From: Synechococcus sp. UW179A
GTDB lineage: Bacteria; Cyanobacteriota; Cyanobacteriia; PCC-6307; Cyanobiaceae
DNA length: 64,000 nt
Reading direction: 5' to 3'
NCBI RefSeq assembly: GCF_900473965.1
Contig: NZ_UCNJ01000018.1
Coordinates: forward strand, 186,001-250,000
The translations under genes and the position numbers were made by a program. Shown piece after piece: positions 1 through 64,000 of this stretch (within the stretch, counting starts at the first letter, position 1; the number at the start of each line of letters is the position of its first letter). The notes under the pieces are model-generated. The model was not told where the DNA came from. It ran no database searches and saw only the letters and a program-made list of their open reading frames with translations.

Positions 1-739
1 GCGCATACAGAGCCAGGTTGAACAGCAAAGACAACACCAAGATGGTTCCTGCCAATGACTTCGCTCGCCTAGCCACCCACTGTCGATTCCACCAGCACAA
101 CTCAGTGAAGATCTGGGCTGCGATAGGAAACAGAAGTGCCGCACGCGATGCCGCCCCCAGGGCCAAAACGAAACTGAATACCCCGACAACTACGGCCAAC
201 CGAGACAGCCAGGGGCGTACTTCGGACCGATAAAGCCCGTAGCCAACCAGAGCGAACAGTCCGTAGAGATAACCTGAGCGATTGATCGTGATCCTCTGGA
301 TGCGGACAGCCTCCTGTGGCAAAGCATCACGCAAAACCGACCAGGGAATGGCGTCGAGATTGCTATTGAACCGATCGAATTCCACGAAGGGCAGCGAGAC
401 GATCACCGTGGCCAGAACAAACCAAAGCCCTCCCCTCCATTGCGCTTTTGACTGCTGCAGACCAGCCGCGAAGGCCAGCAACACCAGGATGAGATCCGTG
501 GGGGCCGACCCGCTGATGGGATGAATAACGGCACTGAGGCTCACAACCAAAACGCCGATCAACACGCCATACACCGGTTCTGAAGGCAACCAGCGCAGAA
601 ATTTGAGACCACACCAGATCGCCAGGATCAAAACCATCCCGGCTGGATTTCCGCTTCGCTCCCACAACAGACCGGAAAGCGAAAGTGGAAGCAGCAGATC
701 AACCCAGGGGGATGCCAGACGAGGAGTCAATCCTGCCAA
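1..739 (-). CDS. Polytopic membrane protein, partial (possible Wzy/O-antigen-ligase type)
   Basis: An open frame enters from the left window edge on the minus strand and stays open for about 246 codons back to an in-frame stop at 758-760. There is no ATG near the 5' end, so TTG at 739 (or TTG at 730) is my best start. The translation is strongly hydrophobic, with about six membrane segments in the part seen, interrupted by a loop rich in charged residues. The segment RSGYLYGLF followed by SRAALLFPI is reminiscent of the periplasmic-loop and C-terminal part of O-antigen ligase/Wzy polymerases, but I do not recognise it firmly. It is divergent from kdsD, so a role in surface polysaccharide assembly is an inference from context. 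The C-terminus lies outside the window. Confidence 0.6.
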   Translation of the reverse strand, partial: MAGLTPRLASPWVDLLLPLSLSGLLWERSGNPAGMVLILAIWCGLKFLRWLPSEPVYGVLIGVLVVSLSAVIHPISGSAPTDLILVLLAFAAGLQQSKAQWRGGLWFVLATVIVSLPFVEFDRFNSNLDAIPWSVLRDALPQEAVRIQRITINRSGYLYGLFALVGYGLYRSEVRPWLSRLAVVVGVFSFVLALGAASRAALLFPIAAQIFTELCWWNRQWVARRAKSLAGTILVLSLLFNLALYA

Positions 740-826
740 GAGAGACGGGTCGTGAGATTACTCAGATTGCCAGAACTGAAATGAGCAAAGCCCTTTCGTG
801 ATTGAGAATGCCTCAAGTTTTACGGT

Positions 827-1819
827 TTGAGCGTGTCCGCCCTTACCCGCTGCCTGCAGGAAGAAGCGGCTGCAATCGCAGCGGCTGCAGAGCGTCTGAG
901 TGCTGTTCAGGTGGAGGGAGCTTTAAGCCTGCTGGCGCGTTGCGCCGACCGCAAAGCAAAGCTGGTGATCACCGGTGTTGGCAAGAGCGGGATCGTGGCA
1001 CGAAAGATCGCCGCTACGTTTTCGTCGATCGGGCTCATGGCCCTTTACCTCAACCCCCTGGATGCGCTCCATGGCGACCTGGGAGTTGTGGCTCCGGATG
1101 ATGTCTGTTTACTGCTTTCAAACAGTGGCGAAACCGCTGAGTTGCTGGAACTGATGCCACATCTGAGGCGACGCGGCTCTGCGCGCATTGCCCTGGTGGG
1201 CAGTGCTCACTCTTCTCTGGCCCATGGCAGCGATGTGGTGCTGGAGGCATCCGTGGATCGTGAGGTGTGTCCTCTAAACCTGGCTCCAACCGCCAGTACG
1301 GCAGTTGCCATGGCCATCGGCGATGCCCTGGCAGCCGTTTGGATGCAAAGGCGAGGCATCTCACCAGCCGATTTCGCCATCAATCATCCAGCCGGATCAC
1401 TCGGCAAGCAGCTCACCATGACCGTCGCCGATCTGATGGTGCCGGTGTCGAACCTGCAACCGATCACCCCAGACACTCCTCTACCTGAAGTGATCAGCCG
1501 ACTCACCCAGGGAGCCATCGGCAGCAGTTGGGTGGAGGATCCGCAAACTCCCAGACGCCTTTTAGGCCTGATCACCGATGGCGATCTGCGTCGGGCTCTG
1601 CGCGACCACGGCCCTGAACGCTGGCCGAATCTCAACGCTCAAGATCTGATGACGTCTGACCCGATCACCGTCTCCACCGACCTGCTAGCGGTTGATGCCA
1701 TCCAACGAATGGAGCACAACAGGCGTAAACCGATCTCGGTGCTGCCGGTGGTGGATCAGCATCACGTGCTGCTTGGCCTGCTACGTCTGCATGACCTGGT
1801 GCAGGCGGGGCTCGCCTGA
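827..1819 (+). CDS. kdsD: Arabinose-5-phosphate isomerase (KdsD/KpsF)
   Basis: Interconverts ribulose 5-phosphate and arabinose 5-phosphate, the first step of KDO synthesis, in the cytosol. The 330 residues match the family length. An SIS sugar-isomerase domain holds VITGVGKSG (47-55), LSNSGET (97-103) and the CPLNLAPT stretch (about 148-155). HPAGSLGKQ (187-195) links to two CBS domains from about residue 200 to the end. No ATG is available: the frame opens after a TGA at 803-805, and the first starts are TTG at 827 and GTG at 833, so the start is uncertain by two codons. kdsC follows 14 nt downstream, so the two are probably one transcript. The family assignment is firm; assignment to KDO synthesis rather than another use of arabinose 5-phosphate is supported by kdsC, kdsB and kdsA in the same window. 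Confidence 0.93.
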   Translation: MSVSALTRCLQEEAAAIAAAAERLSAVQVEGALSLLARCADRKAKLVITGVGKSGIVARKIAATFSSIGLMALYLNPLDALHGDLGVVAPDDVCLLLSNSGETAELLELMPHLRRRGSARIALVGSAHSSLAHGSDVVLEASVDREVCPLNLAPTASTAVAMAIGDALAAVWMQRRGISPADFAINHPAGSLGKQLTMTVADLMVPVSNLQPITPDTPLPEVISRLTQGAIGSSWVEDPQTPRRLLGLITDGDLRRALRDHGPERWPNLNAQDLMTSDPITVSTDLLAVDAIQRMEHNRRKPISVLPVVDQHHVLLGLLRLHDLVQAGLA

Positions 1820-1833
1820 ACAGAGACCATCCG

Positions 1834-2397
1834 ATGCGACGACTACTGCGTGAGTGGAACTGGTACAGGCATCGCAGGCCACTTGCTGCACTCGAACTGC
1901 TGGTAATGGATGTGGATGGTGTGCTCACCGATGGTGGGCTCTGGTTCGATGCTCAAGGAAAGCTGCAGAAACGGTTTGATGTGCGCGACGGACTCGGTCT
2001 GCGTCTGTTGCAGCAAAAGGGCCTGCAGCTTGCTTTCCTCAGCGGAGGCATGGGCGGAGCCACCGAGGTGCGCGCTCGCCAGCTGGACATCCAGCACTGC
2101 CTGGTAGGCATCAAGGACAAACCGCCCGCGCTGACGCACCTGCAGCAACAACTAGGGGTGAGCAAAGCGCGCACTGCGTTCCTCGGGGACGATCTCAATG
2201 ACCTAGCAGTACGCCCCAGTGTTGGCCTGCTGATTGCACCGTGCGACGCCTGTCGCCCCTTACGCCATCAGGCCGATGCGGTGCTACGTCGCGGTGGTGG
2301 CCATGGAGCCGTGCGCGAGCTGGCGGAACGAATCCTGCAAGCCCGTGGCGACTGGAGCTCTCTGCGTCAGAACGGTTGGCGGGATCGCAACGACTGA
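1834..2397 (+). CDS. kdsC: 3-deoxy-D-manno-octulosonate-8-phosphate phosphatase (KdsC)
   Basis: A HAD-superfamily phosphatase that removes phosphate from KDO-8-P to give free KDO. The 187 residues match the family. The nucleophile motif DVDGVLTDGG is at 26-35 and the metal-binding GDDLND at 118-123. An N-terminal tail of about 20 basic residues precedes the core. Motif II reads LSGGMGG (about 70-75) where E. coli KdsC has TGR, so an arginine is replaced by glycine; KIKD-like lysines near 94-96 remain available. It sits 14 nt behind kdsD, which fixes the pathway context. A different HAD phosphatase specificity is possible but less likely next to kdsD. Confidence 0.9.
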   Translation: MRRLLREWNWYRHRRPLAALELLVMDVDGVLTDGGLWFDAQGKLQKRFDVRDGLGLRLLQQKGLQLAFLSGGMGGATEVRARQLDIQHCLVGIKDKPPALTHLQQQLGVSKARTAFLGDDLNDLAVRPSVGLLIAPCDACRPLRHQADAVLRRGGGHGAVRELAERILQARGDWSSLRQNGWRDRND

Positions 2398-2441
2398 CAC
2401 CACAAAGCAAGTGACCTCGGCTTGACATCAGCCAAAAGATC

Positions 2442-3689
2442 TCAACGCATCGTTGCCAAAACCTGCTCACGCGCCTGACGCAAAGCCTCCCCCAGCTCAG
2501 GACCGGGACGCAGTCCCTCTGCCATCAGCTCCCGGGCACTGATCGGAGACACCACATGCCGCCAGCGCCCCCACCAGCGCAGCAGCGGTCGCCGGCAAGG
2601 TGGGTTATCCACCACAGCAAGCGCAACCGCCTCAACAGACCAGCGTCCGGCTTCAATTTTTCGGGTCCACTCCAGGGCGTCCCAGTCGGACCAGGAGTGC
2701 GAGAACACCTCCTGCAACAACCAGCTGCGCAGCTCAAGCAGCTCCTCCAGCCAGCGCCGCTGCTGAAGAGGCATCTGCAGGCGCTGGGCCAAAGCAATCG
2801 GATCAGAGGCTGCTGCGACCAGTGCAGCCATGGCTGGAAGTCCGAGACGGGAAGCCCAGCCCAGACGCCGTGTCAGCTTCGGCTCTGTTTGCAGCCAGGG
2901 GTCCAGTAGCGGCATGGCGGACCAAGCCTGTAGTAGAGCCAAGGCCTCTGCCCAGGGTTCCCGATCCAGTAGAAGTTCCAACTCCATGCGCAACCGAGTT
3001 CCAAGCGCCGGCGGCACAACATCGGCAGCATCGCCAAATTGCCAGGCCCAAGGCCAGACAGAGAGGGTGAACTCCACCTGACGCAAAGCTTCCGGGGCGA
3101 GGCGAAAACCCAGCCTTGCGCCATACCGCGCTGCCCTGACCACTCTGGTGGGGTCATCCTCCACGCTGCGGCCATGCAGGAAAGCGAGATGGCTCAGGGC
3201 CAGATGCTCCTGACCTCCGTGAGGATCGATCAGTAGCTGACTGCCGTCTGGATCCTGCACCAGCGCCATGGCATTAATCGTGAAGTCCCGACGAGCCAGA
3301 TCCTCGTCCAGTGAGCCATGCTGAACACAGGGGTTCTGCCCTGGCGCTGTGTAAGTCTCGGTGCGTGCTGCAGCGAGGTCGATCAGAACACCATCGATCC
3401 GCAACTCCGCCGTGCCGAATTGATGATGCACGAGCACGTTCGTCACCCTCTTAGGACCAAAGGTGTCCTGAAGACGACTCAACAACCCATCAGTGGACCC
3501 CTCAACTACGAGATCAAGATCAGGAGGTACTCGCCAAGGTTCGCCAAGTTGATGATGCAGAAGTGCATCACGAACCGCACCACCAACAAGCGCCAGGCGC
3601 CCTTCACCCTGATCATGAAACTGTTTCGCCAGGGATTGGAGCAGAGGCTGGTAGATCACCGGCAGTGTCAAACCCGTTCCGACCTTCAT
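2442..3689 (-). CDS. tRNA nucleotidyltransferase / poly(A) polymerase family (CCA-adding)
   Basis: Class II nucleotidyltransferase expected to add or repair the CCA end of tRNAs. From the ATG at 3689 the protein has 415 residues. GGAVRD (36-41) and the catalytic DLD (57-59) mark the head domain. RRDFTINAMA (133-142) and the EDDPTR...RAARY stretch (about 177-189) mark the neck and nucleotide-recognition region. A TTG-started upstream extension of 40 residues is open, but the family normally begins close to the GGAVRD motif, so I chose the ATG. The tRNA-Arg gene in this window does not encode CCA, which fits a need for this enzyme. The gene is convergent with kdsC. Whether it adds CCA, only CC, only A, or poly(A) cannot be told from sequence. 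Confidence 0.88.
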   Translation of the reverse strand: MKVGTGLTLPVIYQPLLQSLAKQFHDQGEGRLALVGGAVRDALLHHQLGEPWRVPPDLDLVVEGSTDGLLSRLQDTFGPKRVTNVLVHHQFGTAELRIDGVLIDLAAARTETYTAPGQNPCVQHGSLDEDLARRDFTINAMALVQDPDGSQLLIDPHGGQEHLALSHLAFLHGRSVEDDPTRVVRAARYGARLGFRLAPEALRQVEFTLSVWPWAWQFGDAADVVPPALGTRLRMELELLLDREPWAEALALLQAWSAMPLLDPWLQTEPKLTRRLGWASRLGLPAMAALVAAASDPIALAQRLQMPLQQRRWLEELLELRSWLLQEVFSHSWSDWDALEWTRKIEAGRWSVEAVALAVVDNPPCRRPLLRWWGRWRHVVSPISARELMAEGLRPGPELGEALRQAREQVLATMR

Positions 3690-3940
3690 GAGCACTGTTC
3701 TCAGCGACGGGGGAAGATTGCAAGGACAGGCATCGGCCAAAGGCGAAGTGGCTGACCGCTGGATGGGATGGTCATGACAATGACCTGCAAATAGAGCCTT
3801 AACCCACATCCATCAAACAGCACCTCTCGAATGGAAACCAGTCAAAATTAATTTTGAGGGGCCTACAAGTTTTCTGCATCGGTGATCGAGGCAGCAGGCA
3901 AGCAGCTGTGAATTACTGTGAAAAGACGAGAGAACGATCG

Positions 3941-4822
3941 ATGTCGACTTCAATAATCATTCCTTGTTACAACGAAAAAAACGCAATTCGCGAAACCATT
4001 GAATCGATTCTTTCATCAGTTAAGCAATCAGAGTCCGAAGATATTGAGATTATTTGCGTCAACGACGGATCTTCAGACGGATCCGAACATGTTCTCAATG
4101 CGCTGACATCCGAAGAGGAGAATAGAAACGTCTTGGTCGTGCATCACAAACGCAACCAGGGCTATGGAGCCGCTTTAAAAACAGGCATCCGACGCAGCCA
4201 AAAAGACTATATCTGCATCACTGATGCTGATGGAACTTATCCCAATGAACGCATTCCAGAACTGATCGAGAGAATTACAAAGAAAGACCTCGATATGGTT
4301 GTTGGTGCTCGCATAGGAGCCAATGTTGATTACTCCAAGATCCGATCGATTCCGAAAATGATTCTGGTGCCATGGGTGTCATTCCTGTGCGGCACTGACG
4401 TACCTGATATGAACTCAGGCTTGAGAATTTTCAGACGCGATCGAGCTCTGGATTTTCTTAAGCTGCTTCCTGATGGTTTTAGCTTTACAACAACCATCAC
4501 TATCTGCCTTCTCAGAAATCGATACGCCGTTGAATTCACACCCATCAGTTATGCCAAACGAGTCGGTAAAAGCCATATCAAACCAGTAAAAGACACGTTG
4601 AGATTCACCCAATTAATCCTACGCACAGGCATGTACTTCGCACCAATGCGTCTGCTGTCACCCCTTATCGTGGTCCTGGGAGCCTTGTTCGTCATCAGCG
4701 GAGCCTACGACCTAACAATCCTAAACAATCTCACAGATAAAACCGTTCTTCTTGGATTTGCCAGTCTGAACATTGCCATGTTTGCGCTGCTTGCTGACAT
4801 GATTGATAAGCGCGCAAAGTAA
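3941..4822 (+). CDS. Family 2 glycosyltransferase, dolichol/polyprenyl-phosphate-sugar type
   Basis: A GT-A fold enzyme likely moving a sugar from a nucleotide donor onto a polyprenyl phosphate at the inner membrane face. From the ATG at 3941, which has a purine-rich GAGAGAA just upstream, it has 293 residues. IIIPCYNE opens the domain, NDGSSDGS lies at 41-48 and the DXD-containing DADG at 95-98. Two hydrophobic segments near the C-terminus (about 240-285) anchor it. A TTG-started extension (3854) is open but lacks a family signature. Base composition is more AT-rich than in the kds genes. It is convergent with the membrane glycosyltransferase at 4843-6303. Donor and acceptor are unknown. Confidence 0.85.
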   Translation: MSTSIIIPCYNEKNAIRETIESILSSVKQSESEDIEIICVNDGSSDGSEHVLNALTSEEENRNVLVVHHKRNQGYGAALKTGIRRSQKDYICITDADGTYPNERIPELIERITKKDLDMVVGARIGANVDYSKIRSIPKMILVPWVSFLCGTDVPDMNSGLRIFRRDRALDFLKLLPDGFSFTTTITICLLRNRYAVEFTPISYAKRVGKSHIKPVKDTLRFTQLILRTGMYFAPMRLLSPLIVVLGALFVISGAYDLTILNNLTDKTVLLGFASLNIAMFALLADMIDKRAK

Positions 4823-4842
4823 AGCAAATTAGAAGTCGATCC

Positions 4843-6303
4843 CTAAATCAACCTGACTGGAGGGGCCTCTCCTGGGCGGAAACGTGTAAAAATACAACCA
4901 AAAATACTCACCATCAACATCGTGAGACAAAGCACTGAAATTGGAGCAATTGGCAGCGAATACCTCGGCAAAAAGTGACTCACTAAAGCATAAAATCCAA
5001 AAAGGGAAATGGGTACGACAGACACCATCAACCACGACAGGCGTCGCTGAACAATCGACAAAATAGGAGAAAGGAAAAGCGCAGGAAAGGCGAATGCATT
5101 CAAAAGAACCCCATTCCAATACCGAGAACGAAAACCCCAGAAGCCCCTCCAAGAAAGGGGAATGCTTGTTGTTAAAACATTGAGTGGATTCCTACTAAAT
5201 TCCCGCAGTGCATACGCCTTCCGCTCACTGTCATTGAGAGACAACTCGTAAGGAAGGGCCCTTTTGCCCCTTTGATAAAGAGAACGAACATCCCCATAGC
5301 GTTCTTGCTTTAAAGCCACACGATCGCATTCCAAATAACGCTCAAACACAGCCAACCTTCCGTCACATGACAGCTCCTCATCAGAAAGCCCCATCAAGGG
5401 GCCCAACAGATCACGGCGAACAACGTTCGGCGAAAAAGCATAGAAAGAATCACGAAATTCTTGCAGATTCATCTGATTGAAAACAGATCTAATCAGCAAC
5501 ACGTCTCCACCACCTTTGGCGATGGCGAACTTAGAAAAATAAATCTGGTTACGAACAGCCCACGGACCAACAATCAGCAAGAAACCTAGCGAAAAAGTAA
5601 TCAGCAAACTCCAAAAACGTTGACTCAATCCTGATATCAAAAAAGCAATAAGTGGCAAAACTAAAATTGCTACATACGCAACCGAAGATTTGGTCAATGC
5701 CATCGATCCCAGCACTAATCCAGCAGCCAAAAGCCATCGTCTGGATTTTTGGCGCGAGGCCACCAACAAAACGACACCCAACCAAACAAGAATAGCTGCA
5801 GCAATCAGCTCAGTGTTCATTCGCCGAATCTGTCCAATCACAAAAAAATGATTCACTAAAGCAATTTGCGCAGCTGCCAAGAAGTTAGCTGCATACATTG
5901 GCGTAAAAACCAATCGAGAGCTCAACCACAGTGCAAGAAACAGAGAACCCGCCCAGAACAAATTGATAGTCTTCAAGAACAGAAGAAAAGACTGACTGAA
6001 AGGCTCTCCAACCTGATCCAAAAAACCTGGCTGAACAGCCTCAGCAACCCTCAAATAAACCGCAAGCACAACATTAGGAAACGGTTCTCGCCTGTATCCT
6101 GGAACAACTAGTTCAGAAATTCGAGATTCACTGTAAACACCATATTTAGCCAGATTCAAACCTGATCGAACATTCTGAACCGCATCTCCGCCAATAGGTT
6201 CTGCATCCAGCAGATAAAAGTCCTGAATCAATAAAAACAAAATCAGCAGAACGACTGCAACTGCAGAAAGCCTGAACAAGTGGCGGGTCAACATTCTCGG
6301 CAT
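4843..6303 (-). CDS. Polytopic membrane glycosyltransferase, GT-C fold (GT39/ArnT-like)
   Basis: 486 residues with about 11 predicted membrane segments. The first periplasmic loop after TM1 carries GGDAVQN (38-44), the position of the acidic catalytic motif in GT-C enzymes that use polyprenyl-phosphate-sugar donors. A larger hydrophilic region (about 275-375) would be periplasmic. Start ATG at 6303 lies 6 nt behind the kdsB stop, so it is the last gene of a unit with the GT8-like gene and kdsB. It is inferred to transfer a lipid-linked sugar to a surface glycan or lipid A-like acceptor. The family assignment rests on topology and the acidic loop; specificity is unknown. It is AT-richer than kdsB upstream. 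Confidence 0.7.
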   Translation of the reverse strand: MPRMLTRHLFRLSAVAVVLLILFLLIQDFYLLDAEPIGGDAVQNVRSGLNLAKYGVYSESRISELVVPGYRREPFPNVVLAVYLRVAEAVQPGFLDQVGEPFSQSFLLFLKTINLFWAGSLFLALWLSSRLVFTPMYAANFLAAAQIALVNHFFVIGQIRRMNTELIAAAILVWLGVVLLVASRQKSRRWLLAAGLVLGSMALTKSSVAYVAILVLPLIAFLISGLSQRFWSLLITFSLGFLLIVGPWAVRNQIYFSKFAIAKGGGDVLLIRSVFNQMNLQEFRDSFYAFSPNVVRRDLLGPLMGLSDEELSCDGRLAVFERYLECDRVALKQERYGDVRSLYQRGKRALPYELSLNDSERKAYALREFSRNPLNVLTTSIPLSWRGFWGFRSRYWNGVLLNAFAFPALFLSPILSIVQRRLSWLMVSVVPISLFGFYALVSHFLPRYSLPIAPISVLCLTMLMVSIFGCIFTRFRPGEAPPVRLI

Positions 6304-6309
6304 GGTGAT

Positions 6310-7137
6310 TTAGTCGGCACCAACCGCCAGACGGCGGGCCTCTCCCAACTGTTCTGGTGTATCCACCGACAAGGATGTTCCCTCGACAGAAAACGTGGCA
6401 ATCGTGTGACCGGCTTCGATCAAACGCAACTGCTCCAAACGTTCCAGATCTTCCAGCGGAGACACTGGCAGTTGATCCCAGCCAGCCAGAACATCCCCGC
6501 GAAACCCGTACATCCCTACGTGCCCCCAGTAATCCGCGTGCTGATGCCAATCAGATGGATCAACATCCCTCACATGAGGAACCGCGGAACGGGAAAAATA
6601 GAGGGCCCGTCCATCATGAGCGAGCAGCGTCTTCACAACAGCAGGGTTATGGATGGTGTCGGGATTGAGCCGATACACCGGAGTAACAACAGCCGGCACT
6701 GGATCACGCTGTGCAAACTCATCAACCATCTGCGACACAACAGCAGAATCAAGAAAAGGCTGGTCCCCCTGCACATTGATCACAGCAGTGCTTTGAAGGC
6801 GTTGATGCCGATGAGATGCATTCCAATGCTCAGCATGCTCTCCCCAAGCCAGCGCCACAAGCTGATCAGCAACCGAAGCGATGCGCTCACTACCTGAACT
6901 GCAGTTCTGAGAGGTCATCAGCACGGAATAACCCCAGCCTGTGGCGAGGTCGTGCAAGCGATTGCTGTCGGTGCAGAGCACAACGGCATCAGGCCCATCC
7001 GCCTGCGCACACCGATCCAAAACCCGCTGAATCATCGGCAAGCCACCGATTTCAGCCAGCACCTTGCCAGGTAGACGCGATGAAGCGAGCCGGGCTGGGA
7101 CCGCCACCACCGATCGTTGAATGGTCAAAGACTCCAT
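6310..7137 (-). CDS. kdsB: CMP-KDO synthetase (3-deoxy-manno-octulosonate cytidylyltransferase)
   Basis: Activates KDO with CTP to CMP-KDO, the donor for KDO transferases. The 275 residues carry the CTP-binding ARLASSRLPGK (15-25), NVQGDQPF (121-128) and the YWGHVGMYGF stretch in the C-terminal half, all typical of KdsB. An insertion of roughly 20 residues (about 95-118, rich in H and W) lengthens it over the E. coli enzyme of about 248 residues. ATG at 7137 follows the stop of the GT8-like gene by 6 nt, and the membrane glycosyltransferase follows by 6 nt. With kdsA, kdsC and kdsD nearby the KDO activation route is complete. Confidence 0.93.
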   Translation of the reverse strand: MESLTIQRSVVAVPARLASSRLPGKVLAEIGGLPMIQRVLDRCAQADGPDAVVLCTDSNRLHDLATGWGYSVLMTSQNCSSGSERIASVADQLVALAWGEHAEHWNASHRHQRLQSTAVINVQGDQPFLDSAVVSQMVDEFAQRDPVPAVVTPVYRLNPDTIHNPAVVKTLLAHDGRALYFSRSAVPHVRDVDPSDWHQHADYWGHVGMYGFRGDVLAGWDQLPVSPLEDLERLEQLRLIEAGHTIATFSVEGTSLSVDTPEQLGEARRLAVGAD

Positions 7138-7143
7138 GGCCGT

Positions 7144-7860
7144 CTAATCCCAGAGCTTCATGGCGTCATCACGAGCGCCAAACCACTCAGCCGCCAATGC
7201 ACCTCCCATCGAGCGCTGTTCTCTGAACCAGGGACCACCAAGCGTCCAGTGCAGCAGTCGCGGTCCACCTTCCGCCACTGCCCGAGCGGGGGCCTCCTGA
7301 ACATCGACCAGATGATTCCATTTCGAATCAAGCGCTCCGATCATGTGATCGCCGTCAAGCCAATGGAAACGATGCAACTCCAAACCAGTTGCGGTGTTGA
7401 CGTAATCCACAGTGAGTTGAGTACAACGACTGCAGTTGAGCAGCATCAGCGAGCTCCAATTCTTCTTGGGATAAGCGCTCTGCACCTCGCCAAGGAACTT
7501 CACTGTTTCTCCAGGCACATGCTCATGCTGAACACACATGGCCCCATAACCATCGTCACGTTGATCCCAGAGCGCCTTGATGTCGCCACGGCAGAGCATG
7601 TCGCAGTCCATGAACAGAGCCCAGCCCTGGTATCCCATTAGATAAGGGACCAGAAAACGCGTGAATGAAAAAGCAGTGCTTTGCTTTGGGTCACGTTCCC
7701 GCCAAAACAAACCCTGAGCTTCAAGCTGTGGAGTCACTAAAGGGGTGATCGCCAAGGGAGCAGAACTCGATTGGTAGAGGCTGTCGATTAAAACGTTGGT
7801 GGCAGCTCGCTCTCGCGGGTCATAACCAATAAAGATCGGAATCGAACTCTCCGTCACCAC
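7144..7860 (-). CDS. Glycosyltransferase, GT8-like
   Basis: 238 residues beginning at GTG (7860; a second GTG is one codon inside). IFIGYDPRE near the N-terminus and FMDCDML (84-90), with a DXD metal/nucleotide-sugar motif, resemble GT8 and related GT-A enzymes. The C-terminal LLHWTLGGPW is like the HxxGxxKPW-type motif that closes GT8 domains. No membrane segment is visible. It is the first gene of a unit with kdsB and a membrane glycosyltransferase, and it is divergent from kdsA (76 nt between starts). It probably adds a sugar to a surface glycan; the sugar is unknown. Confidence 0.72.
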   Translation of the reverse strand: MVTESSIPIFIGYDPRERAATNVLIDSLYQSSSAPLAITPLVTPQLEAQGLFWRERDPKQSTAFSFTRFLVPYLMGYQGWALFMDCDMLCRGDIKALWDQRDDGYGAMCVQHEHVPGETVKFLGEVQSAYPKKNWSSLMLLNCSRCTQLTVDYVNTATGLELHRFHWLDGDHMIGALDSKWNHLVDVQEAPARAVAEGGPRLLHWTLGGPWFREQRSMGGALAAEWFGARDDAMKLWD

Positions 7861-7912
7861 AGGTTGCTCTCGCTAGAGCGAAGGTTACGGCCAACGCAAG
7901 AGTGAGACCTAA

Positions 7913-8788
<876 letters not shown>

Positions 8789-8790
8789 CA

Positions 8791-10605
8791 ATGCAAACAA
8801 AAACTGTTGTGTTTGAACAACGCTGGAGTTGCTGGCTGGCTGGCCTCTCTTGCATCGCCTTAATCATCGGAACAGGCTTATCACTATGGCTTCGCGCAAG
8901 CCAAAGCGCCAACCAGCTCCACCAAACAATTTCCACTTATTTCACCACCAGTGCTAGAGATTACAACAATATTTCACACACAATATTCATCTTTATTTTA
9001 GTTGTTTTAGCAGCAGTCTTACTGCAATCAATACGCCTTGGCTACGGCAAAAAAACCAAAATATCAAGCACAAAGAGCTGGTGGTCAAGCCTAGTAAGCG
9101 CTGCCAAAAACCACCCAGCATTGACCATTATTTTCACTGCATATGTTATCTTAATGGTACAAGAGAGTAGCTGGTTTTACAAGGAAATTCTCACCTGGTA
9201 CGACGATATCTACACGGATCATTTACTCAATAACTTCAGCTTAAGAGAAAGTTTTATCAGCGAGACAATGAGAAGAAACGATTTTCGTTTCTTCCCTTTG
9301 TCTCACCAAGATCTTCACATCTTGAGCTGGATAACACCGTACACAAAAGTCTGGTCACTCGTCAGCGCCGTTGAGCTAATCGCGACGATTATCTTCGGAT
9401 GCAAAATTGTCGAGCTTGCAAACAAAGGAAAATGCAGCGCTTCAATAATGATCATGGGGGCACTCCTATTCCTCTTCACAAGTGCAACCGCATTCAATTA
9501 TTTTCAATTTATTTATAGCGAGAGGGTGCTAACTTGCTTGCTTGCATTATTTGCTTATCAATACTGTATATATCAACAAGAAGGCAGCACAAAGAATGGA
9601 CGAGCCGCCCTACTGTTTGCACTTTTTATTCCCTTCTTCAAGGATACAGCGATCATCCTAGTCGCCATTCCAGCAATCACAACAATCGCTCTAGGGAGCC
9701 TTGGAAAAATCAAGAATTATCCTCGCTGGAACTCACTTAGTCTCTCGATGTGGGCAAAAGCATATGCACTGGAAATCGCGATCTGCAGCCTGATCCCCTT
9801 CTTTCTTGCATCTTTTGTGATTTTGAGTGCCCTGCCAAGCATTGCCGTGGGAGTTCAGCGCTATGACTCACATCTAGGCTTCTCATCTCTTGCACTCGAT
9901 ACACGCCTCATTGTTTTTATCGGCTTTATCGCCACTCGCCTCTGGCTCATCCAACGCAATAGGGTCGAAGCGACTGTCTTGGATGGCCTCAACCTTGCAG
10001 CACTGACCTATGGATTTGCACTTTTCGGATTAGTCGGCCTCGAAGGAAGCAATTACATGACACTGCCGATCCAGTTCGTAGCCGTTCTGGACATCCTGAT
10101 GATTTGGGAAAGCCTGGCCGCTCCTCGACTACAAAAGATGGTCAACCCCCGCCAAGCACAGGCCATTGCTCTAGGAGCAACTGCGTTACTACTGACATTC
10201 GAAGATCGTCAATCCGAAACATTTCGCCAAAGCACTGAATTTATTATCAGGAAACAAAGATCATGGCGAAAAACGTTTAACAAAACCGAAAAACTCGCCG
10301 TCAAAGCAAAGAGAAGAGGCGAGTCCATCACACTGATTTATTCAAAAGGCTGGTTTCAACATTCTGATCAAATGAAATCCCTTCCCTATGACAGGCTTGT
10401 TTATTACGATGTTGACACGAGAGAATATAAAGTTAAAGAAGGTGCTGGCAAAGGAATGCTTTACACACCCAAAAAGGGCGATTACCTGATTGACATTGAT
10501 ACCGGCAAAAAGCTAACGCGATACGGAATTGACCTGAGCCAATATGAACTTCTTTACCAAGAACGGCCAAATCGCCAATATGGGAGAATTTTTCGCCATC
10601 TCTGA
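8791..10605 (+). CDS. Polytopic membrane protein, uncharacterised GT-C-like family (paralogue of 26666-28510)
   Basis: 604 residues with two hydrophobic segments before residue 85, then about nine more up to about residue 470. A soluble C-terminal domain of about 130 residues is rich in K, Y and D. A loop at 137-180 carries LNNFS (146-150), ETMRR (158-162), DFRFFPL (164-170) and HQDLHILSW (172-180). These motifs and a later FKDTAIIL are nearly identical in the protein at 26666-28510, so they form one family. The large acidic first loop plus many membrane helices suggests a GT-C glycosyltransferase, but I do not recognise a named family. It starts 2 nt after kdsA, linking it to KDO metabolism. 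AT content is higher than in kdsA. Confidence 0.75.
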   Translation: MQTKTVVFEQRWSCWLAGLSCIALIIGTGLSLWLRASQSANQLHQTISTYFTTSARDYNNISHTIFIFILVVLAAVLLQSIRLGYGKKTKISSTKSWWSSLVSAAKNHPALTIIFTAYVILMVQESSWFYKEILTWYDDIYTDHLLNNFSLRESFISETMRRNDFRFFPLSHQDLHILSWITPYTKVWSLVSAVELIATIIFGCKIVELANKGKCSASIMIMGALLFLFTSATAFNYFQFIYSERVLTCLLALFAYQYCIYQQEGSTKNGRAALLFALFIPFFKDTAIILVAIPAITTIALGSLGKIKNYPRWNSLSLSMWAKAYALEIAICSLIPFFLASFVILSALPSIAVGVQRYDSHLGFSSLALDTRLIVFIGFIATRLWLIQRNRVEATVLDGLNLAALTYGFALFGLVGLEGSNYMTLPIQFVAVLDILMIWESLAAPRLQKMVNPRQAQAIALGATALLLTFEDRQSETFRQSTEFIIRKQRSWRKTFNKTEKLAVKAKRRGESITLIYSKGWFQHSDQMKSLPYDRLVYYDVDTREYKVKEGAGKGMLYTPKKGDYLIDIDTGKKLTRYGIDLSQYELLYQERPNRQYGRIFRHL

Positions 10606-10699
10606 TCCAAGTCCGACTTAATCGATTACTTATAGGTCTAATAAGTCTCTAAATCCTGAGCGACAGACTGTTCAATTCAACCGCTCGTTAGAAAGCTTT

Positions 10700-11557
10700 T
10701 TAATCGTCTGAATGCACAAGCCTGCGGTTCAGCCGAGCAACCCAAGGGAACAGCAGTGCCACTTGCGCAAGTCCGGATGGCTGCTGCAACCAGGCACCGT
10801 CGTAGCGAATGGATTGACCACGACTGGCATCAAATCGCATCCGATTTCCAGAAAGGATGTGACTGTTGGAATGCTGTGCTGGCGCCAGCATCCGAGGATC
10901 AAAATCAATCTCCAACCACTGACACAACCTTCTCAGGCTTGCTTCCGGATCGAGCGCCAGCTGTTCATAGCCAAGCCGGTACACAGGCCGACCCGTGGAG
11001 TCCAGTCTCGATGCCTGCCGCGCATTGACGCGACACCAGCGCAGCAGAGGCTTCAGACCAGGCAACCATTGCCGGCGACGACGGCCGTCACGGGTGCGGG
11101 AATGAACCCAGCTGCGAATATCCCGGGTGAGATGAACAATCCGAATGTCCAGGTCAGGATCCTCCAAGAAAGGAAGCACCATGTCGTCTTGGTACGAATC
11201 CACCGCCCAGACCGCCTCGGGATGATTCGTCTTCACGCCATCCAGAAGCCGCAACGTTTTCTCTGCCAGTGAGTGTCCGTCATGTGCTGGCAGCCATTCC
11301 AGCATCGGTCCCCACACGGGGCACTGGGCAGCAATTGCACCACAGGTGCAGCAGCGCTTGAAGCGCAGTTCACGGCGTAGCTGGGCAGGACCACGAGACT
11401 CATCCCCAGGCGCTGGCCGCTCGAGGATCCGTGCAGCCTCCCCCAGGCCCACCAGCTGAGGATGCGCTCCCAGGGAAAGATCCAGAATCGTTGTGCCGCT
11501 GTGGCCAAGACCACGGATCAACAGCAACCTGCGCCTTGGGATCGCATCAGCGGTCAT
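10700..11557 (-). CDS. Sulfotransferase family protein
   Basis: 285 residues from the ATG at 11557, which overlaps the upstream glycosyltransferase stop as TGATG. RGLGHSGTT near residue 15-25 is the 5'-phosphosulfate P-loop of PAPS-dependent sulfotransferases. LTRDIRSWVHSRT (about 141-153) fits the 3'-phosphate-binding strand/helix. A cysteine-rich segment, CCTCGAIAAQC (about 68-78), is unusual and could bind metal or form disulfides. It is the last gene of the minus-strand glycosyltransferase/ABC series, so the likely job is sulfating a surface polysaccharide or its precursor. The substrate is inferred from context only. Confidence 0.78.
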   Translation of the reverse strand: MTADAIPRRRLLLIRGLGHSGTTILDLSLGAHPQLVGLGEAARILERPAPGDESRGPAQLRRELRFKRCCTCGAIAAQCPVWGPMLEWLPAHDGHSLAEKTLRLLDGVKTNHPEAVWAVDSYQDDMVLPFLEDPDLDIRIVHLTRDIRSWVHSRTRDGRRRRQWLPGLKPLLRWCRVNARQASRLDSTGRPVYRLGYEQLALDPEASLRRLCQWLEIDFDPRMLAPAQHSNSHILSGNRMRFDASRGQSIRYDGAWLQQPSGLAQVALLFPWVARLNRRLVHSDD

Positions 11558-12741
11558 CACAGCGACTCCGACCGGTCTTGCATGACCTGATGCAACAGCT
11601 GGGAGACCTGCTGAAGGTGATGCTCGATAGTGAAGCGCTCCTGAACACGCTGGCGCCCGCAGTCTCCCAGACGTGCAGCAAGAGCTGGATCCTGCACCAG
11701 CCGAGCCATCGCCTGCGCCATAGCGGTCTCATCACCTTCCTCAACAAGCAGACCGCTCTGTCCGTCCATCACCACTTCAGGAATCCCGGCATGGCGGGTT
11801 GCCACCACGGGAAGTCCACTGAGCTGTGCCTCCATCACCGCAACGGGATTGCCTTCACTGTCGCCATCGGGCGCCACCATCGAATGCTGAACAAAACCCC
11901 GCACCTGCCGCATCAGATCGGCCACTTGGGCCTGGGGGCACTCACCGAGTAAGCGGACATGCTCCTGCAGCTCCAAGTCGCGCACCAAAATGCGCGCCTG
12001 CTTCAGCAGAGGTCCGTCGCCCACCATCCAGAGAGCCGGTTGAGGAGTGACTGGCCCAAGGCTTTGGCACATCTGGGCAAAGGATCGAATCGTCTGCAGA
12101 GGGCCTTTTTTGGCAACAAAGCGACCAACCGCCAACAACCGAGGCGGTGTCTGAGCCGGTTCACTGCCATGAAAGAGATCACTGTTTGCACCGGAGGGAC
12201 TGATCAACAGTCGATCGGATCGTGCACCCAGCGTCAGCAAGGTGTCGGCCATCGGCCTGGATTTAACGATCACGCCCGCAGCGATGTCCAGCAGTCGCCT
12301 GTAACGCTCGCGCAAAAGGCCCAAGCGACCCTGCGCTGAGGCATCGGAACCACGGAAATGCACCACTAACGGCACACCACTCCAAGCACACGCCTCCATC
12401 ACCCGAACCGCCTCGAAGCCGAACTCGACCATCACCACATCCGGTTGATGGCGTCGGATCAAAGCACGCACCACCACTGCCGCAGGCCAGCCAGCCAGAC
12501 GCAGCCACGACAGACGGGTGAACAGCTTACTGAGCCAAATCGCAGTGCCATAGGTCAGTCGCCAAGGTGCATGAAGGGGTCGCTCATCGCCGAAGTAGGC
12601 CGTCACCGCAAACGGCAGGCCCTGCAGATTGGCGCGAACAAAGGTTTCGCTGGCGGCCCGCGCCGTGGGTGCCAGCACCAACACCCGTTCCCTCTCCAGC
12701 TCGCGGCGCTGACTAGCCACGGTCATGGCTCTGCCTTTCAT
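11557..12741 (-). CDS. Family 4 glycosyltransferase
   Basis: 394 residues from the ATG at 12741 (TGATG junction with the gene upstream; a GTG one codon earlier is possible). Two Rossmann-like halves are typical of GT-B enzymes. LLAVGRFVAKKG marks the start of the C-terminal half, and the region GNPVAVMEAQLSGLPVV contains the EX7E-type donor-binding segment, with a downstream GIPEVV. The N-terminal half carries VHFRGSDAS. No membrane segment is seen. It is third from the end of the operon-like series and probably extends a surface oligosaccharide. The retaining GT4 assignment is secure; donor and linkage are not. Confidence 0.85.
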   Translation of the reverse strand: MKGRAMTVASQRRELERERVLVLAPTARAASETFVRANLQGLPFAVTAYFGDERPLHAPWRLTYGTAIWLSKLFTRLSWLRLAGWPAAVVVRALIRRHQPDVVMVEFGFEAVRVMEACAWSGVPLVVHFRGSDASAQGRLGLLRERYRRLLDIAAGVIVKSRPMADTLLTLGARSDRLLISPSGANSDLFHGSEPAQTPPRLLAVGRFVAKKGPLQTIRSFAQMCQSLGPVTPQPALWMVGDGPLLKQARILVRDLELQEHVRLLGECPQAQVADLMRQVRGFVQHSMVAPDGDSEGNPVAVMEAQLSGLPVVATRHAGIPEVVMDGQSGLLVEEGDETAMAQAMARLVQDPALAARLGDCGRQRVQERFTIEHHLQQVSQLLHQVMQDRSESL

Positions 12742-14045
12742 CACGGTGCAGGCAGAGCCAGCACCGAACGCCAGTGGGGCTCAACCACCACCCAGTCAAG
12801 AGACCGCAGTGTCTCTCGAGCCGCGTCGCCACAGCGCTGGCGTAGTTCGGCATCCTGCATTAATCGCCGCAACGCCGCGGCAAAAGCAACATCGTCGTCC
12901 GTTCCCACCACAAGACCCTCTCTGCCATCACGAACCATCTCCAGTGGACCCGGCGAAGCGTTACTCACCACTGAGGGCAAACCGGCTGCCATCGCCTCCA
13001 ACAAGGCATTGGGCATCCCCTCAAACCGGGATGGCAAGGCGAAAATCGAGGCCCGCTGCATAAAGTCCAGGGGATCTGATCGAAATCCCTCGAAGCGGAC
13101 CTCAGAGCGCAAGTGTTGCTGATCCACCAAGTCTTCCAATGCCTCACGCTCTGGCCCATCCCCCACAAGGGTCAATCGCCAGCCCTGCCGGACGGATCGC
13201 GGAAGCAGGGCAAAGGCACGGATCAGTACATCGAGTCCTTTTTGCGGAACCAACCGCGCCACAGCCAGCACTTCCTGCTGCCGCCGAGAGGAGCATCCAT
13301 CCCCTTCTCGCAGACTGAGACCCGCAGGGAGTGGATTGGGCAACAGGTCTAAGCGTTGCCAGTGCCCCATCTCCTGCAGAGCCTGCAGAACGCCTTCGGT
13401 ATTGGCCGTAACCACATCAGCACGACGGTAATAAACGCAGCGCAGGCGATTCCAAAGTCGATCCAGACGCTGCAGTCGGGGGTCATTGCGTTCCGAAACC
13501 ACGAGATGAATTGGAAGATCCCAAACCGCAGCGCAGCAGAGAATGTTGGTCTTGGTGAGCAGCGCCAGCACGCGGCGGGGGCGATGCTCCAACATCAGCT
13601 CGCGCAGTCGGCGGTAGATCACCCCTCCAGCCCCTCTCATGCACCAGTTGAGCAAGCGAATGGGAAGGGCATCGGAACCAGGCTGAATCTTGGCCTCGAT
13701 GAGGGGCCAGGTCCATTGCATGAAGCGCAGCACCAGTGCCATCGTCACCCGAATCAACAAGCGCCGCACCTTGATGCACTGCGCCACGCAGAACCGACGA
13801 GCGCGGGCAAGTAGCGATCGATTCCAGACGTCCCTCAGCCAGGGATGAACATTGAGATCGTCATCAGGGCCAAGGTCAAATGTCGTGATGTTTTCCGGCA
13901 AACGGTGTTTGATCGGATGACCATGTCGCAGCGAGAGCACCCGCACCTTGTATCCCTGAGTAGCAAAGTGCTCAGCCGCCAGCAGGCCTACTTTCTGGGC
14001 TCCTCCTGCGCCGAGGTGAGGCAGCACCACCCAGAGATCATCCAT
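12741..14045 (-). CDS. Family 4 glycosyltransferase
   Basis: 434 residues, ATG at 14045 overlapping the previous gene's stop by 8 nt. The N-terminal glycine-rich PHLGAGGAQKV is the acceptor-side motif of GT4 enzymes. SERNDPR lies near the domain junction. The C-terminal half has VARLVPQKGLD, then LPSRFEGMPNALLEAMAAG with the EX7E motif. An extra helical region (about 85-135) separates N-terminal strands. It belongs to the chain of closely spaced glycosyltransferases and is a close relative in motif layout of the next gene upstream, suggesting duplication within the cluster. Confidence 0.88.
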   Translation of the reverse strand: MDDLWVVLPHLGAGGAQKVGLLAAEHFATQGYKVRVLSLRHGHPIKHRLPENITTFDLGPDDDLNVHPWLRDVWNRSLLARARRFCVAQCIKVRRLLIRVTMALVLRFMQWTWPLIEAKIQPGSDALPIRLLNWCMRGAGGVIYRRLRELMLEHRPRRVLALLTKTNILCCAAVWDLPIHLVVSERNDPRLQRLDRLWNRLRCVYYRRADVVTANTEGVLQALQEMGHWQRLDLLPNPLPAGLSLREGDGCSSRRQQEVLAVARLVPQKGLDVLIRAFALLPRSVRQGWRLTLVGDGPEREALEDLVDQQHLRSEVRFEGFRSDPLDFMQRASIFALPSRFEGMPNALLEAMAAGLPSVVSNASPGPLEMVRDGREGLVVGTDDDVAFAAALRRLMQDAELRQRCGDAARETLRSLDWVVVEPHWRSVLALPAP

Positions 14046-15186
14046 GGCACAACCGCCGCATGGCCTCTAGACAATCACGTCGCAGACGCTGCTCGGCGTA
14101 CTGCTCCCGCACCAGCAGGGCCCGCTCGCCCATCCAACGGCGACGATCAGGGTCCTCCAATAAGCCCGAGATCGTCTCGACCCATTCGTCAGCACTGGCC
14201 CCCATCGGCAACAGCAGCCCGTTCTCTCCATGGCGGATCAGATCAGCAGGACCCGTCAGACAGTCGCTGGCGATACAGGCACAACCGGCAGCCATGGCCT
14301 CCAGCAGCACATTCGGGAAACCTTCGAAACGCGACGGCAGGACGAACACCGTTGCCCTGGCATACCAACTCGCCATGCTGCCGCTGACCCCTGGCATCAG
14401 CAAACGCTGCTGCAGATCTGAGTCTTTGCTGAGCATTTGGCGCAACCACTGCTGCTGATCAAGGCCTTGATACAGCCCTGGAGCAAGGCCAAGCAGCGCC
14501 AGGTGAAGACTCGGATCTCGGCGAGCGAGTATTGAGAAAACAGGCATCAAGCAATCAAACCCCTTCTGACGCGCTTTAGTACCTGCAGCAAGAATCAGCG
14601 GCTTCCCGGGCGCCAGCCAGTCGTCGGGCTCCAGCAGGGGATCACGATCAGGCAGTGGCCAGCTGACTGAATTGGGAACAAGCTGTTGTCTGCGAACTCC
14701 ACAGTGCTGACGCAGCCAGTCACCGGTCACCCGTGTCTGCACCCAATGCAGATCCGCCCAGGGGTAGGTGCAGCGACGCAACCAGCGCCATGGGATCGCA
14801 GGCGGTTTGGCAGGAGGGTAGTTGCGTTCTGAGATCAACGTTCGCAACGGCAGACCGGCACTGGCCAGCAGCAGCTTGACTGCCGGCAGGGTGGTCACCC
14901 CCACAGCGAGATCACTGCCGTGGCGACGCAGCAGCTGCCGCAAAGCCAGCACTCGAAAAGGAAAGGCAAACCAGCCAAGCCAACGCAGCAACGGCGCCAA
15001 TGGTGGCTCCACCCAACGCTGAACTCCCAACGGCACGGGGTAGGCATCCAACTCTGGCCCCTGGCGAGTGATCACCACCACCTGCCAACCCTCGTCCCTG
15101 CACCAGCGGGCCCACTGCAGCAAAACTCTTTCGGCACCACCGAGCTTGAGGGAATCAATCGTGAACGCAACCCGGATGCCCGCCAT
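14038..15186 (-). CDS. Family 4 glycosyltransferase
   Basis: 382 residues, ATG at 15186 in a TGATG overlap with the preceding large glycosyltransferase. SLKLGGAERVLLQW near the N-terminus is the GT4 glycine-rich motif. ISERNYPP and LPSRFEGFPNVLLEAMAAG match the neighbouring gene at 12741-14045 closely. The EX7E donor motif is intact. It is predicted cytosolic or membrane-peripheral. Cluster position implies a surface-glycan role. Confidence 0.88.
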   Translation of the reverse strand: MAGIRVAFTIDSLKLGGAERVLLQWARWCRDEGWQVVVITRQGPELDAYPVPLGVQRWVEPPLAPLLRWLGWFAFPFRVLALRQLLRRHGSDLAVGVTTLPAVKLLLASAGLPLRTLISERNYPPAKPPAIPWRWLRRCTYPWADLHWVQTRVTGDWLRQHCGVRRQQLVPNSVSWPLPDRDPLLEPDDWLAPGKPLILAAGTKARQKGFDCLMPVFSILARRDPSLHLALLGLAPGLYQGLDQQQWLRQMLSKDSDLQQRLLMPGVSGSMASWYARATVFVLPSRFEGFPNVLLEAMAAGCACIASDCLTGPADLIRHGENGLLLPMGASADEWVETISGLLEDPDRRRWMGERALLVREQYAEQRLRRDCLEAMRRLCHG

Positions 15187-17396
15187 CAGAGTGGCTTAAG
15201 CGACTGCAGAAAGCGCCGAGCTTTCTCGGCCCGCTGGCGGCGAAGGTCGGGGAAGTAAACCAACAGCACAGGATCCACCAACCGCTCCAAATCTGGACGA
15301 GCTTCAGGTTCCTGCGGCAACCACCGGCAGTTCTCAAGCATGGTGACCACCGCTTCAGCAAAGCCGCGGTGGTCTTCATGGGTCTCGTTGGCGATCAGGT
15401 CGAAACGATCGGCATGACAGGCCTGACGCAAACGTTCCATCTCAACGACAACCGCATCAAAACGAACAGCATCTTCGGCATGCCAGGCCATCACGGCTGC
15501 AATCGTGAGGCTGCGCATGATGTTGCGGGTCATGCGCGTTGCAGTGGTGAGATCAATAGCGAATGGGTCATAGCGTCGCGCACTGGCCAGCAGTTCGCGG
15601 GAGGCTTGCTCGAGAGCTGGGGTGTCGTTCAAGGCCATCAAGGCCCGAAGTCGGGTGAGTTGGGCTGAAATTAGTAATTTCGCCCGGTTTTCACGATTGG
15701 GCTTCAAACAGCGATAAGTGTCGGGATCCCCCTCCAGAACAGTCAGGATCATCTCCAGCCCCTCAACACCACGACGCAAGGCCTCGCCATCCTTGGCATC
15801 GATCGCCCGATAGGTTCTGACAACTCTGCAATAACCTGAGTAATGAAGGGGCAGAGCGGTGCTGGAGGCCAGCACATCAAAGAGCAGTAGTTGATCGATA
15901 CGACTACCAGGGCGGGAACTGCGGCGAAACAACAGCTGATGAAGAATCTCGGCAACGCCGTCTTGCTGCCAGATCCTTTCGATCAAACGACAACCTCCGA
16001 GGTTGTCACCCACTGCCAGGCGTCGACTGGCGAGATCACTTAACAAGGCGATATTGGTCGAATGCCCTTCCAGCCATCCCTTCAAGACCCGCTCGGACAA
16101 ATGCTGCTGTCCAAAACGATCCAGCACTGTGAGACCTGTGAGTAAGAGCTGTGCAGACAGGCGAGAGCGGCTCCATTGACGACGCACCGCGTGGTAAGGA
16201 GGAGCCTGCGGCGCCTGCGGTTCATCAGGCATCAAGCCGTGATGATCCAGACAATCGAGCATTGCCCTTGTGCGCGTGCTGTAGGTGTGAAGCCGCGCTC
16301 GTTCCAATCGCAGCTCCAGGACGGGACCCTGTTGTGCGAGAGCTCGATGGATCGCAGCTTCAAACGCCACCGCATCAGGGGGGCAGAGCATGGCCACATC
16401 AGCCTGATCCTCCAGGGCAGGGATGGCAGTCGCCACCACTGGACGACCAGCGGCTAGGTACTCGAAAAACTTCATCGGGTACATGTGCCGGGTGTAGTCG
16501 TTGAGTTGCAGCGGCAGCAAGGCCACATCCGCATGGGCCAGGTAAGCCGGCAGGGTGCTGTAGTTCCTCGTGCCGAGCAGGTGCACATTGGCCAGCTGCC
16601 TCCAACTGCTCACATCCGTGTTTGGATCTGTTTCCCCGACAGGCCCGATGAACAGATAAGTCCACTGCGGAGTACGCCCCATCAGCGCTTCCAGCATCTC
16701 CAGCTCCAACTTGTAGGCATCGATGGCACCGATGAAAATCAGAACCGGACCAGTGGAGGCGGGCCAGTCGGCGGGTCGCGGCAGATGCTCAGCAAGTGCC
16801 TGACCGAAGTGGTCGGCATCAGCCACGTTGCCGAAACGATGGCTGCCAGCATTCAGAGATCCCAGAGCAGCGTGCAGCTGGGGGGATGTCGTGAACAAAG
16901 CGTTGGCAGCAGCGCAGAGATTGCGCTCGGCCGCCTCCAGCACGTCAACTGGCATGCCGGGCTGGGCCTGAATCCGGTCAACACAGAAATAGACAACAGC
17001 ATGAAACCTGCTCAAACGCAGATAAGCCCGGGTCTGGGGATTGAACGTCCACAACAGCGGACGACGGAGGTCGAGAACCAGATCGGCCACAAACAGACTG
17101 AGATTGAGGCTCCAGCGGTTCAACAAACCCGCCAGGCCGCGGACTTGTCCAGGCAGAACAAGTGGTGAGACCACCCAAACCCCAGAACGCACCTTCCTAG
17201 GGAGACGCAATCCACGCCTTAGCCGCCTGAGAATCCTTCCCGAGTCGGAACGATCCACACGCGGTCCACGCACGCCAAGTGAATCGACGTAGAGCACGCG
17301 ATGACCGAGATCTGCGAGCGCCGCCGCCACATGCTGTTTGTTGGTCCAGAGCGGATGATCCCAGTCGGCGGTCGAAAGAACGACGAAATCTGCCAT
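15186..17396 (-). CDS. Large glycosyltransferase (GT4-like) with an extra helical C-terminal region
   Basis: 736 residues from the ATG at 17396, 7 nt after the ABC transporter stop; a TTG at 17417 would overlap that gene and seems less likely. Residues 1 to about 385 form a GT-B glycosyltransferase: early STADWDHPLWTNKQ, VLIFIGAID in the middle, and PMKFFEYLAAGRPVV with the donor-binding glutamate. Residues from about 400 to the end are a mostly helical region with no family I recognise, possibly TPR/solenoid-like, ending in a basic tail. The neighbours are an exporter and further glycosyltransferases, so a glycan-assembly scaffold or chain-control role for the C-terminal part is a guess. Confidence 0.8.
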   Translation of the reverse strand: MADFVVLSTADWDHPLWTNKQHVAAALADLGHRVLYVDSLGVRGPRVDRSDSGRILRRLRRGLRLPRKVRSGVWVVSPLVLPGQVRGLAGLLNRWSLNLSLFVADLVLDLRRPLLWTFNPQTRAYLRLSRFHAVVYFCVDRIQAQPGMPVDVLEAAERNLCAAANALFTTSPQLHAALGSLNAGSHRFGNVADADHFGQALAEHLPRPADWPASTGPVLIFIGAIDAYKLELEMLEALMGRTPQWTYLFIGPVGETDPNTDVSSWRQLANVHLLGTRNYSTLPAYLAHADVALLPLQLNDYTRHMYPMKFFEYLAAGRPVVATAIPALEDQADVAMLCPPDAVAFEAAIHRALAQQGPVLELRLERARLHTYSTRTRAMLDCLDHHGLMPDEPQAPQAPPYHAVRRQWSRSRLSAQLLLTGLTVLDRFGQQHLSERVLKGWLEGHSTNIALLSDLASRRLAVGDNLGGCRLIERIWQQDGVAEILHQLLFRRSSRPGSRIDQLLLFDVLASSTALPLHYSGYCRVVRTYRAIDAKDGEALRRGVEGLEMILTVLEGDPDTYRCLKPNRENRAKLLISAQLTRLRALMALNDTPALEQASRELLASARRYDPFAIDLTTATRMTRNIMRSLTIAAVMAWHAEDAVRFDAVVVEMERLRQACHADRFDLIANETHEDHRGFAEAVVTMLENCRWLPQEPEARPDLERLVDPVLLVYFPDLRRQRAEKARRFLQSLKPL

Positions 17397-17403
17397 ACCT
17401 GGT

Positions 17404-19221
17404 TCAGGTGGCGCCAAATAGGGTCATTTCACGGAAACTCTCGGATCGTTCACACAGCTCGTCAAAACTGCCGCTGGCCACAATCCGACCGTCGACGATT
17501 TCGTAAATGCGATCGCACTTCTTCACTGTGGACAGACGATGGGCGATCACAATCGTCGTGCAGCGACGACCGACGATATCGAGAGCCTGCATAACGTCAT
17601 GCTCAGTTTTGTTATCAAGAGCGCTGGTGGCTTCGTCAAGCACAAGAACTTTGGCCTCTCGATAAAAGGCGCGGGCGAGTGCCAGTCTCTGACGCTGCCC
17701 TCCAGAAAGCTTGGCTCCATCATCGCCCACCATGGTGTAAAGCCCATAGGGCATTCCACCCACCACATCATCGAACTGTGCGGCTTCAAGAGAGGTCCAG
17801 ACACGGGCATCATCGATCGAATCCGAATGCTGTCCGAAGGCAACATTGTCTCGCACACTGCCACTCGTCAGCCTTACGTTTTGAGGCACAAACGAACAAT
17901 TAGCCTGCCACGCTGGAAGCTCCTGGGCTGTGACAGGAATTCCGTCGATGCACAATGATCCATTCGAAGGTTTGTACAAACCAAGAATTAAATGAGCAAG
18001 CGTAGTTTTGCCGCTTCCGGTTTTACCAACAAATGCAATCCTAGATCCGCTGGGAATCGTTAGATCAATATCGTGGATCACATCAACATCTGATTGCCGA
18101 AAAGAAAAGCTCACTTTTTTGAGCTGAATAAACCTCTGCGGCACCAGACCATTTGGGGAAGGAACATCCGCCGAATCAAGCAGCAACCGGTCGGGATTCA
18201 GTTGCAGTAGATCGAGAGCTTCTTCCATTTGCGGCAGGCCACCCCGAAGCTTATTGACACTACGAAACAGAGATTGCAAAGGCCCTGAAATTCTCAACAG
18301 TGCGATCAAAATCGCTGATATTTCCGGCAAAGTATCCTGGAAAGAGTCAAGATTTCCACTCCAAAGAGAAGGCGTTATAAATACAGCAAACAAGATTGTG
18401 ATTCCCGCAGGTTCAATCACCAATCGAGGAATATCCGGCAACAGCCTGCTGATGCGGTCATAACGCTTTGCTATTCCACCGTCCCTTGCAAACCGAGACC
18501 CAAAAAAACCTTCAGCTCCATACAACTGAACCTCACGCATTGATCCTATCGATTCACTCAGAATCATTGAAATGCGCTTTCGATAACGTATTTTTTGTTT
18601 CGTCGCTAAACGCAGATAGGGAGTAATCAGCCTTGAAGCGACCACATAAGAAAACACCATTAATGAGAAAATGATGAATGCCTTAACACCCAACACGAGA
18701 ACAATTCCCGTGATGAGAGAGAGAATCGAAACAAGATTTCCAGAGCTGGTGATTAAAGGAGCAATTACTCCAGTGGAAACATTGTTAAAAATCCGATTGA
18801 ACTGCAGAGCAATTCCTTTGGACCTCCCTCCCACGAAGAACTCATACTCCTGACGCATCAGCGTGAGGTAGACGCGGTTCACGAGGTCATTCCAGATTTC
18901 GGCACTGAGCAGGCTCTGCATCAGCGAGACGCCGAAGCGCACTCCAGAGGCAAGCCAGAACGTGAGGATCAGCAGAGCAACGATCCAACCCGCCTGGTCC
19001 AACAGGGCTCCACCAAAAACCTTGATCCCAGGAATCTTGTCCTGCAGATTGTTACCGGCAAGCAATCCAACCAGGCGTGCCAGCAAGGCAACCAGAAAAA
19101 CATCCATCACCCCCTGAAAGAAGGCAGCCACCATCACCACCAGGAGCTGCTGATTGCGCCGGCGAGGCAGATAAGCCAGCAGCTTGCGCAGGTTGGTCAA
19201 GGTCTGGCTTTGAAACGGCAT
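17404..19221 (-). CDS. ABC exporter, fused membrane and ATPase domains (MsbA-like)
   Basis: 605 residues, a half-transporter expected to work as a homodimer. Six membrane segments occupy about residues 25-320. The ATPase domain follows: Walker A GKTGSGKTT, signature LSGGQRQR, Walker B VLVLDEATSALD and the switch IAHRLSTV. The length and layout match lipid/glycolipid flippases such as MsbA and PglK. Flanked on both sides by glycosyltransferases in the same orientation, it probably flips a lipid-linked glycan built by them. The membrane half is AT-richer than the flanks. The substrate cannot be read from sequence. Confidence 0.9.
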   Translation of the reverse strand: MPFQSQTLTNLRKLLAYLPRRRNQQLLVVMVAAFFQGVMDVFLVALLARLVGLLAGNNLQDKIPGIKVFGGALLDQAGWIVALLILTFWLASGVRFGVSLMQSLLSAEIWNDLVNRVYLTLMRQEYEFFVGGRSKGIALQFNRIFNNVSTGVIAPLITSSGNLVSILSLITGIVLVLGVKAFIIFSLMVFSYVVASRLITPYLRLATKQKIRYRKRISMILSESIGSMREVQLYGAEGFFGSRFARDGGIAKRYDRISRLLPDIPRLVIEPAGITILFAVFITPSLWSGNLDSFQDTLPEISAILIALLRISGPLQSLFRSVNKLRGGLPQMEEALDLLQLNPDRLLLDSADVPSPNGLVPQRFIQLKKVSFSFRQSDVDVIHDIDLTIPSGSRIAFVGKTGSGKTTLAHLILGLYKPSNGSLCIDGIPVTAQELPAWQANCSFVPQNVRLTSGSVRDNVAFGQHSDSIDDARVWTSLEAAQFDDVVGGMPYGLYTMVGDDGAKLSGGQRQRLALARAFYREAKVLVLDEATSALDNKTEHDVMQALDIVGRRCTTIVIAHRLSTVKKCDRIYEIVDGRIVASGSFDELCERSESFREMTLFGAT

Positions 19222-19314
19222 TGAAGCCCTCAGCTTTCAACCTTGAGCGTTCAAGGCGCTATCCACGTGCCTAAAACCTTAATTCGCACCCATCAGTCAG
19301 CCTTGACGCCAAGG

Positions 19315-20403
19315 TCAGCCGGACAACCGATTGGCCACCTTGTCGCGCAAGCGATCCCAGCGCAAAGTCCAGCGCAGCCGCCGCGTGGACGGCGATCGCA
19401 AAAGACGCGCAGACGACAAACCGATGGCGTCGTGCACAACCAGATCATCCAGCTGCGACAGAACTGCCCTCCAGCGCTCGCACCACCTGGCCTCACTGGA
19501 TTCCGCCAGAAGCTCCTCGATGGTCGCAGCAGCTGGGAGCCACTGTTGGGGGCTGGCAACGGCCGCAGAGATCCGCACCAGATCATTCTCCAGAGTGCCC
19601 TGGCCGATCTGATGGGCGGTCACACCAGGCGTCAGTGTGTCGGCAAGAGCATGATTGAAACTGCCAAACACCACGCAACCGCAGGCCAGAGCCTCCAGTG
19701 GAGGCAAGCCGAATCCCTCACTCACACCATGGCCTCGCCAGTACTCCGCCGAGTCATAGAGATAGACCTTGGAGCGATTGAACAGATCAACCAAGTCATC
19801 GACCCAGCCGCTCTGAACCTCCACGCTCAGACCCTGTGCCTGCAGGGCTGGCACCAGCTGGTTCAACACATAGGGACTGCTCTTGCGCTTCTGCACCAGC
19901 ACATCAATCGGCCTCTCGGTAACCGGATCCCGGTCGGATGACGATGGACGTGCACCCCGCTCCAGCCACTGTGGTTCTAATGCGTTGGGCACCCAGAACA
20001 ACGGGTTGCGTGGAGCACGGTCACCCCAGTAACCGAGCGTGTTACGACTCACCGCCACCACTGGTACCCCTGGGGGAAGACCAAAACCGTATCCACTGCT
20101 ATGCGCCTGATAGACGACCGGTCGTCCGCGGAGACGGGAGAGTGAACGAGGCACGTCAAAGCCCCAGCTCACAATCCAAAGAGACCCACCAGGAGACTGT
20201 TCTGCCTGCAGCACATCATCCAGGTATGGATGGCAATCACTGCGTTCCTTATAGGTCACTATCTCGGTAGGACGCAGAGTTGAGAGCAGACGTGCGGTCT
20301 GCAAAGCGACACTCAGTCCGCCACAACGAAAACGGGTTCCGGTGCCAGGCACCAGAACCCGAATGGAGTTGAACCCCCCTGGCGAAGGCTCAGTGGATGA
20401 CAT
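19315..20403 (-). CDS. Glycosyltransferase, GT4-like
   Basis: 362 residues from the ATG at 20403, which shares its A with the ho1 stop codon (TGATG). An early RVLVPGTGTRFRCGGLSVA resembles the GT4 acceptor loop, WVPNAL lies mid-protein, and GVSEGFGLPPLEALACG is a clear GT4 donor-binding motif with glutamates. It is diverged from the other four GT4 proteins here. It is followed by 93 nt before the ABC exporter. Its tight junction to heme oxygenase is unexpected functionally. Confidence 0.8.
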   Translation of the reverse strand: MSSTEPSPGGFNSIRVLVPGTGTRFRCGGLSVALQTARLLSTLRPTEIVTYKERSDCHPYLDDVLQAEQSPGGSLWIVSWGFDVPRSLSRLRGRPVVYQAHSSGYGFGLPPGVPVVAVSRNTLGYWGDRAPRNPLFWVPNALEPQWLERGARPSSSDRDPVTERPIDVLVQKRKSSPYVLNQLVPALQAQGLSVEVQSGWVDDLVDLFNRSKVYLYDSAEYWRGHGVSEGFGLPPLEALACGCVVFGSFNHALADTLTPGVTAHQIGQGTLENDLVRISAAVASPQQWLPAAATIEELLAESSEARWCERWRAVLSQLDDLVVHDAIGLSSARLLRSPSTRRLRWTLRWDRLRDKVANRLSG

Positions 20404-21116
20404 CAAGCAGCGGCGGTTTCTGTGCTGCCACTGCGCTGACGGCGGGTCAAGAAACCGAACAGCACCTTGCCGATGGCCGCCACCAGATTTCCTTCAAGCT
20501 CCTTGAACATGTGCATGTTCATGTGAAAGGCGTTGTTCGCCTCCTCAACAATGCGGTCAGCGGTGTCCTGATCGATCGGCAGCTTATCCATGGTGGCCCG
20601 GTATGTGGTCTTGAAAGCCTTCTCGTCTGCAATTTCATCGAAAACGTAGAAACGCAAACCGTCGTCTCCATCCATATTCATCGCTTTCTGAGCGATGTTC
20701 TTCAGGATCTGACCACCAGAGAGGTCACCCATGTAACGGGTGTAGTGATGACCAACAAGCAGTTCGGGGGACTGCTTCGCTACTTCGTGGATCCGCTCGA
20801 CGTAAGCCACGGCGGAAGGTGAAGGCTGGATCTCATCTTTCCAGTTTTCACCGAAGTAATAAACAAGATCCTTCTCGAGGGACTCGCGTCGGTTCAGCTG
20901 CTCCATCCCCACCGGGCCCACAACAGGGTGATCCTTGAGTTGATCCACCTCTTCCTCCATGGCGGAATAAACGAAGTAGAGGTCAGCAACGAGCTTGCGA
21001 TAGCTGGATTTATCGACGACACCCTTGAGGAAGCAACTAACGAAACCGGTGTTCTCGGCCATCGTGTGAGCTTTCTTGGTGCCTTCACGGAGCTGAGCAG
21101 CCAGAGCTACGGACAT
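20403..21116 (-). CDS. ho1: Heme oxygenase (biliverdin-forming)
   Basis: Opens heme to biliverdin IX-alpha with ferredoxin as reductant, the first committed step to phycobilins. From the ATG at 21116 it has 237 residues. GTKKAHTMAEN holds the proximal heme-ligand His17. HYTRYMGDLSGGQ (distal helix glycines) is intact. An upstream in-frame ATG at 21146 adds ten residues, but cyanobacterial enzymes begin at MSVALA. The stop overlaps the start of a glycosyltransferase, so transcription may run into the polysaccharide genes. A single-domain soluble enzyme, assigned with confidence. Confidence 0.96.
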   Translation of the reverse strand: MSVALAAQLREGTKKAHTMAENTGFVSCFLKGVVDKSSYRKLVADLYFVYSAMEEEVDQLKDHPVVGPVGMEQLNRRESLEKDLVYYFGENWKDEIQPSPSAVAYVERIHEVAKQSPELLVGHHYTRYMGDLSGGQILKNIAQKAMNMDGDDGLRFYVFDEIADEKAFKTTYRATMDKLPIDQDTADRIVEEANNAFHMNMHMFKELEGNLVAAIGKVLFGFLTRRQRSGSTETAAA

Positions 21117-21187
21117 GGGATGGACTTGATCGGTATAGGCAACCATAAAATCGAACTTCGCCGAAGAGTCCGAAGGGTTGCGAAGGG

Positions 21188-21664
21188 TTACGCCGCTGTG
21201 CCCGTCGCTGCCGGATTGGAGAACAAATCAAACAAGTCCCGACAGATTCCCCGCAACTGCTGAACCTGCTCGGGTTGTGGCAGGTGCGAGCCCTCGGGCT
21301 GCCAATCGCCCATCGTCACCAGACGCCAGCGTTCACCGTCGTAGGTCATGCCGCGCATCAACACCCCCAGCAGATCCGGCGCGGCCATCGAACCATCCTG
21401 CTTGGACTTCTGCTGAAGCCGTAACTGCAGAAGCAAACTGCGGCACTCGAGACGTGGACTCCAACCGGGGAAGTGAAACGCCAGATCAAGGGTCTGATCC
21501 TCCTGCCAGCGGCGCGTCTGAGGATCATCCCGCCATGGATTGAGATTGACACTCGCGGCCGGAAAACGGTCTCTCACCAAGGTCACGGCCGAAGCCAGAG
21601 CCTGGGCGAGCTGCACGCTGTCTACCGCTTCTCCTGCGTTCACCAGTTCATCGTCGATGACCAC
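21188..21664 (-). CDS. Conserved hypothetical protein
   Basis: 158 residues starting at GTG (21664). It has no signal peptide or membrane segment. The middle has alternating hydrophobic/charged residues (LDLAFHFPGW, CRSLLLQLRL) suggestive of a beta-rich small domain, ending in a helical segment with LFDLF. I do not recognise the family. It precedes ho1 by 71 nt in the same direction and is divergent from the GtrA-YdjC fusion gene. Reading frame quality and codon use resemble its neighbours, so I consider it a real gene. Confidence 0.65.
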   Translation of the reverse strand: MVIDDELVNAGEAVDSVQLAQALASAVTLVRDRFPAASVNLNPWRDDPQTRRWQEDQTLDLAFHFPGWSPRLECRSLLLQLRLQQKSKQDGSMAAPDLLGVLMRGMTYDGERWRLVTMGDWQPEGSHLPQPEQVQQLRGICRDLFDLFSNPAATGTAA

Positions 21665-21714
21665 AGGTTGAAGGCTGCCGACCCGAAGCGCCAGTGGCCG
21701 TTACGGTTGCGACC

Positions 21715-22989
21715 ATGATTCCGAGCACTCTCAGCTCCCGACTCAGCCTCTACGGACTGGTGGGGGTGGTAGCCGCAGCCGTGCATGCCCTGGTGCTTCT
21801 GGCACTGAGCCTATTGATGCCGCTATGGCTAGCGAATCCCCTGGCATTTCTTGCTGCATCACTGGCCGGCTATCTGGGACACGCACGATTCACCTTCCGC
21901 CCGGAAACCGGTGGCCAGCGCTTCGCTCGACGCTGGCTGGTCATTCAATACGTGGTCAACCTCACGGTGAGCGGCGTCTTGCCTCTCGCCCTGCCCAACG
22001 CGTTGGGCGAGCCAGTGCGGGTCGCCATCCTGGTGTTCACCCCCACAGCCCTGAATGCCTTGATCTGGTCGCGGGCTGCACGGTTCAGCCAGCGGCGGAG
22101 GGATTGCCTCGTCACCCCACGACGCCATGCCGATGATCTCGGACTCAGTCCTGCCACCAACCAGGCCATTCTCGAACTCGCCAGTCAAGGAAAGCTCGAC
22201 AGCAGCAGTCTGCTGGTCAATGGCCCTGTCGCAGCCGACGGCATTCGCGCGTGGCAGAAGCTGACGCAGACCCATCCTCAGCTGCAGATCTGTCTGCACC
22301 TCTGTCTCACCGAAGGACCTTCCAGCGCTGAGCCAGCTTTAGTACCTGACCTTGTGGATTCACACGGCTATCTGAAGCGATCGTTTGGACAGTGGTTGAT
22401 GCTGTCACTGCTACCGCGCCAACATCCCTGCCGACGTCGAGTCGAAGACCAACTGGGGCTGGAATTAGACGCCCAGATCAAACGCTTCCGCAGCTTCTGC
22501 GGTGATGCACCCATTCATCTGGATGGCCATCAACACATTCACCTGGTACCAGTCGTACTGAAGGCAGCTCTGGCCAGAGCTGGCGACAACGGCATCACCT
22601 GGATGCGCCTGACGGAGGAACCGCTACCCACTGGTCTTCCCTTGCGCTATTGGAGGGCAGCCATCCGTCAGTCAGGCCTGCTGAAGTGGCTGGTGCTCCA
22701 GCTACTGAGCCTCCAAGCTCGGCCCGCCATCCGGCGCTACGGGCTTGCCAGCAACCAAAGCTTCGCCGGCGTGCTGTTCACCGGCCAAATGGCAGGAGCT
22801 CCCATCCTGGCTGCATGGAGGGAGCTCAGCAGTGTGGAACCACAACCAGGAGCCACTCCACCGCTGCTGCTGGCCCACCCCAGTGCTCCTCTCAATATCG
22901 ATCTGGTGAAAGCAGGATTCTCACTGTCCCAGGGCTTTGCCGCTTCAACCTGGCGACAGCGCGAATGGCGTGCTCTTCAGGACCTGTGA
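21715..22989 (+). CDS. Fusion protein: GtrA-like flippase domain + YdjC/ChbG-family deacetylase domain
   Basis: 424 residues from ATG 21715 (a GTG at 21694 would add seven). Residues 1 to about 118 are a four-helix GtrA-type domain, the family thought to flip polyprenyl-phosphate-sugars; it contains AGYLGHARFTFR, matching the GtrA N-x-T-F-like segment. Residues about 133-424 are a YdjC/ChbG-type carbohydrate deacetylase: HADDLGLS (138-145), CLHLCLTEG with a His at 205, and HLDGHQHIH (278-286), the metal-ligand set of the family. NaxD of Francisella, a YdjC-family member, deacetylates undecaprenyl-phosphate-GalNAc. The convergent gene is a GtrB-like polyprenyl-phosphate glycosyltransferase. 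I infer a coupled synthesis, N-deacetylation and flipping unit. With GtrA termini inside, the deacetylase should face the cytosol. Confidence 0.82.
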   Translation: MIPSTLSSRLSLYGLVGVVAAAVHALVLLALSLLMPLWLANPLAFLAASLAGYLGHARFTFRPETGGQRFARRWLVIQYVVNLTVSGVLPLALPNALGEPVRVAILVFTPTALNALIWSRAARFSQRRRDCLVTPRRHADDLGLSPATNQAILELASQGKLDSSSLLVNGPVAADGIRAWQKLTQTHPQLQICLHLCLTEGPSSAEPALVPDLVDSHGYLKRSFGQWLMLSLLPRQHPCRRRVEDQLGLELDAQIKRFRSFCGDAPIHLDGHQHIHLVPVVLKAALARAGDNGITWMRLTEEPLPTGLPLRYWRAAIRQSGLLKWLVLQLLSLQARPAIRRYGLASNQSFAGVLFTGQMAGAPILAAWRELSSVEPQPGATPPLLLAHPSAPLNIDLVKAGFSLSQGFAASTWRQREWRALQDL

Positions 22990-23915
22990 ACCCGACGGAT
23001 GAAGTAATGGGGTCGTGACTTCGCCTCCACATAAACACGACCGACGTATTCCCCAAGCACACCAATGCCGATCAGCTGAATCCCCCCGATGAACAGCACC
23101 GCCACCATCAGGGAGGCATAACCCTCGACATCCACTCCAAAGAGGGCTGTGCGCAGGATGATCACCAAGGCATAAAACAGGCTGAGCGAGGACACCAAAA
23201 CACCGATCCCTGTCCAAATCTTGAGGGGGAGAACAGAGAAGGAAAAGATCCCATCGAAGGCGTAGCCAAACAACTTGAGCGGACTCCATGACGTTTGGCC
23301 TCCAACCCGACTGACCCGCTGATAAGGCAGCTCCACGCTCGAATAGCCCGTCCAGGGGAGAAGCCCTTTGGAGAAACGACTGGACTCACGCAACTGGGTG
23401 ACTGCATCCAGAACAGCGGCATCCAGCAGGCGGTAATCACCAGCCCCCTCCTGGAGCTCGATCGAATCCACCACCTTGTTGAACACCCGATAAAACCAAT
23501 GCGCGCTGGCCACCTTCAGACGTGATTCCTGATCCTGGTCATCGCGCACCGCAGTCACCACTTCCGCTCCGTCCCGCCAATGGCGGACCATCTCTTCAAT
23601 CAGCTCAGGAGGGTGCTGAAGATCTGAGTCAATCAACACAGCTGCGCCGCAACGGCCGTTGACGTGGTCAAGGCCAGCCAGCATCGCGGCTTCCTTGCCG
23701 AAGTTGCGGGTGAGTTCCAGCAACGTCACGGGCGAGCGCGCATGACCCTCCATCCAGACGCGGATACGTTCAACCGTTGCGTCGGACGATCCATCGTCGA
23801 TCAGCACCAAATGGTCCACACCAGGCACTGTCAGCACACGCTCCACAAAACGCGTGATCACATCCTGTTCGTTGAAACAGGCCGCCACGACCCAGACTCC
23901 CTCTGACTTCGGCAT
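22977..23915 (-). CDS. Polyprenyl-phosphate glycosyltransferase, GtrB/ArnC-like (GT2)
   Basis: 312 residues. VAACFNEQD (10-18), DDGSSD (40-45), NFGKEAAMLAGLDH (71-84) and LIDSDLQHPPELI with the DXD at 96-98 are diagnostic of the GtrB/ArnC/DPM1 group. Two C-terminal membrane helices lie at about 232-290, followed by GVLGEYVGRVYVE, typical of this group. It loads a sugar from a UDP- or GDP-donor onto undecaprenyl phosphate at the cytosolic face. Its 3' end overlaps that of the GtrA-YdjC fusion by 13 nt on the opposite strand; the pairing suggests they handle the same lipid-linked sugar. ATG at 23915. Confidence 0.9.
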   Translation of the reverse strand: MPKSEGVWVVAACFNEQDVITRFVERVLTVPGVDHLVLIDDGSSDATVERIRVWMEGHARSPVTLLELTRNFGKEAAMLAGLDHVNGRCGAAVLIDSDLQHPPELIEEMVRHWRDGAEVVTAVRDDQDQESRLKVASAHWFYRVFNKVVDSIELQEGAGDYRLLDAAVLDAVTQLRESSRFSKGLLPWTGYSSVELPYQRVSRVGGQTSWSPLKLFGYAFDGIFSFSVLPLKIWTGIGVLVSSLSLFYALVIILRTALFGVDVEGYASLMVAVLFIGGIQLIGIGVLGEYVGRVYVEAKSRPHYFIRRVHRS

Positions 23916-24004
23916 GGGATGGAGGTCGGATCGAAAGAGACTTTAGAGATCACCCTTCAAGTCATAGGCTCGCGACAACGTGATCGCCCTGCGGCAACCC
24001 AGCC

Positions 24005-25429
<1,425 letters not shown>

Positions 25430-25467
25430 GAACAAGCAACAAACATCACGAAAAGGACAGATCAACG

Positions 25468-26496
25468 ATGAAATCTCAGAGAACTGTCCTTTTACTTCTG
25501 GGCATAGCTCTTGTTATAGCAACCATCGTTATTCATCATCTGTGGGGACTAAGAGGAGCAGAGCGCCTCACCAGCAAGGACATTTACTACGTCTGGGAAG
25601 AAGGGAAGTCAATCGCAGATGGAGTCAATCCCTACGCAAGAATTATTGGAAAATCGCTTCGGGACAATAACAAATACCCCACATACTTACCTCTAAGCTA
25701 TTACTTTGTGGCCATTCTTGATCGAATTGGCTTCCAAAGCTTTTTTGATTTTATAAGGGTTTGGAGACCTTTCAATGTCTTTTGCCACTTGGGAATCGCC
25801 ATTGTTACCTTCAGCACCTACAACCAGCAGCGAAAACCGATATCCGGACTCATCGCCTGCAGCATTCTGCTTTTAGGCCGCTGGAGCGCCTACATCGTTA
25901 ACGTTCAGCATCTTGAATTTGCGGCAATTCTGCCAATCCTGCTCGCAGGCCAACAACTCAACCGCAGACCAAAATTCTCAGCCCTGATGTTTGGACTCTC
26001 TCTCAGTGTGAAGCATATTGGCATCATACTTCTACCTAGCTTTCTCCTAGGCCTGGAGCCTGAACGCGTCTCAAGCGACAAACAATTCAAGGGCAAGCAG
26101 CTGATCACCTACGGCGCAATTGCCCTGGCAATACCTCTCATCATTTCCATACCGTTCCTGTTGGATCAACCCTCAGGATTCCTGCTCAACGTGCTGTTCT
26201 CAACCACCCGTGACTTCAGAGATCACGGCAACGCAACAGGCACCAGAATGATCCTGACCGGAGTCGATGGAACACGACTTTTGATGGTTGTACTGATCGC
26301 CATGAATTGGATCGCTCAGATCAAAGAAAAGATTAACTTCTGGTTTGCAAGCACAATTACGTTATTAATATTCTTGCAATTCAACGCCGTCATATTTGCA
26401 CAATACTATATCTGGCTTGCTTCATTCTTACTGATTTCCTGTGCATTCCTGAGCCCCAAGGCAATCAAACAACCAACACCAACATCAACCCAGTGA
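25468..26496 (+). CDS. Polytopic membrane protein, GT87/DUF2029-like mannosyltransferase family
   Basis: 342 residues with about eight membrane helices. The first external loop has TSKDIYYVWEEGKSIADGVNPYAR (key residues K-D-I-Y at its start and N-P-Y-A at its end), the arrangement of DUF2029/GT87 polyprenyl-phosphate-mannose-dependent enzymes, where the acidic residue in this loop is catalytic. LSLSVKHIG mid-protein resembles the conserved KP/KH loop of the family. ATG 25468, 38 nt after icd. AT-richer than icd. It precedes another polytopic protein and probably glycosylates an extracellular acceptor. Family assignment is moderate. Confidence 0.68.
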   Translation: MKSQRTVLLLLGIALVIATIVIHHLWGLRGAERLTSKDIYYVWEEGKSIADGVNPYARIIGKSLRDNNKYPTYLPLSYYFVAILDRIGFQSFFDFIRVWRPFNVFCHLGIAIVTFSTYNQQRKPISGLIACSILLLGRWSAYIVNVQHLEFAAILPILLAGQQLNRRPKFSALMFGLSLSVKHIGIILLPSFLLGLEPERVSSDKQFKGKQLITYGAIALAIPLIISIPFLLDQPSGFLLNVLFSTTRDFRDHGNATGTRMILTGVDGTRLLMVVLIAMNWIAQIKEKINFWFASTITLLIFLQFNAVIFAQYYIWLASFLLISCAFLSPKAIKQPTPTSTQ

Positions 26497-26665
26497 CCAT
26501 GATCTGCAGCGTTGACCAACAGAAAAATTCTTTTTGCGCAACTAAAATGAATCAAACATGGAAGTGGCGGCGAATCATGAAGCACTGAGAATTGGTGCAC
26601 GTCATTAAAAAGAAACTCAATGGGAAGAGCTTTATCTCCAACAACTCTTTAAGCACTGGCAACGC

Positions 26666-28510
26666 ATGCGTCCAACCAACACCAAAGGCGAAAAAGCTTC
26701 CCACGAAGCCAGCCTGAGATACGTTGTCACCCCTCTCATCGTTGCCTGCATCGTCGGATTGGCAGTCTGCGCATGGATCAGCAGTAGCCCTGCCATCCTG
26801 CCAACACCCGAATCCTCAGCAGGAGAATCACTGCTCAATAGCTATCTGAGAATTGCCCATCAACTTTGGCTAATCGCACTGATTGTCTTACTGGGAAACC
26901 TGATTCAAAAAATCATCAGAATCAGAATCAAGCAGTCATCAGAAGGGTGGAACACAATGGAAACCCCTCTGAAACAGAGCATCTATTTTGTTAACAAAAA
27001 TCGACTAACAACAGTCTTATTTATCGCTTACACGATTGCAATGATTTCCGGAACAACCTATCTATATGCAGACATGATCGGCTGGTATCCAGATTTAATC
27101 GATGGACATTTTCTCAATAACTTCTCAATCAAGCAAAGCTTGATCAAGGAAACAATGCGTCGGACAGACTTTCGCTTTTTCCCACTAGCCCATCAAGACA
27201 TCCATATTCTGAGCTGGTTCAGCATCAACATCAAAACCTGGATGCTTGTTAGCTCCATGGAACTGATTAGCATCGTACTTTTAAGCGTAAGGTTTTTAAA
27301 CAAACTATGCGCATATAAAACAGCTCAACAATCCACAATATTGCTACTTGCAATATTGATACTCATTCATCCTTCAACGGGAACGGCTTTCTTTCAGGTT
27401 ATTTATTCAGAAAGGCTGCTATGCCTTTTCTTCGTGCTGCATATCAATGCGTACATCAATTATCAGCAACATCAGCACAGAGAAGACTTTTATTTTTCGC
27501 TTCTATGGGCAGGATTAGGAGTCTTCACGAAAGACACTGCAATTATTCTTTTTGTTATACCAGCAATCACGAATCTACTGATCTCGGCAACAAAATCACG
27601 ACAAGAGCTACAGCCGATTAATCAAGAAGCGATCGCGAAGTTCCAACATAAACATCATCTAGAGCTGTGGCTATGCATCATAGGCTTAGCCTTCATCACA
27701 AGCTATCTATTTTTATCGCTGCTACCAAGTGTCTATGCACAGGAAGGGGCTTACAACGACAATATCCCGGAGGGGTTTATACCAGATATTCGATTCTACA
27801 TTTTTACACTCATTATTCTAATGCGAGTCATCGGTATAGCCTCAGAGCGACTTCAATACAACCTTCTCGATGCTATTAACGTGTCGGCAATTTGCTATAC
27901 CATTACGCTCTCTTTTGTGTATGAGTTTAACTCAAATAGCTATCTCACTCTACCAGTCAATCTGATCATTGCCATCAATATTGGCTGGCTGTGGATGACA
28001 GCTGTTGACTCTCGATTCAGTCCTTCACTCAAAAGCAGCAAGCTGATCAGCGGATCAATAGCTGCCTCAGCATTGCTGATCTCAGTCGAACATATTGCAT
28101 CAGACCAACCCTTTGCAAAAACGATTGCGGACATGAAAATTGAACAAGACTCAAATCAAAAAACTTACAACAGGCTTTATGATATTGCAAAAGAGTATCG
28201 CAAACAAGGCAAGCCTATTAACATCATCATAAACAGGAAATCAAGGCTTTCAGAAAGAAGACTTCTTTATAGAATCCCATACCATTCGTTGATTGAATAT
28301 GATTCAAAAACCAACACATTCAACACTACAGACGGGGAAACCGAAAACGATTCATATACTCTCAAAGAAGGAGATATTATTGCAAATCTCGACAAAAGCG
28401 TTAATCTTATTAATCCAATCCTTGAGGGAGTTGAGGCGAAGTTGATTTATCGACATAACCCAAGCAAACAAACTGGAATGATCCTAGAAATTACAAAAGT
28501 TAAGCCATAA
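26666..28510 (+). CDS. Polytopic membrane protein, uncharacterised GT-C-like family (paralogue of 8791-10605)
   Basis: 614 residues with the same layout as the protein at 8791-10605: two N-terminal hydrophobic segments, an acidic loop, about nine more helices and a soluble C-terminal domain of about 130 residues. LNNFS (150-154), KETMRR (161-166), DFRFFPL (168-174) and HQDIHILSW (176-184) align without gaps to the paralogue, as do IYSER and FTKDTAIIL further on. The C-terminal domains are clearly related in pattern (GxPI/ESI, PYHSL/PYDRL) but far more diverged. The nucleotide composition is AT-rich. It is placed behind the GT87-like gene (169 nt). Function unknown, probably a glycosyltransferase of the surface region. 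Confidence 0.75.
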   Translation: MRPTNTKGEKASHEASLRYVVTPLIVACIVGLAVCAWISSSPAILPTPESSAGESLLNSYLRIAHQLWLIALIVLLGNLIQKIIRIRIKQSSEGWNTMETPLKQSIYFVNKNRLTTVLFIAYTIAMISGTTYLYADMIGWYPDLIDGHFLNNFSIKQSLIKETMRRTDFRFFPLAHQDIHILSWFSINIKTWMLVSSMELISIVLLSVRFLNKLCAYKTAQQSTILLLAILILIHPSTGTAFFQVIYSERLLCLFFVLHINAYINYQQHQHREDFYFSLLWAGLGVFTKDTAIILFVIPAITNLLISATKSRQELQPINQEAIAKFQHKHHLELWLCIIGLAFITSYLFLSLLPSVYAQEGAYNDNIPEGFIPDIRFYIFTLIILMRVIGIASERLQYNLLDAINVSAICYTITLSFVYEFNSNSYLTLPVNLIIAINIGWLWMTAVDSRFSPSLKSSKLISGSIAASALLISVEHIASDQPFAKTIADMKIEQDSNQKTYNRLYDIAKEYRKQGKPINIIINRKSRLSERRLLYRIPYHSLIEYDSKTNTFNTTDGETENDSYTLKEGDIIANLDKSVNLINPILEGVEAKLIYRHNPSKQTGMILEITKVKP

Positions 28511-28550
28511 GAATCGCCAGATCAACTGACATGAAAGGGTTGGAAGATGT

Positions 28551-28595
28551 TCAGCACAACATGACGAACTCATAACGTTGACATGGTTGTGCTGA
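28551..28595. promoter_or_regulatory. Perfect 10-bp inverted repeat upstream of the lactate genes
   Basis: TCAGCACAAC (28551-28560) is repeated in inverted orientation as GTTGTGCTGA (28586-28595), with a 25-bp spacer. It lies 213 bp upstream of the D-lactate dehydrogenase start and 40 bp downstream of the preceding gene. No T-run follows either arm, so it is not a normal terminator. An operator for a dimeric regulator is a reasonable reading; it could also be a transcript hairpin. The remainder of 28511-28807 shows only a weak 68-codon frame (28630-28836) overlapping the dehydrogenase start, which I do not accept. Confidence 0.4.
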
Positions 28596-28807
28596 GTGGA
28601 CAAAGCCACTCAAGATCGGAGTCAACCAAATGTGCGGCACGCAAGACAGACACAGATGGGCACTGGCACGGCATCCCAATCCAGCTGTATGCAGCGATCA
28701 CCTGAGACATCTCTCTGAAACGGGATGTCTGGACGAAGGCTACGACAACCCCAATCCAATAGATTCATGCATGAACGTTTCAAATTGCAGCCTGAAGCCG
28801 CTAAGCA

Positions 28808-30514
28808 ATGAGGCAGGACCGTTTACAGGAGCTTGAGAACAGCTTGGTTGCCCTTGTCGGGCAGCAGCAGATTTTGACCGACCGCGAACAAACAAAACCC
28901 TACAGAACAGGAATTCGTGTTGGCCATGGCATGGCCTGTGCAGTGGTCCTACCCAAAAACCTGTTGCAGCTTTGGCAAACCTTAGAATTGTGCGTCAAAT
29001 TTGATAAAATCATTATTATTCAGGCGGCAAATACTGGCCTGACAGGGGGATCCACGCCTGACGGCAATGACTACGACAGAGATGTCGTGATCATCAATAC
29101 GTTGAATTTAAACAAGGTCATCCTCTTAAAAGGTGGTGATCAAATCGTTGCATTTGCAGGATCAAGTTTATATCAATTAGAAGAAACATTAGCGCCCCTG
29201 GGGAGAGGGCCCCATTCGGTAATCGGCTCATCATGCATTGGTGCATCTGTCGTTGGAGGCATTTGCAATAACTCAGGCGGAAATCTTGTCAACCGTGGTC
29301 CGGCCTATACGGAATACTCGCTGTTTGCGCGTCTCAATCAAGACGGAACCCTTGAGCTGGTCAATCATCTCGGCATTGAGCTTGGTACATGCCCTGAAAA
29401 CATTTTGACCACTCTTCAACAAGCTAATTTCAACACAAATGAATTAGCAGATTGTGATCGACTGGCATCTGACCATGACTACCAGAAGCGCGTCCGAGAG
29501 ATCACCTCTCCAATCCCAGCACGCTTCAATGCTGATCAACGACGCTTACGCGAAGCCAGTGGTTGTGCAGGAAAACTGGCCGTATTCGCTGTCCGGCTTG
29601 ACACATTTCCAAAACCCAAACAAGAGAAAGTCTTTTACCTGGGAACGAATAATCCGCAACACTTAACCGAACTACGCAAACAGATTCTCAAAGATTTTAC
29701 AAATCTACCCGACATGGGTGAGTATCTCCATCGTAGTTATTTTGATGGCGCTGATCTTTACTGCAAGGATGCTTATCTTGCAATCAAATATTTCGGCACA
29801 GGATTCATCCCCAAGCTGTTCGGAATCAAGAGAAACGTTGATCGAGTTGTCTCACAATGGCCTAGCTCATTATTTCCAGATCACTTTTCAGACAAGTCTC
29901 TGCATTGCATCGCACGGCTTGCACCCGATCATCTTCCATCCAAAATGAGACATTATCGGAATCAATATGAGCACCACATGATTATTTTAGCCAGCGACAA
30001 ATCCATCCAAGAAACTCAGGAATTACTGCAAAAAAGCTGGAAAGATAAAGATGAGCGAGCCTATTTTGAATGCAGCGAATCCGAAGGAAAAGCGGCCTTA
30101 CTGCATCGCTACGTTGCTGGAAATGCACCAGCTCGATACCAGATCTTAAACAAAGACAACTCCGGAGAACTGCTTCCACTTGATGTCGCCTTGCCGCGCA
30201 ACTGCGAGACGTGGCACGCCATTCTTCCTGATGAAATCCTCTCCCAGATGGCCGAATCATTCCAAATGGCACATTTCCTTTGCATGGTGTTTCACTGGGA
30301 CTTTGTGGTAAAGAAAGGGATTGATGCCGATAAATTGAAAAAACAAATTTTAGATCTGCTCGATCAATCCGGTGCCAAATACCCTGCTGAACATAATGTC
30401 GGTCACTTGTACAAGGCCGAAACAGACCTGTCGAATTTTTACAAGAAAATAGATCCAACCAATAGCTTCAACCCAGGTATCGGGAAAATGTCTAAGCTCA
30501 AAAACTATCAATAA
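28808..30514 (+). CDS. dld: D-lactate dehydrogenase, FAD-dependent, quinone-linked (Dld type)
   Basis: Oxidises D-lactate to pyruvate, passing electrons to the membrane quinone pool. The 568 residues are close to the 571 of E. coli Dld. A PCMH-type FAD domain carries AANTGLTGGSTPDG (about 73-86) and VVGGICNNSGG. The cap has GEYLHRSYFDGADLYCKDAY, and the C-terminal region ends with PAEHNVGHLYKA and DPTNSFNPGIGKMS, all Dld signatures. No membrane helix is seen, fitting a peripheral enzyme. ATG 28808. An L-lactate-type oxidase follows 116 nt downstream, so the pair would use both lactate enantiomers. It is uncommon in picocyanobacteria as far as I know, suggesting acquisition. Confidence 0.93.
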   Translation: MRQDRLQELENSLVALVGQQQILTDREQTKPYRTGIRVGHGMACAVVLPKNLLQLWQTLELCVKFDKIIIIQAANTGLTGGSTPDGNDYDRDVVIINTLNLNKVILLKGGDQIVAFAGSSLYQLEETLAPLGRGPHSVIGSSCIGASVVGGICNNSGGNLVNRGPAYTEYSLFARLNQDGTLELVNHLGIELGTCPENILTTLQQANFNTNELADCDRLASDHDYQKRVREITSPIPARFNADQRRLREASGCAGKLAVFAVRLDTFPKPKQEKVFYLGTNNPQHLTELRKQILKDFTNLPDMGEYLHRSYFDGADLYCKDAYLAIKYFGTGFIPKLFGIKRNVDRVVSQWPSSLFPDHFSDKSLHCIARLAPDHLPSKMRHYRNQYEHHMIILASDKSIQETQELLQKSWKDKDERAYFECSESEGKAALLHRYVAGNAPARYQILNKDNSGELLPLDVALPRNCETWHAILPDEILSQMAESFQMAHFLCMVFHWDFVVKKGIDADKLKKQILDLLDQSGAKYPAEHNVGHLYKAETDLSNFYKKIDPTNSFNPGIGKMSKLKNYQ

Positions 30515-30630
30515 GCCTTGAGGAAAAAACAAGTCTCGCGAATAGCAAAATATGCAGAACTTAATCTGAGAATGACCAATACCGCATGAAGGGTTAGGAT
30601 CACGAGAATTAATGTTATCCACTAACTGGG

Positions 30631-31806
30631 ATGAATCAGAATGTTTCCGCCCCGAGAGTGGTCAACGTCTCGGATCTTCGTGATCTTGCCAAAAAGCGTC
30701 TGCCAAAAATGGTGCTTGGCTACATCGACAGCGGTGCTGACAGAGAACAGACCTTGGCGCAAAATTGCAGCGCTTACAATGAAATATTGTTCAGGCCTCG
30801 ATGTGCAGTTGCGACCCCTGAAGTTGAGTTAAATATTTCAGTGTTAGGTCAGAACTTTAAATTGCCGTTCCTGCTTGGTCCTGTTGGCAGCAGCAGGATG
30901 TTTTATCCCCAAGGAGAGGTTGTTGCCGCAAGAGAAGCAGGCAAGGCAGGCACTGGATACACTCTTTCAACACTTTCAGGATGCCGACTGGAAGATGTGA
31001 AACAGGCTACTGATTGTCCTGCCTGGTATCAGCTTTATCTGCTCGGAGGCCGAGATGTCGCTCTCAAAACGATTGAACGCGCAAAATCTGCGGGATTTTC
31101 AGCGATCGTACTCACCATCGATACCCCGGTCTCTGGCTTGCGTGAGCTCGATGTCCGTAACGGGACCAAAGAACTGCTATCTCAAAACCCTCTAACAATG
31201 TTGCCATTTCTGCCGCAGATGTTGGCAAAGCCATGCTGGCTCAGTCAATGGTTTGGAGACGGAGGGTTGATGAATTTCCCGAATGTGGTGCTTGAGAACG
31301 GACCGATGGGATACACCGAGATTGGGCCGGCACTGGAGCAATCGGTTGTCACCTGGGATGATCTGAAGTGGATTCGTGAAGCCTGGGGAGGCAAATTAAT
31401 TATCAAAGGGGTTCATATTGGTGATGACGCCCGCAAAGCTGTCGATCTTGGCGTGGACGCTGTGGTTGTTTCTAATCACGGGGCTCGACAGTTAGACAGT
31501 GTTGCACCAACGATTCGTGTTCTACCTGAAATTGTTAAGGCTGTGAACGGCGAGATCGATGTGTTACTGGATGGTGGGATCCGCCGCGGCAGTGATGTTG
31601 TCAAAGCCTATTGCCTGGGAGCAAAAGGGGTACTGATTGGCAGGGCTTATGCTTACGGGCTCGCTGCCGGAGGTGGTCCTGGCGTTGCACGCGCCATTGA
31701 AATCTTGAAAACAGACATTGTGAGAACAATGAAATTACTGGGTTGTAATTCAGTTCATAAACTTGATCGTTCCTATATTCAAACCCCTCAATCCTGGGAG
31801 TGCTGA
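30631..31806 (+). CDS. lldD: FMN-dependent L-lactate dehydrogenase/2-hydroxyacid oxidase (LldD type)
   Basis: 391 residues of the FMN-dependent alpha-hydroxyacid dehydrogenase family. Visible are an N-terminal YIDSGADREQT, the FMN-binding LGPVGSSRMF and STLSGCRLEDV, WYQLYLLGGRD, IIKGVHIGDDA with the flavin-contacting Lys, SNHGARQLDS with the catalytic His, and DGGIRRGSDV with FMN-phosphate glycines. Start ATG 30631 follows a GGG. Members include L-lactate dehydrogenase, lactate oxidase and glycolate oxidase; pairing with dld argues for lactate. Whether electrons go to quinone or oxygen cannot be decided here. The gene is convergent with the acid-sugar kinase. Confidence 0.9.
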   Translation: MNQNVSAPRVVNVSDLRDLAKKRLPKMVLGYIDSGADREQTLAQNCSAYNEILFRPRCAVATPEVELNISVLGQNFKLPFLLGPVGSSRMFYPQGEVVAAREAGKAGTGYTLSTLSGCRLEDVKQATDCPAWYQLYLLGGRDVALKTIERAKSAGFSAIVLTIDTPVSGLRELDVRNGTKELLSQNPLTMLPFLPQMLAKPCWLSQWFGDGGLMNFPNVVLENGPMGYTEIGPALEQSVVTWDDLKWIREAWGGKLIIKGVHIGDDARKAVDLGVDAVVVSNHGARQLDSVAPTIRVLPEIVKAVNGEIDVLLDGGIRRGSDVVKAYCLGAKGVLIGRAYAYGLAAGGGPGVARAIEILKTDIVRTMKLLGCNSVHKLDRSYIQTPQSWEC

Positions 31807-31953
31807 ACAAGCAACATCAAGCAAAAGCTCTTGGCATCTAGCAATAATTTTGAAACCATTAGCACCACGATTCGCTCTAGTTTAAACAAACGGTTTGTTG
31901 GCGAGATTTCTCCTCGATATGGATGGTCAACATGACGTTGAAGTTAAACATCT

Positions 31954-33471
31954 TCAGCCAGTTTCAACGTGTTCCATCAATCTCCAGGCCTGCGCAAGTG
32001 TGTGGACATCACCAAGATTGCCGGGGAAAGTGATCACAGGAAGATCCATCACACCTGAGATGCCCTCGCCAGGCATCGGCCGCACCATCGAAAGCCCTGG
32101 CATCAGCTGACCCTCGAGCAGCACTGTTCCCAGGCCCAGCCCATCAGCAAGCACGCTGCCCGTGGTGATCCCCCCCTTGCTGATCAAGTAGCCAAGCTGT
32201 GGTGCGATCGTTGCAACCAGCCGTGCTGTGAGCTCAGCAAGAGCCATGCCAAAACGCAAACGACGACGATCGGCAGCCGGCCCCTCACCGAACTGCAGTT
32301 CCCCACGACTGGTGTAAAGCACGGGTGTTTGTTGCTTAGCCAAAACCGCCTGCATCCATTGCAGCCATTCGAGCTCCAGGTCAGCCAACAACCAATCCGT
32401 GGTACTCCCCTCAAGCACCCTGGCGATCCGGGCCACCGGCAGTTCAAGTCCGGAACAACCTGGTTCGGAAAGCAAGGTCTCCAGCTGCTGGTCTGCCAGA
32501 GGCACATGGGAGCCCACCACGACAAGCCCGGGAAGCCAATCGCCCTTTGGATTACGGCGCCGAAGCCTTACCAACTCCTCGGCCTTGATGGGCTGAGGAC
32601 CGAGTGGCTGTCTGCCCCCATCAACCAGCCCGTTGATCAAGCTCGCAGCAGAGCGAAACAGGAAGCGTCGCCGTCCCTGCAGCTGTTGCACAGCCCCACC
32701 AAGAACATCCAGTTGCTCCTGCCTCTGGGCATCGACGATCACTGCTCGATTGCCATCCAGCGCCTCAAGCCAGCTCAGCAGCGCTGTGAAACCGTTCGAG
32801 CCATCAGCACACTGATCACCTTTGCTGTGAGCAGCAGCGCGGTCGAGCTGCTGCCCCGTCAAGCGCAGCACCGAAGCAGCTGGAATGGCACCGTCACTTT
32901 TTTCCTCCAGCCAGGAATCCAGGCTGCTGGTGCTGAAACCAAAGCTGCGGTCGCGTGCGAAGGCGGTCGTGTGGACCGGTTGACCATGGAGCAGGTGCAC
33001 CCCGTTCACCGTGGTGCGTCCACCGGGAAGAAACGCTGGCACGTGCAGGGTGGCGTGCACCACACCGAAACGATCACCCAGCTCTTCAGCCAGAACCGCC
33101 GGCTCAAGCACCCCATGACCACGAAGGGTGGAGTCTCCCCTGCTGACCAGCAGCAACTGCTGATCGCTGATCCCCTCTGCGGCAAGAGCTTGCTCAAGCG
33201 AAGCAACGATCTCACGATTACGCTCCGCCGCAGCCTCCGGCGACAGAGCCCTTGTATTCGCCAACACGAACAGCAGCGGAGAAGGGTGCCGAAGTCCCTG
33301 ACGCAGGGTTTGCACATCCCAGCGCAACAGCAACGGACAGCTATGCACCGTCTGAGAACCGGTGGGATCGTCGTCGATCACCACAATCTTGCGTGCAGCC
33401 TCAGCCTCTGCAGCTTGATCCCCGCTCACAACAGTGTTCTGCCAGTGGCCATTGGACTCGGGCTGGTCCAA
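31954..33471 (-). CDS. Four-carbon acid sugar kinase family protein (OtnK/DUF1537)
   Basis: 505 residues, beginning at TTG (33471) because no ATG is in frame upstream; GTG at 33429 is an alternative start. VVIDDDPTGSQTVH (about 31-44) is the N-terminal substrate-domain signature of the family. RGDSTLRGH is characteristic, and SKGGITTGSV plus PGNLGD near the end belong to the nucleotide-binding C-terminal domain. Characterised members phosphorylate D-threonate, D-erythronate or related acids. No partner dehydrogenase or isomerase of those pathways is next to it. It is convergent with lldD, with 147 bp between. Confidence 0.85.
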   Translation of the reverse strand: MDQPESNGHWQNTVVSGDQAAEAEAARKIVVIDDDPTGSQTVHSCPLLLRWDVQTLRQGLRHPSPLLFVLANTRALSPEAAAERNREIVASLEQALAAEGISDQQLLLVSRGDSTLRGHGVLEPAVLAEELGDRFGVVHATLHVPAFLPGGRTTVNGVHLLHGQPVHTTAFARDRSFGFSTSSLDSWLEEKSDGAIPAASVLRLTGQQLDRAAAHSKGDQCADGSNGFTALLSWLEALDGNRAVIVDAQRQEQLDVLGGAVQQLQGRRRFLFRSAASLINGLVDGGRQPLGPQPIKAEELVRLRRRNPKGDWLPGLVVVGSHVPLADQQLETLLSEPGCSGLELPVARIARVLEGSTTDWLLADLELEWLQWMQAVLAKQQTPVLYTSRGELQFGEGPAADRRRLRFGMALAELTARLVATIAPQLGYLISKGGITTGSVLADGLGLGTVLLEGQLMPGLSMVRPMPGEGISGVMDLPVITFPGNLGDVHTLAQAWRLMEHVETG

Positions 33472-33497
33472 AGCCTGTTCCTGTGCATGAACATGGG

Positions 33498-34355
33498 TTA
33501 GCTGACGCTGTAGCGACAGGACAGGGTGGTGCTCTCACCTACGCCCAGCTCCAGCCTTCGATCGCCGCTGATCAGGGCCTGCCGAGGGCCGGTCCAGGGC
33601 TCAAGGCAAACCATGGCTCGAGGGGGGTCGGTCCAAACCACCGTGAGATCCATGGGCTCTTGATGCCGGAGCTGCAACCTGGTGCCTGCCTGCTCATCAA
33701 CCAGCGTCACCGGTCCGGCAGCGTGGGTGAGGAAATCGACCCCCTGAGCCAGGCGATTCAACTGGTTGGCCGTCTGCGCTTCGGCCATCTCCAGATGATT
33801 GAAGCAACGGCCAGGCAAACCTTCCACGGCCGTGCGCGAGGGATCACTCACGTTGAAGTAGGGATGGAGGCCGAAGCTGAATGGCATCGGCTCACTCTCA
33901 GACTCAGAGGTATTGCTGATGGTGATGATGATGTCGAGCGCGTCACTGAGCGGCCTGATCTCCATCTGGATCCTGAATCCGAAGGGGTAGACCTTCCGGG
34001 TTTCGGCACCATCGCTCAACGTGAGCATCACGCCACTCTGATCGCCGAGCAAGGCGATCTGCCAGGGAAGGTCACGGGCAAATCCATGTTGCTTGAGGGT
34101 GAAGTCACCACTGGCGAGCGGCAAGCAATCATTGGGCAGATTGCCGCAGATCGGAAACAACACTGGAATGCCTCCGCGGATGCTCTTGGCTGGGTCGGCG
34201 AAGCGCTCCTGGTCGAAATAGAGCATCTCGCGCCCGTTACACGACCACTCGGTGACCAGGCCACCTCGCTCGGGCACAACCCGCAGGCGATCACCTCTGC
34301 TGGGATTCACAAACTCCCAGTGGGGATAGGGAGCGGACTGTTGGCGAAAGGTCAT
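33498..34355 (-). CDS. Aldose 1-epimerase-like protein (galactose mutarotase superfamily)
   Basis: 285 residues from ATG 34355 (a GTG two codons earlier is possible). A beta-sandwich epimerase: RGGIPVLFPICGN, QHGFARDLPW with the conserved His, FSFGLHPYFNV with the second His, and WTDPPRAMVCLEPWTGPRQA with a catalytic Glu in the C-terminal part. The RGG..LFP..GN pattern is closer to the glucose-6-phosphate 1-epimerase (YeaD) branch than to classical GalM. It lies 26 nt upstream of the acid-sugar kinase in the same direction, so they may be co-transcribed. Substrate is uncertain between free hexoses and hexose phosphates. Confidence 0.85.
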   Translation of the reverse strand: MTFRQQSAPYPHWEFVNPSRGDRLRVVPERGGLVTEWSCNGREMLYFDQERFADPAKSIRGGIPVLFPICGNLPNDCLPLASGDFTLKQHGFARDLPWQIALLGDQSGVMLTLSDGAETRKVYPFGFRIQMEIRPLSDALDIIITISNTSESESEPMPFSFGLHPYFNVSDPSRTAVEGLPGRCFNHLEMAEAQTANQLNRLAQGVDFLTHAAGPVTLVDEQAGTRLQLRHQEPMDLTVVWTDPPRAMVCLEPWTGPRQALISGDRRLELGVGESTTLSCRYSVS

Positions 34356-34391
34356 GGCCACAGGACCGGGACACCCAAGATTGGCCAGAAA

Positions 34392-35324
34392 CTACCGAGA
34401 AGGCTGCAGATCCTGCTTGTTTTCACCAGCAAGAGTGGTCAACCACTCCAGCAATGCTGCGTTGACCTGATCGGGGACCTCATCGTGTGGACAGTGACCT
34501 GCTTCAAGCACCACCTCCGTGGTGGCCTCAGGCGCATGACGCTGGAAACTGGCGCGACGACCGGCGGCATTGATCCAGGGGTCACGGATCCCCCATAGCA
34601 ATAGCAAGGGTGATTTCAGACATGCGAACAATTCATCCAGCGGCTGTCCGCGGGGGATATCAAAGACCGTGCGAAACACTCCGAAGGCTCCGGCATCGAG
34701 GGAGGGGCGCCGGATCGCCTCGACCAACCAGTCATCGACGTTGGTCTTATCGATGTACACCTGATTGAGGGTGCGTCGAATCGTGGCGGGGCGCCTGAGG
34801 TTCTCAAACAGCAAGCGCTGCAACACAGGATTTTTCAGCAGTGCCGAACTGATCGAGCGACGTGCACTCGGCCACCAGCCTTTGGGCTTCGCGGACTGTT
34901 CGTCGCTGAAAGGGCCGGCCGCATTCAGCAGCACAACACCGGCCGCCTCATCCCCTAATTCAGCACCAGCGGCAAGAGCGGCGAAACCACCCAGAGAATT
35001 GCCCGCGATCACCGTAGGCCTGCCGATGCGCTCGCGCACGTAGGCCACCAGCTGATCCCTCCAGAGAGCACCGCCATAAGCCAAATCAGCTGGCTTGGCA
35101 CTGCGGCCGAAACCGAGCAGATCGATGGCATGAACCTCATGGGTGCTAGCCAGCACAGGAATGTTGTGGCGCCAGTGATCGGTGGAAGCACCAAAACCAT
35201 GCACCAGAAGCACAGCGGGACGCTGCAGATCAACCGCATCCGAATCCGATTGAGGCCCGACACAGAGACCATGCACTGCATGACCTTGAAACTGCCACCA
35301 GGGTTGCTGTGCGTCGCTCACCAC
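34392..35324 (-). CDS. Alpha/beta-fold hydrolase
   Basis: 310 residues, GTG start at 35324. LLVHGFGASTDHWR holds the oxyanion-hole HG. AGNSLGGFAAL is the nucleophile elbow with Ser (GNSLGG). LLWGIRDPWI carries the acid Asp, and EAGHCPHDEVP the catalytic His. The set matches cyanobacterial/plant hydrolases of the pheophytinase-like group, though the substrate is not readable. It is 36 nt upstream of the epimerase-like gene in the same direction. Confidence 0.85.
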   Translation of the reverse strand: MVSDAQQPWWQFQGHAVHGLCVGPQSDSDAVDLQRPAVLLVHGFGASTDHWRHNIPVLASTHEVHAIDLLGFGRSAKPADLAYGGALWRDQLVAYVRERIGRPTVIAGNSLGGFAALAAGAELGDEAAGVVLLNAAGPFSDEQSAKPKGWWPSARRSISSALLKNPVLQRLLFENLRRPATIRRTLNQVYIDKTNVDDWLVEAIRRPSLDAGAFGVFRTVFDIPRGQPLDELFACLKSPLLLLWGIRDPWINAAGRRASFQRHAPEATTEVVLEAGHCPHDEVPDQVNAALLEWLTTLAGENKQDLQPSR

Positions 35325-35394
35325 ACCTTCCGCTTGTGGCGGCGATGCTAAGCATCCTTTTTCACCACCGCCCTGCCGGGCCGACTTCGCCGCG

Positions 35395-35703
35395 ATGCTC
35401 GATCAGACCACAGGCCTGCTTCTGCAGAGCAGCACACTCAGTGGTGGCCTGTTCTGGGCTATCGCCCTCTATCTGCCGCTCAGCGCACCACTCAGCCGTT
35501 TTGAAGCAAGCCTTGAAAGCGGGCCCCTAAGCGCACCATGGCGTCAGGCCGCTTTGGTGATCAGCAGTCTGCTGCTAGCACTCGCTGTTGGTGTGCTGAT
35601 TCAGCTGCTGCTGGGATGGGCTCTCGGGCCTGGCTGGGCTTCAAGCCTGGCGCTGATCACCATCGGCTGGAGCCTGTTTCTATCGCTGGCGCGGAAGGAC
35701 TGA
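35395..35703 (+). CDS. Small hypothetical membrane protein
   Basis: 102 residues with a first hydrophobic stretch (about 18-32), then a charged loop with two glutamates, then one long hydrophobic region from about 52 to 97 that can form two helices. It ends ARKD. It resembles small cyanobacterial membrane proteins of unknown role; I cannot name the family. Starts with ATG 70 bp from the divergent hydrolase and ends 26 nt before the convergent antiporter gene. Confidence 0.6.
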   Translation: MLDQTTGLLLQSSTLSGGLFWAIALYLPLSAPLSRFEASLESGPLSAPWRQAALVISSLLLALAVGVLIQLLLGWALGPGWASSLALITIGWSLFLSLARKD

Positions 35704-35729
35704 ATTACGCGCCGAAACAACCAATCAGC

Positions 35730-37124
35730 TCAGAGCAGACCCACCGGATCAGCCGCGACCTCATCATCAACCTTGTCGTCGTCGTCTGGCTTGTCGTCAC
35801 CGATCACCAGACGCAGAAGGATGGGAGCCAGGAAGGTGGTGCCGATCACCATCAACAGAATTGCCGCCTCCAGGGAGGGAGACAGCAACTTGGCGCTGGT
35901 TCCAAGACCAAGGAAGATCAGGCCGACTTCACCGCGGGGCATCATGCCCAGGCCCACCACAAGGCGACGGGTGGGTTGCTTGCTGACAAAGGCCCAGCCC
36001 GAGGCGATCTTGCCGATGATCGACACCACCAGCAGAAAGCCGGCAACGATCAGAGCCGTTTTGCTGGAGGGATCGGAGGGATTGATCACAGAAAGATCCA
36101 TCCCGGCGCCTACCAGCACAAAAAACACCGTGGCAAACAGGGTCACGATCGGCAGGACCGCCTCCTGAATGGCGCGGTTGTGTTTTGAACTGCTGAGGAT
36201 CAAACCAGCAGCAAATGCGCCCAGGGCAGCTTCCAGGCCGATCGCCGTCGCCGTGAAGCAACTAATGGCCAGGATCACAAAAGAACCCACCAGCACTTCC
36301 CCAGGAGCCTTCAGCTTGTCGATCAACCAGTCAAAGGCTGGCGCAGCGCTGCGGCTGAGGCCAATGGCCGCCACCACAAACACAACCGCAGCAGCCACCA
36401 GCTTCACGATCGGACCAATCTCGAGAGAGCCGCCGGAGGCCAGAGCCACCACAACGGCGAGAATCACGATCCCGAGGATGTCATCGAGAATGGCAGCCCC
36501 GATCACGATCTGACCTTCACGAGTCTTGAGGAATCCCAGCTCACCGAAGACGCTGGCGGTGATGCCGATGCTGGTGGCGGTCATCGAGGCCCCGGCAAAA
36601 ATCGCAGGAATCGCATCCACATGGAAGATCGCCATCAGGCCCCAGGTGCCCAGAGCGAAGGGCAGCACCACCCCAACGACGGCCACTGTGAAGGCCTGAG
36701 CGCCAACAGCAATCAGTTCCTCCAGCTCACTCTCCAGGCCGGTAAGGAACAACAATGCATAAAGACCAAGCTCAGCCACCGACTCGAGCGAAGGAAAACT
36801 TTCGCTGTAGATCTCAGGAACCGATTCCGGGGGGACATTGACCAGACCACTCACCAAAGCCACCAACCCCTGACTGAGCTGCACCTGGGTTTCCGGAGGC
36901 ACCAGCAGATGCAGGCCCGAGGCACCGATCAGCACGCCGGCCAGCAGCTCTCCAAGAATCGTTGGCAACTGCAGACGCACAAGCACTTCCGCGAGAATGC
37001 GGGCTGCCACAAAGATCAGCACAAATCGGGCCACCCCGATCAGGGTTTCCGCCATCTCCAGGTCGTGAGCCGAGATCTCAGCCAGCAGCGGCATGAGTAA
37101 GGGCGGCATCGCAGCAGCGAGCAT
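35730..37124 (-). CDS. nhaS3: Cation/proton antiporter, CPA2 family (NhaS3-like)
   Basis: 464 residues from ATG 37124; a TTG-started extension to 37184 is open but reads as basic non-membrane sequence. About 12-13 membrane helices. The CPA2 features include PTILGELLAGVLIG in an early helix, the discontinuous ion-binding-site region GAAILDDILGIVIL with paired aspartates, and GMMPRGEVGLIFLG near the C-terminus. The terminal 25 residues are acidic. Cyanobacterial NhaS3 is an essential Na+/H+ antiporter of thylakoid/plasma membrane. K+ transport is an alternative. Confidence 0.88.
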   Translation of the reverse strand: MLAAAMPPLLMPLLAEISAHDLEMAETLIGVARFVLIFVAARILAEVLVRLQLPTILGELLAGVLIGASGLHLLVPPETQVQLSQGLVALVSGLVNVPPESVPEIYSESFPSLESVAELGLYALLFLTGLESELEELIAVGAQAFTVAVVGVVLPFALGTWGLMAIFHVDAIPAIFAGASMTATSIGITASVFGELGFLKTREGQIVIGAAILDDILGIVILAVVVALASGGSLEIGPIVKLVAAAVVFVVAAIGLSRSAAPAFDWLIDKLKAPGEVLVGSFVILAISCFTATAIGLEAALGAFAAGLILSSSKHNRAIQEAVLPIVTLFATVFFVLVGAGMDLSVINPSDPSSKTALIVAGFLLVVSIIGKIASGWAFVSKQPTRRLVVGLGMMPRGEVGLIFLGLGTSAKLLSPSLEAAILLMVIGTTFLAPILLRLVIGDDKPDDDDKVDDEVAADPVGLL

Positions 37125-37357
37125 CAGAAATGTCGATTCCTCTCGGTGGGACCTTATCCCTAAACGGGTTTCCGCAATGCTCAAGCTGACGCTTCGGCGG
37201 AAGCATCACGGCGTGAACTGGTCCTGAGAGTACAGCTGCAAGGCGCCAACGGCCTGCAAACGTCCGCCGCAACGGCTACACGGTCTGACTGGAAACCCTG
37301 AATTTCCTGCATTCCTGGTGCGATCCGAGCCAACCTCAAGTCACCTCCCGATAAGCG

Positions 37358-39880
37358 ATGAGCACCTCCGAGCCCCTCGACCTGCGTTTACCGACTCCGG
37401 GATGCTCCGTCGACCCTGAACGCTCGGGTCTCGATGCCGATTCCGTGTTTGACGGCATGACCGAGCACCTGTTCTTCACGCTCGGCAAACTCGCTCCCTC
37501 AGCCAGCCCCCATGACCTCTACATGGCGCTGAGCTATGCGGTGCGTGACCGGCTGATGACGCGCTTTCTGGCTAGTAAGGAAGCGATTCGCGCCCGGCCC
37601 CAGAAAACCGTGGCCTATCTCTCGGCTGAGTTTCTAATCGGCCCGCAGCTGGCCAACAATCTGCTCAACCTGGGGATTGAAAAGGAAGCTGAGGAAGCCC
37701 TGAAGCGCTTCGGGATCGAATCGCTGCAGCCGATTCTTGAGGTAGAGGAAGAACCTGGCCTAGGCAATGGCGGGCTCGGCCGTCTGGCGGCCTGCTACAT
37801 GGAATCGCTGGCCAGCCTTGAAATTCCCGCCACGGGCTACGGCATTCGTTATGAGTTCGGCATCTTCGACCAACTGATCCGCGACGGCTGGCAGGTGGAG
37901 GTCACCGATAAATGGCTGAAGGGAGGCTGGCCCTGGGAACTGCCCCAACCCGATGAAGCCTGCTTCGTGGGCTTCGGCGGCCGCACAGAGAGCTATATCG
38001 ACGACAAGGGCAGCTACCGCTCACGCTGGATCCCCTCGGAACATGCGATCGGTGTCCCTCACGATGTGCCGGTGCTGGGCTACCGCGTGAATACCTGCGA
38101 TCGTCTGCGTCTGTGGCGCGCGGATGCCACCGAAAGCTTCGACTTCTATGCCTTCAACATTGGCGACTACTACGGCGCCGTGGAAGAGAAGGTGGGCAGC
38201 GAAACCCTCTCCAAGGTGCTTTACCCCAACGACGGCACCGATGAAGGACGTCGCCTGCGCTTAAAGCAGCAGCACTTCTTCGTGTCCTGCTCCCTGCAAG
38301 ACATGCTGCGCAGCCTCGACAGCCGGGGCCTTCCCGTGGAGGACTTCCCCCTGCACTGGACCGTTCAGCTGAACGACACGCACCCTGCCATCGCCGTGGC
38401 CGAGCTGATGCGTCTGTTGATCGACGATCGCCACCTGGAGTGGGACAGAGCCTGGGACATCACCAGCCGGTCTGTGGCTTACACCAACCACACCCTGCTG
38501 CCGGAGGCCCTGGAGAAGTGGGACCTGAACCTGTTCAGCAGCCTGCTGCCCCGCCACCTCGAGCTGATTTATGAGATCAACCGCCGCTTCCTGCAGCAGG
38601 TGCGCCTGCGCTACCCCGGCAACGACGCGATCCAGCGCAAACTGTCGATCATTGATGAAGACGGTGGCAAGGCTGTGCGCATGGCCCACCTGGCCACCAT
38701 CGGCGCGCACCATGTGAATGGCGTGGCTGCTCTTCATTCCGACCTGGTCAAAAACCAGCTGATGCCGGAATTCGCAGCGCTCTGGCCTGAGAAGTTCACG
38801 AACGTGACCAATGGCGTCACGCCCCGTCGCTGGGTGGCCCTTTCCAACCCCGAGCTCTCAGCCTTGCTCGATGAGCACGTTGGGCCCGACTGGATCACCG
38901 ACATGGATCGGCTGCGCTGCCTTGAGGAACGTCAGCATGACCACGGTTTCCTCGAACAATGGGGTGACACCAAGCTTTCGGTGAAGCGGAAGCTCTCTGG
39001 ATACATCCACCGCAATACCGGCGTTCTGGTGGATCCCTCCAGCCTGTTTGACGTGCAGGTGAAGCGCATCCACGAATACAAGCGTCAGCACCTGAATGCG
39101 CTTCAGATCATCACCCAATACCTGCGCATCAAAAACGGTCAGGCCGACGGATTGGCTCCACGCACGGTGATCTTCGGGGGCAAAGCAGCTCCCGGCTACT
39201 ACATGGCCAAGCTGATCATCCGCTTCATCAACGGCATCGCCGAAACGATCAACGCCGATCCCGATATGGACGGTCGCCTGCGGGTGGTCTTCCTGCCGGA
39301 TTACAACGTGAAGCTCGGCGAGCAGGTGTATCCAGCCTCTGATCTCTCCGAGCAGATCTCCACGGCCGGCAAGGAAGCCTCCGGCACCGGCAACATGAAA
39401 TTCGCCATGAACGGGGCGCTCACCATCGGCACGCTCGATGGGGCCAATGTGGAGATCCGCGACCGTGTGGGTTCGGAAAACTTCTTCCTGTTCGGCAAGA
39501 CGGTGGAAGAGATCGCTGCACTCAAAAAGAGTGGCTATCGCCCCAGGGAAGTGATCGGAGCGATTCCGGAGCTGGCAGAAGCGATCCGGCTGATCGAGAT
39601 GGGTCACTTCAGCAATGGCGACGGCGAACTGTTCAGACCGCTGCTCGACAATCTCACCGGAAACGATCCTTTCTTCGTGATGGCCGACTTCGCGGCCTAT
39701 CTGCGGGCCCAGGATGCAGTCAGCCGCGCCTGGACGGATCGCATGCACTGGAACCGGATGAGTGTGCTGAACGTGGCCCGCACTGGCTTCTTCTCCTCCG
39801 ACCGGTCCATTCGCGACTACTGCCGCGAAATCTGGAACGTGGAGGCGATGCCTGTGGAGATCACCTGCGACATTCGCTGA
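37358..39880 (+). CDS. glgP: Glycogen phosphorylase
   Basis: Releases glucose 1-phosphate from glycogen in the dark. The 840 residues match bacterial and plant enzymes. Near the N-terminus are LSAEFLIGPQLANNL and EEEPGLGNGGLGRLAACYMES. TNGVTPRRW and VKRIHEYKRQ lie in the middle. EASGTGNMKFAMNGA contains the PLP-binding lysine, followed by GTLDGANVEI. The bacterial-type N-terminus lacks the AMP/serine-phosphorylation segment of muscle enzymes. ATG 37358. Confidence 0.97.
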   Translation: MSTSEPLDLRLPTPGCSVDPERSGLDADSVFDGMTEHLFFTLGKLAPSASPHDLYMALSYAVRDRLMTRFLASKEAIRARPQKTVAYLSAEFLIGPQLANNLLNLGIEKEAEEALKRFGIESLQPILEVEEEPGLGNGGLGRLAACYMESLASLEIPATGYGIRYEFGIFDQLIRDGWQVEVTDKWLKGGWPWELPQPDEACFVGFGGRTESYIDDKGSYRSRWIPSEHAIGVPHDVPVLGYRVNTCDRLRLWRADATESFDFYAFNIGDYYGAVEEKVGSETLSKVLYPNDGTDEGRRLRLKQQHFFVSCSLQDMLRSLDSRGLPVEDFPLHWTVQLNDTHPAIAVAELMRLLIDDRHLEWDRAWDITSRSVAYTNHTLLPEALEKWDLNLFSSLLPRHLELIYEINRRFLQQVRLRYPGNDAIQRKLSIIDEDGGKAVRMAHLATIGAHHVNGVAALHSDLVKNQLMPEFAALWPEKFTNVTNGVTPRRWVALSNPELSALLDEHVGPDWITDMDRLRCLEERQHDHGFLEQWGDTKLSVKRKLSGYIHRNTGVLVDPSSLFDVQVKRIHEYKRQHLNALQIITQYLRIKNGQADGLAPRTVIFGGKAAPGYYMAKLIIRFINGIAETINADPDMDGRLRVVFLPDYNVKLGEQVYPASDLSEQISTAGKEASGTGNMKFAMNGALTIGTLDGANVEIRDRVGSENFFLFGKTVEEIAALKKSGYRPREVIGAIPELAEAIRLIEMGHFSNGDGELFRPLLDNLTGNDPFFVMADFAAYLRAQDAVSRAWTDRMHWNRMSVLNVARTGFFSSDRSIRDYCREIWNVEAMPVEITCDIR

Positions 39881-39973
39881 GACCTGGCCAACGAAAAGCC
39901 CCCGATGCCATCACCGGTGCCCATCAAAATCGGAAACCTCAAATCAGCTTGAGAGTGAAATTGGGTTGAAGAA

Positions 39974-40429
39974 TCAACCTCGATCGGGAAGATCAGGGGT
40001 TTGATGCAACAGACGGTTCAGACGCAAACGATCGGCGTTGAGGGGATCGGGCGCAAGCTCACCGGCAAGTTCACGAAATTTCTGCTCGATCTCTTCAGGC
40101 ACACGCACGTCGAAAATGCGTTCCATCAACGCCTCAATTGAGAAAAGGTGCGCATTGATGTTTTCCATGTCAGCCATGGCCTGCTGGAGCGCATCGGCGG
40201 GTTCGTCAGCACTGCCAACTGGTGTGGCATGCACCTGTGCATCGCCCGTACGAGGACCATGCTGCTTCTGCAGATCCTCAAGCACGCGACCAGAGAGTGT
40301 TCGAAATGCCTGAAGGGCTGCCCAACTCAGTTCCTGCTGCTGACGAAGCGTGGGATTCTCTCGAATCAGCCTGTCGTGCTCTCGGTAAAAGCGTTGACAG
40401 TCAGGACATTGGCAGGGCTCTTCTGGCAC
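39974..40429 (-). CDS. Conserved hypothetical protein with N-terminal CxxC
   Basis: 151 residues starting at GTG 40429. The N-terminus carries CQCPDCQRF, a CxxC that could bind zinc with further cysteines absent. The rest is acidic and helical (ADALQQAMADMENINAHLF), with low hydrophobicity and no membrane segment. I do not recognise the family. It follows the small gene at 40467-40823 by 37 nt in the same direction, so both are likely one transcript. Confidence 0.6.
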   Translation of the reverse strand: MPEEPCQCPDCQRFYREHDRLIRENPTLRQQQELSWAALQAFRTLSGRVLEDLQKQHGPRTGDAQVHATPVGSADEPADALQQAMADMENINAHLFSIEALMERIFDVRVPEEIEQKFRELAGELAPDPLNADRLRLNRLLHQTPDLPDRG

Positions 40430-40466
40430 GTGGAACCCGAAGCTCGAGAACCATCATGACATCCAA

Positions 40467-40823
40467 TCAGGCAGCAAGCGGTGGTTCGGAAGAAAATCCG
40501 CCGTCACTGTCTCCACCGCCATCAAAACGGTTGTCTCCATCTCCCTCGGTGAGACCTGGCAAAGGGATTTCGATCGAGGTCACCACCTGGATCACATCTC
40601 TCAATCGCATGGAATCTGCAAACCAGCCCATGGCCTGCTCCGTATCACCACGACGTTCGGCGTCACTGGCCTGGTCATCATGGGCTTCTGCAAGAAGAGC
40701 CAGCCAACAAAGACAGCGCGCCTGAACCACCGACAGATCGAGCTCAGTGGGCTGCGAGTCAGCGATGCGCTCGCTTTCCTGTTGAACCAGAAGCTGAAGC
40801 CGTAGATCGTGAAGCTGGGTCAT
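40467..40823 (-). CDS. Small acidic hypothetical protein
   Basis: 118 residues from ATG 40823. An N-terminal helical part (1-85) has paired cysteines (RCLCW) and a motif-like EAHDDQASDAERRGDTEQA. A disordered Gly/Asp/Ser tail from about 92 to 118 is low-complexity. No known domain. Likely co-transcribed with the CxxC protein downstream. The family is unknown to me. Confidence 0.55.
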   Translation of the reverse strand: MTQLHDLRLQLLVQQESERIADSQPTELDLSVVQARCLCWLALLAEAHDDQASDAERRGDTEQAMGWFADSMRLRDVIQVVTSIEIPLPGLTEGDGDNRFDGGGDSDGGFSSEPPLAA

Positions 40824-41032
40824 GGAGCCGGTTTCACTACTCCTACGCTAGCGAGGGCGTCGAGCCTGGCTACCCCACTAAATGTAGTGTTAACTACCCT
40901 CAAGGGTTTGCACCAGCCCAGGGATAGCGCCTTAGCCGCCATCAAAAATCTACTTACGCACTAAAAACGCTCAAAGATCTCGTCAACAAGCCTGAGAGCA
41001 TCCGTAAACCAAGCAAGGCATGGCTGAATCAC

Positions 41033-41105
<73 letters not shown>

Positions 41106-41127
41106 ATCAAAAGTCATTATGGGGTTT

Positions 41128-41510
41128 GAAAGCAGGAGAGGTGATCGCAACCGAAGACCAGCCTCGTGCTGAGCTGCGGTTGAGGAAAGTCCGGGCTCCC
41201 CGATGGCCAGGCTTGCTGGGTAACGCCCAGTGCGGGTGACCGTGAGGAGAGTGCCACAGAAATACACCGCCGATGGCCGGTTCGCCGGCACAGGCAAGGG
41301 TGCAAGGGTGCGGTAAGAGCGCACCAGCAGCATCGAGAGGTGCTGGCTAGGTAAACCCCGGCCGGGAGCAAGGCCAAGGAACGACGACTGGCCATCTGTC
41401 CCGTTCCGATGTGTGAGCCGCTAGAGGCCGCCGGAGACGACGGTCCCAGATAGATGATTGCCCCCTTCCCTCGGGAAGGAGAACAGAACCCGGCTTACGA
41501 CCTGCTTTCA
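41128..41510 (+). ncRNA. rnpB: RNase P RNA (class A)
   Basis: The catalytic RNA of RNase P. The 5' GAAAGCAGG (41129-41137) pairs with the 3' CCTGCTTTC (41501-41509) as helix P1. The conserved GAGGAAAGTCCGGGC block, CACAGAAA(T)A, GGTAAGAGCGCACCAG and AGGTAAACCCC in the middle, and the ACAGAACCCGGCTTA end block are all present. Length about 380 nt fits cyanobacteria. The start and end are set by the P1 pairing. Confidence 0.95.
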
Positions 41511-41586
41511 CCAAACCACCACGCAAAGAGTCGGGTCTTTCAGACCCACGCCAGTGGTGACGTCCCAGGGCTCTGACTGGGCTCAA

Positions 41587-42150
41587 AAAGATTCAAACTG
41601 TCAACCGCCTAAGCAAAACGCAGGCAAGCTGATTCCCACAAAAAAGCGGAATCCCTGCCCGATCTGCGGAGATAGATAGATCAGGTCGATGCCGGACGAA
41701 ACGCGACGACGCGGTTTTGCTCTGCGCTTAATTAGGGCGATTCAGTCCGGACAATTGATTCGATCTCCGTAGCCGATGGCGGCGGTTGGACCCTCTACAA
41801 GCGTGGAGACCTCTGGAATACATTCGCGCCAGAGCGGGCGAAAACCACCCGATGTCGAGCGCCAGCATCGAAACCTGTCGTAACAGCGCCAGCTCCCTCT
41901 AGAGCCAGCATCGAAGCCCGGCATCAGGCATTCTGCCCTGCTGGCGCGCCAGTCCTTCCACACCGATGACGCTGCTGATCTGACCCGCACAGGGTTCACA
42001 CACAAGCAGATCCATCAGATGGGTGCGAAGATCGTGACCAAGGGGCTGAAGTTGCCCGAGCCCCCGCGTTCTACAGGAGCTCTGGTCGGGAAGGTTCGCC
42101 AACACGACTGGCTATCTGGTTATCACTCGCGACTAAGAAAGACGCATCAC
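41587..42150 (+). pseudogene. Decayed phage/plasmid-type primase (zinc finger + DUF3854-like N-terminus), frameshifted
   Basis: Three frames together spell one ancestral protein. The first reads TKKRNPCPICGDR and hits TAG at 41677-41679. There GATA is present twice (GATAGATAGATCA); dropping one copy restores reading into SGRCRTKRDDAVLLCA (to 41731), giving a CPIC...CR...LLC zinc-finger pattern. A second frame open from 41736 reads GDSVRTIDSISVADGGGW and continues to about 41970 (RASIEARHQAFC). A third (41884 onward) carries LLARQSFHTDDAADLTRTG and FTHKQIHQMG, like the RADLxxRGLxxxQI helix of DUF3854 primases. At least three frame breaks, so non-functional. The family call is from motif memory, not a search. 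It lies directly behind rnpB/tRNA-Arg. Confidence 0.6.
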
Positions 42151-42381
42151 TGCTGTGCAGCTACTACGTCCATGAGACAAGACGTATCGCTGGCTGAAGC
42201 TCATACCTGCCCCGCGGCACTCCCCTCAAAAACCATCTAAACAAAAGAGTTATTATATTTTTGATGATTTTTTTATCTTGCAATCTAAGGCTGGATGATC
42301 AACCCATGAAGGGCACTTTGCTCATTATCGAAAGTGTTGCACGCATCTATTCTTGTAATTATTTATTATTCAATCACTTGA
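42151..42381. other. Non-coding, AT-rich stretch
   Basis: After the primase remnant the sequence drifts from GC-rich to strongly AT-rich at about 42240 (a TTTTTGATGATTTTTTTATC run). The last part of one primase-like frame stays open to 42240 but no longer resembles protein I know. No RNA, repeat or promoter could be supported. It is a boundary between the decayed element and the sulfotransferase segment. Confidence 0.5.
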
Positions 42382-42624
42382 CCAAAATCTGAATTTCCAC
42401 TGACTGACCTTCGAAAATTCAGTGCTACCGCCTATCCACATTCTATCCACACTGCTCCAAATCTTGGATTTGAACTTGATCCAACACACTCGGCCAGGAC
42501 GCTAATCTATCTACGACAAACAGCTGGATACAATTCGCTTGAGTCTTTTAGTCCAACATTAAAGGCTAAAGCTCTGATAAAATACAAAAGACCTACCTGC
42601 AGTTCTTTAGCGCTGAAGATATGA
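42382..42624 (+). other. 80-codon open frame without a start, overlapping the next gene as ATGA
   Basis: The frame opens after a TGA at 42379-42381 and reads to the TGA at 42622-42624, overlapping the sulfotransferase ATG. It lacks any ATG; CTG/TTG starts only. The translation (GFELDPTHSARTLIY, YNSLESFSPTLKAKAL) looks protein-like and the ATGA overlap is what a truncated upstream partner gene would leave. No family is recognised. It may be the 3' remnant of a gene, or chance. Confidence 0.25.
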
Positions 42625-43148
42625 AATATTTTGGAATTGGGCTTCAGAGAACAGGCACGGCAAGCCTATGCAAGGCGTTTGAACTATTGGGCTTTAAGTC
42701 TTGCCACGGCGACTACGGCCGATTTCCTGGCTCCCTATCCATGAAGGATGCTATTTATAATCAATATGATATGTTTGCCGACACTCCTTATTCTATACTC
42801 TACGACAAGCTAGATCTATATTTCCCAAATTCTAAATTTATTTACACTTCCCGTAATGTCGATCAGTGGACCAGAAGCGTCGAAAAGCTGTTTGCAATCA
42901 ACAACCAATTTTTATCGATGCCGAATATAGCAATGCACCACGTGCTGATCTATGGTCAGCCAGTATTCAATGCTGAGATAGCTAAGTCAGTTTTCCTAAA
43001 GCATCAATCTGACGTCAGAGAATATTTTAGAGATAAAAAAAATTTTATAGAGATCGACCTTGACAATTCATTCGGATGGGGACCGCTATGCGAATTTACT
43101 GGCAGAAATATTCCTGATGCTGGGTTCCCATGGATAAATCAGCTTTGA
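42621..43148 (+). CDS. Small sulfotransferase-family protein
   Basis: 175 residues from ATG 42621. GIGLQRTGTASL (5-16) is the P-loop for the PAPS 5' end. IYTSRNVDQWTRSV (about 74-87) is the 3'-phosphate-binding segment with the conserved Arg and Ser. It ends in FTGRNIPDAGFPW, like the C-terminus of many short bacterial sulfotransferases. Shorter than typical (200-300) but seemingly complete. Very AT-rich compared with the rnc and glgP regions. It lies beside a primase remnant and a decayed relative at 43301-43447, so it is probably imported. Acceptor unknown. Confidence 0.78.
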   Translation: MKYFGIGLQRTGTASLCKAFELLGFKSCHGDYGRFPGSLSMKDAIYNQYDMFADTPYSILYDKLDLYFPNSKFIYTSRNVDQWTRSVEKLFAINNQFLSMPNIAMHHVLIYGQPVFNAEIAKSVFLKHQSDVREYFRDKKNFIEIDLDNSFGWGPLCEFTGRNIPDAGFPWINQL

Positions 43149-43300
43149 TTAATTATGAAAATATATTAAGATTCAACCCATCTTTAACGCAAATATTCGA
43201 ATTAGCGTGATTCACCAATCCGACCTAGCCTTGGTTAGCAATCAATCTTTTCTTTTACTTGGAAGACTTTTGTCAACGCTTCAGCTTGCACTATTGATAT

Positions 43301-43447
43301 GAGAAAAACAGTCCTGCTAATGATTGGGTTGCCCGCGTTTCACATGTGCGCAAAAAATTTGAAGAAGATTTCCCAGTTCCTCTTCTCATTGACGACTCCA
43401 ATGACTCAGAATAGAAAATCGCCAATTTCCTGACAGAAACTCTCTAA
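43301..43447 (+). pseudogene. C-terminal remnant of a second sulfotransferase-like gene
   Basis: The frame reads EKNSPANDWVARVSHVRKKF, then FEEDFPVPLLIDDSNDSE, a TAG at 43412-43414, then KIANFLTETL before TAA (43445-43447). It aligns with the C-terminus of the intact neighbour: HVRKKFEED to DVREYFRDK, LLIDDSND to FIEIDLDNS, and KIANFLT to LCEFTG. No N-terminal part or start codon is found upstream. The remaining parts of 43149-43686 are AT-rich and hold nothing else I can support. Confidence 0.5.
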
Positions 43448-43686
43448 ATTTCGCGCAACAACGGCTTGAATATAGCTGAAAGCAACGCAACAACTGGCTT
43501 GGGCTGATCAGCAATCACTTTTCAAACGCTATAAACTATTTGCCAACTAAGAAACAATCTTCTTACTTAAGTTTTTTATATAGACAGAACCGGGCTTACA
43601 GCTAACGTTCATACACTTAAGAACCACAATTCGAGCCATCAGCCTAGATTTAGGAAAAGTATTTTCGAAGAAACTGCTCAGGGCAC

Positions 43687-44388
43687 ATGAGCCAAGAACC
43701 ACGGCCACTGCAGCAGCTCTGGGACGTGTTCAATCAGTCCGCCAAGACCCTTGGGCAGGCCGACCTTGCCTTGTTGCAGGAAGCGCTCACCCACACCTCC
43801 AGTGGCCTGAACCCTCATCACGAGCAGCTGGAATTTCTCGGCGATGCGGTGCTGCGTCTCAGCGCCAGTGAATTCATCGCCTCCGCCTATCCACAGATGC
43901 AAGTGGGCGAACGCTCCAGCCTGAGGGCCCAGCTGGTGAGCGATCGCTGGCTGGCAGAGCTGGGCGCCAACATCGAGATCGAGCGCTGGTGGCAGATCGG
44001 CCCCAAAGCCAGTGGCGACGCCACTGCGGCAGCCACCATCCGCGCAGAACTCAGCGAAGCGTTGATCGGCGCGCTGTACAGGATCAACGGTCTGGTAGGA
44101 GTGCAGCAATGGCTGACACCCCACTGGCAGCGCAGCGCTGAGGCGGTTCTCTCCGACCCGCACCGCGGCAACTACAAATCCTCCCTGCAGGAGTGGAGTC
44201 AGGGTGAAGGCCTGGGCCTGCCCACCTACAGCAGCGAAGAGATGAGCCAACGCCATGGTGACCCGCGCCGCTTTCGCTGCAGCGTGACCCTGCCGCCGCA
44301 GCTGAAAGCGGAAGGATGGGGCCGCTCACGGCGTGACGCCGAACAACAAGCCGCGCGCGCCGCCCTAGATCAGCTCACTGGCAGCTGA
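43687..44388 (+). CDS. rnc: Ribonuclease III
   Basis: Cleaves double-stranded RNA in rRNA maturation and regulation. 233 residues: the catalytic signature LEFLGDAVL is at 48-56, further acidic residues around SEALIGALY (about 125) complete the active site, and a C-terminal dsRNA-binding domain (about 160-230) carries SLQEWSQGEG and GRSRRDAEQQAARAAL. ATG 43687. The last 19 nt overlap the 3' end of the convergent potassium-channel gene. Confidence 0.94.
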   Translation: MSQEPRPLQQLWDVFNQSAKTLGQADLALLQEALTHTSSGLNPHHEQLEFLGDAVLRLSASEFIASAYPQMQVGERSSLRAQLVSDRWLAELGANIEIERWWQIGPKASGDATAAATIRAELSEALIGALYRINGLVGVQQWLTPHWQRSAEAVLSDPHRGNYKSSLQEWSQGEGLGLPTYSSEEMSQRHGDPRRFRCSVTLPPQLKAEGWGRSRRDAEQQAARAALDQLTGS

Positions 44389-45197
44389 GCGGAGCCCTGC
44401 AGTTCAGCCCCGCATTGATCGCAGTGGCTGGCCTCGCGGCGATGGTCGCGATGACCACAGCTGCTGCAGGGGCGCCTGTCTTGCCGGGCCTGCTGAATCG
44501 ATTCCACCGTGACGATGCCTGTGGGGATGGCAATGATGCCGAAACCGAGCAGCATCACCACCGCCGCCAGCAGACGACCGAGCACGGTCTGCGGCACAAA
44601 ATCGCCATAACCCACCGTGGTCATGGTCACGATGGCCCAGTACACACCCTGCCCAACAGTCTGGAACTGGGTGTTGGGATGACGGCTCTCAATCACCACC
44701 ATCAGATAACCCAACACCACCTGGGCCATCACGACAAAAAACAGGAATACGCCGATGCGGCGTGCACTGGCGCGCAGGGCACGGCCCAGCATCTGCGCCT
44801 CATCCATAAAGCGCAGCAGCTTGAACACACGCAACACGCGGGCGAACTTGAAGACCCACAAAACCAGGCCACTGCGGATCTGGGGCACGAAAAAAAACAG
44901 GACGGCTGAAAGATCAATCAGCCCGTAAAAGCTGCGCGCATAGGCCAATGGCTTCGGCGACACCCACAGATGCAGCAGGTAATCCGCCATGAACACCAGC
45001 AGGCAGAAGTTTTCAAGCGTGTCCACCCAGGCAGGAATTTCCCCGGGTGTTGCCACGCGCATCGGGTGCGGTTCAACCAGCAGTCCTGCCACGCTGAGCA
45101 GGATCGTCCCGAAAATCACCAGGTTGTAGAGCCTGCCTGGACGGGTATCGGAATCGAGAACGACTCGCCGGAGCCGCTGGCGTAGAGCGACCTCCAT
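44370..45197 (-). CDS. Voltage-gated-type potassium channel with C-terminal zinc ribbon
   Basis: 275 residues, six membrane segments (S1-S6). S4 has the arginine/lysine ladder [15 protein letters not shown] (about 117-131). The pore loop holds the K+ selectivity filter TTVGYGD (193-199). After S6, instead of an RCK domain, is a short linker and two CxxC pairs: C244/C247 and C259/C262, a zinc-ribbon arrangement. It lies between rnc and ndhS. K+ selectivity follows from the filter; the role of the zinc ribbon is unknown. Confidence 0.9.
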
Positions 45198-45202
45198 GGG
45201 CG

Positions 45203-45412
45203 TCAGTCTGCGCTGAGATCTTTAAGCCGCAGGGTGACAAGCTTGTCCCAGTTGCCACCTTCAAACAACACAGCGGCCCGATCGCCACTGATGCGCTGCA
45301 CGAAACCGGTGTAGCCGTTGTAGATGGAGCGCCGATCCACCACCGTCACCGTGGCACCGGGCAGGATCGGAGCGGCGGAAGCCATGAAATCGCAGGGCAG
45401 TCGTGGGGTCAT
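45203..45412 (-). CDS. ndhS: NAD(P)H dehydrogenase-1 subunit S
   Basis: Ferredoxin-binding subunit of the photosynthetic NDH-1 complex (cyclic electron flow). From ATG 45412 it has 69 residues, or 60 from the ATG at 45385. [13 protein letters not shown] and [20 protein letters not shown] continue into [10 protein letters not shown], an SH3-like fold diagnostic of NdhS. The stop is 5 nt before the potassium-channel start in the same direction. The start is ambiguous: the longer form leaves only 9 bp to the divergent rimM ATG. Confidence 0.88.
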
Positions 45413-45421
45413 TATCGACAA

Positions 45422-46003
45422 ATGCCTCAACAGCTGTCATCCGTGGACCCAGACTCCGATTTCAAGACAGCATCAGCTGACGAAGAGTGGCTGGCCGTGG
45501 GCAAGGTTGTGGGAGCACAAGGTCTGCGCGGTGAGCTGCGCGTGAACCCAGCCAGTGATTTCCCCGAACGTTTCACCAAGCCAGGGTCTCGTTGGCTTCA
45601 GCGCAAAGGCGCAGCACCACAGGAAATGATGCTGACCAGTGGGCGGCAACTGCCCGGCCGCAGTCTGTTCATCATGCGTTTCAAGGGAATCGACAACCGC
45701 AGCGCAGCAGAAGCTCTGGTGGGTCAGACGCTTCTGGTGAGCTCCAACGACAGACCCGAGCTTGAGGAAGGAGAATTCCACCTACTCGACCTGGTGGGCC
45801 TGGAAGCCCGTCTGGATGCGAACGACAACGCTGTGGTCGGCAATGTGAGCGATCTGATCAGCGGAGGCAACGACCTGCTGGAAATCACGCGGCCAGATGG
45901 GCGCAAGTTATTGATTCCTTTTGTGGAGCAGATCGTTCCTGAAGTGCATCAACAAGAAGGGTGGTTGCTGATCACTCCTCCGCCGGGACTGCTGGACCTG
46001 TGA
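45422..46003 (+). CDS. rimM: 16S rRNA processing protein RimM
   Basis: Ribosome assembly factor for the 30S head, binding S19. 193 residues with a 20-residue disordered N-terminus, then [19 protein letters not shown], the N-terminal RimM beta-barrel signature. [24 protein letters not shown] follows as key residues of the first domain, and the PRC-barrel has DLVGLEA and [14 protein letters not shown] 45422. Divergent from ndhS with overlapping promoter space. Confidence 0.93.
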
Positions 46004-46058
46004 TACCCGCCGGGTTACAGCAACGAAAAAGCTGCGCAACAATGACTCCGAACACCGC

Positions 46059-47540
46059 GTGTGTGCCGTGAACACCCCTCTGATTCCGGTGATCCTCTGT
46101 GGCGGCACAGGAACGCGCCTCTGGCCCCTCTCCCGAGCCAGTTACCCGAAGCAGTACTGGGCACTCGGCGGCAACGGCGATGAAACCCTGCTGCAGCAGA
46201 CCCAGCAACGCCTGGAAGGCATCGATGCGCTGGGTGATCCTCTGCTGATCTGCAACGACGACCACCGATTCATCGTGGCCGAACAAATGCGCCAAATCGG
46301 CATCCAACCGGGTGCCATTCTCCTGGAACCGATGGGGCGCAACACGGCTCCAGCGGTGGCGGTTGCCGCACTACAAGCCACAGCCGACGGCGAGGATCCT
46401 CTGCTGCTGGTGCTATCGGCTGACCATGTGATTCGCGACGCCGCTCACTTCCGCAGCGCCATCGAGGCCGGTCGCAATACAGCAGAGGCAGGCCGTCTGG
46501 TGACCTTCGGCATCGTGCCAACGGCTCCTGAAACCGGCTACGGCTACATCGAGGCCGCCGAATCCCTGCAGACAGACACCCTCACACCGGTGCCAATCGC
46601 CCGCTTTGTCGAAAAGCCAGACCAGGCCACCGCCGAACAGTTCCTAGCCAGCGGACGCTTCACCTGGAACAGTGGCATGTTTCTATTTAGGGCGAGCGCC
46701 ATGCTCTCGGAGCTTGAACGCCTGGCACCGGAGGTGGTGAGCTGTTGCAGGGCCGCACTCGAGCAGGACGTGGCAGACCTCGACTTCTTGCGACTGGAGC
46801 GTGAAGCCTTCGCCAAATGTCCAAACGTGGCCATTGATGTAGCTGTGATGGAGCAGACCCAGCTCGGATCAGTGATTCCCTTGGCTGCAGGCTGGAGTGA
46901 TGTCGGCAGCTGGAGCGCCCTCTGGGAAACTGCAGACCGCGATGACGACGGCAACGTGCTGCGCGGCAGGGTGATCAGCGAGGGCAGCCGCAACTGCTAC
47001 CTGCGCAGCGAACACCGTCTGGTGGTGGGCCTCGGTGTTGAGAATCTTGTAGTGGTCGAAACCGACGACGCCGTGTTGATCGCCGAACGCGACCAGGCAC
47101 AGAATGTGAAGACGATCGTGAAGCAACTGGAGGCTGCTGGCAGCCGGGAAGGCAAGGCCCATCGCAAGATTTATCGCCCCTGGGGCCACTACACAGGCGT
47201 GGTGGAAGACAGCCGCTGGCAGGTGAAGCGAATTTCAGTAAAGCCAGGCGCCAGCCTTTCCCTGCAGATGCACCATCACCGAGCCGAACACTGGATCGTG
47301 GTGAAAGGCACTGCAGTCGTGGAGCGCGACGGTGATTCTCAGCTGATCGGCGAAAACCAGAGCACTTACATCCCCATGGGCTGCAAACACCGACTCAGCA
47401 ACCCTGGCCGGATTCCGGTGGAGCTGATCGAGGTCCAAAGCGGGGCTTATCTGGGTGAAGACGACATCGTGCGCTTCGACGATGTCTACGGTCGCAGTGA
47501 TGTGGAAGCAGCGGCTCGGGCCGCACTCACTCCACAGTGA
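46059..47540 (+). CDS. manC: Mannose-1-phosphate guanylyltransferase / mannose-6-phosphate isomerase (type II)
   Basis: Bifunctional enzyme making GDP-mannose for glycan synthesis. 493 residues; start GTG 46059 or GTG 46068. GGTGTRLWPLSR (about 16-27) is the pyrophosphorylase signature, with FVEKPD and NSGMFLF further in. The C-terminal cupin (about 365-480) contains RPWGHYTGV and HHHRAEHWIVVKG with metal-binding histidines. It is convergent with glmS, overlapping by 14 nt. It supplies mannose, or fucose via GDP-mannose, to the surface glycans of this window. Confidence 0.93.
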   Translation: MCAVNTPLIPVILCGGTGTRLWPLSRASYPKQYWALGGNGDETLLQQTQQRLEGIDALGDPLLICNDDHRFIVAEQMRQIGIQPGAILLEPMGRNTAPAVAVAALQATADGEDPLLLVLSADHVIRDAAHFRSAIEAGRNTAEAGRLVTFGIVPTAPETGYGYIEAAESLQTDTLTPVPIARFVEKPDQATAEQFLASGRFTWNSGMFLFRASAMLSELERLAPEVVSCCRAALEQDVADLDFLRLEREAFAKCPNVAIDVAVMEQTQLGSVIPLAAGWSDVGSWSALWETADRDDDGNVLRGRVISEGSRNCYLRSEHRLVVGLGVENLVVVETDDAVLIAERDQAQNVKTIVKQLEAAGSREGKAHRKIYRPWGHYTGVVEDSRWQVKRISVKPGASLSLQMHHHRAEHWIVVKGTAVVERDGDSQLIGENQSTYIPMGCKHRLSNPGRIPVELIEVQSGAYLGEDDIVRFDDVYGRSDVEAAARAALTPQ

Positions 47541-49431
47541 CGCTCTTGGCCAGGTTGCGTGGCTGATCGACATCCAGGCCTCGATGGGCCGCAATGTGAT
47601 AACTGAGCAATTGCATTGGCACCACCGTGAGCAAAGGGCTAATCCATTCGCTCACCTCAGGCACTGGCAGCAGTTCATCGAACAATTCCGTGTCTGCGCA
47701 GACGGGGGCAACACCGATCAAATGGGCATCGCGGGCCTTGGCCTCCTGGGCATTACTGAGCACTTTTTCGAACACCACGCCCGGCACGGCAATGGAGATC
47801 ACCGGCACATGCGTGTCGAGCAGGGCGATCGGGCCGTGTTTCATCTCCCCTGCGGGATAACCCTCCGCATGGATGTAGCTGATTTCTTTGAGCTTCAGAG
47901 CCCCTTCCAATGCGATCGGATAGTTGATACCCCGCCCGAGGAAGATCACATCCTGGGTTTCAGCAAAACGATGGGCCATCGCTTCCGAACGCTGGTCGTG
48001 TTGCTGGATCAAGTCATCGAGCTGCTGGGGAAGACCGCGCAGCTCGTTCACCAATGCAGCAATCTCGACTTCGTTGCGGCTACCGCGCCGTGCTGCAAAA
48101 GCCAAAGCCAGGGCATAGAACGCTAAAAGCTGGCCCAGAAACGTCTTGGTGGCTGCAACCCCCACTTCGATGCCGGCACCGATGTCGAGGATGTAGGGCA
48201 CCTGACGAGCCAGAGAACTTTCCACCCGATTGGTCACCCCCAACTGACGCGGGGCGTAGGCAGGATTGTCCTGGATCCGCCGCCTCTCAGCATCCATAGC
48301 CAGGGCAGCCAGCGTGTCGGCCGTTTCGCCGGATTGGGTGACACCAATCGTGAGCGTGTTAGCGGCCAGCGGCGGGGGCGCGTAGCGGAACTCACTGGCG
48401 TAATGAACACTGGCTGGCACCCCGGCAAACTGTTCCAGCAGATGGGCTCCCACAAGCGCCGCATGTCGGCTCGTCCCACAAGCCAGGATCTGGATGCGCT
48501 CGATATCGGCATAGAACGCATCGTCGAAGGGCAATGCCACCGGATTGGCAGCCTGCAAATTCAACGGCAGGTGCCTCTCCATCCAAAGGCGTGCTGTCTC
48601 CGGCTGCTCATGGATCTCCTTGAGCATGAAGTGGCGGAACTGGCGCTTGTCGGCCACATGTTCATGGCCGCTGAGCAGCGACGGGCTGCGTTGCTGACGC
48701 TCACCAACATCGTTGTAGAGCTCAATGCCAAGCGGACTGAGCAACGCCACCTCTCCGTCCTCCATGGGCAGGACGGTGCGAGTGAAGCCAGCCAGTGCAG
48801 GCGTATCGCTGGCACAAATGAATTCGCCTTCGCCCAAACCGATCAGCAATGGTGCTGCCTTGCGAGCCACCACAAGAGCACCAGGTGCCTTTGCCCACAA
48901 CACCGCCAAGGCATAGGCGCCTTGAAGCTTTGGCAAAACAGCCTGCACAGCCCGCAACAGCGTATTGCCATCCGCAGGATTGCCAGCCGCACACTGTTGG
49001 CGCAACTCCGCAGAAACCAAATGGGGAATCACCTCGGTGTCGGTGTCTGAGCGGAAGCTGACCCCTGCGGCGCTGAGCTCTTCCCGCAGGGCCCGATGGT
49101 TTTCGATGATGCCGTTCTGCACCACGGCCACTTGGCCAGCACCATCGCAATGGGGATGGGCGTTATGCACCTCCGGCTTGCCGTGCGTGGCCCAGCGGGT
49201 ATGGCCGATGCCACAAAAACCGGGTGCGCCCTCCTGCTCGACCCTTGCGCTGAGATTGACAAGCTTGCCCTTGGCTCGAAGGCAATGCAGCTTGGCCGTC
49301 GCATCGTTCACCGATTCTTCGATAGTGGCGATGCCGGCGGAGTCGTAACCGCGATATTCCAGTTGCCGCAGCCCTTCCAACAGGAGCGGTGCTGCCTCTC
49401 TGGAGCCGATCACCGCAACGATTCCGCACAT
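47527..49431 (-). CDS. glmS: Glutamine-fructose-6-phosphate aminotransferase (isomerizing)
   Basis: Makes glucosamine 6-phosphate, entry to UDP-GlcNAc for peptidoglycan and glycans. 634 residues: the catalytic Cys of MCGIVAVIG is exposed after Met removal. GIGHTRWATHG and the NGIIENH segment lie in the glutaminase half. Two SIS domains (about 300-630) have ACGTSRHAAL, TQSGETADT and the C-terminal LAKSVTVE. ATG at 49431 lies 3 nt beyond the T-run of the psaC terminator; it is possibly transcribed from a promoter inside psaC or by readthrough. Confidence 0.97.
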   Translation of the reverse strand: MCGIVAVIGSREAAPLLLEGLRQLEYRGYDSAGIATIEESVNDATAKLHCLRAKGKLVNLSARVEQEGAPGFCGIGHTRWATHGKPEVHNAHPHCDGAGQVAVVQNGIIENHRALREELSAAGVSFRSDTDTEVIPHLVSAELRQQCAAGNPADGNTLLRAVQAVLPKLQGAYALAVLWAKAPGALVVARKAAPLLIGLGEGEFICASDTPALAGFTRTVLPMEDGEVALLSPLGIELYNDVGERQQRSPSLLSGHEHVADKRQFRHFMLKEIHEQPETARLWMERHLPLNLQAANPVALPFDDAFYADIERIQILACGTSRHAALVGAHLLEQFAGVPASVHYASEFRYAPPPLAANTLTIGVTQSGETADTLAALAMDAERRRIQDNPAYAPRQLGVTNRVESSLARQVPYILDIGAGIEVGVAATKTFLGQLLAFYALALAFAARRGSRNEVEIAALVNELRGLPQQLDDLIQQHDQRSEAMAHRFAETQDVIFLGRGINYPIALEGALKLKEISYIHAEGYPAGEMKHGPIALLDTHVPVISIAVPGVVFEKVLSNAQEAKARDAHLIGVAPVCADTELFDELLPVPEVSEWISPLLTVVPMQLLSYHIAAHRGLDVDQPRNLAKSVTVE

Positions 49432-49433
49432 AC

Positions 49434-49457
49434 AAAAAAGCCCGGCGCTGCCGGGCT
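49434..49457 (-). terminator. Rho-independent terminator of psaC
   Basis: On the minus strand, AGCCCGGCAGCGCCGGGCT (49457-49439) folds into a perfect GC-rich hairpin with a short loop and is followed by six T (49439-49434). It is 40 nt after the psaC stop and ends 3 nt before the glmS ATG, so it also covers the ribosome-binding region of any readthrough transcript. Confidence 0.85.
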
Positions 49458-49496
49458 GAGCTTATGGGTTATTGAATGAAAAACAAACGTTGTCGA

Positions 49497-49820
<324 letters not shown>

Positions 49821-49911
49821 TCACCGTTGTTAACTCCAGGCGGATGTAAAGGAGCAGAGATTGGAAAGACCGAGGCCAGCCCGTAAGATGCGGCGTCCCG
49901 TCTTCACGGCC

Positions 49912-50154
49912 ATGTCCCAGGAAGCGATCCTCGAAAAAGTCCGTTCGATCGTGGCGGAGCAGCTCAGCGTCGACGCCGGCGAAGTCAAGCCCGAATCGAA
50001 TTTCCAGAATGATCTCGGTGCTGACTCCCTCGACACCGTCGAGCTGGTGATGGCATTGGAAGAAGCCTTTGACATCGAAATTCCAGACGAAGCCGCTGAA
50101 GGCATCGCCACCGTCGGCGACGCCGTCAAGTACATCGAAGACAAGCAGGCCTGA
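49912..50154 (+). CDS. acpP: Acyl carrier protein
   Basis: 80 residues from ATG 49912. [18 protein letters not shown] holds the phosphopantetheine-bearing Ser39 in a DSL motif. It is strongly acidic and four-helical, matching bacterial AcpP. Followed by fabF 11 nt later, in the usual acpP-fabF order. The upstream TTG-started extension is not supported. Confidence 0.97.
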
Positions 50155-50165
50155 GGATCGGCAGC

Positions 50166-51413
50166 ATGGTGGAGGGTCTCCAACGCGTCGTGGTTACGGG
50201 CCTCGGCGCGGTGACGCCGATCGGCAACAGCGTTTCCGACTATTGGTCCGGTCTCACCTCCGGCAGGAACGGGGTGGCATTGATCTCGCTATTTGATGCA
50301 TCCAGGCATGCCTGTCGATTTGCAGCGGAAGTGAAGGACTTCGATCCGACTGGATTCTTGGAGCCAAAAGAAGCGAAGCGCTGGGATCGGTACTGCAAAT
50401 TCGGTGTTGTCGCCGCCAAACAGGCTCTCGCTGATGCAGGGCTGGAGATCACCGAAGCCAACGCCGATCGGATCGGCGTCAGCATCGGCTCCGGCGTTGG
50501 TGGGCTGCTCACGATGGAGACCCAAGCCCACGTGCTTGAGGGCAAGGGACCGGGTCGAGTGAGCCCTTTCACTGTGCCGATGATGATTCCCAACATGGCC
50601 ACAGGCCTGGCGGCAATCGCCCTCGGCGCCAAAGGGCCAAGCTCTGCTGTCGCCACAGCCTGTGCAGCAGGGTCGAATGCCATCGGCGATGCCTTTCGTC
50701 TGCTGCAGCTGGGCAAGGCTGACGCCATGATCTGCGGCGGAGCAGAGTCGGCCATCACCCCGCTGGGAGTAGCCGGCTTCGCTAGTGCCAAGGCTCTGTC
50801 GTTCCGAAACGACGATCCAGGCAGCGCCAGCCGACCGTTCGACAGGGAACGCGACGGCTTTGTGATCGGCGAGGGATCAGGCGTTTTAGTGCTTGAAACC
50901 CTCAACCATGCCGAGGCCCGCGGCGCGACGATCCTGGCCGAAATCGTTGGTTATGGAACCACCTGTGATGCACACCACATCACCTCGCCAACACCCGGAG
51001 GTGTCGGCGGAGCGGCCGCGATGCGCCTGGCCCTGGAAGACGGTGGGCTCAGTGCTGACAGCATCGATTACGTGAATGCCCATGGCACCAGCACACCGGC
51101 GAACGACAGCAATGAAACCGCAGCGATCAAGAGTGCTCTCGGCCAGCACGCCTTCAAGATTCCTGTGAGTTCAACCAAGTCGATGACAGGACATCTGCTG
51201 GGTGGCTCCGGCGGCATCGAAGCCGTGGCCTGTGTGCTTGCGTTGCAGCACAATATTGTTCCTCCCACCATCAACTACTCCAATCCCGATCCCGACTGTG
51301 ATCTGGATGTGGTGCCTAACTCCGCTCGCGAGCACACACTGGGAACAGTGTTATCCAACTCGTTCGGTTTTGGCGGCCACAACGTCTGCCTTGCCTTCCA
51401 GCGCATGAATTGA
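50166..51413 (+). CDS. fabF: 3-oxoacyl-ACP synthase II
   Basis: Elongates acyl-ACP chains in fatty acid synthesis. 415 residues; the active Cys166 lies in AVATACAAGS, and the His residues are in NAHGTSTPAND and SMTGHLLGGSGG. The C-terminal NSFGFGGHN is conserved. ATG 50166, 11 nt behind acpP, so they share an operon. Length and motifs match type II rather than FabB or FabH enzymes. Confidence 0.97.
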   Translation: MVEGLQRVVVTGLGAVTPIGNSVSDYWSGLTSGRNGVALISLFDASRHACRFAAEVKDFDPTGFLEPKEAKRWDRYCKFGVVAAKQALADAGLEITEANADRIGVSIGSGVGGLLTMETQAHVLEGKGPGRVSPFTVPMMIPNMATGLAAIALGAKGPSSAVATACAAGSNAIGDAFRLLQLGKADAMICGGAESAITPLGVAGFASAKALSFRNDDPGSASRPFDRERDGFVIGEGSGVLVLETLNHAEARGATILAEIVGYGTTCDAHHITSPTPGGVGGAAAMRLALEDGGLSADSIDYVNAHGTSTPANDSNETAAIKSALGQHAFKIPVSSTKSMTGHLLGGSGGIEAVACVLALQHNIVPPTINYSNPDPDCDLDVVPNSAREHTLGTVLSNSFGFGGHNVCLAFQRMN

Positions 51414-51498
51414 ATCCTGAGGTCCGGTTCACCTCGGTGAGGCTGACCACGCTGTTTCAGACTGACTCAACTCCTAACTGCTTCTCCAATCTCACGCC

Positions 51499-53508
51499 AT
51501 GGTTGCCGCGCCCGCTTCTCTCGACACCCTCTGCATCAACAGCATTCGCATGTTGGCCGTTGATGCGGTCAACAAGTCCAAAAGCGGCCACCCAGGGCTG
51601 CCCATGGGGGCCGCTCCGATGGGCTACACGCTGTGGGACAAGTTCCTGCACCACAATCCCAAGAACCCCAAGTGGTTCAACCGGGACCGATTCGTGTTGT
51701 CCGCCGGACACGGCTGCATGCTGCTGTACGCACTGCTGCATCTCACCGGCTACGACTCAGTATCAATCGATGACATCAAACAATTCCGGCAATGGGGATC
51801 CAGGACGCCTGGCCACCCCGAAACCTTCGAAACACCTGGCATTGAAGTGACCACAGGCCCCCTGGGTGCCGGCATTTCTAATGCTGTGGGTCTGGCCATA
51901 GCCGAGTCTCACCTGGCAGCGAAGTTCAATAAGCCCGATGCTGCTGTTGTTGATCACTACACCTACGTGATCATGGGTGACGGCTGCAATCAGGAAGGTG
52001 TGTCCTCTGAGGCCTGTTCGCTGGCCGGACACCTGAAACTGGGCAAGCTGATCGCCCTCTACGACGACAACCACATCACGATTGACGGACGCACCAATGT
52101 GTCCTTCACCGAGGACGTGCTCAAGCGTTACGAGGCCTACGGCTGGCACGTGCAGCATGTGCCCGACGGCAACACCGATGTTGATGCCATCGCCAAGGCT
52201 ATCGAAGCTGCCAAAGCTGTCACCGACAAGCCATCGATCATCAAGATCACAACCACGATCGGTTTCGGCTCACCGAACAAGAGCGACACCGCCGGTGTGC
52301 ACGGCGCCCCCCTTGGCGATGAAGAAACTGAACTGACCCGTAAGCAACTGGGCTGGAACTACGGTCCCTTTGAAGTTCCCCAGGACGCTTACGACCAATT
52401 CCGTCAAGCCATCGATCGCGGTGCAAGCCTTGAGGCCGAATGGAACCAAACTCTCGCGACTTATCGCTCGAAGTACCCCACAGAAGCAGCAGAGTTTGAG
52501 CGCATGCTGCGCGGCGAACTCCCCCAAGGCTGGGACAAGGATCTGCCCACCTACACACCAGAAGACAAAGGGCTCGCCACCCGCAAGCATTCCCAGATCT
52601 GTTTGGGTGCTCTTGGTCCCAATTTGCCTGAGCTGATTGGTGGTTCTGCTGACCTCACTCACTCCAATTACACCGACATCAAAGGCGAAACAGGTTCCTA
52701 CCAACCGGAAACACCAGAGAAGCGCTATCTGCACTTTGGAGTGCGAGAGCATGCCATGGCAGCCGTGCTAAACGGCATCGCTTACCACAACAGCGGGTTG
52801 ATCCCCTACGGCGGTACCTTCCTCGTCTTCGCCGACTACATGCGCGGCTCCATGCGCCTATCGGCACTAAGTGAGCTGGGAGTGATCTACGTTCTCACCC
52901 ACGACTCGATCGGTGTTGGCGAAGACGGACCCACACACCAACCGGTCGAGACCATCCCTTCTCTACGAGCCATGCCTGGACTGCTGGTGTTCCGACCAGG
53001 CGACGGCAACGAAACAAGTGGAGCCTACAAACTGGCAATCAGCAATCGTCACCGTCCCAGCGCACTGTGCCTCAGCCGGCAAGCCATGGCCAACCAAGCC
53101 AATTCCTCAATAGATAAAGTCGCATTGGGCGGCTACATCCTCGAAGACTGTGACGGAACTCCTGATCTAATCCTGATCGGTACCGGCACCGAACTTGACC
53201 TCTGCGTGCAAGCCGCCAAACAGCTCAGCTCTGATGGCAAGAAAGTACGCGTCGTCTCCATGCCTTGCGTCGAACTGTTTGACGAGCAAAGTGACGCTTA
53301 CAAGCAAGAGGTGCTTCCAAGTGCTGTTCGCAAGCGCATCGTTGTGGAAGCCGCCGAATCCTTTGGCTGGCACAGATTCATCGGTCTTGACGGTGACAGC
53401 GTCACGATGAACCGTTTCGGTGCATCCGCTCCAGGCGGCACCTGCATGGAGAAGTTCGGCTTCACGGTCGACAATGTTGTCGCCAAATCCAGAGCGCTAC
53501 TCAGCTAA
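51499..53508 (+). CDS. tktA: Transketolase
   Basis: Transfers two-carbon ketol units in the Calvin cycle and pentose-phosphate pathway, with thiamine diphosphate. 669 residues. [17 protein letters not shown] opens the protein; [16 protein letters not shown] carries the GDG...N metal/TPP motif; [17 protein letters not shown] and [18 protein letters not shown] lie in the Pyr/C half. The gene begins 85 nt after fabF in the same direction and ends before a strong terminator. Confidence 0.97.
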
Positions 53509-53527
53509 ACACGCTCACATTGAATTT

Positions 53528-53559
53528 AAAAAGCGGAGGAGTAATGCCTCCGCTTTTTT
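53528..53559 (+). terminator. Rho-independent terminator after tktA
   Basis: AAAAAGCGGAGG, a six-nt loop (AGTAAT) and CCTCCGCTTTTTT form a perfect stem with a T-run, 19 nt after the transketolase stop. The A-run at the 5' side makes the hairpin bidirectional in principle, but only tktA needs it. Confidence 0.9.
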
Positions 53560-53588
53560 GTGCTCAGAACCATTGAAGTTTTGATCCA

Positions 53589-54533
53589 ATGCGAAATCTC
53601 ATCACAGGCGGCGCCGGATTCCTAGGTTCTCACTTAGTTGATCGCTTAATGCAAGCTGGTGAAGAAGTGATCTGCTTGGACAATTACTTCACAGGTAGAA
53701 AAGCAAATGTCAGCAATTGGATTGGCCATTCAAACTTTGAATTGATTCGCCACGACGTCACAGAACCGATCAAATTAGAAGTTGATCGAATCTGGCATCT
53801 GGCCTGCCCTGCCTCTCCAATTCACTATCAATTCAACCCGATCAAAACAGCTAAAACAAGTTTCCTTGGCACCTACAACATGTTGGGCCTGGCAAGACGC
53901 GTTGGAGCGCGCTTCCTGTTGGCCAGCACAAGCGAAATTTACGGAGATCCAGAGATTCATCCCCAACCGGAAAGTTATCGAGGCTGCGTGAATACCATCG
54001 GGATTCGCAGCTGTTACGACGAGGGCAAACGCATTGCCGAAACCCTCTGTTTCGACTACCAGCGCATGCATGACACGGAAATCCGGGTCATGCGCATCTT
54101 CAATACCTATGGACCGCGCATGCTGCCCGACGATGGCAGGGTCGTTAGCAATTTCATTGTTCAAGCCTTAAGAGGAGAATCCATCACAGTGTATGGAGAC
54201 GGATCACAAACCCGTTCATTTTGCTATGTCGATGATCTGATTGAAGGCATGATCAGATTGATGAACAGCAATGAGACAGGCCCGATCAACATTGGCAATC
54301 CTGGGGAATTCACCATCCGTCAACTGGCTGAATTAGTTCGTGATCGGATCAACCCGGACTTGAAAATCATCACGAAATCCTTACCGAAGGACGATCCTCT
54401 TCAACGCCAACCGCTAATCAACCTTGCCAAACAACATTTGCACTGGGAGCCCAAAATCGCTTTATCGCAAGGACTAGACATAACGATTGAATATTTCCGC
54501 GAACAACTTCGTCATACCTCAGCCAATGATTAA
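53589..54533 (+). CDS. uxs: UDP-glucuronate decarboxylase (UDP-xylose synthase)
   Basis: 314 residues of the NAD-dependent SDR epimerase/dehydratase family. [11 protein letters not shown] binds [30 protein letters not shown] and catalytic SCYDEGKR (Tyr143, Lys147) are diagnostic of [11 protein letters not shown] and [15 protein letters not shown] are conserved further on. It makes UDP-xylose (or its 4-keto intermediate) from UDP-glucuronate and probably feeds the downstream glycosylation module. ATG 53589 is right behind the tktA terminator, so it has its own promoter. Convergent with the AT-rich module. Confidence 0.92.
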
Positions 54534-54569
54534 AGATATTGCTCCTGAAACAGATTCAAATCACTTAAT

Positions 54570-54959
54570 TTAATAACCATTTCTTCTTTTAAGCGCAAAC
54601 CTTGCACCCAAGTAATTAGCAACTGATGCAATGAAAGTCGCGACAATCAGCGCAAGGAGATCATTTAAAAATAGAATCAAAACAGAGAAAACAGACAGGT
54701 TCACAATTAGACCGAATAATTGCGTCGAGCTATAACGAATGAACGAAATCCAAGAATAGCCTGAAGAGAATGTAACTTTTGCATTGTAAGCATATGTGGT
54801 CAGCAGACCGCCAATCAACCCAAAAACTTTTCTAAAGCTAGGCTCAACATCCACACCACATTGATGCAAAAACCATCCGGACAAGAAATAAATCAAAGCA
54901 TCAACAAAAAAGGCAACTGCCCCGATAAAGTAAAAATTGGCAATTGTCCGCAGAGTCAC
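54570..54959 (-). CDS. GtrA-family membrane protein
   Basis: 129 residues from GTG 54959, 2 nt after the stop of the GT2 gene; a TTG at 55013 inside that gene would add 18 residues. Four hydrophobic helices and the segment AYNAKVTFSS match GtrA, the polyprenyl-phosphate-sugar flippase family. It is the last gene of the GT-C/GT2/GtrA series. Strongly AT-rich. Confidence 0.85.
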   Translation of the reverse strand: MTLRTIANFYFIGAVAFFVDALIYFLSGWFLHQCGVDVEPSFRKVFGLIGGLLTTYAYNAKVTFSSGYSWISFIRYSSTQLFGLIVNLSVFSVLILFLNDLLALIVATFIASVANYLGARFALKRRNGY

Positions 54960-54961
54960 CG

Positions 54962-56113
54962 TTAACCGCGCACTGATCGAATCGTGGAGATCTTTGCAGC
55001 AGTCAAATAACAAGTGAGTGACACAGACCAGAATAAGCAGCCTAGGTATGTGATGATATTTTCCAACCGAGTCGATGGAGTTGAATCCACAAACGAAGAG
55101 AGCGAAGAAGCAAAGATGATCAAACCGATCAAAAAGCTGACAGCTGAAACCTGGTAAATCGTGTCAACCCCTTTTGAACCTCGGAAAATATATTTTCGCA
55201 ACCAAGAGGCAAAAACACTTGGCCTTCCATAAGTTTCAGAAAACATAGTTCGCGTCGTGAGATAATCAGAAAAAACAAAAAGGCCGCTAAACAGCGTAAA
55301 GATAGACACAATTAGTGTATTGGGACCACTTACAGGATTCACATTAAAAGCAAAACTTAAAAGCGATATTACTGAGATCAAAAACAGAAAAAATGCGAAA
55401 AACAAGAATGAATACTTTGGACTGAAGGAGAGCATGAATTTCAAATGCCTCCACCCATCTCTCCATGTCCGTAGATGGGGAGTTCTGTCAGGATGATCAA
55501 GACTCAGTGACGTGGGCACTTCGACAAGCCTCAGGTCACGCAGAGAAGCTTTGATGACCATTTCAGAGGCGAATTCCATACCGTTAGACCTGAGCTCCAA
55601 TAATTTTATAGAACTACTTTTAAAAGCCCTTAATCCACAATGAAAATCACCTACAGGAATACCGAAAAATAAGCCTCCGATGCCACTCAAAACCGGATTT
55701 CCCAGCCAACGGTGCAAGAAAGGCATTGCGCCAGGCTGAATAGATCCCTTAAAACGGTTACCCATAACAAGATCAGCGCCCAAATAGAGCTGCTCTAAAA
55801 ACAAAGGGGCGTCTTTGAAATTGTAAGTTCGATCAGCATCTCCCATAATCACAAATTCACCTTGAGCTGCATCAATGCCTGCTTTTAAAGCAGCACCGTA
55901 ACCCTTTGTGGGCACATTGATCAGCTTGGCTTCGTTGGCTAACGCTATCGACTGTGATCCATCAGAGCTGCCATTATCAGCAACAATTACTTCATAGGGT
56001 ATTTCAAGAAGCTGTCCGCCGGCATGACAATCATCTAAGACCCCCTGCAAACACAAGGATTCATTAAGGCAAGGAATCACAAAAGAAAACAAGGGTTTTG
56101 TATCTGGATTCAT
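54962..56113 (-). CDS. Family 2 glycosyltransferase, polyprenyl-phosphate type with membrane domain
   Basis: 383 residues. FSFVIPCLNE, ADNGSSDGS and MGDADRTYNF (DXD) form the GT-A domain. FHCGLRAF and the GMEFASEMVIKA segment follow, as in DPM1-like enzymes. The C-terminal third has about four membrane helices, more than in GtrB, so it may also have a channel or anchor role. ATG 56113 starts 3 nt after the preceding gene's stop. Expected to make undecaprenyl-phosphate-sugar for the GT-C neighbour. Confidence 0.88.
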   Translation of the reverse strand: MNPDTKPLFSFVIPCLNESLCLQGVLDDCHAGGQLLEIPYEVIVADNGSSDGSQSIALANEAKLINVPTKGYGAALKAGIDAAQGEFVIMGDADRTYNFKDAPLFLEQLYLGADLVMGNRFKGSIQPGAMPFLHRWLGNPVLSGIGGLFFGIPVGDFHCGLRAFKSSSIKLLELRSNGMEFASEMVIKASLRDLRLVEVPTSLSLDHPDRTPHLRTWRDGWRHLKFMLSFSPKYSFLFFAFFLFLISVISLLSFAFNVNPVSGPNTLIVSIFTLFSGLFVFSDYLTTRTMFSETYGRPSVFASWLRKYIFRGSKGVDTIYQVSAVSFLIGLIIFASSLSSFVDSTPSTRLENIITYLGCLFWSVSLTCYLTAAKISTIRSVRG

Positions 56114-56116
56114 GGC

Positions 56117-57832
56117 CTAGACGCTCGTAAGATCGTTGAAATTGGTCGACGACTTGGAATTGAAATTAATTGATAATCTATCATAGTATCTCCATATAAA
56201 TAAAGTTGTCAAAGGAGAAACCATGGATAGATAACCTCCAGACGGAAAACTAGTGACCTCTACAAGAACAATCACCAAAAAATTAATCAAAAGAAGTGTG
56301 CCGATTAAAACGAGCCCTGGATCGAACAAGCAAACAATGAGCCTTGGCTTCCAAAAGATTATAACCAAAACAATAGACGCAAAACTTATAAACAAGCCCA
56401 TGCGAATCAACGAACTGAATTGATTGAGATTCGCGATTCTTTGCCTAAATGTCTTGAGTTCAGCGGGTGTGTATCCTGAGGTTAACCAAACTCCGACACT
56501 TCTAGATTGCTCATAGTTATGCGTAACAGCTGAATAGTTAGCCAAAGGACTGGGGGAAGTCAGCCAAGTCAAATGAGCCAAAGCTATGTCTGAAAAAAGC
56601 TTGAATGGAGATTGACCTTTTGGCACCCATCGCGATGGGTAGGGAAGATATCCAAAAGAAGAAGTTTGACAACTCAAGACTTTGGGATTAGATGCACAAA
56701 CTTGAACTAACTCTTGGCTTAAAATTAAAACTTGATCCTGAAAGTCACCAGGACTATCGACAGACGATGTCTTAAATATTGCATCACGCAAAGCCCACAT
56801 AAACCAACCACTTGAATACTCATCACACCAATCTTTATTTATTTTACAACCATGAATTGTCCATCCTGGGTTTAAGTTCGAAAGAGTGATAGCAAGTTGG
56901 CTATCAGGGTCTAAAGCTACGATAGCCTCGATCGCATCCTTCTTTATGGGAATAGAAGGCTGATGAACAGTCTTAGCTAACTTGACCGAAGATAGATTTT
57001 GATAAAAGGATTTAAAACCTCCTTCTTCAAACTCATTTGAAATAGCAAGTCCGTAATTCATATAATTCAATGCTTTGACTGAAACAACGGGCAGGTTAAA
57101 AGCTAAAAGCAATGCCAAGACAAGTGGAACCAATTTTAGAAATGCTTTTGGGGTTAAAAACCTATACTTATACGCATACAAAATGAGAATAAAGGTGTAA
57201 ACTAGAGATGTAAAAATAATAACTATACGAGCTTCTCTTGTAATAAGCAAAAGGCCAAGGCAAAAATAAGAGGATAACAATGAAATCCAAAGTGTTTTAT
57301 GACTTTTAATACTTAATGACGGACGATGATTTGAACCGATCAAGACAATAGTATCGAGTGTATAGATTCCACATGCGAGTGCAAGAACTTCGACTGGAAC
57401 AAAAGATGCTTCTCTTAACAATCTCCAGCTAGAGCTCGTTCCAATAAGAACAGGATCAAATAACAGACATACAAAAGCTAAGGATTTTAAAAATGTAGGA
57501 AGCCTGTAAAGCGCAACTGAACAAAAAAGTGCACAAGTAGCTGCATAAAAAAGACGTAATCCTAACAAAGGAGGCACACCCACGACTGAAGACAGCCATA
57601 CTTGAATGGAGTGATATGGCCCTTTTATAAGTGTAAATTTTCCATAGTCTTCTCCCAACCAATCACCTAATGAGATCGACAAAGCTTGGCCTATAAATAA
57701 ATCATCATCGTGCGGCATAAAGGGATTATCCGTAGGCAATCCATAAATCAAAGAAAAATATATTGTGAATAAAAATACAATACTAACAAGCCAATCTCGG
57801 CGATGAGACCTCGAAAAATACCTATAAAACAT
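56117..57832 (-). CDS. Polytopic membrane protein, GT-C-like glycosyltransferase candidate
   Basis: 571 residues with about ten membrane helices. The first external loop has PFMPHDDDLF (37-46), an acidic motif where GT-C enzymes carry their catalytic Asp/Glu. A large soluble region (about 255-460, several cysteines: HGCKINKDWCDEY, VCASNPKVLSC) would be periplasmic and may be disulfide-bonded. It is first in a three-gene unit with a polyprenyl-phosphate GT2 and GtrA, which fits a serotype-conversion-like glycosylation module (GtrX role). I recognise no named family. AT-rich. ATG 57832. Confidence 0.72.
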   Translation of the reverse strand: MFYRYFSRSHRRDWLVSIVFLFTIYFSLIYGLPTDNPFMPHDDDLFIGQALSISLGDWLGEDYGKFTLIKGPYHSIQVWLSSVVGVPPLLGLRLFYAATCALFCSVALYRLPTFLKSLAFVCLLFDPVLIGTSSSWRLLREASFVPVEVLALACGIYTLDTIVLIGSNHRPSLSIKSHKTLWISLLSSYFCLGLLLITREARIVIIFTSLVYTFILILYAYKYRFLTPKAFLKLVPLVLALLLAFNLPVVSVKALNYMNYGLAISNEFEEGGFKSFYQNLSSVKLAKTVHQPSIPIKKDAIEAIVALDPDSQLAITLSNLNPGWTIHGCKINKDWCDEYSSGWFMWALRDAIFKTSSVDSPGDFQDQVLILSQELVQVCASNPKVLSCQTSSFGYLPYPSRWVPKGQSPFKLFSDIALAHLTWLTSPSPLANYSAVTHNYEQSRSVGVWLTSGYTPAELKTFRQRIANLNQFSSLIRMGLFISFASIVLVIIFWKPRLIVCLFDPGLVLIGTLLLINFLVIVLVEVTSFPSGGYLSMVSPLTTLFIWRYYDRLSINFNSKSSTNFNDLTSV

Positions 57833-58033
57833 TCTTGCTCAATTAATGAATTAATTTTAGCATAGGCGCAATGATTGCATTCCGCCTCTGCATGATAACT
57901 GCACGCAAAAAAATAATAATCAGGGCCGGGAGGTCTGTGCTGAAGCTATTTCAAGTCAGGATGCTTGTAAAAACAAGGATTGATTTTCATAGAAATGAGG
58001 ATTGAAAAACCTCTTTTTTAACTTAAATCATGC

Positions 58034-59482
<1,449 letters not shown>

Positions 59483-59490
59483 TCACATTG

Positions 59491-59587
59491 GTCACTTCCC
59501 TATCGCCGGAATGACCCGGATCAGGTTCAGAGGGTGTGATCTCAGCCAAAAGGATCGAGAACGATCCAAGGCACCCCTAGTGGTGTC
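59491..59587 (-). promoter_or_regulatory. TPP riboswitch (THI box)
   Basis: On the minus strand the leader reads CACTAGGGGTGCCTTGG, a variable AT/GC hairpin (GGATCGTTCTCGATCC), then GGCTGAGATCACACCCT, CTGAACCTGATCCGGGTCA and GCGATAGGGAAGTG, the complete conserved THI-box order. It ends about 55 nt before the thiC ATG, suggesting control of translation initiation or of a short attenuator. Confidence 0.95.
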
Positions 59588-59619
59588 CAATTACTAGCAA
59601 CGCCGTTGAGAACACACCG

Positions 59620-60246
59620 TCAACGCAGCTGCAATCCGTTCAGTGCCGCAGCCACAACCCTGTGGTCTCCGTCTTGCTGGAGTGGTAACAACAGAGCTCT
59701 GGCTTGCTCACCAATCGGCTGATCAGCGCTTTCACGAACAATCCGTCCCAGAATCTCGGCTCCGCTGACGCGAACCGTTCCATCTGCATCAGTGATCGCA
59801 GCATTGGCCAGATCCAGCAGCCATTCAAAATCGATCTCAGGCTGTTCCGCCAGAGCCGAAAGAATGCTGCATCGCACCAGCCACGCGCTGTCGGCGTCGA
59901 AAGCTGCCTTCAGCAAGGGCCAGGCTCGGGCAACGCCATAGCTGGCAAGAGCATTGGCCGCTTCGGCGCGCACATTCGCATCACCATCGCTGCGCAGAAG
60001 CCGTTCGAGAACAATCCAACCTTGCTCAGTGCGCTTGTAGCCCAAACCACTGCAACTCAAGGAACGTATCAGAAAGGCCTCCTGCTCACTGCCCAGTATC
60101 AACAGGGGAACGGCTTGCTCATCGCTGCAGAATCGCAACTGGGTGAGTGCCGGCATGGCCCGCAATGGATCACCAGAACCGATCGCCTCCCTGAGAGCGA
60201 TGAGATCAGGTTCACCTCCCTGCGGCGGCTGTGGTGTGGACGCCAT
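59620..60246 (-). CDS. HEAT-repeat protein (PBS-lyase/NblB-like repeats)
   Basis: 208 residues. Repeats such as VRAEAANALASYG, LVRCSILSALAEQ and VRVSGAEILGRIV have the HEAT-like pattern of phycobilisome-lyase family proteins (CpcE, NblB). No catalytic motif. Because it is short and lacks a CpcE/CpcF partner nearby, a specific lyase role is not supported; a protein-interaction or phycobilisome-turnover role is possible. ATG 60246; it starts 4 nt after the next gene upstream. Confidence 0.8.
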   Translation of the reverse strand: MASTPQPPQGGEPDLIALREAIGSGDPLRAMPALTQLRFCSDEQAVPLLILGSEQEAFLIRSLSCSGLGYKRTEQGWIVLERLLRSDGDANVRAEAANALASYGVARAWPLLKAAFDADSAWLVRCSILSALAEQPEIDFEWLLDLANAAITDADGTVRVSGAEILGRIVRESADQPIGEQARALLLPLQQDGDHRVVAAALNGLQLR

Positions 60247-60250
60247 GAAC

Positions 60251-60481
60251 TCAATTCTCCTGAAAACGACTGTTCCGCAAAGCCACCAGCAGCTTGTAGC
60301 GACGGCGACGGCGACCCACTACGGCGTGGATCACTAAGCCGGAGCCGACCAGGATGGCAGGAACAGACTGCCAACGCTCCGTGCCCTCTCTCTGGACAAG
60401 CGCCAGAACCCCAAGGCAAACCAGCAGAGGCGCTGCCAAGGACAACAACACATGCAAGCGGGTGCGGGGAAGACGATTCAT
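60251..60481 (-). CDS. Small hypothetical membrane protein
   Basis: 76 residues from ATG 60481, overlapping the M20 gene's stop as ATGA. Two hydrophobic helices (about 10-27 and 38-53) are separated by REGTERWQS and followed by a basic GRRRRRYK stretch that would stay cytosolic. I do not recognise the family. It lies within the TPR-M20-small-HEAT gene series with tight spacing. Confidence 0.65.
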   Translation of the reverse strand: MNRLPRTRLHVLLSLAAPLLVCLGVLALVQREGTERWQSVPAILVGSGLVIHAVVGRRRRRYKLLVALRNSRFQEN

Positions 60482-61650
60482 CTCAACGGTTTCCAAGCCA
60501 GCATCGCTGCAGTGAGCACTCGAATCCCGACCCCCAGGCAGCCTTCATCCGGAAGGAAATGGCCGTTGTGCAGCGGTGCACATCCATCAGGCCCCGCAAC
60601 ACCGAGGCGAAACATCATGCCCGGCACATCCCGGATCAATTCTGCGAAATCCTCAGCTCCTAAAGAGGGTTGTTCCAAGCGCAGGACCTGATCCGGGCCC
60701 AGTTGGTCAATGGCACAACGCTCAAGCAGGGCCGTGAGCTTGGTGTCGTTATCAACCGGTGGAGCAATGCAGCGATAGCGAACCGTTGCCGTGGCACCGA
60801 AACTCTCGCAAAGAGCGCGCACGGTCTGCTCAATCCAATCGGGCAGATGGTCGTGCAGCTCGTTGGACAGACAGCGCACCGTTCCCAGCAAAGTGACCCG
60901 ATCGGCAATCACGTTGAACGCCTTGCCTCCTTCAATACGACCGAAGCTCACCACCACTGGCTGCAAAGCATCAAGCCTGCGACTGATGGCTTCCTGGAGG
61001 CCGGTGACCACCCTCGCAGCGATCCAGATCGCATCCACCGACTGATGAGGCCGGGCGCCGTGGCCCGCTTGACCGTTGATCTCGATCTCCAACTCACCCG
61101 CCGCGGCCGTCAAGCTGCCGCTGCGCAAACCCACGCTGCCCACCGGCAAGGAGGGGAACACATGCAAACCGAACAACGCTTGAAGACCATCGGTTGCTCC
61201 CGCTTCGCGCATCCAGCGAGCGCCCTGAGCGATTTCCTCAGCCGGCTGAAACAACAAGCGCATTCCAACAGGTAGTTGCGGCTCAGCCGCCAGCAATCGG
61301 GCCACCCCCAGACCAACCGTGCTGTGCAGGTCATGCCCGCAGGCATGCATCACTCCCTGCCGCATCGAGGCATAAGGCAAGGCTGTTAGCTCCTCAATGG
61401 GAAGTGCATCCATATCCACGCGCAAGCCGAGTTTGGGACCCTTTTCAGGACCAAGATCAGCCACCACACCAGTGCGCCCAACGCCTTCGCGAACGCGCCA
61501 ACCGGCTTGACGCAGATCGCCCGCGATCAATGCAGCGGTTTGGTGCTCTTCCCCACTGAGCTCAGGATGGGCATGCAGATGGCGGCGAAACTCGATCAAC
61601 TCCGGCAACAGGGCCTCCAGACGCTCTGACCAGGTGGCAGTGAGGTTCAA
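60478..61650 (-). CDS. M20-family amidohydrolase (hippurate/IAA-amino-acid hydrolase type)
   Basis: 390 residues starting at TTG 61650, which overlaps the TPR gene stop (TTGA). The metal-binding HAHPELSGEE (about 25-34), GLRVDMDALPIEE, HACGHDLHSTV and FQPAEEIAQGARWM motifs define the dinuclear M20D site. GHGARPHQSVDAI lies in the lid domain. Likely hydrolyses N-acyl amino acids; exact substrate unknown. Confidence 0.9.
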   Translation of the reverse strand: MNLTATWSERLEALLPELIEFRRHLHAHPELSGEEHQTAALIAGDLRQAGWRVREGVGRTGVVADLGPEKGPKLGLRVDMDALPIEELTALPYASMRQGVMHACGHDLHSTVGLGVARLLAAEPQLPVGMRLLFQPAEEIAQGARWMREAGATDGLQALFGLHVFPSLPVGSVGLRSGSLTAAAGELEIEINGQAGHGARPHQSVDAIWIAARVVTGLQEAISRRLDALQPVVVSFGRIEGGKAFNVIADRVTLLGTVRCLSNELHDHLPDWIEQTVRALCESFGATATVRYRCIAPPVDNDTKLTALLERCAIDQLGPDQVLRLEQPSLGAEDFAELIRDVPGMMFRLGVAGPDGCAPLHNGHFLPDEGCLGVGIRVLTAAMLAWKPLR

Positions 61651-62438
61651 GACACCTCCAGAGCAAGAAAGCGCTCGAGATCAGCAATCGGCCGTGGCGG
61701 CCAACGTCGCACCTCCGCCAGCCAAGCAGCATCGCGATAACTGGGGTCAAGACCAGAGGCAGCGGCCCAATGGCTTTCCGCTTCACCGCGCGAACCTTCA
61801 CTCCAGAGCAAAGCACTCAACGCCGCTCTCGCATCGGCGAACAGTGGGTAGCGCCGGATCAAATTGCGCAGGTTTCGCTCTGCTTCTTTTAGATCATTGA
61901 GCTGGTAGAGAGCCAGAGCATCACTCGATCGAGCCATCGCGAATCCTGGCCTGGCATCGGCTGCCAAACGATAGAGACGCTGGGCTTCCTGCCATTCACC
62001 TTCGGATCCACGCACATTGCCGAGGTTGTAGAGGGCTGAGGCATCGCTTGGGTCTCTTTCTAAAATCCAGTCGTAATCGGCTGCCGCCTCAGACCAGCGC
62101 TGCAAAGCCTCTTCGGCCGTGCCGCGATTGAGACGGGGGTCAGCATCCTCAGGAGCAAGCTCAATCGATCGGGTTTGATCGGCAATGGCTCCCTCCGGAT
62201 CACCCAGCATCAAACGCACATTGCCGCGGTTACTCCAGGCCGCCGCATCGTTAGGAACGATGTCTAGAACCTGATCCCAGACCGGAAGTGCCTGCTGCGG
62301 ATCCCCGGCGCGGCTGAGCGCGAGAGCACGATCGAACAGCTGGGGTAGTGCATCCACTTCAGTGGCTTCTGCGGAGATGGGGATCAAAACCACCAGCAGA
62401 GACAGGGACCAGCCAAGCAGGAGTTGCTTCCACCTCAT
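61647..62438 (-). CDS. TPR-repeat protein with signal peptide
   Basis: 263 residues from ATG 62438; an ATG at 62462 would add eight residues ahead of the signal. MRWKQLLLGWSLSLLVV is a signal peptide or anchor, with a likely cleavage after SAEA. Then come five to six TPRs (AAAWSNRGNVRLMLGDPEGA, ASALYNLGNVRGSEGEWQEA and others). A periplasmic or thylakoid-lumen protein-interaction role is likely. The TPR gene and the M20 gene are translationally coupled. Confidence 0.85.
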   Translation of the reverse strand: MRWKQLLLGWSLSLLVVLIPISAEATEVDALPQLFDRALALSRAGDPQQALPVWDQVLDIVPNDAAAWSNRGNVRLMLGDPEGAIADQTRSIELAPEDADPRLNRGTAEEALQRWSEAAADYDWILERDPSDASALYNLGNVRGSEGEWQEAQRLYRLAADARPGFAMARSSDALALYQLNDLKEAERNLRNLIRRYPLFADARAALSALLWSEGSRGEAESHWAAASGLDPSYRDAAWLAEVRRWPPRPIADLERFLALEVS

Positions 62439-62742
62439 CTCAACAGCCCCTGTTCGTCGCATAGCTGCTGATGATCAAGTCCCCAAACCATGACCGTCGC
62501 TCTGTCAAAAAATGCGCCCTAGAACGTCAAGCTGCCAGCGAAAGGAATTAACCTTTGCAGGAAGACTTTCAAAAGGTTTCATCAGCGTATCGAGATCGAC
62601 CCGGTGAAAGCGAGTCGGCGATCTTGAAGTTCGGCATCAGGAGAGTCACAAGGCTCAAACAATGATCAAGGAGCGTCTTGCCAGCTCCTAAAGCAACCAT
62701 TAAGTTCCAGAGACTGTCCGGAAGCCGATCCTCACTTCACGG

Positions 62743-64000
62743 ATGAAAACATCTGTCATCAGATTGTGTCTCGGAGGGTGTCTATCCATGCTGGGACTTG
62801 GGCACTCGCAACCTCCAGTCCCCTCGGAACTGCAGCCTGCACGGGAACTGCTTAATCAGTCAGAACAGATCAATCTTGCTGATGCGATCGAGGCGACACT
62901 GCGCAGCAACCCACAACTCCTAGCAGCTGTGGAAACGATCAGGGCTCGCCGCTCTCTACTCGCCTCCGAACAGCGCCGCTGGTCTCCAACAGCAAGCTTC
63001 TTTACGTATAGCGACGCGACTCCTCTGCTGGGTCAATACTTCGAGACTGACATCATTTCCTACCCCCAAAATAGCGATGAAAGCTCCACCTATGAATTCA
63101 ATAATTATAGCCTAGGATCTCTTGGCCTACAGATCACCTGGAGTTTTTTAGAACCAAGCCGACAGCCGGCGATCAATCGGTCCAACTCCTTACTTGAGGC
63201 AGAACAATTCACCTTCGACGTGATTGCAAGAAGCATTGTTCTTGACACCCAAATTAGCTACTACGAGCTACAAGAAAATCAACGATTAATTCAGATCTAT
63301 GAAAAGATTTATGAGCGCAACCTCCGGCAACTTGACATCATTGAGGAGCAATTTCGAGGTGGTTTACTCCATATTGGAGATGTCTCTCAGCAAAAAACGC
63401 TTCTACTCAGTCAGCTCACGGAATTGGACGGATTTTATAGGTCTCAACTGCAAATCGCATCCGATCTTGCACGCATCATGGGGCGGCCTCCAGGGAGTTC
63501 TGTGATTCCAGCAGAGCTCAGCAGCAACGTTTTTGCGAACTGGGAGCTCTCCTTGCCGCAAACGATCGATGAGGGTCTAGCCCTGCGAGAGGAGATTCGC
63601 CTTTCTCTGGCTGAAGCGGAAGCAGATGATTGGGAGGCCAGGCGACTTCTCAACCTTTACCTCCCTGTGCTGTCTCTCACAGCCAATGGATATACAACCT
63701 ATTCAGAAGGAATCATCGATGGCCCCATTGGCAGCAGCAACTCCTCAGACCGTGGCAATTCAATCGACACTGATCTGGCGATTGGCCTCGGCTTCAACTG
63801 GAACTTCTTCGACGGTGGCGTACAGACAGCACGGGCTGCCGCCAATCGCAGCTTGGCGAAGGCGCAGAGACAAAAAGCCCAACAGGAACGCGACTTGGTG
63901 GGCAACCAGATTCGTCGCAGTTATTCCGCTTATCTGACGGCAAAATTGGCTCTGCCTCAATCGCAGGAGGCTCTGGACACTGCCAAGCGGGCAGTGAATG
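62743..64000 (+). CDS. TolC-like outer-membrane efflux protein, partial
   Basis: An open frame starts at ATG 62743 and stays open to the right window edge (419 codons seen). The N-terminus has a short hydrophobic signal (MKTSVIRLCLGGCLSMLGLG). INLADAIEATLRSNPQL, ITWSFLEPSRQPAINRS, ISYYELQENQRLIQIYEK and FNWNFFDGGVQTARAAANRS are the repeating TolC helical/beta pattern. It likely forms the outer-membrane exit duct for an export system such as polysaccharide or RTX secretion. The C-terminus lies outside the window. Confidence 0.85.
   Translation, partial: MKTSVIRLCLGGCLSMLGLGHSQPPVPSELQPARELLNQSEQINLADAIEATLRSNPQLLAAVETIRARRSLLASEQRRWSPTASFFTYSDATPLLGQYFETDIISYPQNSDESSTYEFNNYSLGSLGLQITWSFLEPSRQPAINRSNSLLEAEQFTFDVIARSIVLDTQISYYELQENQRLIQIYEKIYERNLRQLDIIEEQFRGGLLHIGDVSQQKTLLLSQLTELDGFYRSQLQIASDLARIMGRPPGSSVIPAELSSNVFANWELSLPQTIDEGLALREEIRLSLAEAEADDWEARRLLNLYLPVLSLTANGYTTYSEGIIDGPIGSSNSSDRGNSIDTDLAIGLGFNWNFFDGGVQTARAAANRSLAKAQRQKAQQERDLVGNQIRRSYSAYLTAKLALPQSQEALDTAKRAVN

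What the first reader, a model, noticed from the sequence alone, without database searches (positions are those of the whole stretch)
41587..43447. Scar of an integrative element beside tRNA-Arg and rnpB
Directly after rnpB is a primase-like reading frame broken at three or more points, including a visible GATA tandem duplication (GATAGATAGATCA at about 41669-41681) that causes the first frameshift. It is followed by an AT-rich segment with an imported-looking sulfotransferase and remnants. In marine picocyanobacteria, tRNA-targeting integrative elements carry such primases. The composition switches abruptly at about 42240 and returns at about 43680.
Basis: partly seen in the sequence, partly recalled or inferred. 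Interest (0 to 1): 0.6.

Follow-up and report, generated by a model that had tools for sequence, protein, structure and literature searches.

The report
Decayed mobile element behind rnpB
Behind the RNase P RNA gene of this marine cyanobacterium lie the decayed remains of a mobile DNA element, and close relatives with better-preserved copies show that such elements insert precisely into the 3' end of that essential RNA gene, not into the neighbouring transfer-RNA gene.

Summary
Between rnpB (ends 41513) and rnc (starts 43687) the window has 2,173 bp that are absent from close relatives, whose gap is 24 bp. The left part is a broken replication-protein frame: a frameshift-aware alignment to a relative's intact protein scores 107, against a maximum of 52 in shuffles, with four frameshifts. 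The right part is AT-rich (39% GC) and carries one intact sulfotransferase.

The target is not tRNA-Arg, whose 3' end faces away and whose flank is undisturbed. It is the 3' end of rnpB. The nearest relative (G017) holds a complete ~19.4-kb element there, with a DUF3854 replication protein, a tyrosine recombinase with its catalytic motifs, and a perfect 24-bp copy of the rnpB 3' end at its far border. G039 holds a 7.8-kb version with a perfect 21-bp repeat; its left-end gene is the window pseudogene's best match. G014 and G012 hold remnants. In the window only the left junction is intact; the right repeat is lost or reduced to a 15/16 match.

RNase P RNA as an attachment site was not found in the papers searched. 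The recombinase's nearest relatives sit beside tmRNA.

The parts
41031..41106 (-). tRNA-Arg(CCT); neighbour, not the target
   Evidence: ARAGORN; its 3' end and left flank are undisturbed in relatives
41128..41513 (+). rnpB, RNase P RNA, whole; host gene of the attachment site
   Evidence: Rfam RF00010, full-length match
41487..41510 (+). attL core (inferred): the 24-bp rnpB 3' end that is duplicated at the two borders of the G017 element
   Evidence: perfect 24-bp repeat in G017, perfect 21-bp repeat in G039; single copy in the window's genome
41514..41606 (+). conserved left end of the element, with a hairpin (about 41517-41559) and the motif AACTGTCAACC (41596-41606)
   Evidence: 93% identical to G012 over 46 bp, 72% to G017 over 96 columns; alignment with G014 and G017; motif also near the right end of the G017 element; folds
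41518..42236 (+). replication-protein (primase-like, zinc-finger) pseudogene, at least 4 frameshifts and several stops
   Evidence: frameshift-aware alignment 41518-42010; joined pieces to 42236; frames
42225..43675 (.). AT-rich segment, GC 0.39, presumed cargo
   Evidence: GC breakpoints
42621..43148 (+). intact 175-aa sulfotransferase ORF
   Evidence: Pfam PF17784, E 1.6e-31; PDB relatives; 36% best relative in the family
43584..43599 (+). possible remnant of the right repeat, 15/16 match to the rnpB 3' region; suggestive only
   Evidence: 2 of 1000 shuffles of the whole gap and 0 of 1000 of its last 200 bp reach the score
43668..43686 (+). retained native flank between the lost right repeat and rnc
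   Evidence: 90-96% identical to the empty sites of G001 and G003 and to the sequence behind attR in G017
43687..44388 (+). rnc, right-hand neighbour
   Evidence: 233-aa ORF, 85-91% identical protein at the same place in the closest relatives

Best explanation
The 41514-43668 segment is the decayed, internally deleted remnant of an integrative element that inserted by site-specific recombination into the 3' end of rnpB. Mechanism (inferred): a tyrosine recombinase pairs a ~21-24-bp copy of the rnpB 3' end on the circular element with the chromosomal rnpB 3' end; the crossover leaves rnpB whole at the left (attL) and a second copy of the core at the right, next to rnc (attR). The element carries a replication protein at its left end and cargo to the right. 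Shown: the direct repeats, the empty sites, the recombinase and the replication gene in G017; the same layout without a recombinase in G039; the homologous left end and pseudogene in the window. Inferred: that this recombinase acts on these repeats, and that the window copy lost its recombinase, most of its replication gene and its right repeat by deletion and decay. The AT-rich sulfotransferase segment is probably its cargo but could be a later arrival.
For: Left end homologous to elements at the same junction; pseudogene best matched by the gene at the same place in G039; complete G017 element with recombinase and perfect 24-bp repeat, followed by the empty-site sequence; G039 perfect 21-bp repeat; rnpB 3' end present twice beside rnc only in these two of 400 family genomes; shared ORFs between G017 and G039; remnants in G014 and G012; empty sites; native flank retained in the window.
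Against: The window has no clean right repeat and its genome has no relative of the G017 recombinase. Only one genome carries the recombinase at this site. Most of the longer rnpB-rnc gaps in other genomes hold unrelated genes without repeats. The joined pseudogene pieces were chosen by eye, although the shuffle test does not depend on them.
Confidence: 0.85

Rival explanations
1. One reading: a tRNA-targeting element that entered at tRNA-Arg(CCT).
For: tRNA-Arg lies about 400 bp away, and tRNA genes are the known targets of tycheposons (PMC10872708).
Against: The tRNA 3' end faces away and rnpB lies between it and the scar; the flank beyond the tRNA 3' end is colinear in relatives; the repeats copy rnpB, not the tRNA.
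Confidence: 0.03
2. The rnpB-rnc gap is only a tolerant intergenic spot that collects foreign DNA by homologous or illegitimate recombination; the broken gene drifted in that way, without site-specific insertion.
For: No recombinase and no clean right repeat in the window; many repeat-free insertions at this place, such as the metalloprotease genes of six genomes.
Against: The window's left end and pseudogene are homologous to repeat-bounded elements at the same junction.
Confidence: 0.1
3. Two events: a rnpB-targeting element left the pseudogene, and the AT-rich sulfotransferase segment came separately, later, removing the right repeat.
For: Sharp GC step at 42225, where the pseudogene ends; no relative of the sulfotransferase in the other rnpB elements examined.
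Against: The G012 and G014 elements also carry surface-modification cargo behind their left ends, so cargo of this sort is expected within the element.
Confidence: 0.3

Closest known systems
Tycheposons of Prochlorococcus and relatives (Hackl et al. 2023, paper not held; described in PMC10872708)
   Same: Cargo-carrying integrative elements of picocyanobacteria with a tyrosine recombinase at a conserved RNA gene, of 4-200 kb; the G017 element fits in size, recombinase and cargo.
   Different: Tycheposons are described at seven tRNA genes; here the gene is rnpB. The window copy is a remnant without a recombinase.
[quoted passage not shown] Islander/TIGER, cited in PMC12884075)
   Same: Insertion at the 3' end of a structural RNA gene, with the gene restored by the element's own copy of that end.
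   Different: The RNA gene is RNase P RNA; the recombinase is only 30-38% identical to its tmRNA-adjacent relatives.
Phage satellites such as PICMIs (PMC10803314, title and abstract only)
   Same: Small integrative elements of marine bacteria with integrase and replication genes.
   Different: No packaging or capsid-hijacking gene was recognised; the G017 element carries an 8-kb gene for a large secreted-type protein instead.

Membership tests
Tycheposon | Tyrosine recombinase in the element | tested here: not met
   Window: none, and none related in its genome. The G017 element meets it (PF00589, E 2.6e-28).
Tycheposon | Insertion at a tRNA gene | tested here: not met
   The repeats copy the rnpB 3' end; the tRNA-Arg flank is undisturbed.
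Tycheposon | Cargo genes of variable kind | tested here: met
   Sulfotransferase in the window; methyltransferase, NeuB, cytidylyltransferase in G014 and G012.
Site-specific integrative element (general) | Direct repeats of the target's end at both borders | tested here: inconclusive
   Perfect in G017 and G039, partial in G014; in the window only the left copy is intact.
Site-specific integrative element (general) | Empty site in relatives | tested here: met
   24-bp gap in G001 and G003, matching the sequence behind the right repeat in G017.
DUF3854 replication protein (PF12965) | Match to the Pfam model | tested here: inconclusive
   Met by G017; the window's fragment gave no Pfam match, nor did the G039 homologue, and the genome search had no ringing control.
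Phage satellite | Packaging or capsid-hijacking genes | tested here: inconclusive
   In G017 a 114-aa ORF matches a phage family of unknown function (phrog_34910, E 6e-11) and a 294-aa ORF a phage topoisomerase family; no recognised packaging gene.

The most novel reading that the evidence does not exclude
Marine Synechococcus host a family of mobile elements that use the RNase P RNA gene as attachment site, with a recombinase related to tmRNA-associated ones, and that place a hairpin (followed by a T-run in G014 and G012, so terminator-like) directly behind the restored rnpB, so that the essential RNA is still ended correctly after insertion.
Probability: 0.55. Interest if true: 0.6.

Novelty: new variant of a known kind. 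Interest (0 to 1): 0.47.

Why it matters
tRNA and tmRNA genes are the textbook landing sites for integrative elements. An essential ribozyme gene as a landing site extends that rule to another structured RNA with a conserved 3' end, gives a fixed place in any picocyanobacterial genome to look for mobile elements and their cargo, and points to a naturally site-specific recombinase that might be useful in cyanobacteria. For the window itself it explains an otherwise puzzling patch of broken genes.

Tried and rejected
tRNA-Arg as target: rejected (orientation, intact left flank, rnpB repeats). Viral contigs searched with the G017 recombinase and with its replication protein: no relatives. The rnpB 3'-end core in viral contigs, as a sign of attP: none. 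Recombinase in genome contigs: one short weak match in Sphingomonas, not used; in phage records only integrases at about 31% or less. Direct repeats of the tmRNA gene end near five of the related recombinases: none found, so those are described only as adjacent to tmRNA. DUF3854 in the window's genome: no match, but no control genome rang. Sulfotransferase in phage records: none; one viral contig at 37%. Literature on rnpB as an integration site: nothing relevant in eight searches; the primary tycheposon paper is not held and the TIGER tables were not readable, so a precedent there is possible. A structure prediction of the G039 protein was not attempted because its locus came from a tool outside the stated rule.

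Full report
What is there. The window lies in a marine Synechococcus-type genome (G000, 3.06 Mb). On the plus strand rnpB ends at 41513 and rnc starts at 43687; tRNA-Arg(CCT) sits left of rnpB on the minus strand.

Broken gene. The three forward frames of 41514-42240 show fragments of one protein containing '...NPCPICGD', interrupted at the GATA duplication and at further points. A frameshift-tolerant alignment to the intact protein found in G039 scores 107 over 41518-42010 with four frameshifts; 60 dinucleotide shuffles reach at most 52 and the reverse strand 43. A search of 300 family genomes with the joined fragments returns G039 as the best match outside the genome itself, E 3.3e-11; weaker matches are zinc-finger domains of other, mostly replication-type proteins (the naming is mine, from the sequences). 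The joining of fragments was guided by eye, so the shuffle test carries the weight. 'Primase' is a fair working name from the zinc-finger and toprim-like pattern, but the G039 protein matches no Pfam or PHROGs family.

Synteny. Of 40 genomes read across rnpB-rnc, the window's included, 22 have a gap of 130 bp or less, 17 a gap of 0.9-19.4 kb, and one has no rnc within about 34 kb. In G001 and G003 the site is empty (24 bp). Left of tRNA-Arg the sequence is colinear in the six relatives checked. So the variable site is rnpB-rnc, and its left edge is the rnpB 3' end.

The better-preserved elements. G017, the closest relative (93% nucleotide identity over rnc and downstream genes), holds 19.4 kb here: a 1233-aa DUF3854 protein starting at the rnpB junction, an 8-kb gene for a large secreted-type protein, several small ORFs, a phage-topoisomerase-like ORF, a 369-aa tyrosine recombinase with its catalytic motifs and an 83-aa ORF, and then a perfect 24-bp copy of the rnpB 3' end followed by the sequence that follows rnpB in empty genomes. 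G039 holds 7.8 kb with a perfect 21-bp repeat directly before rnc, a replication-type protein at the left and three ORFs shared with G017, but no recombinase. Among 400 family genomes only these two have the rnpB 3' 20-mer twice at this place (one further, fragmented genome has it on two contigs). G014 has a broken version of the G017 replication gene, other cargo and a partial right repeat; G012 has the same left end as the window, a piece of the G017 giant protein and sialic-acid-type genes.

The window compared with these. Its left end is 72% identical to that of G017 over 96 columns and 93% to that of G012 over 46 bp, including the hairpin (shared with G012) and the AACTGTCAACC motif (shared with G017 and, with one change, G014). 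At the right, about 19 bp of native flank remain before rnc. The right repeat is missing from its expected place; a 15/16 match to the rnpB 3' region lies about 70 bp further in, a score reached by 2 of 1000 shuffles. I take it as suggestive only. The window's replication gene is of the G039 type, not the G017 type, so the two sister genomes probably received different elements at the same site.

How it works. By analogy with other tyrosine-recombinase islands in RNA genes (established knowledge; Williams 2002 as cited in PMC12884075), the element carries a copy of the rnpB 3' end, so insertion restores rnpB; the window's rnpB is whole. The element's hairpin then lies directly behind rnpB. In G012 and G014 it is more stable than shuffles (z -4.4 and -3.7) and is followed by a T-run, which would make a terminator; in the window and in G017 the fold is not significant. 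That role is inference. The recombinase's nearest relatives in the family lie beside tmRNA in 17 of 20 loci scanned, at 30-38% identity, but I found no repeats of the tmRNA end in the five loci checked, so a tmRNA-targeting ancestry is a lead only.

Known or new. The parts are of a known kind, tycheposon-like islands. The target is what differs: tycheposons are described at seven tRNA genes (PMC10872708), and no paper found in the searchable library reports rnpB as a target. The primary tycheposon paper and the TIGER tables could not be read, so I claim a new variant and not a first. The window copy alone would be an ordinary scar; its value is that it leads to the rnpB site.

Noticed in passing
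L033, L035, L037, L038, L039, L044 (rnpB-rnc gaps): In these genomes the rnpB-rnc gap holds a large metalloprotease/RTX-type gene on the opposite strand, without rnpB repeats or a recombinase; apparently an inherited occupant of the same spot.
   Followed up: partly
L053 and L074 (G027): rnc is not found within about 34 kb behind rnpB and no second rnpB 3' end exists in the genome; the neighbourhood is rearranged or holds a very large insertion.
   Followed up: no
L078-L096: A family of tyrosine recombinases lies directly beside the (permuted) tmRNA gene in many picocyanobacteria; 17 of 20 scanned.
   Followed up: partly
41596-41606; G017 element near both ends: The motif AACTGTCAACC occurs inside the left end and again about 60 bp inside the right repeat of G017; possibly a recombinase arm site, or coding at the left end.
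   Followed up: partly
59480-59588: TPP riboswitch on the minus strand (63.1 bits); ordinary.
   Followed up: no
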